From: Planoprotostelium fungivorum
Lineage: Eukaryota; Evosea; Variosea; Cavosteliida; Cavosteliaceae
Assembly: GCA_003024175.1 (NCBI GenBank)
Contig: MDYQ01000128.1
Coordinates: 62,001 to 126,000, forward strand
Direction of reading: 5' to 3'
Length of the DNA stretch: 64,000 nucleotides
Made by a program: the position numbers and the translations under genes. The notes below the pieces were generated by a model, which saw nothing but the letters and a program-made list of their open reading frames with translations, was not told the origin of the DNA and ran no database searches. Numbering within the stretch: the first letter of the stretch is position 1; the number at the start of each line of letters is the position of its first letter. Of the stretch, positions 1 through 64,000 are shown piece by piece.

Positions 1-1091
1 ATATCGTCGGGCGATCGAAGGGTGGTACGCCCAACACTTCGGCAACGGATTTCTTGTTCTCGTCCTGTTGATTGGGATAGGCTTGCGGTTGTCCTTGCAT
101 CATTGGATTCACGTTCATGTTCGCGTGCATCATGGATTGCATCATCGGTTGTCCGTTATTTTGTACCATGGAGGGATGCATGTTGCCCGGATGATTCTGA
201 CCTTGTGTCATGCCGTTCGGGTTCATCTGCACCTGCTGCTGGGTGATCGTGAGTTTTCCACGAAATTTCCACGAATTCCACACGAAATCTACGAGCGAAC
301 GGTGATGGAAATCTCGTGGAGATCTCACCTTTCGTACGTAAGCGAGGGGATTCTTCAGTGTGGCTCGGATCTGCTTGATGACTTCCATGTGTTTGTTGTA
401 TTTGATCTGATCGTTGCCTGCAGCTTTGCTCGCCTCGATCGTGTGCTGTTCCATCTGTATGGCCAAGACGACGACCCTGCATTTTCGGTGAATCTTCCGT
501 CTACAACGAGGAATATTTCGATCGGGACGGACGATCGGTTCACTTTCTATGGAAAGTGATGTGGAGATGATGTGCGGGATGATGATCGAGGGGTGATGAT
601 GTCGTTCAGACTCACCTGTCTAATTCGTCGTGCTTCAGCAATTGGATTCCATGACTCAAAACGCTGTGTTTACACATTCCGCAATCGGTTGACTGCGGTG
701 GATTTGGTGCGCCAGGGACTTGTGTCGCAGCAGGTTTCCTCCATCCTTCACAAGGGCATTGTGACTGTGATATGATACATCAGAACGGTGGTTATTTCAC
801 AGAAGGCGTGTGGAATGTCGTAAAATAGAGGAGGATGTCGGTCGAGAAGGATTCGAGATGAAGATAGATCGGGAATAACATCACTTGTATGTTGAGACGA
901 GGATTGTGAACTCTCTCTTGACAGTGGAGTTGTGTGGCCGCTCGAAATACTTTCTCTCCCTTGGTCATTTTCTCGAGCATGTTCCTCAGTCGAATGCTGG
1001 CCTGATTCGGTCCATTCTGTGGCTGTCCATTAGACTGCCCCGTATGCGGACCGTTTATCGTGGTCGAGCCCGGACCGATCAATCCGCTCAT
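1..1091 (-). CDS. KAT2 (GCN5/PCAF)-type histone acetyltransferase, 5' part
   Basis: Partial gene running off the left edge. Exons on the minus strand are 1091-885, 764-616, 500-329 and 238-1, with GT-AG introns and consistent phase. The protein matches the N-terminal PCAF homology region of KAT2 enzymes: a basic helix (NMLEKMTKGEKVF), a CPCEGWRKP motif near residue 72, a second metal-like cluster CGMCKHSVLSHGIQLL, and later SVAEVLGVPPFDRPTI, which parallels the PPFEKPSI stretch of PCAF. A Met/Asn/Gln-rich linker in exon 4 splits the domain. KAT2 proteins acetylate histone H3 in SAGA-type coactivator complexes in the nucleus. The acetyltransferase and bromodomain would lie beyond the window, so catalytic function cannot be checked. 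The intron between exons 2 and 3 ends in the recurrent CTCGTTGTAG motif. Confidence 0.75.
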
Positions 1092-1376
1092 TACAGAGAA
1101 GGAAGGACCTTTCGTGATGATGCTGCGGGATCTGATGTTGAGAAAAGATTTAAATTTAATTTATACCATTTTCTCGATTTTAGAGCATGAGCAAGCGGCT
1201 GATGAGTGAGATACCGACTTTCCTCTATTCATATCAGTCATCCTGGGTGATGGACGATTTATCTTTTTGCTGGGTCATACATCCATACATAATGCAACAG
1301 GTAATCTTGAATCACTGGCATTCAGACTCGTTAGCATCCAAGGACATACAAAAGAATGAAATCCAGATTACAAAAC

Positions 1377-2302
1377 TTATAATTTATCCTTCTGTTCAAC
1401 TCTATAATTGATACTCCATCTCTTCTTGTTAAAAAATGATCTCTTCAGCCACCGATGGCTCAGCACCTCCTTCATCGTAGGTCGTGCCATCGGCTTCAGT
1501 TCCAGCATCCACCCCACTAGCTCCTTTGCATCGTCGCTGACGTCGATGTCTTCTGGCCAGTACAAGTCTGGCTGCACTCTCATGCGTGGCACTTCTGTCG
1601 GATCGAAGGGCAGACAGCCAGTGAGAAGGATGTGTAAGACGATGCCCAGTGACCACACGTCTGAGCTAGCCGGCTCGAACGGCATCTTTCGCCAGACTTC
1701 TGGTGAGGCGTAATCAGGTGAGCCTTCGAATTGATGACACAGATCCAGAGTCTCAGTGGCAAGGCCAAAGTCGATGAGAGTGAGGTGGTCGTCTTTGCCT
1801 ACCATGATGTTCTCTGGCTTGATGTCCAAGTGTGCGATGCCTTGTTTGTGACTGTGTTCGAGTCCTGCAGAGAAGATGAGAATGGATGTGTGAGATGATG
1901 TGATGTGATTACCTTTGGCGAGGCCCTTGAACATCTTTCTGGTTCTGTTTTCTGAGAAGTGTCCAAAAGACTCTTCTTGCAGAAAGTCGAAGAGGTTGCA
2001 GCCTTCCACAACGTCCATCACCAGACAATGGTCGGTGGTCGTTTCGAATTTGGCACGCATGCGGACCAAGTTGGGATGTTTGAGTCTCATTCCAGCGTTG
2101 TATTCTCTTCGTGCGATCTCCTCTGTGCTTCGTGTCGCCGTTTTGTTCATCTTCTTCAAGATGAAGTCTGTTTCTCCAGTGGACGCGCGATAGACTGTTC
2201 CATAGCCGCCTGTCACCATCAGCTCGAGTGATTGAGAGTTCGATCACCTCTTCCGACTCTCTCTTTGATCTCCATGTGTCTGCTCGTCTCCCTGCGTCCC
2301 AT
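1377..2302 (-). CDS. CAMK-like Ser/Thr protein kinase, array copy K1
   Basis: Three exons: 2302-2248, 2209-1913, 1864-1377, giving 279 aa. It is almost only a kinase domain: Gly loop GRGGYGTV split by intron 1, the ATP lysine in FILKK, the alpha-C Glu in RREY, catalytic loop AHLDIKPEN (HRD appears as HLD, keeping the Asp), IDFGLAT, YASPEVW for the APE motif, and DVWSLG. The catalytic residues are present, so it should be active. The HPNLVRM and ILLTGCLPFDP segments look CAMK/SNF1-like. The start at MGRRETSRH is chosen by alignment with sister genes and because a TATA-like element sits about 50 bp upstream. Intron 2 (48 nt) has no in-frame stop. Substrate unknown. K2 is its closest relative, a recent tandem duplicate. 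Confidence 0.88.
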
Positions 2303-2350
2303 CGCCGTCTTATTCCTGAGGTGTCCACCAATGATGTGTTGCCGTCGTTC

Positions 2351-2358
2351 TTATTATA
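2351..2358 (-). promoter_or_regulatory. TATA-like element of kinase K1
   Basis: TATAATAA read on the minus strand, 49-56 bp before the K1 start codon. The same spacing recurs before K2, K4 and K8, which supports a core promoter role. Not tested experimentally. Confidence 0.4.
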
Positions 2359-2791
2359 CCGACGCTGCGTTAGTGGGTGGTTCAAGCCGAAATCTACCGC
2401 AGTCTGCCACTTCTAGTAGGCACTTTTATGTGGGACGAGCAAATCTTCCGCTCTAAATATAAGTGGAACCACACACCCCGCGGATTTCGGCCGAAACTTA
2501 AGATTGCCGACTCGTGAAGGTAGATAGATACTGTGTAATTACCCCATCTGTGGGTCCTTAGCTCATGTAAATGACGCCGGAGAGGCTGAGCGGAACAAAT
2601 GGAATGACAATCTCCGCGAACCATTCTATTCATAGATGTCGGGAGTTCACATGGTCTGCGGGAATTCTTAGCTTCGTATGATATCAGTCGTCCACATATG
2701 ACAGACGATCTCCGTACAATATGACCACATTGCATCGCTGGTATCAAACCTTCACATCTGCGATGCGAAAGCATAAAAGAAGGTTACAAAC

Positions 2792-3717
2792 TCAAAATTT
2801 ATCCGTGTGTTCAACTCCAGCGTTGATGCTCCACCGCTTCTTGTTAAAAAATGATCTCTTCAGCCACCGATGGTGCAGCACTTCTTTCATCGTCGGTCGC
2901 GCCATCGGCTTCAGTTCCAGCATCCACCCCACTAACTCCTTTGCATCGTCGCTGACGTCGATGTCTTCTGGCCAGTACAAGTCTGGCTGCACTCTCATGT
3001 GTGGCACTTCTGTCGGATCGAATGGTAGACAGCCAGTGAGAAGGATGTGTAAGACGATGCCCAGTGACCACACGTCTGAGCTAGCCGGCTCGAACGGCAT
3101 CTTTCGCCAGACTTCTGGTGAGGCGTAATCAGGTGAGCCTTCGAATTGATGACACAGATCCAGAGCGTCAGCGGCGAGGCCAAAGTCGATGAGAGTGAGG
3201 TGGTCGTCTTTGCCTACCATAATGTTCTCTGGCTTGATGTCTAAGTGTGCAATACCCTGTTTGTGGCTGTGTTCGAGTCCTGCAGAGAAGATGAGAATGG
3301 ATGTGTGAGATGATGTGATGTGATTACCTTTGGCGAGGCCCTTGAACATCTTTCTGGTTCTGTTTTCTGAGAAGTGTCCAAAAGACTCTTCTTGCAGAAA
3401 GTCGAAGAGGTTGCAGCCTTCCACAACGTCCATCACCAGACAATGGTCGGTGGTCGTATCAAATGTGCCTCGCATGCGGACCAAGTTGGGATGTTTGAGT
3501 CTCATTCCAGCGTTGTATTCTCTTCGTGCGATCTCCTCTGTGCTTCGAGATGGCGTTCTGTTCATCTTCTTCAAGATGAAGTCTGTTTCTCCAGTGGACG
3601 CGCGATAGACTGTTCCATAGCCACCTATCACCATCAGCTCGAGTGATTGAAAGTTCGATCACCTCTTCCGACCCTCTCTTTGATCTCGATGTTGCTGCTG
3701 TGCTCCCTCTGTCTCAT
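2792..3717 (-). CDS. CAMK-like Ser/Thr protein kinase, array copy K2
   Basis: Exons 3717-3663, 3624-3328 and 3279-2792 encode 279 aa starting MRQREHSSN. It is near-identical to K1 over exons 2 and 3 and both introns (38 and 48 nt in each), and the two genes are offset by 1415 bp. Upstream sequence is also partly shared, so the duplicated unit included the promoter. Differences from K1 lie in the first residues, a few surface positions (ADALDLC versus TETLDLC) and the last ten residues. Gly loop, FILKK lysine, HLD catalytic loop and DFG are intact. Confidence 0.88.
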
Positions 3718-3765
3718 CACCGGCTTATTCCTGATATGTCTCCTGATATTCTGTTGCCGATCTAT

Positions 3766-3774
3766 CCTTTTATA
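3766..3774 (-). promoter_or_regulatory. TATA-like element of kinase K2
   Basis: TATAAAAGG read on the minus strand, ending 49 bp before the K2 ATG (3717). It is the best TATA match in the array, at the same spacing as in K1. Confidence 0.45.
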
Positions 3775-4049
3775 CTGACGCTGTGTTAGTGGGTGTTTCC
3801 TACCTCACTTGAATTTGACCGAAATCTACCAATCTGTCACTCTGAGTAGCACTCTTTCTGTGGGGAAGGGTGCGGAGCATCCGATTCCTTGCCTAGAGTA
3901 GATTTTAAATTCGTAAGGTGCAAAGATGGAACGCCAAACTCCGTTAGCTCTGAAGTGAGCACGTGAGTCAGATGAGCTCATCGATGTCATCATCCCTTGG
4001 ATTCTATTCGTAGAGTACCGATCGCTTTTGAGCAGGAGGACAATTTCAA

Positions 4050-4290
4050 GATCAATTCAAACATTCTCGTTCGAAATTTATTCGTCTGTTCAAATCTACC
4101 GTTACTGCTCCATCGCCTCTTGCTGAAGAACGATCTCTTCAGCCACCGATGGCTCAGCACCTCCTTCATCGTCGGCCGTGCCATCGGCTTCAACTCCAGC
4201 TGGTCGTCAGATGACTTCGGTCTCCCCCATGATGCGCGAAAGACTGTTCCGTACAGCTACCTATCAGTGTCAGCTCAGACAGGATGACAC
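4050..4290 (-). pseudogene. Relic of the kinase family (K3)
   Basis: On the minus strand an intron-end-like stretch (GACACTGATAG) is followed by a degraded Gly loop and the start of exon 2 up to GETEVI. It then jumps directly to the C-terminal segment LKPMARPTMKEVLSHRWLKRS. The whole core (lysine helix, catalytic loop, DFG, activation segment) is deleted, at a junction near 4195-4212. The remaining reading frame is interrupted by stops. The C-terminal half is close to K1 and K2, so the loss is fairly recent. A remnant rather than a working gene. Confidence 0.8.
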
Positions 4291-4724
4291 CCTTCCCACA
4301 TTTCAAGTCAGAGAGTTGGAAAGCCGGAGTCGCCCACGGAGATGGATTTGAGAGCTGACCGGTGGATTCTCTGCCCCAAATAGCGTGAAAATGGCCTACT
4401 AAGAATGTATAGTACTGACATCCGGGTGGATTTCATCTGATTCTTCCAAATTAGGAGAGAAGATACAGACCGGACCACAAACACAATATCGGTAACACGG
4501 GAGGGAAGCCACAGAATGGGACGACATTTTCTTCAGATTTCAACAGGCGGAGAACAAATGAAACTGGACTCGCTCATGATCGCACAGCAACGTGAAAGCA
4601 GCACACAAATCAAGATTCTACAACGAGGCTGCAATTGCTGACACGACAGACATACGTCAGAACTTTCGTTCGAAACGTGGAAACGGCTGCGAGAGCCACA
4701 TTGACATTTCACAAGGAGAGAAAC
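4291..4724. other. Intergenic, 5' region of the GH76 gene
   Basis: No convincing gene. The last 150 bp are the likely promoter and leader of the mannanase gene; an in-frame upstream ATG at 4635 exists but would displace the signal peptide. Confidence 0.4.
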
Positions 4725-6658
4725 ATGAGCAACCGCATCGGCCTCATCCTCTTCGGACTCTTGATCGTCCAGGCTCAGAATTATGGACCCATCGAGAACA
4801 CCGACAGGCCTTTCTTAGACCTGCCCAACATGCCCATCTCCGCCAACAACGGCCAGGACTGTCAAGCGAAGTGCTACTCTAACCCGTAAGCTCCACTTCA
4901 CTATTGCATCACGATCTGACTTTGAGACAGAGCTTGTGCCTCTGTGAGATTCCATTTCCGAAATCATTTGATTCATGTATGACAGTGGGCATTCGACTCT
5001 TGCGGTACTTCATGTTGGTTAAAGAGTGGCGTTCCTGGCACTAGCAACAGAGACTGCCGCCAGAGCGGAGCGATTACGGCTGCCAGAAACACATCGACTC
5101 AGACATGCGAAGACATCCGTCGCGTGGCCACAGCTGGAATTAATTCTCTCAGGGTGATACATCACGACTTCTTTCAAAGAGGAATGTTGATTGACATGAT
5201 CCGCAGGACAAGTTTTGGAAGTCAGACAAGAACTGGTTCGTCAAGGGATGGCCCTCTGGAGACATGGAGGTGATGCATTTTCCAATCGCCATCATCCATT
5301 TCCTCAATCGTCCATTAGAACTACTGGACTTACGCCATGGCACTCGATGCCGTCGTCGGTGAGCTTTTCTTCCGATCTTTACACCCTCTTCCATCTTCTT
5401 AGATGTCTAAACCGTGATGCAGATGCAGTCGAATATGAGACTTCTCGTGGAGATTGGTCCAGATACAACTGGATGTCCACCGCCTACTCTGCCATCTCCG
5501 GTCAGAACAGCGACTGGTACGATGATGAAGCATGGCTCGCCGCCGTATCTGCAAGGTGAGCACACACAACTCCCTCACATCCCTACATCCACACGATTCG
5601 ATTCATCATGATCATTCATCGAATGGATCATCAGATCATCATCATGATCTTCCATAGAGTGTATCTGTTGGCGCAGAAGAAGGGCGATTCCAATTTAGCC
5701 AATCGTGCCAAATCCACCCTGCAAAGACTCTACACCGACATCCACAACGCCTGGGACACTTCTTGCTGCGGTAACTTCAGGGGTGAGCCTCCCACGCTTC
5801 GATTCCCGCCCCCGGCATCTTTTTTTGACCATATCCCCAGAGGCAGTCTGGTGGGACAGGAAACACACCCAGAAGGCAACCGCCGCCACCGGTGGTGCCA
5901 TCGTTACGTCCATGTGGCTCCACAACATCACGGGGGATCGGTGAGATTTCACGTTAAACCCTAAAACCTGACCCGTACAGTCAATACTTGGACTTTGCGT
6001 GGCAAGTCAACAACCCTTGGGTGACCAACATGGTTCAGAGTGACGGCAGCGTCTGTGATCACATCTCCGCACCCTCGGGTGATAAGACCTGCGGCTGGCT
6101 CTTCACTTACAACCAAGTTCGTCTCGTTGTAGATGGTCTCATTCTAATGAAACCCAGGGCATCATGATCGGTGCGGCCTCTATGATATCTCAGGCGATTC
6201 CAGGAAATCCCAGCCAGTGGAACGAGGCGAAGCGATACGTACAGTACTTATTGGATCACGAGACGGTCAACTCCAAGTACGGACCGGTGTTGACCGATGG
6301 CAATGGATGCAAGGGTGACTGCAAGGAATTCAAGGCACCCACGGCCAGATATCTGAGAAAATTCCTCGAAATCGGCAGGAGGATGTACCCAGGCGACAGC
6401 GACCTCTTCGATAGGGTGAGTCGTCGACGTAGACGATTTGGCGGGAAAATTTGGGACGGAGAATTGAGACGTCGGCAGGTGTTCAAGCTCCTGAAGGGAA
6501 ATGCGTATTCGATCGCGAATCAGGCCTACAATGCCAGGGACGCAACGTTCTCTACTTCTTGGACTGGACCCGCTCCTTCTAACGGAGGACCCGTCGAACA
6601 GACAGAACAGAACGCCGCCATCCAAGGTCTATACGCCTTCCTCGGTGTCTGTCAATAG
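4725..6658 (+). CDS. Secreted PAN/apple-domain plus GH76 alpha-1,6-mannanase
   Basis: Eleven exons: 4725-4885, 4931-4943, 4986-5153, 5207-5269, 5319-5358, 5423-5555, 5658-5782, 5841-5940, 5981-6116, 6158-6415, 6479-6658; 458 aa. Residues 1-18 form a signal peptide. A short Cys-rich PAN/apple-like module follows (DCQAKCYSNPACASWAF, then CGTSCWLKSGVPG). The rest is a GH76 fold with the family's Asp pair in WYDDEAW, then CCGNFREAVWWDRKHTQKA and FTYNQGIMIGAA. GH76 enzymes cut alpha-1,6-mannan of fungal cell walls, so this is probably an extracellular or phagosomal digestive enzyme. Exon 2 is only 13 nt. The start at 4725 is chosen because it directly precedes the signal peptide. Confidence 0.88.
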
Positions 6659-6812
6659 ATGATCCTCACGCGTGTGGTGTGTATACCACATCCATTCAAC
6701 GATGAGCGATTGCCTTTTGATTATCTTAATTAAATTTTCGTAAGCGTTTATTTGGTGAGCCCAGCGTATCGGCATTTTCGGTGCCGAAGTGTCACGCACC
6801 CACCTTACGTCA

Positions 6813-6822
6813 CAATATAAAA
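6813..6822 (+). promoter_or_regulatory. TATA-like element of kinase K4
   Basis: AATATAAAAT, 46-55 bp before the ATG at 6868. The spacing matches K1 and K2 and favours 6868 over 6964 as the K4 start. Confidence 0.4.
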
Positions 6823-6867
6823 TCCTATTTGTATGGATCTGTCACGTTTGATAGGTTAGGGTTCACC

Positions 6868-7886
6868 ATGCCGATAAACGCGGACCATCTCTACGGCAAC
6901 GACTCGTGGGCAATAAAGAAGGACCGAAAGACATTATCACCACACGCAGCACAAGACAGACACATGAGACAGATCGAAAATCGCCAACTGCAGATCAGAG
7001 AGATGATTGGGAGAGGTGATGCACGTGTGGTGAATCAACCGAATTGACCATCTCAGGTGGCTATGCGACAGTCTTCCGCGCATCGATGGGAGAGATCGAT
7101 GTCACCTTGAAGACGATGATGAAGACACCATCAAGCAGCTCGGAAGAATTAGCTCGTAAGGAATACGATTTCGGTATGAAGTTGAAGCATCCCAACTTGG
7201 TCCGCATGCGTGGCTCTTTCGACACAGACACCGACCACTGCCTCGTCATGGACTTCGTGGAAGGCTGTGATCTCTTCGATTACCTCCATAATCACCCGCG
7301 CGGCCACTTGACAGAGAACTGGGTGAAGAAGATGTTCAAAGGTCTCGCGAAAGGTGACAGCCACTCTCATGTGAGAACCCATTCTCATCTGGTTTCAGGA
7401 CTCGAACACAGCCACAAACAAGGCATCGCACACTTGGACATCAAGCCAGAGAACATCATGGTAGGCAAAGACGACCACCTCACTCTCATCGACTTTGGCC
7501 TCGCCGCTCACACTCTCGGTCTCTGTCATCAGTTCAAAGGTTCAGCCGACTACGCTTCACCAGAAGTCTGGAAACGCATACCTTTCAAGCCAGCTTGCTC
7601 CGACGTGTGGTCACTGGGTATCGTATTACATATCCTTCTCACTGGCTGCCTGCCCTTCAACCCCGAGGATGTCCCACACATGAGAGTACAGCCAGATCTC
7701 TACTGGCCAGAAGGCATTGACGTCAGTGACGATGCGAAGGAGCTAGTGGGGTGGATGCTGGAACTGAAGCCGTTGGCACGACCGACGATGAAGGAAGTGG
7801 TGCACCATCGGTGGCTGAAGAGATCTTTCTCCGCCATGATGAAGAGGTCACGATCGTTCGGTTCGGGGTGTGAAGCTTCACGTTAA
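6868..7886 (+). CDS. CAMK-like Ser/Thr protein kinase, array copy K4
   Basis: The only array copy on the plus strand. Exons 6868-7015, 7057-7353 and 7399-7886 give about 310 aa. It carries an N-terminal extension of some 32 residues (MPINADHLYGNDSW...) before the MRQIENRQLQIRE segment with which most copies begin. The upstream start is preferred because of the TATA spacing; the start at 6964 is the alternative. Gly loop GRGGYATV, VTLKTMMK lysine, HLD catalytic loop, DFG and SPEVW are intact. Intron 2 (45 nt) is a multiple of three without a stop. The inversion relative to its sisters suggests a local rearrangement. Confidence 0.85.
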
Positions 7887-7905
7887 CGACTCGACTCAAG
7901 TATGG

Positions 7906-7943
7906 AATTGTAGATAAATTGTAGATCGCATCAAATTGTAGAT
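7906..7943 (+). repeat. Three spaced copies of AATTGTAGAT
   Basis: AATTGTAGAT occurs at 7906-7915, 7917-7926 and 7934-7943, just past the K4 stop codon. The octamer TTGTAGAT is also common at intron ends in this window. Function unknown; it could be part of the K4 3' untranslated region. Confidence 0.5.
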
Positions 7944-7993
7944 GAAATGTATTGAATTACATTTATCGACTGGCGAGATCGCTTGCGTCGAAT

Positions 7994-9374
7994 CTAATGG
8001 GTACGAGGTCTGACGACCTTCCACAGGAGACAATCATTGTTTCCATCTGCACCAAAGACCACCGTGGAAGACGCTTTTGCAGTTCCACAACCGAGAGTCG
8101 TGAGGGCAAGCCCGTTGGCTCTGTTGATGATCTTGTGATAACCTTTCCCTCATCAGCTCACTCTATTCAATATATGAGGTATTTCAGTCTCTCACCTTTT
8201 CCATCTGGGAATAAAGAAAACTGCTGACCGAGTCCACCGTTTCGAGGGTAATAGAGGGCCGGCGCGTCGTTCGCCTTGGTCAGACCCAGGTTATCGATGC
8301 AACTCATAGTCTTGTCTCCGCTCTCGCAGAGGAGATAATAGTTGTAGCTGGCAGGAACCAACTGCCAACCTCCCGTATTGGTCGAATTGGTGACCAATTG
8401 CGTTTTCAAATAGTTCAGACGTCCCGTGGAAGTCTTCGGTGTGATGGTCACCTGTATCACCGTCATCACCGTCATCACCACGCTGATGAGATATTCTCAC
8501 CTTCTCTGTCGCATCGAACTCCCTCGAGGTGTTGTAGGGCATGAAGACGCTGGCGGCTTGTCTCGATTTCGACCAACACTGGAAGGTAGCATTACGTAAT
8601 GTCTGCTCGGACGCTTTGCTGTAGGTGAGATACCAATACAAGACGGAAGTTTGGGCCCAGTCTTCCATCTCGTTCGTACGTGCTTAGGTATCAGGTACGC
8701 ACGTGTCGTTACCGATGGCAGTCAACCACGCGCTCTGACTAGAGATACCGTTCGACCTGACGAGGTCAACAAAGTCTCTCATCACTCTGCCTCGGCGCAC
8801 CAATCGAAGGAGTGGGCTGACTCGTGGACGAATACCTCGGGGTTATATTCTCCCTTGTAGATCGCTGCGTTGGCGAAGGTGACTGCTCCGTTTCCGGTAG
8901 GTCTCTGGCTGACGCGGTTGACGCTACTTCTCACAGAAGGAGGAACCTGCCAAATTGAGTATCCTGATGTCACGGAAGAGTGTTGATATGGCTTACGTAG
9001 GAAAGAGCTTTGGCCATGGCGTTCTGATCCATCTTCCAGCCCTTGCAGATGCACAGCTCGATATATGTGCCATCGTCAAATTTGATCATCCAGGTGCTCT
9101 CTACGGCCACTCCTTCATTCTAAGTCGTCATCAGTTTCGTCACGTTCGATGGATCGTTCACTTTGTAGTAAGGATTGGCGTTCTTGGGATCACATGCATC
9201 CCAGTTGGTACAGGTGGTCAGATTGGCTGCGGTGATGGTGTAGGTACTGGGGCGAGGGGTGACGGCAATTAACGAGATGTGTGCAGATAGTCCATCGCTC
9301 CAGATCACTTTCTTGCCGGAGAGGTCGTAGCTGAAGGCCAGAGTGACGAAAATCAAGAAGAGGAGGCTTCTCAT
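7994..9374 (-). CDS. Secreted HExxH metallopeptidase-like protein with C-terminal lectin-like domain
   Basis: Six exons: 9374-9162, 9119-8997, 8946-8801, 8756-8501, 8451-8196, 8142-7994. Signal peptide MRSLLFLIFVTLAFS. A zinc-peptidase motif HESAHSFDW sits near residue 160; conserved-looking flanks are NDTCVPDT and ARTNEMEDWAQ, which resemble fungal secreted proteins of the Con-13 type. The last 130 residues (from LVPASYNYYLL to NDCLLWKVV) look like a beta-trefoil lectin domain. Between DTCVPDT and ARTNE lies an in-frame TAA (8686-8684), where a Tyr codon would fit. Either the gene is broken there, the base is a sequence error, or a 30-nt GT-AG intron (starting GTAACG, multiple of three) removes it. 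A fragment of a paralogue lies at 57946. Confidence 0.7.
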
Positions 9375-9426
9375 CGTTGGTGAGGAGGTAAGATAATGAT
9401 TACCACCAGCCAAAGTTGTGTTGGAC

Positions 9427-9437
9427 AAATATTTATG
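9427..9437 (-). promoter_or_regulatory. TATA-like element of the metallopeptidase gene
   Basis: CATAAATATTT on the minus strand, 53-63 bp before the ATG at 9374, similar in position to the kinase TATA elements. Confidence 0.35.
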
Positions 9438-9953
9438 TTCGTATCCTTCACTCGTCCTTTTCGTTCGAATGTAAGACATAATTACACACATTTGTGCCTT
9501 TCACATGTCTATTTTCATTTAATTCAGGACATCAAAGTAGATCCTTGGGTTCGTCCGCGTGTCGATCTGAACGAAGGACAAAAGCACAGATAATTCTTGT
9601 CCGTACGAACACTTTAAGATGCGATGATTCATGTGTCCCCCATATGGGGTGTAGAACTTTGTCATGTATGGGAGCAATTGACTCTGCAATGGATAGATGT
9701 TGAAAGGGGAGTATATACTCTTGTGAGTCGATGCGTTGTTTGGTCGTCGTTGGTCATGACGGTGGTCGGATGTACTAGAACCTTCCAATCGATTTTAAAG
9801 CTCGACAAGATATTAATAATAATAGAAAGTCGTACGATATTCCGTTTGTTCCTCGTCTCAACCCTTGAGTTTCAGGTGGACCCAATGGAAACTTGTCTGT
9901 ACAGATCGTATGCAGGATACTCACGAGACTCACCAGCATGAAGGAGATGTCTC
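9438..9953. other. Intergenic region
   Basis: No recognisable gene. Short open frames on both strands lack family motifs or splice support. It lies between the divergent metallopeptidase gene and the plus-strand hypothetical gene, so it may hold both promoters. Confidence 0.4.
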
Positions 9954-10388
9954 TTGCCTCGCTCTCTTCGACGTGCCTTCTTACATCATCAAGTGGTCAC
10001 GGAAGCAGACGCCCTTCCTATGCCGGGGCTCGGTCTTGGCAATTTAGAGCTGGTAGTCTCCGGAGTGGAGGGGCCGTACTTTCTGTGGTGGAAACAGACG
10101 GAAGAGACGCTTCAGAGCTGGGCTCACACGTGGAAGACACTCCATCCAAAGTTGCGTGAGATGATCATGATCATGCAAGATGATCGCGGTGTCGTCGTCA
10201 GATTCGATCTGGATGAAGAAGGGATGTGTTTATTTAGCGGTGGTAAATTTCTCTACGGTTATGACCGAATCGGCGACGTGAAGGAGGGGACGCTCTATAA
10301 ATGGAATGTGCGCTTCATCCTCTTCATCATCGACACAGAAATTAGTGATCTGATGCATCATCATCCTTATCCATTTGAAGAGTGTTGA
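9954..10388 (+). CDS. Hypothetical protein, 144 aa
   Basis: A single open frame starting MPRSLRRAFLHHQ. I do not recognise a family. It is acidic in the middle (FDLDEEGMCLFSGGKFLYG), with two Trp-rich stretches (FLWWKQTEETLQSWAHTW). The downstream part looks like real protein, but the first 30 residues could be replaced by an upstream exon (a Met at 9865 opens a second frame with DVPSYIIKWSRKQTPF), so the 5' end is uncertain. It converges on the chitinase gene. Confidence 0.4.
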   Translation: MPRSLRRAFLHHQVVTEADALPMPGLGLGNLELVVSGVEGPYFLWWKQTEETLQSWAHTWKTLHPKLREMIMIMQDDRGVVVRFDLDEEGMCLFSGGKFLYGYDRIGDVKEGTLYKWNVRFILFIIDTEISDLMHHHPYPFEEC

Positions 10389-10610
10389 GTCATCTTCACG
10401 TTATTAAGTATGAAGGGAAACAGAATAAATTCATGTAACTGGACAGATACGAGGTCATCACGAACAAAGAGGTAGCACCAATGGTACACTTCTAAATCAA
10501 AGGTGATGACGTCGATGATGGTGTTCATTTACTGCAAATGAGTTGAGATCAGCGGCGGTCATCTGATTTCGAAATTTATAACCGTCAGTTGAGGTCAGCG
10601 GTAGTCAGGC

Positions 10611-12098
10611 TCAGACAAACAGGAAGCTCAAGAGAAGAGTCGTCACGCACAGCTGCAGCATCTTCGAGCCCATTCCTGTGGTAGTCGTTGTTACGGGATT
10701 GAGGCGATTCCACACTTGATCTGAAACCCTCGTGTTGCTGTCCACCACCCACATCATTCCTTTCCACGTTCAGCATCATCATCGATCGTCACCGTGATGA
10801 TCATCATCTTCACCTCCCGGGAATCCCATGCTGATGAGATAGTCCAACTTCAAATCGATCGATCTCTTGTTCTCGTAGCTTAGAAATTGATCGCCGTAAA
10901 TGAGATAAGGAGTCTTAGACATGTCGTCCCACTTCTCTTGACCGACGTGGTTCGATAGAACGTCGGCTAACTCTGTGGCGGATATCTGACCCGAATAATT
11001 AGTGCACCGCCCGGCGTCACCTCCCTGTATCAAACGGATTAAATTCGAACGGGAATGATTGTGAACTCACTGTACCGTTAGAGGGAGCGTAGAGATAATT
11101 TTGAGATGGACTGACTGTCCAAGTGGCCGCATAATTGGGAAATCCGAAGACTAACTTGCTGATGGAGACGTTACGATTCAGGTAATCATTGACGCATGTG
11201 TGGATGTCTAGATCGATACTGACGTTGCCGTAGAGTGGAGCGAGAGGACCGGTCGTGGGCATCCATGTTCCATAGAAATCGTATAGCATGAGGTTGAAGT
11301 AATCGACTGTTGGGACATCAGATGGTGATGGAAAATGAGGTGATGGTGATGGAAAATGAGGTGATGGTGATGACGCGAGAGCTCACGATAATTCTGGATG
11401 ATGGTGGGTTGATAATAATCGAGCTCCCAGTTTCCAGCAACAGCCGCCGATGTGATGATGAGGCGACTTCTGTTGGTGCTGATGGATTCTGCGTGGTAAG
11501 CATCCCACAATCCCTTGAAGAGAGGGACCACGGCAGGTACGTCTACCTCTGAAGGATATTCCCAGTCTATGTCGATGCCGTCTGCATTCGTTCGTCAGTC
11601 TTGAGATGGATGTCGAACCAACGAGATCATACCCAGATTATACTGACGTAACCACTGAAGATGTTGTCAATCGGATTGTCTATGGAGACGTGACTCACCC
11701 TGATACTGTCATTGATGAACGTCTCTCGAACGCTTGCTGTCTTTGTCAAGTTGGTCCACTGAGAGGGATCCAATCCAGCCCCTCCGAAAGAAGCCATCGT
11801 CTTTAATGCGGGGTTCTTCTTCTTCAGATTGGTGAATCTCGTGATGAGATCGCCTTCGATGGGATCGATGATGCCACTGGTGCTGTTGAATGTGGCGAAA
11901 GACCATATCAAATGAGTGTACCTGGGGGCGTCACGAGAGTGACTACCATCTCAGAACATACTTATCCACAGGAATATCTTCGGGCGTGATGGCACAGCCA
12001 GCTGGTGCCGTTGCTCTGTCGTATGAATAATATCCAATGAACACCTTGTTGGAAGATGAGACCGCCAAGGTGCAGAGCAAGAAGAATAGGAGGGACAT
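10611..12098 (-). CDS. Secreted GH18 chitinase, probably GPI-anchored
   Basis: Seven exons: 12098-11962, 11921-11699, 11654-11633, 11581-11387, 11306-11071, 11024-10814, 10759-10611; 390 aa. Signal peptide MSLLFFLLCTLAVSS. GH18 barrel markers in order are YTHLIWSFA, TMASFGGAG, the catalytic DGIDIDWEY with the acid Glu, YFNLMLYDFYG and VFGFPNYA. The C-terminus has a Thr-rich spacer and a hydrophobic tail (TTLLLSFLFV) ending the protein, as in GPI-anchored proteins. It should cut chitin at the cell surface or in the phagosome, alongside the GH76 mannanase 5 kb away. Exon 3 is a 22-nt micro-exon. Intron 4 contains a tandem repeat of about 21 nt (two and a half units). Confidence 0.9.
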
Positions 12099-12301
12099 GT
12101 CTCTCGCCAGGGGGGTAATGCACATGCGTTGTGATGGTATTACTGTCGGGCCTGTCAATAAATCACATTTTACATCCACAACATTAAATCGTAATTTAAT
12201 CTTCAACATGCCATCGCCATCGCCATCGTGACACAAACTCGTGTGAGAAGCTTGTCTAAAGACACACATCTTGTCGTTCGTTTATTGGTACACGTCGATC
12301 T

Positions 12302-13457
12302 CTATAGAGAATTGAAGGTATAATTCAACATGATGGCCGAGATCAAGAAGGGCAGTCTCGACTCGAAGGGTGCGATCTGCAAGATGGCCGGTGATGTCGG
12401 TGTCGCTCCCGCCGTAAGCCTTCCCAGTAACTTCTTTCCGCTGTCGGCGGACTTGAGCTTGTTGTTGCTCAGCTTTCCATACTTGACACCATCGAGGACG
12501 ACATCCATCCTCTTTCCGATCGTCTCAGGTACCAATATCATTCTCAGCCTCTTCTTATCGACGTCGGTGGGGTCATCTCCGGGTGCGGCGTCGAAGAATT
12601 CGAACATGGATAAGACAATGTTCCTCTTGATGACGATGAGTGGTTTTGGAGTTGGACCTTGCTTCTTCAGGACCCAGAGGTTACCGAAAGCACCCATTCT
12701 GCCTTCTAACTGGAATTCGGTGCCGGATGCTTCGATGATACGGACGCAGGAAGAGGAGAATGAGAGATCGAACATGAAAAAGTCGATGGAGGGGGGCTCG
12801 AAGTGGAGACGGAGGTGGACCTCGCTCTCTTGGGGGCCATCGCCGACAGTGTTGTCGAGTTTGGATGATTCTTTGGCGGGTCTGATATCGACCCACAGGT
12901 CGTTGGTCTCATTGATATGAAGTGTGTTGAGAGCTACAAATCCTACACCCAAAATCTATATTATCTTCAGATCAAACGAGCTGAATGAGATGTGTTATCA
13001 TCACCTTGTGTCCTCCAACAGAATGTCTATGAGCGACTCGAACTTCGAGTTTCTTGTCTAAATTGGTGGTGGATACAGAAAGTGTCCCGTGAGAGCCCCA
13101 GGAAGGATTGCAAGTCTTCTTCACGACCATCGTCTTCAGTTTCTGGTCCAAAAGCTTGACCTTGCAATAAGGATTTGAAGATTTCGCTCTCTTTCGTTTC
13201 GGCATGATGTTCCTCCCCTCAATGATTTGGACGTTTAAGTCTTGTTTGAATCGGATGGTGAGATCATACTGTTTCGAGACGGCATAAGCGCGATCGTTGA
13301 ATGCCTTTCCGGGGTCGTTGCTGCTGCTCTCTGGGTTTTGGTCGAAAGTCGATTTGAAGAGGGTTGCGAATGATTCATCGGTCTTTGGCTTCATCTGAAG
13401 ACGTCCTTCATTGCTGTCGGGCATGATGATCTCGCGGGAGAGGATGGGGCTGTCCAT
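12302..13457 (-). CDS. C2-domain protein
   Basis: Two exons, 13457-13005 and 12955-12302, encoding 368 aa. Residues about 75-190 form a C2 domain: LNVQIIEGRNI, SSNPYCKVKLL, KKTCNPSWG and FVALNTLHI. The usual run of calcium-binding aspartates is weak (few Asp in the loops), so calcium binding is doubtful. The C-terminal half (VHLRLHFEPPSIDFFMFDL onward) is unfamiliar and may be a second beta-rich or PH-like module. No signal peptide or membrane segment, so it is probably cytosolic and membrane-associating. It lies 200 bp upstream of the chitinase gene on the same strand. Confidence 0.75.
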
Positions 13458-13712
13458 TTTGGTAGCCGTTGTGAATGCAGTCCGGATCGGGTGGTCAGAT
13501 CGTATCGAAAATTCGGTGAGGTTTCATACGGGGAACTCAAATGAAATGAATTGATTCATCTATGTTGAATGATGAGCACCACAGATATGGCTGATAGTGA
13601 GTGACAATGAGGGACGACTGATCTCACCATCGTTGACCATCAATCGCATCAGTTGAATCTCATTAACTCGATCGCTCGATTCTATTTATTCCGTCTTCTA
13701 TACTGATTGTGA

Positions 13713-14660
13713 TCACAATTCACTTTTACCACCGATGCTCCACCGTCTCATCATGATCGAAGATAGTGATCTTCTCAGCCATCGGTGATTGATCACTTCC
13801 TTCATCGTCGGTCGTGCCATCGGCTTCAACTCCAGCATCCATCCTATCAGCCCCTTCGCGTCGTCACTGACGTCGATGTCTTCTGGCCAGTACAAGTCTG
13901 GCTGCACTCTCATGTGTGGCACTTCTGTCGGATCGAATGGCAGGCAGCCAGTGAGAAGGATGTGTAAGACGATGCCCAGTGACCACACGTCTGCACAGGC
14001 TGGCTCGAATGGCATGTTCCTCCACACTTCCGGTGAAGCATAGTCGGCTGAGCCGCTGAACTGATGACAGAGACCGAGGGTCTCAGCAGCGAGGCCAAAG
14101 TCGATGAGAGTGAGGTGGTCGTCTTTGCCTACCATGATGTTCTCTGGCTTGATGTCTAAGTGGGCGATACCTTGTCTATGGCTATGTTCGAGTCCTGAGT
14201 GGGTGAGGATGATGCGCCGCGATGACGGAGAGGTGAATGAACAAAGTTCACGGAAAAAGAGTATTCACCTTTAGCAAGGCCCTTGAACATCCTCTTCACT
14301 CGGCTCTCTGGGAAGTGTCCATATGAATTCTTCTCGAGAAAGTCAAAGAGGTTGCACCCCTCTACGAGGTCCATGATCAGACAGTGATCGGTGACGGTGT
14401 CGAAAGAGCCACGCATGCGGACCAAGTTGGGATGCTTCAGCTTCATACCGAAATCGTATTCCTTGCGGGCCACGCCTTCCATGCTGCGTGATGGTGTCTT
14501 CATCATCGTCTTCAAGATGACGTCTGTTTCTCCCGACGTTGCGCGATAGATTGTGGCGAAGCCACCTGAAACGGTCAGCTATCTGTGCCTAGTCCACGTA
14601 CACCATACCCTTTCCAACTCTCTCTCGTATCTGGAGACTGCTATTGTCTATCTGCTTCAT
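13713..14660 (-). CDS. CAMK-like Ser/Thr protein kinase, array copy K5
   Basis: Exons 14660-14609, 14565-14269 and 14194-13713, 276 aa, starting MKQIDNSSLQIRERVGKG. Exon 2 is again exactly 297 nt. Gly loop GKGGFATI, VILKTMMK lysine, AHLDIKPEN, DFGLAAETLGL and YASPEVW are intact. Intron 2 is 74 nt and breaks frame if retained, unlike most sister genes. The C-terminus ends RRWSIGGKSEL. Confidence 0.87.
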
Positions 14661-14996
14661 AATTGCTGTGGTGATTTATGTTGTAGGGTGTTCGTTCTGT
14701 GGTTGTGGGTGTTCGTTCTGCAGCTGTGGATTGGTCGCCATAGTATCACCATGGTGATTCACGCGGGTGTAACTCCGCTTCCACGTATAGATTAGCCCTT
14801 ATGCGCTTCCTTTAGCAAATAACTGAGAGTACTCACGCTAGATTCCCGAATTTTCGACGATAATTGAGACGATCGTGATGTTCATCCAAGCTACCATAGG
14901 GAATGATTGCTCGTGGAGCTACGACAGCGAATCATCAGTTGGTGACTGAACTGACAGGACGTGGGCTTGTACTTGGAGCATCTGACATCCCGAGCA
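14661..14996. other. Intergenic region upstream of K5
   Basis: Probable promoter of K5 near 14661-14720. Nothing else recognised up to the inverted-repeat element at 14997. Confidence 0.35.
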
Positions 14997-15132
14997 ATTG
15001 ATTTGGTTTTTCTGGTTGGTGTCCATGCATTTGGATCACTAATTTTTTCGTCGTGCATATTCCAGTAGTCGGGAGAGAAGTGATCCATTTTCAATGCACC
15101 ATTTGACCACCAACCGGAAAAACCGAATCAAT
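14997..15132 (+). mobile_element. MITE-like element, copy A
   Basis: A 136-bp element with terminal inverted repeats: the left end ATTGATTTGGTTTTTCTGG pairs with the reverse complement of the right end, ATTGATTCGGTTTTTCCGG, and the match continues through GTTGGTG. Imperfect pairing extends inward (TGGATCACT against AGTGATCCA), so the whole element can fold back on itself. It has no coding capacity. Two more copies lie at 24522 and 60353 in the opposite orientation. Superfamily not determined; a target-site duplication is not obvious. Confidence 0.8.
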
Positions 15133-15476
15133 TTACGGAGTTTGAAGATCAGAAGAATTGCGGAATGGTGTGATCTCCGCGTCAGCTCGGTGCGAGGCTG
15201 TCAAAATGAGGAAACAGAACTGAGAAATTGATAGGTAATTTATCGGATAACGATTCCAGCGGGTGCACTGGTGTAGCCGCCTCCGCTAAGTATCTATGAA
15301 TCGCCCGGAAGGGCCAGAAAATTGGATGCGCCATGATGTGTGTCATCTCATCTCATCTTCCCACGTGAAGACAGCAAGAAATCATCGTCTTCCTCTCATC
15401 CAACTCACTGTCTCAGTGCATTTCATGGACACATCCGCCATATTAGAAGGACTCTATCAATCGTTGTACATTTATC
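15133..15476. other. Intergenic region
   Basis: No gene recognised between the MITE-like element and the 3' end of K6. Confidence 0.4.
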
Positions 15477-16403
15477 TCAATTTCTGCTCGACAGTTCGTT
15501 CTTCCCTCCAATGCTCCACCTCCTCTTGATGATCGTTGACAGCGACCTCTTCAGCCACCGATGATTCAGTACTTCCTTCATCGTCGGTCGTGCCATTGGT
15601 TTCAGTTCCAGCATCCATCCCACCAGCTCCTTCGCGTCGTCGCTGACGTCGATGTCCTCTGGCCAGTACAAGTCTGGCTGCACTCTCATGTGTGGCACTT
15701 CTGTCGGATCGAAGGGCAGGCAGCCAGTGAGAAGGATGTGTAAGACGATGCCCAGTGACCACACGTCTGCACAGGCTGGCTCGAATGGCATGTTCCTCCA
15801 CACTTCCGGTGAAGCATAGTCGGCTGAGCCGCTGAACTGATGACAGAGACCGAGGGTCTCAGCAGCGAGGCCAAAGTCGATGAGAGTGAGGTGGTCGTCT
15901 TTGCCTACCATGATGTTCTCTGGCTTGATGTCTAAGTGGGCGATGCCTTGTCTGTGACTGTGTTCCAAGCCTGTTAGATATTTAGATTGTGAAGGATGGT
16001 GGTGAAAGTCACCTCTTGCGAGACCCTTGAACATCTTCTTCACTCGGCTCTCACCAAACGGTCCGAAAGAGTTCTTCTGCAGGAAGTCAAAGAGGTTGCA
16101 GCCTTCCACTACGTCCATGACGAGACAGTGGTCGGTGTCTGTGTCGAAAGAGCCACGCATGCGGACCAAGTTGGGATGCTTCAACTTCATGCCAAAGTCG
16201 AACTCTTTGCGAGCCACTCCCTCTGTGCTGCGTGATGGTGTCTTGAGCATCTTCTTCAAGATGACGTCTGTCTCCCCCATCGATGCGCGGAAGACTGTTC
16301 CGTAGCCACCTGTCACAGTCAGATCCTGTCTCATCACTCACGATGCCACACCTCTTCCGACTCTCTCTCTGATCTGCAGTTGGTTGTTGTCGATCTGCCG
16401 CAT
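15477..16403 (-). CDS. CAMK-like Ser/Thr protein kinase, array copy K6
   Basis: Exons 16403-16352, 16309-16013 and 15970-15477 give 280 aa, starting MRQIDNNQLQIRERVGRG. All kinase motifs are intact (GRGGYGTV, VILKKMLK, AHLDIKPEN, DFGLAAETLGL). The catalytic half is near-identical to K5. Intron 2 is 42 nt, a multiple of three and stop-free. A TATA-like TTTATAAAT lies at 16442-16450, about 40 bp upstream of the start. Confidence 0.88.
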
Positions 16404-16441
16404 GACTCCTGTTGTCTGTTGTGTCTCTGGTGTGAATATGA

Positions 16442-16450
16442 TTTATAAAT
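16442..16450 (-). promoter_or_regulatory. TATA-like element of kinase K6
   Basis: ATTTATAAA on the minus strand, 39-47 bp before the K6 ATG. Confidence 0.35.
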
Positions 16451-16708
16451 CACGCTCACCCTTGCGGTTACCATGGATGTAGTCGTGGAGATCCATAGGG
16501 TCGAAGGCTTTGTCTTTCTGTTAAACCGCACGTATCAGCAATCGCCATCCTCCCTCAATCATTCTGACAGAATTCTAATGTGGCAGTAACGTGGGAAGAA
16601 AAGGACGATTCTCTTAACTGACAAAGCTGACTTGATTCAGGGTACATCACCCTATAGGGGCGATCTATTCTTCAGTATGCAATCAACCTCTGAATCGTCC
16701 TGACAACC
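16451..16708. other. Intergenic region upstream of K6
   Basis: An open stretch reading KAFDPMDLHDYIHG on the minus strand could be an upstream coding or leader segment, but nothing ties it to K6. Otherwise nothing recognised. Confidence 0.3.
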
Positions 16709-17083
16709 TTAAGGTTTGAATTTCAAAAGTCGATGAGAATTCGTGAAACGGATAGATCTCAACGAGATTCGCGTTGCGCGATCGCGCTCCCTGTGGTCGA
16801 CAGGAACAGTCACGCAATGGCCGTTGAACTCCTCGATGGAACCAGGCGAGAGCGTCGCACCTGTCGTAACTTCTGATGACGATCCATCTTGTAGTATCAT
16901 ACGATGAAGGACATCTTCACATCGGGTAAGATGTATCCGACAGGTTGCACAAGATGCGCTGACTCGTTTTGATTTCTTTCTTCTCGCTCCATCTTCCTCG
17001 TGGTCATCGACTCGAGATCCAGCACGTGGAACACTCCGTCCCAAGTTATCACACTCAACATCATCTAAAGCCATACAATACAA
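16709..17083 (-). CDS. Possible zinc-cluster protein or fragment, 124 aa
   Basis: One open frame, MYCMALDDVECDN..., with a basic run RRKKSKR followed by CATCRIHLTRC. The pattern C-x2-C-x6-C is the first half of a fungal-type Zn2Cys6 DNA-binding cluster, and it parallels KRKYGVSCEQCRKAHLSC in the transcription factor at 57466. The second half (C-x2-C-x6-C) is not visible, so this is a truncated copy, an unspliced first exon, or chance. It starts only 15 bp beyond the K7 stop codon. Confidence 0.4.
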   Translation of the reverse strand: MYCMALDDVECDNLGRSVPRAGSRVDDHEEDGARRKKSKRVSASCATCRIHLTRCEDVLHRMILQDGSSSEVTTGATLSPGSIEEFNGHCVTVPVDHRERDRATRISLRSIRFTNSHRLLKFKP

Positions 17084-17097
17084 ATCCTTAGTTCAAA

Positions 17098-18026
17098 TTA
17101 CATTCTATTCGTCAACTCGTTCTTTCCTCCGATGCTCCACCGTCTCATCATGATCGAAGACAGCGACCTCTTCAGCCACCGATGATTGACCACTTCTTTC
17201 ATCGTCGGTCGTGCCATCGGCTTCAACTCTAGCATCCATTGTACCAGCTCCTTCGCGTCGTCGCTCACATCAATGTCTTCTGGCCAGTACAAGTCTGGCT
17301 GCACTCTCATGCTAGGCACTTCTGTCGGATCGAAGGGCAGGCAGCCAGTGAGAAGGATGTGCAAGACGATGCCCAGTGACCACACGTCTGAGCTAGCCGG
17401 CTCGAACGGCAAGTTGCGCCACACTTCTGGCGAAGCATAGTCGGCTGAGCCCTTGAACTGATGACAGAGGCCGAGAGTGTGAGCAGCGAGGCCAAAGTCG
17501 ATGAGAGTGAGGTGGTCGTCTTTGCCTACCATGATGTTCTCTGGCTTGATGTCTAAGTGGGCGATGCCTTGTTTGTGACTGTGTTCGAGTCCTGCAGAAA
17601 AGATGAGAATTGGGTTATGATGATGACGGTGTGGTCACCTCTGGCGAGACCCTTGAACATCTTCTTCACTCGACTCTCTGCGAAATGTCCATACGAATTG
17701 GCCCCGAGAAAGTCAAAGAGGTTGCAGCCTTCTACGAGATCCATGACGAGGCAGTGGTCGGTGATGGTGTCGAAAGAGCCACGCATGCGGACCAAGTTGG
17801 GATGCTTCAACTTCATACCGAAATCGTACTCTTTTCGAGCGATGGGCTCCATGCTGCGTGATGGTGTCTTGAGCATCTTCTTCAAGATGACGTCTGTCTC
17901 TCCCATCGATGCGCGGAAGACTGTCCCAAATCCACCTATCCCAGTCAGCCAGACATTCTGTACCTTCGTCTTACCCTTTCCAACTCTCTCTCTGATCTGC
18001 AGTTTGTTGTTGTCGATCTGTCTCAT
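17098..18026 (-). CDS. CAMK-like Ser/Thr protein kinase, array copy K7
   Basis: Exons 18026-17975, 17935-17639 and 17591-17098 give 280 aa, starting MRQIDNNKLQIRERVGKG. Gly loop GKGGFGTV, VILKKMLK, AHLDIKPEN, DFGLAAHTLGL and SPEVW are intact. Intron 2 (47 nt) breaks frame if retained. The activation segment (HQFKGSADYASPEVW) groups it with K4 and K8. Confidence 0.88.
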
Positions 18027-18520
18027 AGCTGACTGTGTTGTCTCTTGGGTGTGCCGTTATTGAATGATTGCCACCCTTGGATGAGAGGTTACCTGGAAGA
18101 TCTCCATGGTGATCCTAGGATCTACGCCCGACGGCAGCTCCTTCGTAAATCATGTAAGATATCCAAACCCATCCCTCCTTCACCGATTATAGAGTGTTTT
18201 TTAGATTCGATCTGGGTGAAGGATGACACAGTGATTCAAATCTGGGGTCAGACGCGCTCATCCGCACAAAAGGGGCGTCGCTCTCATCACTTTGCGATAC
18301 TTGAATGTCAAAGTTGGGATCGCTGTTTGGCCCGAGAGAGGAGCGTGGTATGATACTCACACGGGCTAGTGTTTCCTGAATTACTGAGTAGCGAAGATGC
18401 TCATCTCAAATGATGCTGAGACCATACGACTAAGAATCGGCGCATCATCCCTTTCGATGCGAATGCGAATTGCAGCACTTGGTAGAACCTCGAAGTCCAC
18501 TTCATATACTTATCCATTTA
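18027..18520. other. Intergenic region between K7 and K8
   Basis: Carries the K7 promoter; no gene or repeat recognised. An open frame on the plus strand (18045-18353) has no family likeness. Confidence 0.4.
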
Positions 18521-19452
18521 TTATACTCTGGTCGATAATTCGATCTTTCCTCCAATGCTCCACCTCCGCTTGATGATCGTTGATAGAGACCTCTTCAGCC
18601 ACCGATGACTCAGCACCTCCCTCATCGTCGGTCTCGCGAGCGGTTTCAGCTCTAACATCCACTGGACTAGTTCCTTTACGTCGTCACTGACATCTATATC
18701 TTCTGGCCAGTACAAGTCCGGCTGCACTCTCATGTGTGGCACCTTGACCGGGTCGAAGGGCAGACAGCCAGTGAGAAGGATGTGCAAGACGATGCCCAGT
18801 GACCATACGTCTGAACAGGCGGGCTCGAAGGGCATGTTCCTCCACACTTCTGGTGAGGCGTAGTCGGGCGACCCCTTGAACTGATGACAGAGGCCGAGTG
18901 TGTGAGCAGCGAGGCCAAAGTCGATGAGAGTGAGGTGGTCGTCTTTGCCTACCATGATGTTCTCTGGCTTGATGTCCAAGTGGGCGATACCTTGTATGTG
19001 ACTGTGTTCTAATCCTATAGGGGTTAAAATTTGACAACTTACAACGATGAAAGAGTCACCTCTTGCGAGACCCTTGAACATCTTCTTCACTCGGCTCTCG
19101 CCAAACGGTCCGAAAGAGTTCTTTTGCAGGAAGTCAAAGAGGTTGCAGCCTTCCACTACGTCCATGACGAGACAGTGGTCGGTGTCTGTGTCGAAAGAGC
19201 CACGCATGCGGACCAAGTTGGGATGCTTCAGCTTCATGCCAAAGTTATACTCCTTGCGAGCGATCTCTTCCATGCTTCTCGAAGGAGTCTTCATCATCGT
19301 CTTCAGGATGACATCGGTGTCTCCCATTGATGCACGGAAGACTGTTCCGTAGCCACCTGTCACAGTCAGCTTTGGTCATCATCTATGCTCGACGCACCGT
19401 TTCCGACTCGCTCTCTGATCTGCAGTTGGGTGTTGTCCATCGAGTGCCTCAT
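18521..19452 (-). CDS. CAMK-like Ser/Thr protein kinase, array copy K8
   Basis: Exons 19452-19398, 19356-19060 and 19014-18521 give 281 aa, starting MRHSMDNTQLQIRERVGNG. Gly loop GNGGYGTV, VILKTMMK, AHLDIKPEN, DFGLAAHTLGL and SPEVW are present. Intron 2 is 45 nt, a multiple of three and stop-free. A weak TATA-like ATATAAT lies near 19501, 50 bp upstream. Confidence 0.88.
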
Positions 19453-19815
19453 CGCGATGATGTGTGAAGCCGGTAATGCCGTTGAGTCTCTGGGTGTGAG
19501 ATTATATGTGTTCATTCTGGACGGATCTTCGTTGTTATAGATATCACCTTGACGAGAAACCAGTACAAAAATCTCCACGTTATTTACTCGTAAAGCTGTG
19601 ATCGTCATATGCTCTATCCATGTCCACTCGATTGTTCTCGAATATTGTAGATGCGATCTGCTGCCGCACTGCCACTGCGACCCACCAGAACATGATCATA
19701 TACATTGAAAGGCTCCTAAGCCGAGACCTTTATATCACCCTGGGGCAAATTAAGTTAATCTCCAGATTCCCTCGGATGTGTCGGCAGGGTGATGATGGAG
19801 CTATTGTAGATAGTT
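19453..19815. other. Intergenic region upstream of K8
   Basis: Holds the K8 promoter. No gene recognised. Confidence 0.35.
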
Positions 19816-20045
19816 CTCACGAAACGAGAACGTCGACATGAATTGCATGAGTGATTGGAGAAGTGATGATCTATTTGGTGGATGAAGTCATATCTTCACG
19901 AGAAAGCGGGAGAAATGTTAGAGTATACCGAGATTTCGATGAAATTCACTCACATCACACGATTTGCGGTGACAGTCACGTGCGTAGGTTATCGAACAAG
20001 TACACTCCGGCTGCTTAGATCTATACAGCTCCCTTGGGATAGTGA
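19816..20045 (+). repeat. Dispersed repeat, copy 1
   Basis: Resembles 58081-58265 in the same orientation. Shared blocks are GACATGAAT-GC, ACGAGAAAGCG, GCGG-GACA-TCACGTGCG and GCTTAGATCTA-ACA-AGCTCCC. Copy 1 has an insertion of about 60 bp between the second and third blocks. No coding capacity seen. It may be an old non-coding transposon or a duplicated regulatory region. Confidence 0.5.
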
Positions 20046-20266
20046 AGAATGGTAGGTGAGATGCGTGAGTTCAACCTCTTTCATCATGCATGTGGCAATC
20101 TTGTGGATAAAGGACACCGACAGGATGACCGAGATAATACGAGAGGTTGTACGGGGAGAAGCAGTGAGGGAAACAACGACGAAGCACGTGACATAGTGAC
20201 CAAGTCCACACGTGGTGATATGACATGCACATGTCTAGACTAAAACACTCGAATTTCGAACCCATT

Positions 20267-21354
20267 CTATTCATCTCCCATGATGGCAAAGATCGGATCA
20301 TGATCCAATGTGTCCTCCCATACATACATCTCTTTCTCAGACCCTCTGGCCGTGTCCTCTAATCTCTTCCAGTCTTCCGCGGTAAAGACATTCCGGTTCA
20401 GTTGACCATCCTCATCGAAGAAAGACACGGTTTGTGTGCATCCCAATCTCGTCCCGCAGTTGAATGAGAGAAAATGATCGATCATGGTGTCGAAGCGTCG
20501 GACACCTCCAGAGGTGCAGAGAGAGGCGCCGGTCGGAAGTTCGAGATCTCGGATGTCTTCATTCCAATCACCGCCGATGATGATGGGCTCACTGACTCGT
20601 CTGGCAAAACGATCGAGAAATCGAATCATCTGTTGAACACATCTACATCTCCATCAGATCGTGAAACGTGAGATTTTCGAAGAAGGAGGGACTTACAGTG
20701 CGGCATTACCATTTGATACACCATGAAAGGACACGGCAAAGATGGGACCGCTGGATATATGTCTGTATCGAATGGCATCGACTTGGGGGGTTAAGAGGGC
20801 GATCTCCATTCTTGACTTGAGGTCCACCATTTTGCGACCGTCTTGATACACGAGTAGATCATCGTCATCAGGAATATGTGTATATGGGAGCGCATGGAAT
20901 AGAGATGAATCGTACACGATCGCACAGAATGGTGGCTTGGAGATCCCCATTTTGTTCCTGATGCATTTGTACCTTCGTGAAGGTGTGGAGAAAGACTGAA
21001 TTGAATAAGAAATGAAGTCGAATTCGAAGTCACCAGATCAAGATGATCGCTCAAACCTATCCATTGCATCTCTTGCATTAGAATTATGTCCGGTTTCGCT
21101 TGGTCCAATATCATCTGAAGCATCGTCTTCCTCATGGCTGCGGTGCCTCCCTTCGGTGGAGTAGGTCCATGAACATTCATAGTCATGATTCGCGGTCTGG
21201 GTATACCATCATCTCCCAAACTGACCCTTCGTGACTCCTCTTCTGCTATCTCCTTCCGCTCTGCGAGATTGAATCTCGCAAAAACGTCTCCTGATATGAA
21301 TCCGTCGAGAGGATCATCACTGAGGAAAGAAGTGTGTCTCGTCCCTGCGATCAT
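20267..21354 (-). CDS. Endonuclease/exonuclease/phosphatase (EEP) superfamily protein
   Basis: Exons 21354-21034, 20995-20697 and 20642-20267 give 331 aa. EEP fold markers are in order: RIMTMNVHG near the start of the domain (metal-coordinating Asn), DIILMQEMQWIG (catalytic Glu), FAVSFHGVSNGNAAL, IIIGGDWNEDI (Asp/Asn pair) and DTLDHDPIFAIMGDE at the C-terminus (Asp-His pair). The family includes DNase I, APE1, sphingomyelinases and inositol phosphatases; the substrate cannot be told from sequence. No signal peptide. Intron 1 is 38 nt. The first 50 residues (MIAGTRHTSFLSDD...) precede the fold and are unique. Confidence 0.8.
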
Positions 21355-21612
21355 CTTAGAATGCAGTTGATCATCGACATGGATTCAGTCCACCGTTCCA
21401 AATAATAAAGGTCTTTCTGAAAAAGCTCCACCTTAAACAATAAAATCTTTCTTTCAGACTATCACACCAAACGAGCCAGCCGATACCTTTTCTTTATGCA
21501 CACAAACAGATTTTGTACATTCTCTGCGATCATCCCACTCACATCGTGAGATGATCTCAACCTCCAGCTCGATCCTCCCCGACGTGCTGACAGCCACCAT
21601 CGATCTCATCGT

Positions 21613-24094
21613 CTAAAGCATGAACGTGGCTCTCTGAGTTCTCGTCTTCTCTTGGACGGGAACGATTGGCCCCGTCATGCGTTTCGTCATCTCTAATGTT
21701 GTCGCTCCCTGTAGAGTCGGCATAGCTCGAACAAAGGAAGATCCAAGGTCGGGTGCGCTGCAAGATGTGCTCAATATCGTGGCGTGATGACTGCCCGTGG
21801 GTGAGCCGAGAGCGATGCCGGCCTGGAGAGGGTCAATTCAGTTGCGATGATGTCTCACGAGTTGAGATGATGACGAATGGAGACGATGTGTCGATGTGAT
21901 GTGTGAATGACAATGTGTGATGATGATATGATGTCAACACGAGAGGACGTCGTATGGTGATGATGACAAATATCGATGAAGTGAGTGATGGTGATGATGG
22001 ATGATGATCACCCTCTGTCGTATGACATCCAATGTCTTTGCAATCTCTTTGAACGGTGGCCGCTCCAGCGGATCGCTCGACCAACAGATGGCGATGACCT
22101 ACCGTCGTCAGGGCAACGTCCCGTCAAACTACAACTGACCGGGTCCATCAGATCTCCCTGCAGCGCGGGTCTAATTCCTTGTATCCGTCGGTTTACAATG
22201 TCCATCGGCTTGCATCCCTCCCACGGATGTTTTCGATACGTCATTTCCCACAACCTGAAATGAATTCAGAACAGACGTTCGAAAAATTCGAGTGAATGAG
22301 AAGATGAAGATGATGTGGGTTGATCGTGGAGTCGGTCGTGACATGAGATGATCGATGATGAAAAAATGAATCTCACAATATGGCGAAAGAATAGACGTCT
22401 ACCATGTTCGTATGTGTCGTCTCACACAATTCTACGTTTTCGATGAGTTTTCACCGGAGACGATCCAACTCACCTGGTGCGGCGTAGGCTTCCGTTCCAA
22501 AGGTTCTCTCTTGCTCTTGATCTTTGATTCCAGATAACCCGAAATCACACACTCGAACGGAGGAGCTCTCCACGTTGTCTATCAATACATTCTGTGGCTA
22601 TCATTCTATCAATACAGACTAGATATGTATAAATCAATATCATAGGATGATATCCATATGATATCACGACATGCGGATGTGATATCGTACTGTCATACGT
22701 GCAATATGATATCATGACGATCACGTGTGACATCATATCGTTCGTATCGAAAATTCAAGAAACATCCAACCATCATCATACGGAACACGATCGATATCGA
22801 TCATCAACTTGGAATCCACCTCACCTTCAAATCTCTGTGGATGATGCCTTGATTGTGAAGGTAAGTCATTCCACCCGAAATCGCCAATGCGATTCGCATC
22901 CTGCGTTCGATGGTCCACTCCACGTCTGTTTCGTGAATGAGACGATAGAGATCTCCCTGATTGGCCATCTGACAGGTGTGAGAGATTCGATGGAAATTCG
23001 AATGAAATTTCACCTCGGTGATGGCGCAGATCCTGCCCTGCCAGATGGAATAGCCAAACTACAACGAGTCAATTTCGATTCGGGATTCTTTTTCGATCTA
23101 TTTTCGAAGAGTGGCTCACGAGACGAGTGACGTTAGGGTGTCTGATCCTGGACATGATGGCCAGCTCATGATAGAATTCTTCTTTTTCCTTCTCGGAAGA
23201 GAAACATCCAGTCTTGAGTACTTTCACAGCCACCAGGCCAGAATTCAAATGTCCAATTCGAACGTCACCCGAGCTGCCTGGAATAATTTCAATACAAGTG
23301 AAATAGAACATAATAATACGTTTACATTTGAAAGAGGATGAGAGTATAAAACATTGATGATCGAGATGTTGTAAGGAATAGGGTGAAGAGGTCGTGTCGA
23401 GTGTTCACCTGAGCCCAACATTTCGTTGCTTACGTCGAGATCACACTCTGGGATATTTGCTCCATCGATTTCCATCTACAACCGGTCACTTCAGCTCCTC
23501 CACCTCACTTCCTCACCTGCAGCACGTACAGCCAATTTCGCATGTCGAGCGCATCTTTCAGTTTGAGTCGCAGCATCTTGGATCCTTTAGAGATGCGAGC
23601 AGGTTGTAGCAGGATCTCCATCTTGATGGGATCTGTCGTGATGTGATAATTGTTCTGTGATGTCATCAGAAGAGAAGAAAAGACGATACACGGATGTTGA
23701 ATGGAGGTGGATGGACAGATTGGAAATTTTGTGGAAGGAAAAGTGACGAGAGAAAGAGGTAAACTACCTTGAGATCTGAAATGCAACCTGCGCTAACCGA
23801 ATCTTGATTGTCCTGATTTCAATGTCAATCAACACCACGAGAAAGATCTACCTCTTTGTACCAAGATAAGATGCCGTGAGCCAACACTAACCATCTGTTC
23901 CGATATCATCCACAGAAGATGAGTGGAACGCACCTCTTCCTCCACGGCCGACTCTGTTGTTTCGGATTGCTTGGCTTTTTCATAACCCAACCTCTTCGAA
24001 TCACATACGAATGGATTGCATTGGGGTTCTATCATCCATCAATACCCATCTATCCTCCTTCACCCACCCATATATCAAGTGCATTGAGCTCCAT
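21613..24094 (-). CDS. PH-domain tyrosine-kinase-like (TKL) protein kinase
   Basis: Fourteen phase-consistent exons: 24094-24068, 24028-23934, 23894-23852, 23813-23769, 23654-23517, 23475-23409, 23277-23120, 23058-23014, 22968-22825, 22591-22474, 22431-22377, 22254-22140, 22098-22012, 21822-21613; 448 aa. Residues about 10-115 are a PH domain (RRGWVMKKPS, KRWLVLAHGILSWYK, NWLYVLQ). The kinase follows: GSGSSGDVRIG, LVAVKVLK, IRHPNVTRL, IIHRDLK, VCDFGLSG, AYAAPE, and ICWSSDPLERPPF typical of TKL kinases. Catalytic residues are intact. It probably binds membrane phosphoinositides through the PH domain and phosphorylates Ser/Thr or Tyr. The intron ending at 23059 carries the CTCGTTGTAG motif. The long intron 22011-21823 is rich in TCATCA-type simple repeats. 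Confidence 0.85.
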
Positions 24095-24521
24095 GAACTG
24101 TGAGCTCAGAGATGCACCGATTGAGCTGCCAGCCGTTGAATATTTTCGTTCTGAAGAAAATGTACACCACAAAGGGCTTAAGGGGTGTCAGGTGGTGTCC
24201 GCGACGGAGTTTATGGACGTCCACACATGCTCACACACGCCTCTCTGTTTGATCCAGGCTATATTCGGATGATGCCAGTCGCATCCTGTCCGTGTGTGAT
24301 GGAACGATTGGCAATCTGAACGGTCATGGTATGGTATCTATTCATCGGGGTGCCATTCATCGTCCGAAGATGGATAGAGGAACTCGGGCATGTCTGGAGT
24401 ACATACAGAAGGATGAACTCCTCTGAAAGTCACGACGTGAGTGATCTGTGGTAAAACTAGACCAAGTCATTCTCAATGATTATCATTCCCAGGATCACCT
24501 AAGTCATTACCGCTAGAATAG

Positions 24522-24650
24522 GATTCGGCTTTTCCGGTTGGTAGTCAAATGGTGCATTGAGAATGGATCACTTCTCTCCCGACCACTGGAATATGCCCGA
24601 CAAAAAAATTAGTGATTCAAATGCATGGACACCAACCAGAAAAACCGAAC
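24522..24650 (-). mobile_element. MITE-like element, copy B
   Basis: Runs from GATTCGGCTTTTCCGGTTGG to the inverted ACCAACCAGAAAAACC, in the reverse orientation to copy A, with about 85-90% similarity by eye. Most differences are in the middle and one end repeat. No open frame. Confidence 0.8.
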
Positions 24651-24667
24651 CATAGGCTGAGATGCAT

Positions 24668-25051
24668 CTATTCTTCTTGAGGATATTTCTCGATCTCGAG
24701 TAACGAACGCCGCAGGCCTGAGAAAGGCAGATCAGATCGACGTCTTCGTATCACGTTGCACAAGGTTCCTGCCCCCTCTGGGCCTCTCCTGAATTCGTCG
24801 ATTTGCATCTCAAACATAGCTTCTTGTCGTCTTTGCACGTTCAGTTGATCTTCAACATCAAACGTTACAGACTCACCCATGAGAAGACTAAAGCGTGCAG
24901 AAAAGTAGAATTCGCAATCAAAGTGTCCTCTGACTCTTCGTTTGTGTAAAACAACCAAATTGCCACGATCGAAATTGAACCTCTCTACAACGCAAACAAC
25001 AAAAAGTGAACGAAAATAAATGATTGGCCAGGACAGAGGAGGCAGACACAT
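24668..25051 (-). CDS. Hypothetical protein, 127 aa
   Basis: Open frame starting MCLPPLSWPIIYF, 20 bp after the stop codon of the upstream membrane-protein gene. The N-terminus has a short hydrophobic stretch; the rest is basic and acidic (RQEAMFEMQIDEFRRG). No family recognised. It may be a separate small gene or simply the 3' region of its neighbour. Confidence 0.3.
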   Translation of the reverse strand: MCLPPLSWPIIYFRSLFVVCVVERFNFDRGNLVVLHKRRVRGHFDCEFYFSARFSLLMGESVTFDVEDQLNVQRRQEAMFEMQIDEFRRGPEGAGTLCNVIRRRRSDLPFSGLRRSLLEIEKYPQEE

Positions 25052-25071
25052 CAGATGACATCAAATCTGTA

Positions 25072-26359
25072 TTAAGAAGACTTCTTAGAAGCTTTCGACA
25101 ACTTGTCGATGATCGCCTCTTTGTGTTGGGAGTTCCTGCCGACGTTCTGCTTGACCTGCGATGCACATCACTTCATTGAACGTCATCGTCGCTTCCTTCG
25201 ACTCTTCACCTCTCTACCCTCCGCCCAGTTTCTGATGAGAGCGATGACAAGATAGGACAAGATGAGAATAGCTGCATACTCTTCCACCCTCGGTACGTAA
25301 TCCACGACATGCTCTGCGACGGCAAAGTAGAGACCCAACAGGGTGGCAAAGCCAAAGCCCACCTCCAGCCAACTGATGAGATTCAGATGATGTGCATGAG
25401 ATTCTAAAGTCACCTCAGATGGAAGGGTGTCTGTGTCGAAGATTTTGTTTCGAAAAAACGGTGGAAGAACAGGAGATCTACAACGAGTCAAAATCCGTTC
25501 TACAATCGGGGCGTTGATCTACAACGAGACTAACGAAATCAATTTGAGGTGGACTCACAGACGTAGGCGGCACACAGACCAGAGTTGTCTATGGAGAAGG
25601 AGCGGTAATGAGAGATGTTGGGGCTTCTCAATATGACGAAAGAAGAGAAGAACATCTCGGCCCACACGAATAGATGTCCGAGAGGTCCCGATCTGATCTC
25701 AGTCAGATGGATGTGATGTCGTATGAGATGTGACGAACCTGGCTAAGTGATTCGAGACGATATTTAAAGCGAACAGAACGGCATTGGCTCCCAATATGCA
25801 ATCTTGATTATACGACCTGCGAGGAGATCAACTGGAAACTAGACTTATGATTGATCGACTTACTTGACCATCTGAAGGTGACCTCCACCTAGAGAGCTAC
25901 CGTATTGCATGAATAGAACCTGGAGGAGAACGTAAATGCCATTAGACAATAGACCTAATAGCAGGAGGAGAGCGAGGAAACGTCCAGAGGAGAATAACTG
26001 ACTGGGTTTCGATTCAGAAACGGTTGAGAGGGAGTGGAATCACTTTTCGACTTTGTATCCTTTGTTGAAGAACATGACAGCATTATAGATAGCACTGACC
26101 CATCCACTGTGAAAGAGGAAACTGGTCAACAGTCTACTATCTGATGTCTCCATCAATCTCGATCCATTATGAAAAACTCACACTGTCCCTGTTGCCATAC
26201 AGACTTTGGATTAAGGCACACCTGACCATCCATTAAACAGGAGACGTAACTCGATCTCACCTCTGATACTTGTTCTTCGGGTTGTGGATAGAGGGCGTGA
26301 AGGCCTATGAGTGCAGCTGTGAGGAGGATGGTCACGAGAGGGAGCGTCGAGAGTTTCAT
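25072..26359 (-). CDS. Multipass membrane protein of unknown function
   Basis: Start 26359 (MKLSTLPLVTILLTAAL), last exon 25155-25072, about nine exons. Spliced segments give hydrophobic stretches TLPLVTILLTAALIGL, FLALLLLLGLLSNGIYVLL, ANAVLFALNIVSNHL, MFFSSFVIL, LCAAYVYLLFF, FGFATLLGLYFAVAE and AAILILSYLVIALI, so six or seven membrane segments. The C-terminal tail is short and very basic (SKASKKSS). I do not recognise the family. One intron (about 25549-25478) holds two copies of the CTCGTTGTAG motif, the second serving as its acceptor. Confidence 0.65.
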
Positions 26360-26611
26360 GTTTGTCGTTTCGTGGGGGAGAAAGATTTGGGTGACAAGCG
26401 CTTCACCGTGTTTCTCTTCGAAAAGTGTGTCACGTGACGTGCATGGGCCCCGCCCTCTTTTCTGAACTGAACGAACCCTTATTATCGAGAATAACATCAG
26501 GACCTCGGCCATCATCTAAAACAGAAATGCACACCGTGGATTGTGGAACACAGAAGATCCTCCATCTCCTACAGATATTCGACTTCAGCCACCGTCTGAG
26601 AGTCGAGGATC

Positions 26612-27489
26612 TTGCATGAGAAGTACCTCGAAAACTCGGAGGCTAAGCCAGTTCCCGACGAATCAGAAGGAGAGAGCGTGGAAGAGGACCAGCTGCTGCG
26701 AGTGAGAGCTGACAAGATGGACCTCGACTGTTACGAGAGATTGATGGGTCCGCACGATGATTACCCAGACGTTCCAGACATCAAGATCTCTCACCTAGTC
26801 GAACCTCTAACGAAAACCAAACACAACGAATGGGCATTCGAAGAAGTGATTCCACTTCACACTCGACACCGACTGATGATGATGAGCAGGACGTGAGCTG
26901 GAGGAAGTCGATCCTTCACATGTATCGTCCTCTATCTCGCATCCACACAGAAGCGGCATACGACCGTCTCGAACAATTCGTCAAGTCCATGGGTCAGCCG
27001 ATCCACGATGGTCAAGATGAGGTGCCGGCACAATGGATCGAAGCCTTCGAAAAGTACGATGTACCTCTACCTCTCATCATCCACTACGAGCGCTGCTTGC
27101 GATCACCCATTCTCTTCAGGTCTGCTGTGATGTCATCACGTCCCCTTCTGAATCGTTACAGAGTCATACCCATCACAAAAGACCCAAACCAATTGATCGG
27201 CCAACCGTATTACAATTCTAGCGATGATCTCTGCGACAGAGGAGAAGACAGGGACGCGAACGAACGTGAACGCCCGATCTTGCACGATGACATGCAGTAT
27301 CTCCTCTTCTGCACAGATGATTGGGAGAGTTGCACTCAGGAGCTGACCATAGATCCTCACGGAGGTTTGTGGATCCACAATTTCAGGCGTCACTACAGTT
27401 ATTTCGCTCGAAGTTGGGACGAGCTCATCCAAGGTGGGATAGACCAGTACCAAGAAGGATCTGAAGGTGACGATGGAGAAGGAAATTGA
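26612..27489 (+). CDS. Hypothetical cytosolic protein, about 278 aa
   Basis: Exons 26612-26845, 26890-27119 and 27162-27489. Acidic N-terminus (ESEGESVEEDQLL), then VPAQWIEAFEKYDVPLPLIIHYERC and, near the end, WESCTQELTIDPHGGLW and FARSWDELIQGG. The Trp-rich C-terminal part recalls SMI1/KNR4 (SUKH) domains, but only loosely. The second intron (42 nt) is stop-free and a multiple of three, so it might be coding. No signal peptide or membrane segment. Confidence 0.55.
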
Positions 27490-28028
27490 ATCTGAAACGA
27501 GGTACAGAGGAGGATGACTTCACGGAAGAAGAGTGGAGGAGTGATCGTTCGCTCGATCAATTTGCAAAGTACTTCCTTCGTTCTTATAGTCGCTGATAAA
27601 GTCGATTCCAGCTCAGCTCGTACATCATCTCTCCATATTCGCTTGATTCTTGGAATTGAGCTTACCTCTTCTGCACTCTAAACGGACCGCATAGACAGAT
27701 TTCAATTAGAGGATAACAAAACTGATTTGGTCAACTCTGAATGAAGCTAAAATTATCGTGCTCATCATCATCAGTGTTCATCATACAATATTCTCGTCCC
27801 ACCTTACAGTGAGACAAGTTGGAGAAGTCACTCTTGAATAACAGACTTCTGGGAATTTAGGACCAAATCTAATAGGTCCTCTTTCTTTCAGAGGTTCCAC
27901 GATCGCTCGTGGTTTGATGCTCTCCTCGGGCCTGTCGGAAAACAAAGAAAATATCCCGCGGACGGGTTTTAAGGTTTAATTTGACGTGATAAGACGAAGA
28001 CATTCCCAACAGGACAGCACATCTCATC
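27490..28028. other. Intergenic, 5' region of the LCAT-like gene
   Basis: AT-richer than its flanks. No gene or repeat recognised. Confidence 0.4.
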
Positions 28029-29782
28029 ATGTCACGACACCTACTACTCTTCTTCTGCATCTTGATCTCACAGACACTGTCGATACCGTTGAAGTCATCG
28101 TACCACACCGTCGATCCAGTTGCAAATGCATTGCAATATGACGCATTCTTTAAAAAGTGATGATTCAGACGAAAGGTCCAACTGATCATCCTCTCAGATT
28201 CATGCCTCAGCCCATCACTACGCAAGAGAGACAACAACTTGTCCAGTTGGTGATGTATGATTTCAGTGATCTCTTCTCATCATCTTCAGACACAGACAGT
28301 GGCGAACAAGAACAGAGCTCGTTCAGAAAGATCACTCGTTCCTGTCATCATCATTCCATCTCTGATCGGTAACATCATGGAGGCTCGTCTAGATGACGCA
28401 GAATACGTCCATTGGTACTGCTATGACAATTCAGATTGGTATACCATCTTCCTCAACAAGTGATCTGTCTGATGTTGGCTATTCCACATCTGATATCATA
28501 CAGCTGGCAATTCTGTTTCAGTGAAAATTTCCAACTCAAGTTCGAAAACGGATCTTATATCTCCTCCAGAAGAGGAGTTACCACCCGACCACCTCATTGG
28601 GGCTCAACACAGGTGCGTATCATCACCAACACCTCCGATGTCGACTCACACAAACAGTCATGCGATTTCTTGGACGAGGCGAAGACGTTGCCCGTCTGGA
28701 GCGACATCAACAACATCCTCAGAAATGCATCTTACGTCGATGGTGTCAATTTACGTGCTGCACCCGTGAGATGATGATGGTGTAGACCATCGATGCTGAT
28801 GATGTTCCCAGTACGATTGGAGGTTCGGACCAGAAGGTCTGAACGAGTGGTACGAAGCAACTCGACGTCTGTTCGAAGAGAGTTACGAGAAGAATTCTGC
28901 ACCAGCTGCAGCGGTCTCTCTATCCATGGGAGGGTGAACCACTTTTCATCATCTCATCATCTCACCATCATTTGTGCATCACCGTTCGATCCATCACATG
29001 TACACCACGATCACCTCCATCATTCTTCGACTCTTGATGTCATCTCACCATCTACAGACCCTACTTTGTTCAATTCCTACAGACCGTATCCCAAGAGTGG
29101 AAGGACAAGTACGTCCGTTCTTTCACTTCTCTCAGCGGCGCTTTCGGTGGCAGCAGCTTCGCCATCTCCGCCTTAGCTCTTCCCCCCGACAACGGTCAGT
29201 ACGGCTCCCTCTCAGCCATCGTACAGAACCTCGCGAGAACGTGGGGCTCTATCCCCTACCTATTACCCTCCACCGACGTCTTCCGAGACAAAGTGAGACA
29301 TCATCGATCACGATCCCATCATGATGCCATCAGGTTTTCGTCTCGGTCGGTAAAGTAAACTACACGATAGAAGATTTCCCTCGTCTATTCAACGACAGTG
29401 GAGTCCCCGCCAGCGTCACAGATGCTTGGAAGAGAGTGAGATCGCTTCAGAATCTATCAAAGAAGCCGCCCGGAGTCAAGACAAATTGCGTCTACGGTTA
29501 CGGGTTGGACACGCAAGCTTCTTTCGACAGGGTCGACTTCAAATCGACGGCGACGCCTTCTACGGAGGATGGTGATACGACTTGTCTGAGAGAAGCACTC
29601 GAGTCTTGTCAGGTGATCTTCCATCGATGATGACGATGATGTGTCGGTGATGGTCGTAGGATTGGAAGACAAAGCAGAAGGAGCCGGTGATATTGTATCC
29701 TATCTTCAATATGACGCACGGAGGGGCGGTGACCAACGTGGATGCCATCAAGATCTTCTTATCTGAGATCGAACTCTTGTGA
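28029..29782 (+). CDS. Secreted/lysosomal LCAT-family phospholipase or acyltransferase (PLA2G15-like)
   Basis: Eight exons: 28029-28156, 28198-28249, 28290-28459, 28504-28765, 28812-28933, 29058-29292, 29334-29612, 29660-29782; 456 aa. Signal peptide MSRHLLLFFCILISQTLS. LCAT hallmarks are PVIIIPSLIGNIMEARLD, NASYVDGVNLRAAPYDWR, the nucleophile motif AAVSLSMGG (Ser), FGGSS, GVKTNCVYGYG, the acidic residue in TEDGDTT, and the His in FNMTHGG. The family cleaves or transfers the sn-2 acyl chain of phospholipids; lysosomal members act on phagocytosed membranes, which would suit a predator. A stop-free 27-nt GT-AG stretch in exon 7 (29435 on) could be a micro-intron but is left in. Confidence 0.88.
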
Positions 29783-30052
29783 CGAGCTCTCTGCGTGATA
29801 GATGAATGAAACATGGTCGTCTCATCTTTGTCACTCTCTCACATGCTGTTCGTGTTGAATGTTTGAGACAATGTGTGATATCTGTAGACAGACTGTCTAG
29901 TGTACACTATGTACATTGTGACAGGTTGATTTCGAATACTGGACTTCTTCTCTGAATTTAAAGGTATATCTGTTGTCACGACATGATTACGTGTCATAAG
30001 TGAAACTCGTCAAGATGTTCGCGATGACCTGCGATCCAAGCATCATATCCTG

Positions 30053-31536
30053 ATGAGAATCTCATGCAGCATCTTCCTCTTTATATTTCAGTTTTGGACG
30101 CTGGTTCACTCTGGCTGCAGTCCATGTGAAACCTTTCACTGGGCGGGGAACTTCACAAACTCACACATAGACAAAGCTTTCCCCCTCCTCTTTCGAATCA
30201 CAGAGACATGTGAGTCATCTCGATGTGTTGTATGCTCACCTGACACAAATTATTCGATCGGTCCATTCGTATAGCATTAGGAAGAGGCCAACAGACCTTA
30301 GTGGTTTGTTAAAATGAACAGTGCTCGAAACTATCCTCCCAACCCTTGACCATCCAATTTGCGTGCGCAGGTGTGCGATGCGGGAGACTTCTATCTCTAT
30401 TCCGGGGATTATAGTTTCGTCTGTTTCAGGAGTGAAGATCAGAATACTGGAGATAGGTGGAAGTATGTGAGGGTATTGAAGATCGACGGTGTCGCTGATA
30501 CAGAGGAAGGAACCCTATTCCAGAAGTATTTGCGGAGGTCATCAATGCCCAGAACTCCGGTGGTTATAGAGCAACTTCCTCTGTCCTCACATTTTGCAGA
30601 TAACAGGAGTCTGGCGATGATGTTCGATACTCAACGATCAGAGGTTGTTCCCATCACTCTCTTTTCTATTCCAAAGTAAGTCCACAGAGTTGATGCAGAT
30701 GGATCGATGTACATCGTGTTCCCAGCTGTTGAGGATGTTGGCCTGCAGAGATGATAACAACGTTCTCATGGTAGAAGGAGTCAACATACAGTGTTGGACG
30801 AGATCTCACGTACCTTACGCTCTGTGCGGGCTCGTTGGATTCGGTATCTATTTTCCCCTGGCTATTTACACTCTCCCTCGCATCCAGACTGCTGATCCCA
30901 CATCAGAGATCATCCGTGACACGAGGTGATGGCTCTACCTTCATCACGATTGACGTTCGATAGATTCTTGTACATTCAGAAGATGTTGTACGTCACTCTC
31001 GTGGTCCTTCAGGTGAAAAGTGTCGAATTGTGTCGATCTTAATTTGTACAGACGATGAGAGCGTCAGCTGATCTCTATCCCATCGTCTGTGCCTTGATCA
31101 TATCTATTCTACTCATGGTCACTAGTTTGGATGCCGCCTGCAACGTCCGATGGATCAATCGGTGAGTTGAGATAGAAAGGAAACATCGTGACGTGGAGGA
31201 CAGAGCTCAGACTCTGGTCTACGTCGCTGCAGCCTGGGCATCGACCATGTCTCTGTGGGCCGAAGTAACGTGGAAACCCAATCAAGATCACAAAAGGTGA
31301 CGTCAAGCGTTGTTGCGATCTCAACTCGATACAGGTTGACGCTTCCGGTCATCTTCCTCGTGGTGGGATACGTGTTCATCTTGGGATCTTTCGTTGTGAT
31401 GGGCGTTTCTTTCGTTCAATCTTTCCACAAGAAGACGAAATCGAACCTGTTGAGTGCGTTCGGTCAGGAGACAACGGAGAGGACACCTCTCCTTATCAAC
31501 GATCTGAGACCCGCTCTTGAAGGCGGTGATGGTTGA
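30053..31536 (+). CDS. Cys-rich secretory-pathway membrane protein with dileucine tail
   Basis: About eight exons. Start MRISCSIFLFIFQFW (signal peptide) and an ectodomain with CSPCETFHW and later VLMVEGVNIQCWTRSH. Membrane segments follow: YALCGLVGFGIYFPLAIY, LYPIVCALIISILLMVTSL, LVYVAAAWASTMSLW and LPVIFLVVGYVFILGSFVV. The cytosolic tail contains ERTPLL, a classic [DE]xxxL[LI] adaptor signal for lysosomes or endosomes. The Cys-Trp-His motif just before the first of these segments resembles repeats in other amoebozoan surface proteins (recollection, not a search). Function unknown. Exon joins in the first third are less certain than in the last half. Confidence 0.6.
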
Positions 31537-31704
31537 AGGATAAACTTAGGAGTTTTGTGTGTGTAGATGATTCCCCCTGATCTCAATCGCAGCGTTTGAG
31601 AGGATGTGATGCCAGTTTAGATGCCTCAACGTTTAAACGTGAGGAATAGAGATCAGACCGTATGATAACTAGATCAGTTGGCGCCACGCTCACAACTTCT
31701 ACAT

Positions 31705-34700
31705 TTATTCCTTCGTTCCTTCCTTCAATAACTGAGCGGCCATCTGTCTCACCAGAGCCGAAGTGTCGTTCTTTGCCATGAAGCGCACGACCTTCAGCAG
31801 CTTGTTCACCTTCAGGAAACTTCCCTGCAGCTCGCAGCGGTTGCACATAACGTTGAGGGCCTTCAGGATAGACACTCTCGCGTGGGGTGTGGGGTGATCC
31901 AACTTCTTTCTCATGACCGCGGTGAAACTGTCGTCGGACGAGTCGTTACCGAGCAGAGCGGCGATGGAGTTGGAGCAGTTGAGGATCTGCATGCGATGAG
32001 TTTGTGATGACGAAACGATGACGTCGATGATCGATCGTCACGATGCGATGTGATGATCGTGATGCAGATGATCGTCGTGTGGATGATGTCGATCACCTTG
32101 AGAACGGAATCCAACAGATTGGGCAGCTGGTGATCCAGAGCACCTTCGAAGACGGAGATGAAGGTCTTGATGTTCTGTGCCTCCAACAGAATGGGCTCCG
32201 TTTTTGTGGGTTCTACTTCGAGACTGTGTTCGTTCCTTCAGTCAACCGATTTTCATCGATATCTCACCAAGTTGCGAGGGCCTCGAGGGCTTCTGGATCG
32301 AAAGCCTTTGTCGATCGATCTTGCAGCAATTCCAAGAAGAAAGAGACTCCTATCACACACGATCAGCATCATCGACATGACATCATCGTGATCGGCACGA
32401 TGAAAACCGCGATCGCGATCATCGGCGTGATCGCGATCATGATGATGTCAATCGTCTCACCCTTAGAATCAAAGAGGGCGGCACGCGTCATGTTGGACGT
32501 CTTTGCCAACTCACACAAGAGAGGTACCGAGAACTCCTTCAGAGGCTTGTTTCGATCTACAACGAAGCGGAGGAAAGGAATGAGACCTGCCTTGACGGCA
32601 GATTCTTGGTGTGGCTTGTTGTAGAGGCGGCAGACGTAGTAGAGGATCAATGTGACGGGATGCATGATGTCCTGTATCATTTTGAGTATAGAGGTCGTGA
32701 TGGATCATGATGCATGTGATGATCGTGATCGTGATGTGATTGATGTATGTGATTGGTGCATGATGATCACCTTTGCAAAGTCGTTTCGCTTGACAAAGTA
32801 CATTCCAATGTTGCAGAGAGATTCGACAAAGAGCGACAACTTGGACAGGGCCAATCGATCGCCCGAGATGTTACGGATGACAGTCAGGACGAGTGGCAAC
32901 TCTTTGCTGTGCTTCGACATCTTGTTCATGGCATCCAAGAGTCCTGATCGTGCGTCAGTTGTCATCATCATCACGATCGATCATGTCGACGATCGTGTCA
33001 CGTTCGCGATGATGATCAAGAGAGGCGATAGAAAGTGACACGTGAAGATCATCATGATGATGATGTCGATGACATGAAGACATGTTCTCACGTGGTAACA
33101 CTTGTGTCGAACACATTCCCATCTTGACGTCCGTGTCGCCCATGGAGAAAGCCTTCAGAATTCCTACGGCCTTCTCGATGTAACTGGGCTCTCCGTCTTC
33201 TTTCGGCAGAGAATCGTCTTCCACCATACAGATGATGGTCTGGGTCAGAGGACGTAAGAGATTGAAGTTCATGAACAAGTGGAGGTACTCGTTCTTGGGT
33301 GTCATGCTCTGTTCGTAGAGTCAGGTGACATGTTCATCGTGATGGATGATGATGATCAGATGATGATCATGTGGATGATCAGTTTGTGTGATGGATGATG
33401 ATCATGAAGATGTGACGGTTGTGTGGATGATGATCATGATGATGGTTGATATCACAATCACGATCTGCACCTGCGAGTTCGACTTCAAGATGGTCGAAAT
33501 ACAATCGAGAGAGATCATGACGATGTCACGATCTTCCGCGTAATCACCGTCCAAGAAATCAGACAGCATGCTCAGACCTCCACAGGCCACAAACATCTGC
33601 AGAGTCTCCGGTGTCTGAATCGCACACTGTGCAAAGTAGGCGGCATACAGACGCGTCAGAACTGGCTTCTCTGGGTCACAGAGGTGGATGATGGCTGGAA
33701 TGACTCCCATCACGCAGATGTTGACCAAGATGTCCTTGTCATCGATGATCTGGATTTGTGTCATCGTCGATGCGATATCGATGTGAGATCGATTTGACGA
33801 CATCGTGATCTGATGTGCTGGGTCACCTTGGTGATGACTTGTAGTACGGCCTTCTGGATGATGACGGACTCTGCATCGAGCATCGAGATCATAGGTAGTA
33901 GTCCGTGATTTGTGATCAGCTTACGCTTGATTTCCTTGTTCTTGGAGAAGATGTCCAGCAGATCACCGCAGGCCTGCTCGACCTGCAGACTTTCAGACTC
34001 GAAGTGACAGAATGACAAGCGAAGGGATGACAAGTGACAGGTGACAGATCTCACCTTCTTCTCTGGAGCTTCTGGCTTCAACACGGACACGTGTTCTTTG
34101 ATCATTCGGATGAGTTCTTCTTGTTCTTTCTCTCTCTCCTGTGCTTCTTCATCTTCGATCGTCTCTTCTTCCAACTCCAATTCCTCGATGAGAGAATCTT
34201 CTCCTCCCTAGTTGTGTCAGAGAGAATCAAACGAAATAAGATATCGTGAAATTTCGCACCTTTTTCAGTTTCTCCAATTTTCCACCGAGATTTCCCATCT
34301 TCAATTTGGCGATATCTCCGAAATCTCCGCCGAAATCGTCGTCATCTACATCTTCCTTGTACCTCTTCATGGCCTCCACCTTGTAGTCTTCCGCAGCCAG
34401 TTCGTTTCCTTTCGCTTTAGAGGTCGCTTGGCTCATGATGGATGCCGGCTCGTCTTCAGCCTCCCAGTCCAAGTCGTCGCTGAATTCTTGAACGTTCTGC
34501 GAGATGTGTGAGGTGGAATGTGGCAGGTTGTAGTCGAAGGAATAAATAATTCTTTTTCGTATCGATCGAACTCGTTTGAAGAGAATAGTGAAAGAAATGT
34601 GAAGAAGATATGAAATATGGAAGAGAGAAGAAAAGAACGAGAACGTACCTTGAGTTGAAGTTTCGACAGAGAAGGAAGTGCACCGAAATCGAGAGAGTCC

Positions 34701-37700
34701 AAGTTCGTTGTAGATCCACCCCCTCCCAATTTGGCCAACGAAATTCCGCCGAGATCTCCGAAACCGAAGCTGTCCAATTGGCCCGGCGGTGGAGATGCCA
34801 GATTTGAGAGTCCCAATGTCAGTTTGACAGGTGCTTCCCCTCCACCAAATTCGGAGTCCCAATCTTCCTCTTCGTCCTGCTTCCACGTGAGTTTTACGCG
34901 AAATTTCTCACACGAGTCACCTCCACCGGCTTGGCTAGAGCTTTAGGTTGTACGGTGACAGTCGTCTTTGGTTTCGTAGCGGTGAGGGTCTTGTTCGTGT
35001 TGTTCTGCGGAATTTCAGTTTTCCCGCCCTTTTTTCCCGCCAAAACGAGGGACGGAAATCATCACCTTGGATTCCACGGGGGGAGTTCTCTTCTCTCTCA
35101 TCTTCTCCTTCATGGCAGCCGTCAGAGTCAGCACTTCGTTCATCTTCGATTGCTCTTCTTGTTTCTTTCCCTTCTTCGTGTGCGTCTACAACGCGTCAGT
35201 CACCTCGTCCGAGTCGGAATTCCGGATTCCTACCTCTCGGTCCAACTCCTCGTTGTAGTTCTCCAACACTTTGACGTCCTTGGCGATGTTCGTTTCTCCC
35301 GCCTTTTTCACGTCCAGCCAGTTGTGTTTGAGCAGAATCTTCGCAGAAGTTCTCATGTTGACGTCTTTGTGGAAACAGGACATGAGAAAATTGTTGAGGG
35401 GCTGTCGACCCATCAGTTCCCGCCAAATTTAGGACGTTCGAATTTCAAACTCACGGCGGATATACCGGATGGAAGGGGAGGGTGTTCATCTTCTACCATC
35501 TTGTACATGGCAGAGAAAGGGTCGTGACTGAAATAAGGTGGTTCTCCTTTCAGCAGCTCGATGATCGTACAACCTAAACTCCTAAAACCGAGTCAACGGT
35601 TTTGGCGGGAAAAAATGGCGGGAAACTCACCACACGTCGGATTGAGCTACGGCTCCGCGGAACTCGATGACCTCGGGGGCCACTGTGATGGTCAGTACGG
35701 CCACAAAAGATCGAGACGAAACAATTCTTTGCGACGGCACGAATATTTGAGACTCACTGTAGTAGGGTGTACCGGCCGGTGTACCATCTTCTCCTTCTCC
35801 ATCACCCTTCAGCGAATTTAATTTGACAGAAACACCAAAATCGGCCAATTTCACTCCTCCATCCTTCGTGATGAGAATCTACAACGAGTCACTCTCACGT
35901 TCGCATTCGCATCTCTCAGTCTCACGTTATCCGGTTTGATGTCACGATGGATGACACCTGTCCCGTGTCACTCCAAATCTCGTCGAAATTTCGCGCTCAC
36001 CCTGCTCGTGGAGGTAAATGAGACCTTCTAACACTTTTCGAATGTACGCCTTGCAGAGAGGCTCGGGAAACCTTCCGTACTTTTTCACCATGGTTGCTAG
36101 GGAACCGTTCTCTACATATTCCATCACGATGGACAATTCTTTTCCCTTGCGGATGTGACCGATGTAACGAGTGATGTTCTTGTGGTCTAACGATTGGAGG
36201 AGCTCGATTTCGGACTGGAAAAATGAGCGGGAAAAATGGGCGGGAAATGAGGGAGTCAGCGCACCTGAAGTCCTTCTACGACGTTGCGATTGGCACCCTT
36301 GAGATTCAGTTGCTTGATGGCAACCGTGTTACCTGAGCGACGTGTTAGATTCGAAATTCAAACGCCGATTTTGGCGGGAAAATACCTTCGAAGAGATGGA
36401 GGGCCTTGTACACCACACCGTACGCACCACTGTAGAAGAGTCATGATCCGTCAACTCACGTCCCAAATCAGGCCTCACCGTCCCAATTTGTCCACCAAGA
36501 TCTTGACGATCGTCAGTCGCATTATGATGAAACGAAACACTCACATAGTCTCCAACTTGCTCTCTGCTCTCCATGGCACCTGATGATGTCTTCATGTCAT
36601 CATCATCATCGTCCTTGTCTTTCTTCTTTCGATCGATACCCTTCTTCTCCTCAGGCCTTGCCTTCGTTCAGAAATAAAACGAAATAAATCCAAAACCGAC
36701 GAATTAAATGGGTGAGGAGAGAAGATGGTGGTAGAGAAATATCACGGAAAACTCACTTTGGATTCAAACTCGATCTTTTGGCGGGAGATTTTGGGACTTC
36801 GATCGTGCTCGACGTCTTCGATTGAGACGGCGACGGCTGTCGCAATTTTCAGTCCCGCGATTTCCCTCTCCATCTCACCGCGGGAGAATATTCTGAACTG
36901 CTGGGCGATTGTAGAGAGGGAGAGCTACCCAGAGTATTGGACGTCAGAGTCAAAGAGGCACCGAAAGGTCCCGTGTTCGATACGGCCGAGATGTTGGACG
37001 TAGATGTCGTCGAGATGTGGGGTGATGTCGCTTTCGATATAGAAGAGTGTCCATCAACAACACTTCCCTCCGGTGTCACGCTGCTGCTCGAATGCTCCGA
37101 GGCTGGAAAAGTTGAGGAAAAGTGAGGGAAAATTATGTGAAATCTCTCTCACCGACGGAGGTAGCGGATGAACCGGAGCGGATGCGAGTGGACTCGGGGC
37201 GGAAGTGAGGGAGACCGACGAGATCACTGGCTTTCAGAGACTTCTTCGCGTTGCTTGGCTTCTCCACGGTGACCTGTCGCTTATCGTCCTTCTTTCATTC
37301 AGATGGAGACTCGATGATTTCGCATGTGATGCGAGTGGATGATATGAGATATGATGGGCATTGTGGGACGGTGGATGTCTTCTCACCTTCTTCTCTTTCG
37401 TGGAATCACGGCGGACGGTACCTGGGGACAGACTAGTTGCACTGCGAGCTAATGTGCTCGCAGGAAGGAATCTTGTGTCGATAGGCGCAGACGGAAGAGG
37501 TTGAGTCTGCATGGGGATGCTCACAGGTGCCTGTATGGCTTCGCGCTGGTCAGATGATATTCTTCGATATGGTCGAACGAAAGATGTTATTACGACGCCA
37601 ATATAAGGACTCACTCTTTGTGATGGTGATGGGAGCCGAAGCATTATGATTGGAGAGAGGTTGGCCACAAACCTTACATTTGTTTTTCTTCCTCCAACCT

Positions 37701-37741
37701 GTGCTGGGGACATATCCAGTACATGCAGGAACGGAGCTCAT
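31705..37741 (-). CDS. sepA: SepA/Cdc7-type (MAP3K-epsilon-like) protein kinase with armadillo repeats
   Basis: One long gene of roughly 25 exons. The N-terminus has [16 protein letters not shown], then [11 protein letters not shown], a C-x2-C-x6-H zinc-like motif, followed by a Ser/Thr/Pro-rich linker. The kinase (about 36570-35400) has [56 protein letters not shown] and [15 protein letters not shown]. An acidic coil ([19 protein letters not shown]) leads into armadillo/HEAT repeats: [31 protein letters not shown] and [13 protein letters not shown]. Kinase plus C-terminal armadillo is the layout of Cdc7/SepA and plant MAP3K-epsilon, which control septation and cytokinesis. Several introns in the repeat region consist of GATGATGATCATGATG-type simple sequence. 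The gene symbol is by architecture only. Confidence 0.82.
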
Positions 37742-38148
37742 CGTCTCTCACTGCCAACACGAAAGCGCGCTGTTTCTAAACGCTTCGGTCAATCATTAGA
37801 TCTCAATGTCTAAATCGCTGGTTACCTGTGTCGAGTGCGAGCTGTTTGTGTCTCAGTTCCCCACGTCTGGTGGCTGTTGCCGATGCGCTGATGCTCTGCG
37901 GTTGTTTTTTGTTCAACCGACAGAATTAAATTCTTTTCTCGCCATGAAAAAGACACAACATCCACACAAGGGAGGTCATCTCCTTTGCAGTCCTGACGGA
38001 TCACTCGATGATAGAAGATGATTCCTCAAAGTTGTGAAATCCGACCATTACCGCACGAGCATCTCTAACCATCAGCTCCTTCTGGAGTTTCCAATCCATT
38101 TGTGATGAGACACATAGCGCTTGAGAATGTCGTTTTATCTTATATATA
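37742..38148. other. Intergenic region between sepA and K9
   Basis: Holds the sepA promoter and the K9 3' region. A 71-codon plus-strand open frame is present but has no support. Confidence 0.4.
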
Positions 38149-39056
38149 TCAAATTCTTCCCAGACTCCATCTTCTCTTGCTGAACATCGATTTCTTCAAC
38201 CATCTATGATTGAGAACTTCCTTCATGGTTGGACGTGCTCTCGGTCTGACTTCCAACATCCAATCGATAAGCTCTTTGGCATTATCACTGATGTCAATGT
38301 CTTCCGGCCACTCGGAAGTCCGGTCGAATAGTCATCTCGGCGGCCAACCTGGGATCGAAAGGAAGACGTCCGGTTAAGAGGATGTAGAGGACGATGCCCA
38401 GTGACCACACGTCGGCGCATCGCGGGTCGTACGGTGTCTGCTTCCATATCTCAGGTGAAGCGTAGTTGTGTGTGCCTTTGAATTGATGGCACAAGCGAGT
38501 CTCAGCGGCGAGGCCAAAGTCGATGAGAGTGAGGTGGTCGTCTTCACTGACCATGATGTTCTCTGGCTTGATGTCCAAGTGGGCGATACCCTGTCTGTGA
38601 CTGTATTCTAACCCTGCTCGAAGGATGAGATTCTCATCCATCCAATGATGAGACGAGTTACCTTTCGCCAGGCCTTTGAACATCTTCTTGACTCGGCTCT
38701 CGGGCAGGTTGGCAAAGTTCATGTCTTCTAAGAAGGTGAAGAGGTCTACACCCTTCACGAGGTCCATGACGAGGCAGTGGTCGGTGTCTGTATCGAAAGA
38801 GCCACGCATGCGGACCAAGTTGGGATGCTTCAGCTTCATGCCCAAATCGTATTCTCTGCGTGCCACGGGTTCCATGCTACGTGACGGTGTCTTCATCATC
38901 GTCTTTAAGACGAGGTGTTGGTGGCCAGCGGTCGCATGAAAGACCGTCCCGAAACCGCCTGCCAGTAGTGTCCAGCACCGCACATCTCGAACATGATGCA
39001 TCACCCTGTCCTACGACTTCTATGATCTCCAATTGTGCTACTTCTATATCTTTCAT
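38149..39056 (-). pseudogene. Kinase family member K9, frameshifted
   Basis: Exons 39056-39005, 38958-38662 and 38613-38149; start MKDIEVAQLEIIEVVGQG. Kinase motifs GQGGFGTV, LVLKTMMK, AHLDIKPEN and DFGLAAETRLC are intact. Relative to its sisters, one extra base lies near 38314 in exon 3: after MTIRPDF the frame runs RVAGRH and stops, while the next frame continues EWPEDID and ends LKKSMFSKRRWSLGRI. The total exon length is one more than a multiple of three. Either a recent pseudogene or an assembly error; without the base it would be about 270 aa. It lies 19 kb from the rest of the family and is the most divergent copy. Confidence 0.75.
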
Positions 39057-39855
39057 CGTTTGGCGTAGTTGTGTGTATGCTGTGCTGTTGTTGTGTTACG
39101 AATGATCGTTTACCAGTGAATCGTGTGTTGTCCAGGCTATCGTTCTGAGAAGCTCTGAGAACGATCCAAGTGCGGATGATACTATAGCCTGACGTTAAGG
39201 AATCGATCATCCCACACTTTGCCTGGAGCATTCCGAAATCGGTTCATCAAAATCTGGTGACCCTTTCTACCGTTCCACTCCTGCTCCGAGTACTCATCCT
39301 TCGTTAGGAATCTCATGGAAATGAGCGTCGGTGATCATCAAAAGTCAATAGAGAGCGAGGAATCGACCCCTGCGACTGATTAAGGAGAGGGGACGAGCGT
39401 AAGGGAGTGATGTTCCCTACGATTGCATATAGTGCGGTCGCGCTAAATGTATGAATCCGAAGAGGACAATGATCGATGAATATCATTATGATGCAATCGG
39501 CCCGATATGTTGGGGTGACTCCTGCGGAGTCACATCATGGCTCATCATCAGCCCAAGTTATAGACATTATTTAGCATATCTGAAGTTACCTTCGTTTTAT
39601 TGAAATCAGACCAGATTAGTGTATCGTCACAGTTGGAGCTTCCTGCAGCGAGAAGTCGTCAAGCCAATACATAGACATTATCTAACCCTCCCGCTGGCCT
39701 CGTCACTTGTTGTTTCGGACTGACTCCTTGCAGCCCTGCCATCAACGCCTTCATCGTCACTCTCTCTTCTACTTTGTCTCTCAAGCTGCTGCTGTCACTC
39801 TCTCGTTCTTTGTACGTCTCTTTCTCTCACCATTGCGTGACGAGAGAAGACCAGT
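39057..39855. other. Intergenic region with a short perfect palindrome
   Basis: Contains a perfect 8-bp stem with a 3-base loop, GTGACTCC-TGC-GGAGTCAC at 39515-39533, and two similar words (TAGACATTATTTAGC near 39558, TAGACATTATCTAAC near 39673). No gene recognised. The end of the neighbouring receptor gene may extend into it. Confidence 0.4.
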
Positions 39856-42800
39856 CTACATCGTCAGCGATACATCCATCTTCACTCGCCTAATGTTCGT
39901 CAACCCTGAGATGAAATGAATACATGAGGATGTCCTCACGTGTACGTCGAGAGAGCCAGACAAGATCTTGAAGGCCACTGTTCCTACACTCCACCTGTGA
40001 AAGAATGAGAAGAAAGAACGGGTTGATGGACTCACACGTCAGACGAGAAGGTGTTCTTCTTCTCTCTCGCTGCCTCTGGTGCCTATAAAGACGTAAGTTG
40101 ACATCTCATCGAGATTCTGCAGCTCACAGTGTACTGAGGCGTGTACACAAACGCACGTGAGGGTGACGACAGCTTGACTGTGCCATCCTGGGAAACTAGG
40201 ATCTTCCTGGGAACGATGTTGCCATGGACGTAGTTGTTCTCGTGCAGATAATGAATGGTCGATGTGATTTGTAGAATTCTATAGTCATGTGAGCCAGATA
40301 AAACAGCATCGAATGGAATAATCAATGTAGACAGATGTCTCACATGTCTTTTCCTTCCTTACTCTTCACCTCTGTCCTTGTCATATACTATCTCGTGTCA
40401 CCTCGTCTGCTCTCTCTACACTGGATATCGCTCACCGTGTGTAGATCAAGTTTGTCCATATACTCTGTCACCATGCATGTCATATTCCCTTCGCTGTACG
40501 TCTCGATGTATAACAGCACGTTCGGATGATGCAAGTTCTAATTGTACCAGATCAGCGGAGATGAATAAAAATTTCATTTATGAAAATAATAATAATAAAG
40601 AAGAAGAATTGATTATCGGTTTACCCTGAGTGTGTTTGTTTCGTGTAGCATCTTGTTTCGATCTTCGCTCTTCTTCACTGCCACTGCTGTCATTCCTGCC
40701 TTCTGTCCCACATACACTACACTCTTCTCTCCTCTTCCTATCTCTCTCTCGCACGTTACATCCTGTACTACATCACCATTCCGTGATCATTCATCTCCAA
40801 TCATACCGTGATGATAGACAGCTTCATGTCAAAATGTTTCGTGCTCTTTCTCTTACGAAGTACAAGGACGACGATGATGATGATGCCTGATGAGTTTATT
40901 CTACGTCACTTTACATCGATTCACCTGAAACCAAGGCGATGGCAGCGATAAACGGTAGGTATCGCAGAGAATTCGTGGATCTCGGTAAAATTTCCGTCAC
41001 AACTCCGAGTGTAAAATTGGTCAGGTGATCGCACAGACACGTCACACTTGTCACGTTGACATACGTGTCACATCCATCACTGATCCAGCCTCTCTGCTTC
41101 TGGTTCCACCACAAGCAGACGAAACCTACATAACAGGTCATTTGAGATAATACATTGCATCTTACCTGAAGAGGATCGATTTAGAGGTAAGGGTATGATG
41201 ATGTGGATGAGAGAAGCCGAATTTTGTACGGACAGGAGAGAGCCGTTGATGTTGTAGATGCTCAGTCCGATGACGTTTCCCGCGCTTTTTCAAATTTGAA
41301 TATTCGTCATCATTCAAGTTGCTCTCACGTTGTATAGGTGTCGTTCGTGGTGACGAATGGATTCTTTGTCAGTTGCGTCAGAACAGCGTAATCTCCGCTT
41401 GTCGTTGCGACATCGCGTATGACATCTTGCGGTATGTAACATCTCGTCTCACTCTCGTTGACTGACAGTGAGAGAGGCTGCTCTGACTGCTCATGTCTTC
41501 AGATCACTACACTCTGTAACTGATGCTCACCTGCAGTCGGGCAGCAGAGATAGACACATTGGCTGACCTCAGCTCATACGTAGTCGAGTTCTGCAAGCCA
41601 GAAGTGACTAGTCGATCTACAAAGCTGTACACATCTGCCGGACTGGCATCGTTCAACTGCAGCGAAGTCACGGGATGAACTCTGTACGTTCATCCTCACC
41701 CCTTGTAACAGTAGAGATTTCACATCGATGGTCTCGTTGCTGAATGTGAGATCCAACGCATTGCTCCCGAATGAAAAGTAAGCGATAAATCTTACACCCT
41801 CGAGATTGTATGGTATGCGACATAACGTGCGAACTTTCGAGTCTTCAATTGAGACAGGAATGAGACTGACACTCCCTCCCAACTCGAATCGGACGGTACC
41901 GTTCCAATCATGGATCATCAGATCGACGATGATGCTTCCGTTCATCACGGATACCGTCTTGTTGTATAGAGGAGGATCGGGTGGCAGAGTGAAATTGAAC
42001 TCCTGTCCTCCAGATATCGCGGTCCACGTAGAGCCGGACGATTCAGTGAGATCCAGCGACAGACACCACTCTTTAGAGGGAGATTTTGATAGCCCTTTGT
42101 CGATGATGCGATCTGAGGCGGAGAGAGCCAAGGATGGGCCGACGTTGTGACCGCAGAGGATGGAAATGTTTGTATGAAGCCCCGTGATAGAGGTGACGTT
42201 GAAAGCGGGATAATTGTAAGAGTAGTAAGCTCTGTCGGAGTCTGCGATTTGGATATAGAGGGTGAGCTGAGGTCGATTGGACATGGGTGGTACCATCGGG
42301 ACGTAATCGGAGGATATGGTGTAAATCACAGAGTCACCATTGAAGAAGCTGTTGATGCCGGATGCGTTCCAAAAGGAGCCGTTGAGGGCTGCCAATCCAC
42401 CTTCTACACCACCAGGTGATGTGAACTGGACGAGTGAGCGGATGATTCCAGAGAAAATGAGCAGATGGATGTGATTTGAAAGGCACCTCATATATGATGG
42501 AGCTCTTCCACAGTATCGTGTCACCCTTGAGCATCAAGACTCCCGAATCATCCATAGAGAGGTTGCATTTGGAATAGTGAACGCCATCTCTGACGATTGG
42601 AGCATTCCACAAAACTCCAGCGGCTGATTGGAAGACCAGACTGCAATCTGTGCGAGATGTAAATTGCGGAACAAAGACGCAACCTCACTATCTCGTAATG
42701 TGAGATTCGCATTGAATAGGCGTCCAGACGCGAGGGCGCTCTTAGCGTACGATAGTGGCTGCCATCTTGCAAAGGAAGGACTTAAGCCCTCGTATACTCC

Positions 42801-42994
42801 CAACCACGAGCTAGAATTCCATGCGAGCCTCCATCGACCATTTGGAGAGATAAGTTCATCATCCGGGGATAGAGTTCCAACGCTCATTTGTGATGCTGGT
42901 TGCACCGCATGTACTGCAGTTAAAAGAAGGATGAATCTGTACGTCGGTCACTCAAATGTTTGCAATAGAATGTGTTGTCTCGTCACCTCAGCAT
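39856..42994 (-). CDS. Bulb-lectin, GAIN/GPS, single-pass receptor with pseudokinase domain
   Basis: Exons 1-5 are firm: 42994-42987 (8 nt), 42936-42689, 42647-42487, 42425-41700, 41656-41531; further exons run to about 39856. Signal peptide MLRFILLLTAVHA. A bulb-type lectin domain follows (ELISPNGRWRLAW, CSLVFQSAAGVLWN, CNLSMDDSGVLML, TILWKSS), then a large Asn-glycosylation-rich ectodomain. A GAIN-like region (GDYAVLTQLTKNPF, GNVIGLSIYN) ends in a GPS site, GWISDGCDTYVNV and CLCDHLTNFTLGV, with the expected HL-T cleavage point. One membrane segment (LPFIAAIALVSGIIIIVVLVL) precedes basic RKRK. The cytosolic kinase fold keeps IGRGEKSVVYV, AVAVKKS and LHHPNVLLY, but the catalytic loop is HGNIVPRKIL instead of HRD, and DFG is replaced near VKLSSPS. 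It is therefore a pseudokinase. Confidence 0.8.
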
Positions 42995-43217
42995 GTCGCT
43001 GTTTGTGTACCCTTGATTCAGAGTGTGACACCCCAAGGACATTGATTGACACGCACCCCTATCGCATTCGGATGTGAAATGGAGTGGAAGTGATAGTATA
43101 AGGTGCTTCTGTCGTGTCTGTCTCGGCCGCCCATGGAAGGAAGAGAGGGAGCCGCGGAGTGTTGTCTTTGTCATCATGATGACGAAATTAAACGATGCAT
43201 TGTGATGCACAAAACAT

Positions 43218-43899
43218 TTATTTGCTCGATGCCAACATCTTGACAAAGTCCGCACAATTCAGCTGTCCGGTCGCTGCCACACGATCAACACACATCATGT
43301 CTCAGATATCCCACCTTCTATGTCCGCTTCCCTCAGTATCTCGTCCACCTGTGCCATCCGTCAACACGATTTCTCATGTCTTCCTTCACCTCTTCTTCTG
43401 ATAGTTTATCCCCCATAGTCGTGAGCAGATATCTCAACTCCGCCGATGAGATCATGCCACTCTTCGAATAAGGAGCGAGAGCGTTGACAATGTCTCCGTC
43501 TGAGATGGTTCTCTTTTGTTGACTCTACAGAGAACGAATGTGAGATGATGATGTGGGACGGATGTTGTCATGCATACCTCTGTGATCTTTGTGAATGTCT
43601 CCAGATCGAAACCTTCTGGTGACTTGCAAAATTGGGCGGTCAGATCTTTAATATCTGCCTGATGCGTGTTGATAAATCTAAATCATCCAACACACATGAT
43701 CTTTCAAAATTATGTCCTCACCTGCGTCGGCGAGAATCCAACGGAACATAGAAGAGTGCCTGTTCTCTGTGTCAGCTGGCTGCCCATCGAATCCGAACAA
43801 CTCACATAACTCTTTTTCAGACACTCGTCCGTCTCCATCTCGGTCGAACAGATTGAAGTTGTCTCGACATTCCGCGATGAGCTCTGCGCTCAATGGCAT
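43218..43899 (-). CDS. Calmodulin-like EF-hand protein
   Basis: Starts at 43899 (MPLSAELIAECRDNFNLF); five exons, the first 43899-43722, stop at 43218. The first EF loop, DRDGDGRVSEKE, is canonical. The later hands (SDGDIVNALAPY with SAELRYLLTTMG, and ATGQLNCADFVKML) have lost acidic ligands, as in myosin light chains or calmodulin-like regulators. About 150 aa. It probably binds calcium at one site and a helical target such as a myosin neck. Confidence 0.75.
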
Positions 43900-44000
43900 T
43901 GTGGGTTGCAGATGAGATCTTGAAAAGTTTTTATCTCGCACAACAGAAAAAAGCCGGTTCCTACATCACATCACATCTCATTCAGATCACATCAGGAGAC

Positions 44001-45970
44001 ATGCTGGGACGAGTGGTGAATCATAGATGGACTATTGACGATGATTGACGGATACCATTGCAGTTTCGCTCGACCGTCTCTTCTCATGTGAGACAGCATG
44101 CCCATCCACACTTGATGGTCACCAAGAGGACATTCCAGCTCTCCAAGAGCACCTTAACATCTTTGCAAATGATCCAGCCTACTCGACCATACATCACCGC
44201 CGCAGAGGAAGTAGCTCGAGCCATAGAACTCCAGAAGAAACACAACGTCAAGGTATCCCAACTCTCCCAGACGATCGTCTCACATCATCATCAGGATCAA
44301 TCAAAGCCCACCGAGGAAGTATCATCATCAGAGCCCATCCACAGAGAAAACTTTCCATCTCGGAGACCCTACGGAGAAACTCTCTTCTCACAACAAGCTT
44401 TAAACGAAGCCAGAAGTCAGATGTTATCACGCGGAGAGCGTATCGATGAAGAAGAGACGAACACCCCCCTCACTTCACGTCTCGATTCTACTTTGCAGGA
44501 TGCAAACATCATCGAGTTGGTGAGAGAGCTCATTGTGAGGCTGCAGACGTTTCAAGTCTTCGACCACTCTTCTTATGGATGGGACGTGTGGAATGGTGCT
44601 CTCCTTCTCACCATCGAGGGTGGTGATTACCCTAGAGTCAAACAGATCTACACATGCATGCGGAACGATGGCGTCAAAGTGAGCCCTCTCATCTCACCTC
44701 CACCTTCACATGATGACGAAGCCGATGGACATGTCATCATCATCGTCTGAAGATGATCAGTTCGAGCCTGTTTCATTCGGAAGGCTGCTCGTCTTCTTTC
44801 GTAGAAATATTCGTGGTGATGATCTGGTCTCATGCCTTCAAGATTATCAGATGTTACTCACCCACGTGATTCACCTCCCACCTCCTCTTCGTCTGACCGA
44901 TCCAGCTCGACGCCAGCACCATGGGACGTATCGTACGTGCGTACGGAGATCTCGGAGACGTAGCTTCCATCCACAGGGTCATCGCGGAATTTACGCAAGA
45001 GAAGGTTGCCATATCTGGTAGTTGTTACGTCAAGATCATCACTTCTCTACTCAAAAATGACGCCCTGGATGACGTGAGAGATTTCATCGAAATTTCACGG
45101 AATTTCCGCTGAATTTTCAGGCCAATACGTACATGAGAAAGATGGAAGAAGAGAAGTACGAGCCGGGTCCGATCGTCTTATCTGCCTTCTTAAAGTATTA
45201 TTCTGATAGAAGAGACACCGAACAAGTGTTATACTGGCTGTCTGTCTACGACGCACAAGGCTATGAGAGAGACGTAATTACGTATAACATGATGATCCAA
45301 CACTATGCAAATACCAGGGACGAAGAGAAGACGTGGGAGTGGTTGAGGTCCATGTGAGTTGGCTCGTTGTAGATGGAGGATTCACGGAACGTTCAGGGTG
45401 AAGAGTGGACTACAACCTACGGACAGTACGTACAATACGCTTCTCGGTCTTTACATTCACACGGGAGACAGACAGGGTGTGGAGACTGTCCTGAAGGTGT
45501 TGTAGATCGCTTTTCTTCTATATTCACAACATGATAGAGGATGGAACAAGCAGGTATAGAGAGGGACGTCATCACTTATTGTCTCATCGCGAAGGCTAAC
45601 GTCTACAACAAAGACACGAAAGAATTATTCAGAACTCTGGCTGAGATGGAGCGACGAAAGGTGCGACGCCGTTTTGGCGGGAAAATGATACGTCACAGAT
45701 CAAGCCCAACCTCTCTCTGTACAAGATCGTCATCACTTGGTGTATCTCGGTGAGTCGACACTCGACGAAATGTCGACTGAAGGAGTTCAGCAAAAAATGA
45801 AGGAGGTGGTGGAGAAGTTGACCAAGAAGATGGAGATCGAGAACATCAAGCCAGATTCGTATCTGAGAGATCAGTTGAACAACTTCAGCAAGAGAAGGAA
45901 GGACAGAAGAGAAGAAGAAGGCAAAGTGTTCGTCTCGCGAAACTGGAAGGAGAAGGAGGGAAAAGAATAA
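44001..45970 (+). CDS. Pentatricopeptide-repeat (PPR) protein, probably mitochondrial
   Basis: Start 44001 (MLGRV, exon 44001-44015), next exon from 44064, stop at 45970; about nine exons. The N-terminus is basic and Ser/Thr-rich without acidic residues (FRSTVSSHVRQHAHPHLMVTKR), like a mitochondrial presequence. Helical repeats of about 35 residues follow: WDVWNGALLLTIEGGDYPRV, GRIVRAYGDLGDVASIHRVI, ITYNMMIQHYANTRDEEKT and ITYCLIAKANVYNKDTKEL. PPR proteins bind organellar RNA. The C-terminus is Lys/Arg/Glu-rich. The intron after WEWLRSM has the CTCGTTGTAG motif near its 5' end. Its stop lies 17 bp from that of the convergent VMA12 gene. Confidence 0.8.
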
Positions 45971-45987
45971 AACCTCGTCTCTCGATT

Positions 45988-46900
45988 TTATTTTTCCTTC
46001 TTTTCCGTGACGTCTTCGTCTTCCGTCGTGAAGGTGGCTAAGACTCTTGGCTTCTTTCTCTTGCTGGGGTCGATGGCTGTCTTCTGCTCGGTGAGTCTCC
46101 TCTCTCGGATGGTGTAGAGCCCAAACTCCACCATCAAGATGAACACCGCTCCACCGAGACCCCCGAAAACTCCCTACACATTCGATCAGATGACAATGAC
46201 GGATGGTGATTGAGAATCGCATGATGGAGATGCAGATGGAGAGTGGACTCACGGCGAGTGGACTGGAGGAATAAGCGTTGCCGAAAACCCACCAACCTGC
46301 GGCGAAGCAGGCGGCGGCAGACAGAAGCATGTTGATGGCCATGCCGATGTAAGCGTTCGACGATTTGACTTCCGAACTGACGTGAGCGAAGGGGGATTCG
46401 GTGTGGAGGTTCTGTGTCATCTTCTTGTAGGCTCTTTCCTCTGCCTCACGTTTAGCCTTCTCCAATTTCTCTCGTTTCTCTGCCTCCTGTTTCATGTAAA
46501 CACGCTTGATGTATAGATCGTGAATGGATGGATGTCATCTGATCAGATGTCTGATACAAACGTGTTGAAAATGGATGCAGAAGGATCAAGGTCACACCTC
46601 TTGAGGAAGTTCTTCCTTTTTCTGTACATAGATTTCACTGCCTTCCAATAGCTCGTGGGCCCACATCAGGTGAGCTTGTTTGCTCTTCTGAGCACCCGAT
46701 TTACTCTGCGAACTGACACCACAGACCTTTCTCGTCATCTCAGCCAGCGCGTTGATCTCATTCAGTGTGATTTCGTCCCCCAATTGGCTCTTCTCGAGAC
46801 GATCGAGGAGTGACTGCTGTTGAGTTGAGAGTCTCTCTCTATTCTCCAGGTTGAATGCAATGCATTCTTTTATCCTCTGTGTGATGCCAAAGGATACCAT
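45988..46900 (-). CDS. VMA12/TMEM199-like V-ATPase assembly factor
   Basis: Exons 46900-46598, 46486-46253 and 46173-45988 give 240 aa. The motif AHELLEGSEIYV matches the LHELLEGSEIY signature of Vma12/TMEM199, followed by a charged coil, KKMTQNLHTESPFAHVSSE, and two membrane segments (NMLLSAAACFAAGWWVFG and GGLGGAVFILMVEFGLY). The tail is basic (SKRKKPRV). Vma12 sits in the ER membrane and helps assemble the V0 sector of the vacuolar proton pump, needed for acid digestive vacuoles. Confidence 0.8.
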
Positions 46901-47037
46901 ATCGTCGCGAAATGTTGGACATCATGTGATGATCATCTGACACCGGCCACTACAACGCTTAGAATTATTCATGGTTTCTATAAATAGTCTTAGTTCTGTG
47001 AAGCTGTGTGGGACAATTAACCGACGAGCACGACCTC

Positions 47038-50000
47038 ATGAGATCCAATCGTGTCGGTATAGATGATGATGAGTTTCCTCTGCATCACATCGACCCCCCG
47101 AAGAAGTATAGAAGGCCACAGGGAGAGCGCCTCGTTCCCATCCAATTGAAGAAGAGACAATTCGATGTAAGAGCTGCGAACATGCGTCGAGTGTCATGGA
47201 CTGATCGGTTGTAGATCCTAGAGAGCCGACCAATCAGTGTCATATCGAGACCCGGCATAGATTACTGCGTCTTGATCAAGAATCACTTGTATGTAGATGG
47301 AGGGGCAGGAAATGAGATTGTGAAGGTGAATGTGGAGGATCCAGAAACGAAAAGCACATTCGTCGATTGTCACAATGGACCTCTCACAGTTCTCGAACGT
47401 GACGCAGCTGGAGAGTATCTGTATAGCGGGTCGAAAGACGGTACTCTGATCCGATGGAATCTGGTGAGATGTGATTGGAAATGCAGTGATTGACAAAAAC
47501 AGAGAGAAGAGACAATCGATAAGACATTCGTCGTCCAAGCAGATCACGCCGTGACTGCCATTGCAGCGTCGAAACATCATCTATTTGTCGGCACTGGTAT
47601 GAACACCACACTCGTACAGATCCACATCGAAACCGGACAGACCGCTCTCATTCCAGGACCCGAATGTTCGTCGGGACACATTCGTGATATCCAAATCATC
47701 GCAGGTGATACGAGATGAATCGACTCACAAACTCAATCCAAATAGGCAGGATCATCTGTTGTTACAACGAAGTCGACGCTGGGCAAGCTGCCGTAGTCGT
47801 CTGGCCCTTCGACGAGACCAACCCCACATTCAACAACGAGCTCGCCGTCACCCTGCCTCATGCGACTCAAGACATCACGGCAGACGATCGATACTTGTTC
47901 GCACTCTGCCACAATCTACTCTGTGGATGGGATTTGAAGACACAAGTACCTCTCCCGGAGCTGTCGAAAGAAAACAGAAAGTTCTCATGCATCAGTGAGT
48001 CTCGAACGTAGACCTCCCCCCATTCAACGTCGACACAGCTCTCCACAAGGGCAAGCTGTACGCCGGCCACGAGAACGGTGTCGACGTTTTTGACGTCCTC
48101 CATGATGGGCCAAATGCTCTCTTTTACCGCCAGACGTTAGAATCAAAAGAGTGCAATCGATTGCGCGTTTACGAAAACCAGAAGAACGATCGTCTCGTCG
48201 GTGTATTAGAAGACAAAGTGAGAATCTGGTCGACTGATCACTATCACGATGTCTTCCGACAGCTTCAGAACAAGGACGCTTACGTGAGATGTCTGACAGA
48301 GGTGAGGAGGAGAAGGAAGGGGTCGAGCTGAACGCGAAAGGTGAACGAAAACTTGTACACTGCTGGAGACGGAGAGATTGTAAAATGGTCGAAACAAGAC
48401 GGAGCAAAAGAGGCTCGAATCAATCACGAGGGCAAAGTACTGTTCATCGAATACGGTTCAGGTCTCATCGCGGTCGGTGCAAAGGATGTAACGAGGGTAA
48501 AATCTGTTCCCGCCAAAATCCAAATTCAATTTTCAAACAGGTGCACATTTATGACCCACGAGATCACTCGGAGAGAGGAGTCTTACGTCACGAGAGGAAA
48601 GTTCGTTGTTTTGCCCACAGCGAAGAATTCTTCTTTGTCGGTTTAGATGATGACACGATAGCCTGCTGGAACACCAGGGTAAATCCAATCGAAATTTCAT
48701 TGACATCTCACTCACCACAGGATCTGAGGTACTCGGGAGCAATGAAATTACCCGAGCCTCTCGATGGTTTTTTCGTTCACCGAATGGCCGTGGCGGGAGA
48801 TTGGTTGTACGCTGTTTCCACCGATAAGGATTTCACGAAATCGTGGTTGAGACGATGGAGCATCAGCTCCATGACTTGCAAGAAGCCGAAACCATTGGGA
48901 GTCGTGCGAGACATGGTCATCTGCAAAGATGACTACAGCAAAAAGTTGGTCATCTTGGCGGACGAGACACTATTGGTTCACGACACACAAGTGAGACGAT
49001 ACATCTGCACTAGAGAATATCTCAACGAAAACAGTCGATCCACTTGGACTGGGAGCCAGTGAAGGACTACCAGACGCAGGCGAGAAGTCTTCAAGCTCAT
49101 CGCGGTCTCGTCTACGTCGGCGGCGGTCTCAACTGCATCGACGCTTGGGACCTGTCCGTGCCGAAAGATCCTGTGAGTCCACTCTCTCCTCTCATCGTCC
49201 TCACCTCTTCAAGTATCTAGAACACACCATGTTGGCTGCCGTCGACGTCAGGTACTTTTGCGTCACGGACGATCGCATCTTCACTGCTTTTCAACAACAC
49301 GTTCACGTGTGGCCTCTCAAGCTGATCACCGCTCCCGATTGGTTCTTAGACTGCAAGACGAGAGAGGGAGCAGAACTGCAGATGTCTGCGGGCCACGACA
49401 TCGAAGAGAAGAGCGTCATGGGCATCAACATCTTGATGTTCCTCTCCACGTTCGGTCTCGCCGAACCAGCCAAGGTCATCTTGGAGAAGGCGGCAGCCAT
49501 GAGTAACATGAGCTACAACTTGGACACGGACGTAGACGGTGATTCTGCATTAAGAATCGCACTTCAGAACAAACGGTGGAGTTATCTCATCGAAATGGCG
49601 GCCCTGTTGAGGAAGAGGACACCAAAGAAGATCTTGAAGGTGAAGTTTGCATCGAGCGGTGACGACTCACGATGAGAAGATTGAGGAAGGAAAGAACAGC
49701 ATCACGTCTCAGTATCTGTGCGAGAGAGCGAGGGAGGACGATCTAGCTTTCTACAAGGGGTTTTTAAGAACGAAAATCAAGGTGAAAGAGATTTTCTCGA
49801 CGAAATCTGAATCGTGAGCAGTTCCCGGCGGTTGCAGTTCTGAAGCATTGCTTTCAGAATCCGAATCACAGTCACAGTGTCCTGTCCCATTGGAAGATGC
49901 AAGTGAAGGGCATCTCGAAATTCATCGACGCCCAGGGACGTAACCTCGTACACTGGGCCGTATTGAGTGGATCGGTAGAAGGTGTGTACCATCGTTTCAC

Positions 50001-53000
50001 ATCAGAGGATGACGTGGCGCAGGGTTGAAGGTCTTGATGCACGCGAAATCGATCAATAACCCGGAGAACAATTATCTGATGACGCCCATCCACCTCGCCT
50101 TCTCCAACGCTTATCTCAATCGTCTCGATCTCATCGAAGATTCGAACCTCTTCCGCATCAATCGTAATCAGAGACAATTCAAGGTGGGACGGTTCATACC
50201 GTTCATCGTGATCTGACGGCGAACAGTTGGATCGAATCGAGTGTGCGAGGATGATTGTAGATGCAGAGCACGGCATCAAGAGTGCTGACGTGGGGAAGAA
50301 AGATTTATGTGGAATGTCACCTTATCAATATCTACTATTGGACTATGACGATGCCAGAGAAGATCTCAAGATCGCGCGTCCGGAGTTCAGAGATGCGCAG
50401 GTGATGATTCGTCACATCATCAATTCATCACCCTTCGATGTCTCATCCGTCTTCGTTCGATGTCTCATCTTTGATGTGCTCATCCATCATCCTTTGATGT
50501 GCTTATCCATCACCAGATCATAGAAGAATGCAAGAAGGTCCACGAGAAGCTGTACGAGATCATCGAGATCACACAGGAGAAGATGGAAACCTTTCGCTAC
50601 ATCTACGCGGTGAAAGCCTTCTTCTGGACAGGAGTTCCTTATCTCGTCTGGCTCTTTGTTCTCATGGGAGTAGCCTTCAACATCTCCACACGCAACGACC
50701 AACAGAATTTCTACTTCTTTCAGAGTATCTCGGTTCCCCTCTACACAGATCAATTCCAAGGCATCTCTGTCGTCGGCGATTGGTACACTTGGTCGACTGG
50801 AACGTTCATGCCGTACATCACTGGAATGGATTGGTACGATAGCAGTAGACCACCAAAGGACTCTCTCACTGGAATTCGTTTGATCGGTGAGTGCCATCGA
50901 CATCAACATCATCACATCAAACATCACATCGATAGCATCACATCCACATCATGAACATCAACATGACACATCGACATCTTAAAATCGACATCACCGACAT
51001 CATCAGTATCGATATCATCCATATAAATTTGATATCATCCACATCCACATCATGATGATGGCGAACAGGTGGTATATTGATCAGACAATCACGTTCTCCC
51101 GCCACCTCCTGCAAGATTCCTTCTGCCTTGGATCAGAATTTAACCACGTGCTACAGTGAAGGAGTAGAGGAGACAAAGGACAGTTACGGACCAAACAACA
51201 CGTACACGTGGACCGACAGAGGTCATCGAATCTGGGCTCCATCGGGCGCCGTATACTCGGCAGGAGGCTTCTCCATCTTACTCTCTCCCGATCTGAACAG
51301 TTCTCTCAACGTTCTAGATGACTTGAACAAGAACGGTTTCGTCGATGGACAGGTGATGACGAGATGAGATCGTGCCGATATTGAATGATGCGACAGACGA
51401 GCGTGTTGACTACCGAATTCTCGCTGTGGAACGTCAATCTAAACACGTTGGCCTGTGTCAGGATTTTGATCGAGTTTACGGCCGCGGGAAATCCGTTACC
51501 GCAGGCACAGATCACGTTGCAGAAGGGGGTTCGATTCTTACTGGCGGAAGATTATTTTGTCTGCGTTCTCGAGGTGAGAAGATACAACATGACATGATGA
51601 CTGTGTATATATATCTTCGACTTGATTCGGGAGATACTGAAGAGGGACAGATCCTGGTTACTCTGTATTGGTTGTTCGAGTTTGTGTACAGAGAGCTATC
51701 GGAGGTGAGATCATCCGTGACACGAAGATCACTCACACCTTCTCGCAGATCAAAGCACTCGGTTTCGCATACCTCAAACAGCTGTGGAACTACTACGAAT
51801 GGTTCATCCTCCTCCTCTTTGGAACCGTCGTAGGGTTACGCATCACAGCGTACGTACTGTACGGCACGACCGAGTGAGCACCACTTTGACAACCTCCACT
51901 ACTCCTCCTGACTCTTCCAGTTTCGATATCCCGATCACAGACTGGAACGACTATTACAATCTCAATCAGAGCATGTACCTCGTTCAGCAACTCTTGTCCT
52001 TTGTCATCTTTCTCGCTTCCCTCCGTGCAGTCAAATTCTTCAAGATTTTACCTTACACGGGCCGCATCACTTCATCCATATTGAACGTGAGTAATGATCC
52101 ATCTCTGTCTTATCTCATCACGTAACAGACTCTATCGGACAAAGTCTTCATCGTCTTTGTCATCTTCTACTTGTATGTTATCCTCACGTTTGCCATGTCA
52201 TATCACCTCTCCTTCGGTTTCACATACGAGAACACTCGCACCTTTTCCGATTCCATATTGGAGCTCTTGAGAATGATCACGGGTGACTCGTCGTACGACA
52301 ACATCGAGCCGTTCAATCGAGTCTTCCATCAGCTCTTCTTCATCTTCTTCCTCTGCTCCTCCCTCATCTTGACCAACATGGTGAGTCGCGTGAAGAGTAA
52401 ACGAAGGGACTGAACTTGATATCAGTTTATCGCCGTTCTGAGCGATCTGTACATCAGTTTGAGACAGAGTGATTCCTTGATGTGGGATCTGTACATCACA
52501 GACCTGATGATCTCGTCCCTGAGGAGGCAGAGAACGATGGAGTTGTTTGTCGAGTGGGTTCACAAGTCCATCTTGACCACAGCCTCCAAAGTGAAGGAGA
52601 CCAGTGATGTTGTCGTCTTAGCCCTTCAAAATGTGAGTTTGAAAGATCTCGTTTACATCATGGAAGGGATGTTTGTTTGAATGTAAGAATGACCCGAATA
52701 ACAGGATAAGAGTCACGATATCGAAGACGAAGAAGAGAAACCGGTGCAGGATGATGAAGAAGATAATCAAGGAGAAGAGGATTTTGTCATGTCTGATGAT
52801 CAATTGGAGGACGCTGTGATCGGTTATTCTAACGGAAGAAGCGAGAGATCGACATTAGAGGTAGGGCCTCCGTTATTCTTCTGCAGTATGTTTAACGATT
52901 GGATTCAGATCTACCAGTCTGTCAGTGAATTACACACGGCCGGTGAAAAGCACACAAAAGACATCTTTGGCACGGTTCACAAACAGATGAAGAACGTAGA

Positions 53001-53154
53001 GGAGAACCTAAGAGCAGAAATGATGTCTATCAGGAAAGAGCAGCAAGAAATTAAAAATCTTCTGCTCTCGTTGAAGAATCAGCTCACACCACCGCCCCCT
53101 TACGCAGCACCTTCAAACCAAGCCACCAGTAATCCATCTCAAACACAAGGATAA
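47038..53154 (+). CDS. WD40-ankyrin-polycystin (TRPP) cation channel fusion
   Basis: About two dozen exons in one continuous reading. Start 47038 (MRSNRVGIDDDEF). From about 47217 to 49350 the protein is a WD40-type propeller: YLYSGSKDGTLIRWNL, DRYLFALCHNLLCGWDL, LYTAGDGEIVKWSKQDG and FFVGLDDDTIACWNT. Ankyrin-like repeats follow (DGDSALRIALQNKRW, GRNLVHWAVLSGSVEGLKVL, MTPIHLAFSNAYLNRLD). Exon 50403 to 50521 joins IARPEFRDAQ to IIEECKKVHEKL in phase, leading into the channel: first helix (FFWTGVPYLVWLFVLMGVAF), the TOP domain typical of polycystins (EFSLWNVNLNTLACVRILIEF), S2-S5, a pore reading MITGDSSYDNIEPFNRV, and S6 (LFFIFFLCSSLILTNMFIAV). The tail has an acidic stretch, a coiled coil (KQMKNVEENLRAEMMSIRKE) and a Pro-rich end. 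Probably a calcium-permeable channel gated by cytosolic partners. Confidence 0.82.
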
Positions 53155-53247
53155 ACTATTTAATTGATTTCACTCGTCCGTTCATCTGTTATCGGTTCAT
53201 CTTATTGTATGGCTTCGGTGGTCGCAAAAGAATATATTCCTCCTTTA

Positions 53248-55755
53248 TCACGCAACCAATACGGAAATGAACGAGGCCATCAGTGACAGAAGAAGACAAG
53301 TGCCTCCCGATGCCAGCCCCTTCTCGTTGATCACATTCGATGCAGAGACTGTCGACAGAGATGGAGAAAATTCTGATGTGTTGGACTTCTCTGAATCCAA
53401 CACGGTCGACGATGCTGAGGGTGTCGACGCATCATCTGGAGTGGCCGCTGGATCGTTGGGTAGAGGAGTGTCCCCGTCAGTGCAGCTGCTCTTGCCGGGC
53501 GGTGGTGAAAGCGAAGCGTTGTAGACGAGATTCGAATTGTATCCCAATTTCAAGACGAAGCGATCTTGCACCGTGTTGTTCGTGGACATGAATTCGTGCA
53601 CAAAATGAGTTCGATTCGCCGTGATAGAGACAAACCCGGGCAGTGTGCTACCTCCCCTGTCTACGTTCAATGTCGTGGTGTGTTGTGATCGACATCACTT
53701 GACCATTCCTGCGATGTTATTGTATGCGTGAAAACCACCATTCGCTGAGCCAACCAACACGTGAGTCGGTCCATTGTTCGTGCATTGATAAGCTACCATC
53801 TGACATCCTCTCTGTCCCGTATCAGATGATCTACAACGAGAACGTCTGAAGGTGAAACTCACTTGATAAGAGTGGAGGTGTCCCACGTACATCGCGTCGA
53901 CTTTGTGCTGGATGAGAAGTGGCTCGATGTATTGTACCAGATCATAATCGATGCACAGATGATTGTACATCGGCCGATGGCCTGCCACGATGATCCACGG
54001 AGTTTTCGTCCGATTGACGTTCTACAAAGATCACCCACCAATTCTCCATGAAATTTCGGCGAAATTTTACCTGCAGATCTGCGGCCATCCATTGGCCCTG
54101 TGGTGACCCCGGAGCGTAATGATGTTCCGTGGACATTGCGATGACGTGGACTGGACCCTGATCGATGCTCCACCACTGTACACTCTCTTCCCTCGTTTGC
54201 TTCGGCATGAAGGTGCCGTATCTCTTTTCGTACGCTCCGTTGCATTCTCCCGTGGAGTCGGTCGAATTGACAACACCAGGGATATTGAACCAGTCTGCTT
54301 CGTGGTTACCGGTGATGGTTAAGAAGGGAACTCTCTGCGCGACCGGCCTCATTTGTTCCTTGTATGCCTCCCACTGTTCACGTCAGGAGAGTGAATCGAT
54401 CGATTTAGAATGAATGATATAGAACGAACGGTTTCGAGTGAATGATGTAGAATGAGTGATATAGAGTGGATGAGATGTGTCACCGTTGCACCGAAACCTT
54501 GGGCGTAGCTGACATCACCGATGATGAGCACCATGTCGAGCAGATCTCTGTCGATGAGGTGGCTCATGGATCGTGTGACGTCTAAAGGAATGGTCTGTCC
54601 GGGACCAGGACCTCTCCGGTCACTCGTACCGTCTATTCCCGTCACTCCCATGTCTGTCCGATGGTGTCATGATCACGTTGCGAGATGCTCGTGAGATAGA
54701 AAGTATGTGAAATTGATATCGACATTTGTTCCTCCCGATCTCATGTCGATGATGACCGTATCAAGATGGATGATCACATCGACATGATGTCTTCACCTCC
54801 TACGAGTGCGAATCGGGTAACATCCACCGTCGATGCATCTGATGGAGCGGTGAAATAAGATTCGTTGCTGTAGGTTGTGAGGGCACTGCCAACAGAATAA
54901 AAGTATCTTTTTCCAGGTATTAAACCTTTGACCTCAGCCATCCACAAGCTACCGGTGTCTCTCCAACCCCAATCGATAGCAGGTGAGGCACACATGTCTG
55001 ACGCCGTGTGATTGACGGATGTAGGGGTGACGCTGATGCTGTATGTCTTTGATGCGAGGCCCAATCGTAAGGCTTGTGAGTCGTTGGGGAGGGTGCCAGT
55101 AGTCCACATCACTCTCATCTCTCCCGCTCTTCCCGTGCTGCTGATGTGGATCTGTGATGGTGAATCATGGATGGACGATGAAGTGGTGAAGCTCACTTGG
55201 CTGGGTATGTTGGGGTTCTGGAAGGAGATTACGTTGGATTGTGCAGATAACACCTTCTTATTGGCGGCGATCCATGTTCTCGTATCTGATAATGTGAGAT
55301 CGGTTGGCGGGATCAGCTGGTCTCACTGTTTAAGAAGAGACCGAAGGTGACATTCTCTCTCAGATTGTTGATGAGAAGAGATATAGAGACGCTGCCTGTC
55401 TGAAGGTACTTGCCTCCAAATCTGGAGCCATACAGGAGGCGTACGGGAGATGTTTGGTAGATGTTGATGATTCCTGGTGAGAAGATGCCAACTGTATCTA
55501 ACACGGTCGGATTCACCACTCCGGTAATGTTGAGAGTCACCCAAGCAGGAGAAGTAGTCAAGAGTGTCGGCTGAAGTATCCGTCAAAATGGTTCGTGATA
55601 GGTGATCTCACGTATGCGACCATCTTGATGGACGGTACGATGTTCGGCACCGCTGATACATCTCTTCGAAATACTGCTAAGGGATGCTCTTCGTGGGCCA
55701 CCGAAAAGTGGAACAGTACAAAGAGGAAAAAGTACATCATCGCCAGTCGGGTCAT
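53248..55755 (-). CDS. Purple acid phosphatase, secreted, probably GPI-anchored
   Basis: Eight exons: 55755-55612, 55570-55327, 55285-54797, 54653-54484, 54373-54071, 54021-53863, 53811-53699, 53656-53248; 676 aa. Signal peptide MTRLAMMYFFLFVLFHFSVA, an N-terminal fibronectin-like domain (GEMRVMWTTG, GLIPGKRYFYSVGS), then metallophosphoesterase motifs: FALVGDMG, GDVSYAQG (metal Asp and the Tyr that gives the purple colour), TGNHE, VAGHRPMY and YVGHLHSY. The C-terminus is Ser/Thr-rich and ends in a hydrophobic tail (CLLLSLMASFISVLVA), as for a GPI anchor. It hydrolyses phosphate esters at acid pH outside the cell or in vacuoles. Its 3' end converges on the channel gene. Confidence 0.9.
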
Positions 55756-56257
55756 TCCTCTCCAGGTGTGAAGATGTGAAGAGCTGTGACTCTGCTCTTC
55801 TCTCTACTCTCTGCTGATAATCCGTATTTCAACAAAAACGACCAAGAAGGCTGACAAAACGTCAGATGTCCATCAGATTATTAAATAATAGAAGATATTC
55901 TAAATCCTGTGTAGATGATAACTTTGTACAACTGAGGGAACAGACGATGCTTCTTTATATGGTGAACATCTCAACCGTCTCGATCAAAACAAATCTGTTC
56001 GTGATGTATGTACAATATCAGTAGATCGGATGCTTCTGTAACAGAGCAGAAGGAGATGGAAGGAACATGGCCAAGTATAAAATTGGCTCGTTCAACATGT
56101 CTCTCTTGGCTGTGATGGACATTGTTCCTGCGATCGTGAACAAATGAAACATCAAGAAGCACTCACCGTTGATGTAATGCAATTCATTTCCCTCTCGATC
56201 TTTCTTTTTTACGGTGGGAAAATTATGTTTGTTTTTGTATATCCTCAGCTGTAAACG
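55756..56257. other. Intergenic region
   Basis: Holds the phosphatase promoter. No gene or repeat recognised. Confidence 0.4.
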
Positions 56258-57466
56258 TCAGACTACAACCAGCCATTTAATTTCACCTCTACAGGCAGCA
56301 TGACGAACCTTTCCGTCCCCTTCTGGAGTCCATCCAACCCCATCTATCTACAATCAGCCCGACCAAAATAAGAATAAACAGAATAAAACACCTTGTGGTG
56401 GTCGTAGCCCGGCGTTAACTTGTACATTTCGAAGAGTGTCATCTTCTCTGGATCGATTGGCGTCTCTTCTGAAAATCCAGTGAAATCTCTGTATGCCCTG
56501 TTGGCGTACTGCAGAGAGCAGTGACAGTCATAGACGATGCAAGGAGTGTCGCTCAACTCGGAGAATTCACTCAGGCTCTGACATCGATCAGTCGAGATGA
56601 TGACGACCGGTGATGATGTTCGTGTGGGGGTAGGTAGAGGAGACATGATGATGATGTGATGATCTCACTCGGATCTGCGATTGAAATTCTCTTCTCATCT
56701 GTGAGATCTGCTCGTCGTTGACAAATTTCAAGATTTGATCTCTCTTCGCCATCATGACGTCAAACATGATGTTCAACTTGTCTTCATCTGCTTCCGAAAG
56801 AATCCATCCTCTGTCGTCGATCAGCTGCACATCGTCATCCATATGTCTCACAGATCAGCGGCGCGCTTCATGCAATCTCTCCTCTCCTCCAATGACACGT
56901 TTCTATAAGGATAATTGTCTATCTCGTAGAACATGGGAGGTCGAGAAGGTGGTGGAGAGGAAGAAGCCGTCTCAGTGCTGACAGGGCTAGACAGCTTATG
57001 GAGGACTTCTGCAACATCTCTGTCTCTCGATTCTTCCTCGTTCATCAGGTGAGGGAGATTGTGTTGGGTGCTGAATGATTGACTGAACGGGTTCGCATTT
57101 ACGGAATGAGATGTGTGAATAGTCGATTGGAATGGAAAAGAGGGATCGGTGGTGGATGTTTCGATTATTGCTGCTGGCTGTATCGATATTTCTCGAAGAG
57201 TGTGCGATGGTGTAGCGACGGAGCGAGTGGCATCCTTTGGTCTCAGCTCTCGCCTCTTCGGAATGTCCACACACAGATTTGTCATCGAGCGGTCTGCACA
57301 ACGACGACAAGGCCGATCTGGTAGATTCAGTTCTTGATTTGCAATCGATACGATTACCTCCATCGCAAGAAAGGTGAGCCTTCCTGCATTGTTCACACGA
57401 CACACCATATTTTCTCTTCTTCGAAGGTGGTGAACCTTTGTCCTCGCTCACGATGATCTGCAGCAT
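56258..57466 (-). CDS. Zn2Cys6 transcription factor with PAS domain (ERT1/AcuK-like)
   Basis: Start 57466 (MLQIIVSEDKGSPPSKKRK). A split zinc cluster: SCEQCRKAHLSCDG in exon 1 and DRPCRRCADRSMTNLCVDI in exon 2 give six cysteines in the binuclear Zn2Cys6 pattern, flanked by basic residues. A Ser/Thr/Pro-rich middle follows (HTSHSVNANPFSQSFS). Near the C-terminus is a PAS-like segment (PCIVYDCHCSLQYANRAYRDFTGF) that continues to LTPGYDHHK, then the final exon GVGWTPEGDGKVRHAACRG. The combination resembles fungal gluconeogenesis regulators ERT1, RDS2 and AcuK. Nuclear DNA-binding regulator. The last exon is entered through an intron ending GATTGTAG. Confidence 0.78.
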
Positions 57467-57549
57467 GGCACTGTGAATTCAGAATTTGTTTACAAACTGC
57501 GATCAGGTTGTAGACGGGAAGAGAGCTGTGCAACTTGAACCGAGAGAGC

Positions 57550-57892
57550 GTCGAGCGATACGTAAAGGAGGAGAAATGGTACACATACAGCTCACTCGCT
57601 AGATCACAAATGATGGAAGAGATGAAGAAGCAAGTGCAGGACAGATCGGTCGAGATCTTACAGATCCTCTTAGCCGATTCGAGAGTAGATCCTTGGTGTC
57701 GGACAACGAGCCCATCAGAAGAGCATCGCGATCAGATCTCACCGAGATCGTCAAGTTGCTCTTGAGCGATGCAAGAGTCGATCCGACTGCGAGAAACTAC
57801 GAGGCCTTGGCGAACGCAAAGACATCCAAGAGAAGATGTAGTGGAGTTGCTGCTGAGCGATCCTCGCATGAAACCAGCCACATTCCTATAAT
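57550..57892 (+). pseudogene. Decayed ankyrin-repeat gene fragment
   Basis: Two or three ankyrin units are recognisable: LQILLADSRVDPWCR, then in another frame DNEPIRRASRSDLTEIVKLLLSDARVDPTARNYEAL (quoted here as pieces around VKLLLSDARVDP), then VVELLLSDPRMKP in a further frame. The frame changes twice, and there is no start or end, so this is a remnant of the large ankyrin families common in amoebae. Confidence 0.65.
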
Positions 57893-57945
57893 TCGTTGAA
57901 ATGAAATAAGTTCACCTCTTTTCATCTCATGTTCTACCGGAAACG

Positions 57946-58025
57946 GAGCAGTCACCTTCGGCCACTCAGCGATCTCCAAGGGAGAATACAACCCCGGAGG
58001 TATTTGTTCACGAGTCAGCCCACAG
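57946..58025 (+). pseudogene. Fragment of the metallopeptidase-like gene
   Basis: About 80 bp match exon 3 of the gene at 7994-9374: ACGGAGCAGTCACCTTCG, AAGGGAGAATACAACCCC and TTCACGAGTCAGCCCAC, covering GNGAVTF to VHESAH. Reading frame is lost twice. No other exon is present nearby, so only a piece of a paralogue or a duplicated fragment remains. It lies directly beside a dispersed repeat. Confidence 0.8.
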
Positions 58026-58080
58026 TGAGCAGAGATTGAAGAGGAACGATGTTAATCTCATCAGGTCGAAAAGATATATT

Positions 58081-58265
58081 TCATGAAACGACGCTGTTGA
58101 CATGAATCGCCTAAGTAGGTGGAAAGCTTGTAATTGTCCTTTATGGGTCATGCTCTATCTTTACGAGAAAGCGATTCGCGGAGACAATCACGTGCGTTGA
58201 CTGTTGAACAGGTACTCCGTGTGCTTAGATCTACAAAGCTCCCCAGGATCGTGGATGAGATGTGT
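58081..58265 (+). repeat. Dispersed repeat, copy 2
   Basis: Partner of 19816-20045 with the same order of blocks (GACATGAAT-GC, ACGAGAAAGCG, TCACGTGCG, GCTTAGATCTA), lacking the roughly 60-bp insertion. About 70% similar by eye. Confidence 0.5.
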
Positions 58266-58473
58266 GAAATAAATCTCATTCTTCATGTTCTTTCTATTCT
58301 TCTGAAAATTGAGAGAAGATGGTAGACCGTGATTTCGAAAGGTCGAACGCCTTTAGAGGTGCAGAGAGAGGTCCGCAACGGGGTACAAAAACATCGTGCG
58401 TGGGGGTCACTTTGCTGAATGCACCAATTTTTGTGCGAAAACAGTGATAATCGTTTGCGAGTGATCGTCTTAT

Positions 58474-59951
58474 TTATCGAAAGTTTCTCATCTTCACATT
58501 CAGTTTCGGTCTTCTCCTGGTTAAATTCGACTTGCACTGGTCCAAGTGATTGTAGACGAATTGGCCACTGGATTGTTTGCCACATCTCCAGCAGAAGTGT
58601 GCGCCACAGCGGCAGGTCATGTGATCACATCCGTCCGATTTCTCCACAGGGCTCTTGCATTTCGGACATCTAGATAAGACGATGTTCATCTTTGGCTCGT
58701 CTGCATCACAGATGAAGTAGGTTGGATGTCTCTGATTGCATTTCGGACAAGAGACAAATTTGCATCTGGAACACTGCTGTCGGCCCGAACGCAGAATCCT
58801 GTGTATGGTGGTACAGTGGCAGTGCTTACACCCTGAATGAAATATGAGATCAAATGAGAAATCACGATATGAGGTGGGCTCAAGACATAAAGCATAAATT
58901 AGATGATGTCATGACGATCGTCAATGTCTCACGATATAATCCACCGTCCGAATCAATGTCATCTGCAGCTTGTGCGTCGAGTTCTGCCTGATTCGTTCTG
59001 TGGACTTCGGACATACGTAAGAAGGTATCGATGGCTTCTTGATCGGCTACAGGAATCATCTCGTTGATCAGCATGATGTGTTGACATTGTTTGGCTGGAC
59101 AGGGAATACCATACGCGTCCACATTTTCGATTCGAAGAGTCTGATTCAACTTGAGAGACAGATCTTCGAGATGGATGGGTGCACCTGCTCGGCTTCACGA
59201 TGGACGAGTGTGATGCGATGGTAGAGTAGAGAAGAGTCGCGGGATTTATAAGAGATGTAATGGCCCAAGCATTCGCGACAGAACATGTGTTGGCATCCCT
59301 GTGAATGGATGAGATGGAAAGTGTTGGATCTTCACCTTGACTGACACGACATCGTCAACGTCCACGAGATCTTCCAGACAGATGAAGCAACGCGTCTGCA
59401 TCTCCTCGTGATTACGAATGGGCTCGAAGTCGAAATCATCATCTTCATACTCTCCTAAACTCTCATATAAAGCATTCAACGACCTGAATGGATTGGTTAA
59501 TATGAAAAGTTGCACCGGTCACTTGCATTTTGAGTGAGTCCGATGTTTGGATGGTCGATGGGAGAACCGATCCAGATGACAAAGAGGATGTACTATTACG
59601 AAGGGCAGAATCTGTTCTTGAACCAAACACCTGAAGGTAGATGGGTCTTCTGCCTTCTTCCACAAAATGTTCGAGCAGCTCTTCATCCCAATCTTCCTCG
59701 TATTCGTCTATTGCATTCAGATGACTATTCATCATATAGACTATACCATCTCCCTCTGAATCAGTCAACCATGTTCGGTCGTTTCCTAACAGGTAGTCCG
59801 AGATCTGAGTGGCACACATGCCGTTCATGTAAAACTTGTCTCTGTTACTTCTCGCATTCTCTTCTTGGTCAGCTATACGCTCGGCCATCCGATGTGATGG
59901 GCCGAGCCGAGATCTCATGTGTGTCAACTTTTCACCGAAGCTGTTCAACAA
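58474..59951 (-). CDS. RBR-type (RING1-IBR-RING2) E3 ubiquitin ligase
   Basis: Start 59951 (MLNSFGEKLTHMRSR), stop at 58474, about five exons. The N-terminal region is acidic (NAIDEYEEDWDEELLEHF). RING1: TRCFICLEDLVDVDD, then GCQHMFCRECLGHYI, a link VHPSHLEDLSLKLNQ, and IPCPAKQCQH. IBR: GCKHCHC, QQCSRCKFVSCPKCNQRHP. RING2: CPKCKSPVEKSDGCDHMTCR and CGAHFCWRCG, with the catalytic Cys in DGCDHM, so it should pass ubiquitin through a thioester as parkin and ARIH do. The join between exon 1 and the RING1 exon is uncertain (two acceptor choices). Confidence 0.83.
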
Positions 59952-60168
59952 AACGAATCCATGAACGGATTAAATTAATTTAAATCGTCTTGATTTGGAT
60001 CTTTAAAGCTTTTCGTGTGATGAAGGCACTCTGGTTCTCCGCTTTGCACACGATCCTCTTGATCTCCCTCTCCCTCTCTCCTACTCTCTTCCGGCTCGAA
60101 CAATATTGAAGATGGGATGACTTACGGTGCCCTCAACTTCCTCTCCACCCGTCGTAGTCCACCTCGTC

Positions 60169-61137
60169 TTATGGCCAAGTCTTCATTAAAGAAATATACG
60201 TGGTGTAACTGTGCGCACTGAAGGCAGAAGCTTCTTCTATTCGACAGAGGTGGAGATCACCTATCACTCTCATCGCTGCGATGTAGTCCCTCCATTCTTG
60301 TATCACCTACAAAATTGATTTCAGTGGTACAATGACTTGATCGGCCACCATTTGATTCAGTTTCTCTGGTTGGTAGTCAAATGGTGCATTGAGAATGGAT
60401 CACTTCTCTCCCGACTACTGGAATATGCAAGACAAAAAAATTAGTGATCCAAATGCATGGACACCAACCAGAAAAACCAAATCATTTCTTCGATCAGGGA
60501 ATTCAACCGAAATTTCATCCGACGGTCGTCTTTATCATTGAGTATAGAACTCAAACATGGTGCAGATTGTTCATCCTTGCCTGCAGGTCATCATAAGAAT
60601 TAATCGTTGCAGACGGAGAGAGTCTGGCATAGGTGAACCAAATTGCGAGTTTGATCGTCTTGCGGACATGATCGTGAAACTCTTCACGATCGTCAAGGTC
60701 TTGACAAACGTCAATTCTTTGTGTTGTCCTTCGCGTCGATGGATTGTTCTCGATGAACATACAAGGATAACGAAGAAACACACGTGTGGCAAAAATAATT
60801 TCGTCCGCGTCGAGGATTGAACCGCCGATCGTGTACCACACGATCATTTCGGTTGAGAAAAATGATTCATTTTCTCCGCGCTTTGGCCGAACCATGTATT
60901 CTATCCCTTTGTCGCCGCAGACTCTATCTGTCTTCAATAATACAGTCATTGAAAAGGATTGTCACATTTGACGTCAGCCGTATGAGCCACATCTTAACGC
61001 ACAGCTTTCTACTACAAGAGATAAAATTCACAGATTTTGCAGTGTTGTGTCTTCTTGATGGTGGGTTCTTTGTCTTGGGGCAGGTTTCCCCATGGTGGGT
61101 ATTCCCGTATCCATTCTTCTCTTTTGTCCACGTTCAT
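60169..61137 (-). CDS. Uncharacterised protein; intron carries a MITE
   Basis: Tentative model. First exon from 61137 (MNVDKREEWIREYPPW) with a HCKICEF motif. The central open frame, 60949-60556, reads VCGDKGIEYMVRPKRGENES, MIVWYTIGGSILDADEIIF and SYDDLQARMNNLHH. The last exon begins VIQEWRDYIAAMRV (60322) and ends at 60169. The intron between the last two exons (about 60555-60323) would hold MITE copy C. No family recognised; the protein looks helical and cytosolic. The central frame is long and open, but splice joins are not proven. Confidence 0.4.
60353..60484 (-). mobile_element. MITE-like element, copy C
   Basis: Runs from TGATTCAGTTTCTCTGGTTG to the inverted CCAACCAGAAAAACCAAATCA, in the same orientation as copy B and about 90% similar to it. 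Probably inside an intron of the 60169-61137 gene. Confidence 0.8.
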
Positions 61138-61486
61138 TGATGAGTCCTGTGGGGGATACAAAAGATAGTTCTCCACAAGTGGCGCGATCACAAGCAATTT
61201 ATTTCACAGTCTGGAAGGACAAGTCCATGCTCAAATCAAGTCTCTCTGCTTGAATCGGTGGTGGTAGTGTGTCAAAGTTACAAAAGACAAAAAGTGTCTT
61301 TCCACAAAATGTCTCGATCCTCGCCGCGGACATGATCAACATGCGATGTGAAAAATTGTTCACTTATGATACATCTTAATGGTGATACGAGTGGTTCGAG
61401 GACACACAAGGATGTATTTGGTCGTAAAAAAGATGAATCCACCATAATCCCAGCCTCTCCCACCCTTTTTCATGCCTGAGAACGAC

Positions 61487-61491
61487 AAAAA
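61487..61491 (-). terminator. Pol III terminator of the tRNA-Met gene
   Basis: A run of five T on the minus strand, 2 nt after the tRNA discriminator base. Confidence 0.6.
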
Positions 61492-61493
61492 GT

Positions 61494-61589
61494 TGTCCGC
61501 GGCGAGGATCGAACTCGCGACCTTAGGATTTCTCCGCATGGAAATTGTAGATATGAGACCTACACTCTAACCGACTGAGCTACGCAGAC
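61494..61589 (-). tRNA. Elongator tRNA-Met (CAT) with a 22-nt intron
   Basis: The cloverleaf can be drawn completely: acceptor GTCTGCG/CGCGGAC (one G-T pair), TA, D-arm GCTC/GAGT with loop AGTCGGTTA, anticodon stem TAGGT/TCCTA with loop CTCATAA, variable AGGTC, T-arm GCGAG/CTCGC with loop TTCGATC, discriminator A. The T31-T39 mismatch in the anticodon stem is also found in animal elongator tRNA-Met. The intron lies after position 37, the normal eukaryotic site, and is 22 nt. Anticodon at 61553-61555 on the plus strand. A-box and B-box sequences are intact, so it should be transcribed. Confidence 0.92.
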
Positions 61590-61591
61590 AG

Positions 61592-62117
61592 ATGTCAACC
61601 GGCTCGACTGATGACATACATGCCGTTGTTATTGGCAAGGGACTAGTTTCGCTCCTTAGCGATGCACAACAATCTCTGATCACCCACACCAATTTCTAAC
61701 ATTTATTCAAGCATACTTTGTGGTGATTGCCACATGCATACTCCTTATTTTGCAGCTGCTATATAGATACATCTTCAGACCAGACCTAAATCCATCTATA
61801 TCCTACAATTGATATCCTCAGCGCATAAACACATCCTGAAACGCCAATCTGACAAAAAAAAGAGATCCCAATCCCTCCTCTTCATTTTATCAAAATCCTG
61901 CCCTGCTTCCATATGCAGACCATTATTCTACCAAATATGTCCTGCCATACATAGTACCAGTTGCAGAATACTCAGCTTGCTACTGCCACGCGGTTGGAAA
62001 ATAAACGGAAGATACATGTCTCGCTTTTGGAACGTGTTCTGGTAGAAGTTTTCAATTTTGATCACTGATCCAACCACTACTTCATAATTGATCCACTGAA
62101 ACGTGGGAAATTTATTC
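61592..62117. other. Intergenic region
   Basis: Between the tRNA and the 3' end of the HIS1-like gene; AT-rich, no gene recognised. Confidence 0.4.
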
Positions 62118-63273
62118 TCAGCAAGATCGAGAGTTCTGAACGGATGTGATCACAATGGCAATTGCACCAACTTCTTCCAGACGATCCAATGTTTCATTCA
62201 CATCTGACTTGGCAATCATCACCTGCAGAACATCATCATCATCATCATTGTCTCTATCATCATCATCACCTTGACAGCCAACCACTCCTTATCCTCCAAC
62301 GGAGAGATCGTGGGGGACTTCATACCAGGTGTGATCTTACAAGCTTCTTCCAAATTCTTCCTCATGATGTTGTATTCACACATGACGTACTTCTCTGCAA
62401 TCAACACTCCTACCATTCTCTTCTTCACTTTCTCGATCATCGCCTGCGCATCTCATCAGATGCATCTCTCATGACATGTCTAAACGTCACCTTGTGCTGA
62501 GAGTTTGGATTGGCAACTAGGACGGCCTGTGTCGTCATGATGGTGTGCACTGCCTCTAAACCTGCGGCTTGCATCGTGGCTCCCGATTCGACCAAGTCGA
62601 CCACGGCATCGGCGACACCCAGAGGACAAGCCACCTGCACATCTTTCAGATGACATCATCATCATCATCTCCCTCACCTCGACCGAGCCGGACACATACC
62701 GAACGGTCGTCTCTTTCGTAGAGTCTAATTCCTGGAAAAACTTCTTCGTGAGGTTGGGAAATGAGGTGACGATCCTCTTTCCGGCCAGCTCGTTGGCGGA
62801 CTTGATGTTGCTTCTCTTGGGTGCTTGGATGCAGAGCTTGCAGTGTCCGAAGCCGAGTTGGAGGAGGGTCTGTGAATGTGAGCTCAATGTCGGAGATGAT
62901 AACATGGATGATGAACGTGTGTTACGATGAGATGGAGAGATGGGTTTCCAAATTGAGCTGACCTCTAATTGGACTTGAGATTCAGCTACAATGTCCTCTC
63001 CTGTGATGCCAAGATCGACTCTTCCCTCGCTGGTATAGAGAGCGATGTCTGCCGCTGGGAGAAAGACGATGGCCATGTTGAAGTTTGTACAGACGGCGAT
63101 GTCCAATCTATCCACCACAATCAGAATGGAAGTGGATGTCATTTAGTTCACCTCTCTTTACGGTGGAAACGGATATCGATGTGCTTCAGCAGCTGCATGC
63201 ATCTCTCGTACAGTCTTCCCTTCTTTGGAATGGCCAGCATGCATCTTCCTTCTAATCCGTCCACGAGATCCAT
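62118..63273 (-). CDS. HIS1: ATP phosphoribosyltransferase (HisG/HIS1)
   Basis: Six exons: 63273-63152, 63107-62963, 62869-62678, 62634-62491, 62443-62270, 62222-62118; 293 aa, against 297 in yeast His1. Aligned motifs are MLAIPKKGRLYERCM, RLDIAVCTN, VFLPAADIALY, VDLGITGEDIVAESQV, KRIVTSFPNL, VRYVSGSVE, LGVADAVVDLVESGATM, and the C-terminal regulatory domain with ITPGMKSPTISPLEDKEW. It catalyses the first step of histidine synthesis, joining ATP and PRPP, and members with this C-terminal domain are feedback-inhibited by histidine. Its presence suggests the organism makes its own histidine. Confidence 0.93.
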
Positions 63274-63420
63274 GATGTCTGATAGAGATGGAGGTCACGA
63301 TGTCAAAGTTTTGCTCGTGGCTAAGTGACCATCGATGAACTCTACCGGAGTAAAAATTCCAAGAAAGTTCGACCGTTGGTTCATCTGATCTCATCTTTGA
63401 ATGTGATAAGATGAAGGACG

Positions 63421-64000
63421 GTGGGTTCTATTCTAAACGTAACGTCCATTAAATGTGCGATAGGATGGACAACAGAAGAAGTTTTATTACTATTGCATTC
63501 CGTTGAGAAGGTGATTCGTCTCATTTATTGTCCATCTCTCAAGACGTGGTGTCGATTGGACTCTATTCGATCGCATATTACCATTCTTATCGTCCGAACC
63601 AACATATCAACCTTCATTAGCACGGGGAGGATGCATGGTCCACTGTATCCGATGTTATGAAGGCTTACATCGAGAAATGCAACTCTCTGAAGAAAGGAGA
63701 CGAATCGGAACTCATCAGAGACCCTCAGATCTTCACTCAATCGGTGATGTCATCCCAATGAGGATCATCGTCCCCCACTGACGATCTTAAAGAGGTGTAA
63801 TCGAAAGTACAGTGAAGTCATCTCCGAGTTAAAGCCATCTAACGGAGGCAAACTGGGTGTGCATCTCATCATGTCATCAGGCTCGCATCACACGTCATCA
63901 CGAGTCGTTGTAGATGACATCATCGTACAGAGTCTCCATCAAAAGGAAAGAAGAGAGCGGAAGACAAGTACAAGACCGAAAGAATGGACGAACTGAAGAA
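63421..64000 (+). CDS. Partial gene at right edge, SANT/Myb-like segment
   Basis: Spliced stretches on the plus strand read IGWTTEEVLLLLHSVEK, then (in a frame that does not join cleanly) GVDWTLFDRILPFL, then AYIEKCNSLKKGDESEL. WT-x-EE...DW resembles a SANT or Myb helix set. A charged Lys/Glu-rich exon follows to the edge (KRKEESGRQVQDRKNGRT). The start, the first splice join and the 3' end are unresolved. It may be a chromatin or transcription factor; low certainty. Confidence 0.35.

What the first reader, a model, noticed from the sequence alone, without database searches (positions are those of the whole stretch)
39856..42994. Receptor joining a bulb lectin, a GPS self-cleavage site, one membrane helix and a pseudokinase
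GPS/GAIN regions normally precede seven-helix or polycystin-type membrane parts. Here CLCDHLTNFT is followed by one helix and a kinase fold with HGN for HRD and no DFG. With a mannose-type lectin outside, it could be a prey-recognition receptor that signals after shedding of its ectodomain.
Basis: partly seen in the sequence, partly recalled or inferred. Interest (0 to 1): 0.85.

Follow-up and report, generated by a model that had tools for sequence, protein, structure and literature searches.

The report
Amoeba receptor pseudokinase with cleavage domain
A soil amoeba carries a cell-surface receptor that joins the self-cutting domain of animal adhesion receptors to a single membrane helix and a kinase domain that has lost its catalytic residues, and about a hundred sister genes in the same genome seem to share this layout.

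Summary
The window is from Planoprotostelium fungivorum (Amoebozoa); a deposited 867-residue protein is the exact splice of 17 window exons, 43042 to 39659 (-). Layout: bulb-lectin-like domain, unassigned region, GAIN domain with intact HL|T site, one helix, pseudokinase (HGN for HRD, SPS for DFG), tyrosine tail. Family profiles match solved adhesion-GPCR GAIN domains (23 of 25 PDB hits; 10 of them well beyond the GPS) and bulb lectins, but this copy lacks the mannose motif. It is not a one-off: the genome has at least 150 GPS sites, some on duplicate contigs; a kinase-like exon lies 342-1219 bp downstream at 104 of 150, against 0 of 150 upstream. All 75 models, partly overlapping sets, show a hydrophobic segment just after the GPS; none of the 71 long enough shows HRDxxxxN or DFG. 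Cytoplasmic dN/dS medians are near 0.3 in the 39 of 83 pairs that could be scored. Three capped searches found no GPS-plus-kinase protein elsewhere. Cleavage, ligand and signalling are inferred.

The parts
42987..43042 (-). Exon 1; deposited start at 43042, more likely start ATG 42994-42992 (opens MLRFILLLTAVHAV)
   Evidence: choice of start is inference from the hydrophobic N-terminus
42487..42936 (-). Exons 2-3 (42936-42689, 42647-42487): end of the hydrophobic N-terminus and bulb-lectin-like (beta-prism II type) domain, residues about 28-155
   Evidence: profile match to PDB bulb lectins, best E 8.4e-13; Pfam silent
41700..42425 (-). Exon 4: ectodomain of unassigned fold; reaches the start of the GAIN region
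   Evidence: pLDDT mostly under 50 in both models
40989..41729 (-). GAIN region, residues 388-577 (end of exon 4, exons 5-8)
   Evidence: AF2 block pLDDT 66-89 over residues 411-570, mostly beta; family profile to aGPCR GAIN, best E 3.8e-12
41010..41120 (-). GPS motif, residues 534-570, CLWW...W..GC...CLCDHLTNF
   Evidence: PF01825, 35.3 bits; 41.6 bits on DNA; coordinates
41019..41027 (-). H565-L566|T567 predicted self-cleavage triad (bond between L, 41024-41022, and T, 41021-41019)
   Evidence: invariant in 20 of 20 aligned members; cleavage not tested
40846..40970 (-). Single transmembrane helix, residues 584-612, interrupted by intron 40924-40887
   Evidence: hydrophobicity; helix 588-613 in the model at pLDDT 44-61
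39728..40812 (-). Pseudokinase domain, residues 624-845 (exons 9-17)
   Evidence: PF00069 E 1.1e-29; block pLDDT 55-88 over 621-800 and 47-80 over 801-840; the 50 listed Foldseek hits are kinases
40670..40672 (-). Beta-3 lysine K656 (VAVKK), retained
   Evidence: in at least 90% of 20 aligned members
40640..40642 (-). Alpha-C glutamate E666, retained
   Evidence: invariant in 20 of 20; 30 of 31, one gapped
40344..40387 (-). 44-nt mini-exon YMTRTEVKSKEGKDI
40218..40226 (-). HGN in place of HRD
40158..40166 (-). SPS aligned with DFG
39671..39673 (-). Tail tyrosine in DNVYVLA-stop, 4th residue from the end
39659..39791 (-).

Best explanation
It is a single-pass GAIN receptor pseudokinase and one of about a hundred or more such genes in P. 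fungivorum. Shown by sequence: a lectin-fold ectodomain, a GAIN domain with the GPS hallmarks, one helix, and a kinase-fold cytoplasmic domain that keeps the beta-3 Lys and alpha-C Glu but has lost HRD Asp, catalytic Asn and DFG Asp, then a short tail with a tyrosine. Inferred: the GAIN domain cuts itself between Leu566 and Thr567 during maturation and the fragments stay non-covalently joined; the ectodomain (this copy lectin-like, others LRR) binds a surface or secreted ligand; ligand or pulling force removes or rearranges the N-terminal fragment; with no seven-helix bundle to receive a tethered agonist, the change acts through clustering or conformation of the helix and pseudokinase, which works as an allosteric scaffold for an active kinase; the tail tyrosine may be phosphorylated in trans and dock SH2 proteins, which this genome has in number.
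For: Gene: exact match of the deposited protein to 17 window exons. Topology: 21 N-glycosylation sequons in residues 1-585 against 1 after residue 610. GAIN: 23 of 25 PDB matches of the family profile are aGPCRs, and in 10 of the 23 the match begins at profile position 126 or earlier, well before the GPS at about 164-204; C, W, W, GC, C and HLTNF invariant in 8 of 8. Family: at least 150 GPS sites; kinase-like exon downstream on the same strand at 104 of 150, controls 0 of 150 upstream and 2 of 150 on the other strand. A hydrophobic segment starting 12-37 residues after the start of HLT in 42 of 42 locus models and 33 of 33 deposited proteins. In 31 deposited proteins aligned to an intact kinase, no Asp at the HRD place in 31 of 31, none at the DFG place in 30 of 30 (one gapped), no catalytic Asn in 31 of 31; no HRDxxxxN or DFG by pattern in 40 locus models and 31 deposited proteins long enough to tell. 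Cytoplasmic dN/dS medians 0.27, 0.33, 0.32 in 22, 10 and 7 pairs. Tail tyrosine: in the last 12 residues of 26 of 34 deposited proteins against 38% of internal windows. SH2: 79 exon-level matches over the cut-off.
Against: No cleavage, ligand, expression or signalling data. Pfam's GAIN model (PF16489) finds nothing in the genome, though its controls were silent too. In 13 of the 23 aGPCR matches only the surroundings of the GPS align. The full-length model is poor overall (mean pLDDT 56; ectodomain mostly under 50), and a second job gave 36. 46 of 150 GPS sites had no kinase-like match; five of these were read and show kinase-like sequence in my models, two of them (L029, L045) incomplete; 41 are open. 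Some GPS sites lie on duplicate contigs, so genes are fewer than sites (2 identical pairs among 42 models). Unread sites with high-scoring kinase exons (C362, C394, C109, C149) could hold intact kinases. Locus models can be mis-spliced and so miss a motif. The nine closest pairs in the dN/dS test all belong to a divergent subclass, not to the window gene's class, and 44 of 83 pairs were dropped by the divergence and length filter. A strict tail motif matched only 6 of 34. Retained Lys and Glu leave nucleotide binding, even odd catalysis, possible.
Confidence: 0.62

Rival explanations
1. Adhesion receptor with a relic kinase: the ectodomain holds the cell to prey or substrate, GAIN cleavage is used for release, and the degenerate kinase domain has no signalling job.
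For: Loss of the catalytic residues in every member long enough to judge.
Against: Purifying selection on the cytoplasmic part: dN/dS 0.03-0.28 in the nine pairs with dS below 0.35 (all of one divergent subclass), 0.03-0.68 and medians near 0.3 over the 39 pairs kept; Lys, Glu and the PE of APE retained in the aligned members; tail tyrosine kept.
Confidence: 0.12
2. Unconventional active kinase: the domain transfers phosphate or AMP by a non-canonical mechanism, as some degenerate kinases do.
For: Beta-3 Lys and alpha-C Glu retained; sequence hits include both active CSK and ULK4, which I recall as a pseudokinase.
Against: No Asp at the HRD place and no catalytic Asn in 31 of 31, no Asp at the DFG place in 30 of 30 aligned members.
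Confidence: 0.1
3. Constitutive maturation only: GAIN cleavage is a folding or trafficking step, the fragments never part, and signalling is by ordinary ligand-induced dimerisation as in plant receptor kinases.
For: LRR or lectin ectodomains plus one helix plus kinase fold match the plant RLK plan.
Against: The cleavage triad is strictly kept: 42 of 42 locus models read HLT[NS]F (the anchors were found by GPS similarity, so this is partly by selection). This fits a functional cut but does not separate the two uses.
Confidence: 0.22
4. Artefact: two genes, or a wrong splice, make a false fusion.
For: Deposited models in this genome do contain fusions with neighbours, e.g. P0003 with a La protein.
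Against: GPS to kinase coupling repeats at 104 of 150 sites with tight spacing and near-empty controls; same order helix after GPS in 33 of 33 deposited proteins.
Confidence: 0.03

Closest known systems
Adhesion GPCRs (ADGR family)
   Same: GAIN domain with GPS, Cys/Trp pattern and HL|T site; modular ectodomain; profile match E 3.8e-12 to ADGRG1
   Different: One helix, not seven; pseudokinase in the cytoplasm; TNF[TS][LI][GA] after the cut in the sequences listed instead of the tethered-agonist consensus TxFAVLM (PMC12716839, passage)
Polycystin-1 / PKD1-like proteins
   Same: The other GPS-bearing group that I recall as well described; GPS before a membrane part
   Different: No channel part found: the 11 PKD_channel matches in the genome lie at none of the 150 GPS sites; the nearest is about 11 kb from the window's GPS, on the other strand
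Plant LRR and G-type-lectin receptor-like kinases, including their pseudokinase members
   Same: LRR or bulb-lectin-type ectodomain, one helix, kinase fold; depositors used such names for P0005, P0008, P0018 and others
   Different: GAIN domain between ectodomain and helix; every kinase read here degenerate; organism is an amoebozoan
GPCR-TKL/K and GPCR-TK fusions of choanoflagellates, oomycetes and amoebozoans (PMC12716839, passages)
   Same: A receptor part fused to a kinase in protists
   Different: Those have a seven-helix bundle; none seen here
LRR-RLK-like proteins of non-plant eukaryotes surveyed in EukProt (PMC13091385, passages)
   Same: LRR, one helix, kinase, Amoebozoa included
   Different: The main text has 0 occurrences of GPS or of this genus; its supplements were not seen
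Bulb-type mannose lectins (GNA group)
   Same: Family N-terminal profile hits them, best E 8.4e-13
   Different: This copy lacks QxDxNxVxY and is below Pfam detection

Membership tests
Adhesion GPCR | GAIN domain with GPS | tested here: met
Adhesion GPCR | Seven-helix bundle after the GPS | tested here: not met
   One hydrophobic segment in P0001; 75 of 75 models have one just after the GPS, and 11 of 75 show further weaker ones (1.61-2.32) at least 136 residues on; 7tm_2 search empty, but its controls were empty too
GAIN domain | Cys/Trp pattern and HL-T/S site | tested here: met
   C, W, W, GC, C, HLTNF invariant in 8 of 8
GAIN domain | Homology beyond the 45-residue GPS (subdomain B) | tested here: met
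   10 of 23 aGPCR alignments start at profile position 45-126, before the GPS; beta-rich model of residues 423-574
GAIN domain | Complete helical subdomain A | tested here: inconclusive
   Only two helices, 390-400 and 403-418, modelled before the beta part
GAIN domain | Autoproteolysis | not testable with these tools
   needs expression
Polycystin-1-like | PKD channel part near the GPS | tested here: not met
Receptor-like kinase | One helix between ectodomain and kinase fold | tested here: met
Receptor-like kinase | Signal peptide | tested here: inconclusive
   Hydrophobic N-terminus read by eye and a helix 14-26 in the model; no predictor was run
Receptor-like kinase | Catalytic residues HRD, DFG | tested here: not met
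Pseudokinase | Loss of at least one of VAIK-Lys, HRD-Asp, DFG-Asp | tested here: met
   HRD-Asp and DFG-Asp lost; Lys kept
Pseudokinase | No phosphotransfer | not testable with these tools
   needs assay
Bulb (B-type) lectin | Beta-prism II sequence profile | tested here: met
   family profile against PDB: 37 sequences at E up to 10, nearly all of them proteins that I know as bulb-type lectins, best E 8.4e-13
Bulb (B-type) lectin | Pfam B_lectin over cut-off | tested here: not met
Bulb (B-type) lectin | Mannose motif QxDxNxVxY | tested here: not met
   (motif recalled from memory)

The most novel reading that the evidence does not exclude
P. fungivorum senses its surroundings largely through a class of cleavable receptors not described before: GAIN modules wired to single-pass pseudokinases, expanded to 100-150 genes by tandem duplication with swapped ectodomains. 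They signal without enzyme activity, by exposing or clustering a dead kinase scaffold and a tail tyrosine that SH2 proteins read. The GAIN module would then be a general mechanical or ligand switch, not tied to seven-helix receptors.
Probability: 0.35. Interest if true: 0.9.

Novelty: new variant of a known kind. Interest (0 to 1): 0.75.

Why it matters
As far as I know, GAIN domains are studied almost only in adhesion GPCRs and polycystins, where cleavage is explained by a tethered agonist that engages the membrane bundle. A large natural family with an intact GAIN site but a single helix offers a test of what cleavage does without that bundle. A receptor family in which every kinase read so far is catalytically degenerate, yet under purifying selection where that could be measured, is also a good system for how pseudokinases signal. 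A 2023 survey that included this species found no GAIN domain in amoebozoan family 2 GPCRs (PMC10445921, passage); here GAIN is abundant, but on other receptors. This bears on when the GAIN and seven-helix parts were joined.

Tried and rejected
Separate-gene hypothesis: rejected. Seven-helix or polycystin part after the GPS: not seen in 75 models; PF00002 gave nothing, but its controls were empty; PF08016 gave 11 matches, none at a GPS site. Mannose binding by this copy: not supported. Pfam B_lectin on single sequences: silent; in the genome only C109 reaches the cut-off, with its neighbours in the frame added (3 candidates). Pfam GAIN PF16489 on the genome: silent, controls silent. Structure job 2 with five sequences for the ectodomain: mean pLDDT 36, not used. 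Foldseek on model 1: at least 2,000 matches, the 50 listed all kinases, so it gives no independent test of GAIN or lectin. My first gene model had a phase error at 40435-40279 and was typed with an X there; corrected from the deposited protein. Beta-3 Lys in the script: the columns slipped, so I cite. A strict tail motif ([DEN]x(0-2)Yxx[hydrophobic] in the last 14 residues) matched only 6 of 34; the claim is therefore only that a tyrosine sits near the end. A megablast of 2 kb of the gene against the phage collection gave no match. In one search, 11 of 75 models showed extra hydrophobic segments (1.61-2.32), all at least 136 residues after the HLT; two first segments are as weak (L022 1.71, L036_3530 1.63), which I put down to mis-splicing. 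Literature: the listings (nine searches) showed no paper on a GPS/GAIN receptor-kinase family in this species; passages were seen of PMC12716839, PMC13091385, PMC10445921, PMC2939053, PMC11237637 and PMC13197933, no paper in full. The genome paper and the GAIN structure paper (identifiers recalled) were not held and I saw nothing of them.

Full report
What it is. The window lies in a 36.9 Mb genome of 471 contigs. A protein identical to the window gene, P0001, is deposited for Planoprotostelium fungivorum, an amoebozoan of class Variosea. Splicing 17 exons between 43042 and 39659 on the minus strand gives P0001 letter for letter; all 16 introns are GT-AG, 38 to 87 nt. The first 16 residues of the deposited model precede a better start at 42994, which opens a hydrophobic stretch (MLRFILLLTAVHAV); this choice is inference.

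Lectin part. Pfam does not see a B_lectin domain in P0001 or its relatives. An alignment of five family N-termini (A2; from P0001, P0002, P0003, P0005 and the second ectodomain in P0004) matched 37 distinct PDB sequences at E up to 10, nearly all of them proteins that I know as bulb-type lectins or lectin-like bacteriocins, best E 8.4e-13. I take the fold as supported. Sugar binding is another matter: the motif QxDxNxVxY (recalled) does not occur in P0001, and among P0001-P0005 only P0002 has it, once.

GAIN part. The GPS scores 35.3 bits (cut-off 22.5). A profile of eight family GAIN regions matched 25 PDB sequences, of which 23 are adhesion GPCRs (best E 3.8e-12) and two are pyrophosphatase entries at E 0.68 and 1.6. 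In 10 of the 23 the best stretch starts at profile position 45 to 126, well before the GPS at about 164 to 204; in the other 13 only the GPS and its surroundings align. The P0006 region search also returned five animal adhesion GPCRs, E 5.4e-7 to 1.1e-4. AlphaFold2 with 20 family sequences gave block pLDDT of 66-89 over residues 411-570, mostly beta strands after two helices, then one helix at 588-613 of lower confidence. A complete helical subdomain A was not seen. H-L-T is invariant in 20 of 20 aligned members. Two deposited lectin-type models, P0004 and P0005, score below the GPS cut-off because a GPS exon is missing from them; the locus of P0005 does encode it (L009).

Membrane and cytoplasm. 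P0001 has one hydrophobic segment above threshold, 584-612. The ectodomain carries 21 N-glycosylation sequons and the cytoplasmic part one, which fits the topology. The kinase domain scores E 1.1e-29 and the 50 Foldseek hits listed for the model are kinases. HRD reads HGN, the catalytic Asn reads Lys, and the DFG place reads SPS; beta-3 Lys656 and alpha-C Glu666 remain.

The family. PF01825 gave 150 matches in the genome, all over the cut-off, with 150 of 176 candidates scored, so 150 is a lower bound for sites. It is not a count of genes: several contig pairs carry matches of equal score (for example C5 and C120, C185 and C187), and two pairs of my models are identical over 60 residues, so the assembly holds some genes twice. 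I fetched 40 regions around the 40 best-scoring sites; this sample is biased to high scores and to tandem clusters. A home-made splice program produced 42 models downstream of GPS anchors, 40 of them distinct. All 42, and all 33 deposited family proteins P0001-P0033, have a hydrophobic segment that starts 12 to 37 residues after the start of HLT (score 1.63 to 3.71, above 2 in all but two); 11 of the 75 show further ones (1.61 to 2.32), at least 136 residues on, in or beyond the kinase. Twelve of the 33 deposited proteins correspond to a locus model, so the two sets overlap. For the whole list, kinase-like matches from six searches fall 342 to 1219 bp downstream on the same strand at 104 of 150 GPS sites, against 0 of 150 upstream and 2 of 150 downstream on the other strand (searches entered in full, only the eight rows near GPS sites; three of the 104, on C362, C394 and C109, rest alone). 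Of the 46 without a match, five belong to the fetched regions, where my models show kinase-like sequence (L029 and L045 incomplete); 41 are open. Ectodomains: of 34 deposited members met here, five are lectin-type (P0001-P0005) and 29 carry LRR (P0006-P0033, P0039). But 28 of these 29 were returned by a search with an LRR-type query, so the ratio says little about the genome; I did not classify the ectodomains of the locus sample.

Dead but kept. Aligned to an intact kinase, 31 deposited proteins show no Asp at the HRD place in 31 of 31, no catalytic Asn in 31 of 31, and no Asp at the DFG place in 30 of 30, one being gapped; alpha-C Glu is kept in 30 of 31, one gapped. By pattern, none of 40 locus models and none of 31 deposited proteins long enough to judge contains HRDxxxxN (R, L or C at the second place) or DFG in the stretch examined; four were too short, and a mis-spliced locus model could miss a motif. 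The neighbouring kinase in the window, with HLDIKPEN and DFG, is of the kind that these patterns match. A divergent subclass among the loci (L010 and others) also lacks a recognisable beta-3 VxVK. For selection, 83 pairs of relatives were compared and 39 kept (dS between 0.05 and 1.5, at least 100 codons): median dN/dS of the cytoplasmic part 0.27 (22 of 45 pairs), 0.33 (10 of 10) and 0.32 (7 of 28), range 0.03 to 0.68. The nine pairs with dS below 0.35 (0.03 to 0.28) all belong to the divergent subclass; the window gene has no relative close enough for the test. The estimates use only well-aligned stretches, which lowers dN somewhat. A tyrosine sits in the last 12 residues of 26 of 34 deposited proteins (24 tyrosines lie 3 to 7 residues from the end) and 17 of 21 short locus models, against 38% of internal windows (p 6e-6, sequences not independent) and 3 of 22 unrelated kinases. 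A stricter motif matched only 6 of 34. The genome gives 79 exon-level SH2 matches. Against a uniform picture: one search shows strong kinase exons next to GPS sites that I could not read (C362, C394, C109, C149), and these may be intact; two sites with strong scores that I could read (C34 = L047, C70 = L027) are degenerate.

Elsewhere. Three protein searches returned no GPS plus kinase protein outside this species: 6 of 6 hits P. fungivorum; 28 of 33 P. fungivorum and 5 animal aGPCRs; 5 of 27 P. fungivorum and 22 other proteins, none showing PF01825 in its Pfam list, though a few long lists were cut in the print. These searches need shared 5-residue words and relatives with deposited proteins, so close relatives without annotated genomes are untested.

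How it most likely works. Self-cleavage at Leu566-Thr567 in the secretory path, a heterodimer at the surface, an ectodomain that binds a ligand, and a change in the helix and pseudokinase on release or rearrangement of the N-terminal fragment. The first step follows from knowledge of GAIN domains; the rest is inference. A tethered-agonist mechanism as in adhesion GPCRs has no obvious receiver here. The retained Lys and Glu and the selection suggest a structured scaffold that acts on a partner kinase; the tail tyrosine and the SH2 repertoire suggest an output. Prey recognition is plausible for a fungus-eating amoeba, but no result here tests it.

In print. A 2023 survey that includes this species states that no GAIN domains were detected in family 2 GPCRs of Amoebozoa (PMC10445921, passages). 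[quoted passage not shown] A 2026 survey reports LRR-RLK-like proteins in Amoebozoa, without GPS or this genus in its main text (PMC13091385, passages). I found no description of this family in the listings; the genome paper was not available, so I cannot exclude that it mentions them. Depositors already label many of these proteins as LRR or lectin receptor kinases, hence 'new variant of a known kind'.

Noticed in passing
window 1377-2219 (-), 2792-3634 (-), 7044-7886 (+), 15477-16337 (-), 18521-19363 (-), and 38294-39010 (-): Array of closely similar CAMK-like kinase ORFs with HLDIKPEN and DFG, apparently each with one short in-frame intron; one sits directly downstream of the receptor gene.
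   Followed up: partly
window about 43218-43900 (-): EF-hand (calmodulin-like) gene just upstream of the receptor, with DRDGDGRVSEKELCELFG, read by eye.
   Followed up: no
window 51946-52383 (+): Weak PKD_channel/TRP-like match (E 0.001, one stop inside).
   Followed up: no
G000 C1, C3, C58, C196, C277, C335, C351, C388, C467: GPS sites occur in clusters, e.g. ten on C351 and seven on C1, which suggests expansion by local duplication.
   Followed up: partly
L010, L013-L018, L022-L025, L030-L032, L037: A divergent subclass whose cytoplasmic domain lacks HRD and a recognisable beta-3 VxVK motif and reads KLWDFR or KLWDLR where DFG would be; still a hydrophobic segment after HLTSF.
   Followed up: partly
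G000, PF00017 matches: 79 exon-level SH2 matches over the cut-off, a large number for an amoeba as far as I recall.
   Followed up: no
P0003, P0004, P0006: Deposited gene models that fuse a receptor with a neighbour (P0003 a La-related protein; P0004 two receptors in a row; P0006 a long N-terminal stretch without a Pfam match), so annotation of this genome needs care.
   Followed up: no
window 39830-39789: Tandem acceptor CAGCAG before the last exon; the deposited model uses the first AG (adds a serine), my first model used the second.
   Followed up: yes
G000:C109:180028-180360 (-): The one stretch of the genome that reaches Pfam's B_lectin cut-off (34 bits with neighbours); it lies about 4.2 kb upstream of a GPS site on the same strand (C109:175681-175800), whose kinase exon scores high.
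   Followed up: no
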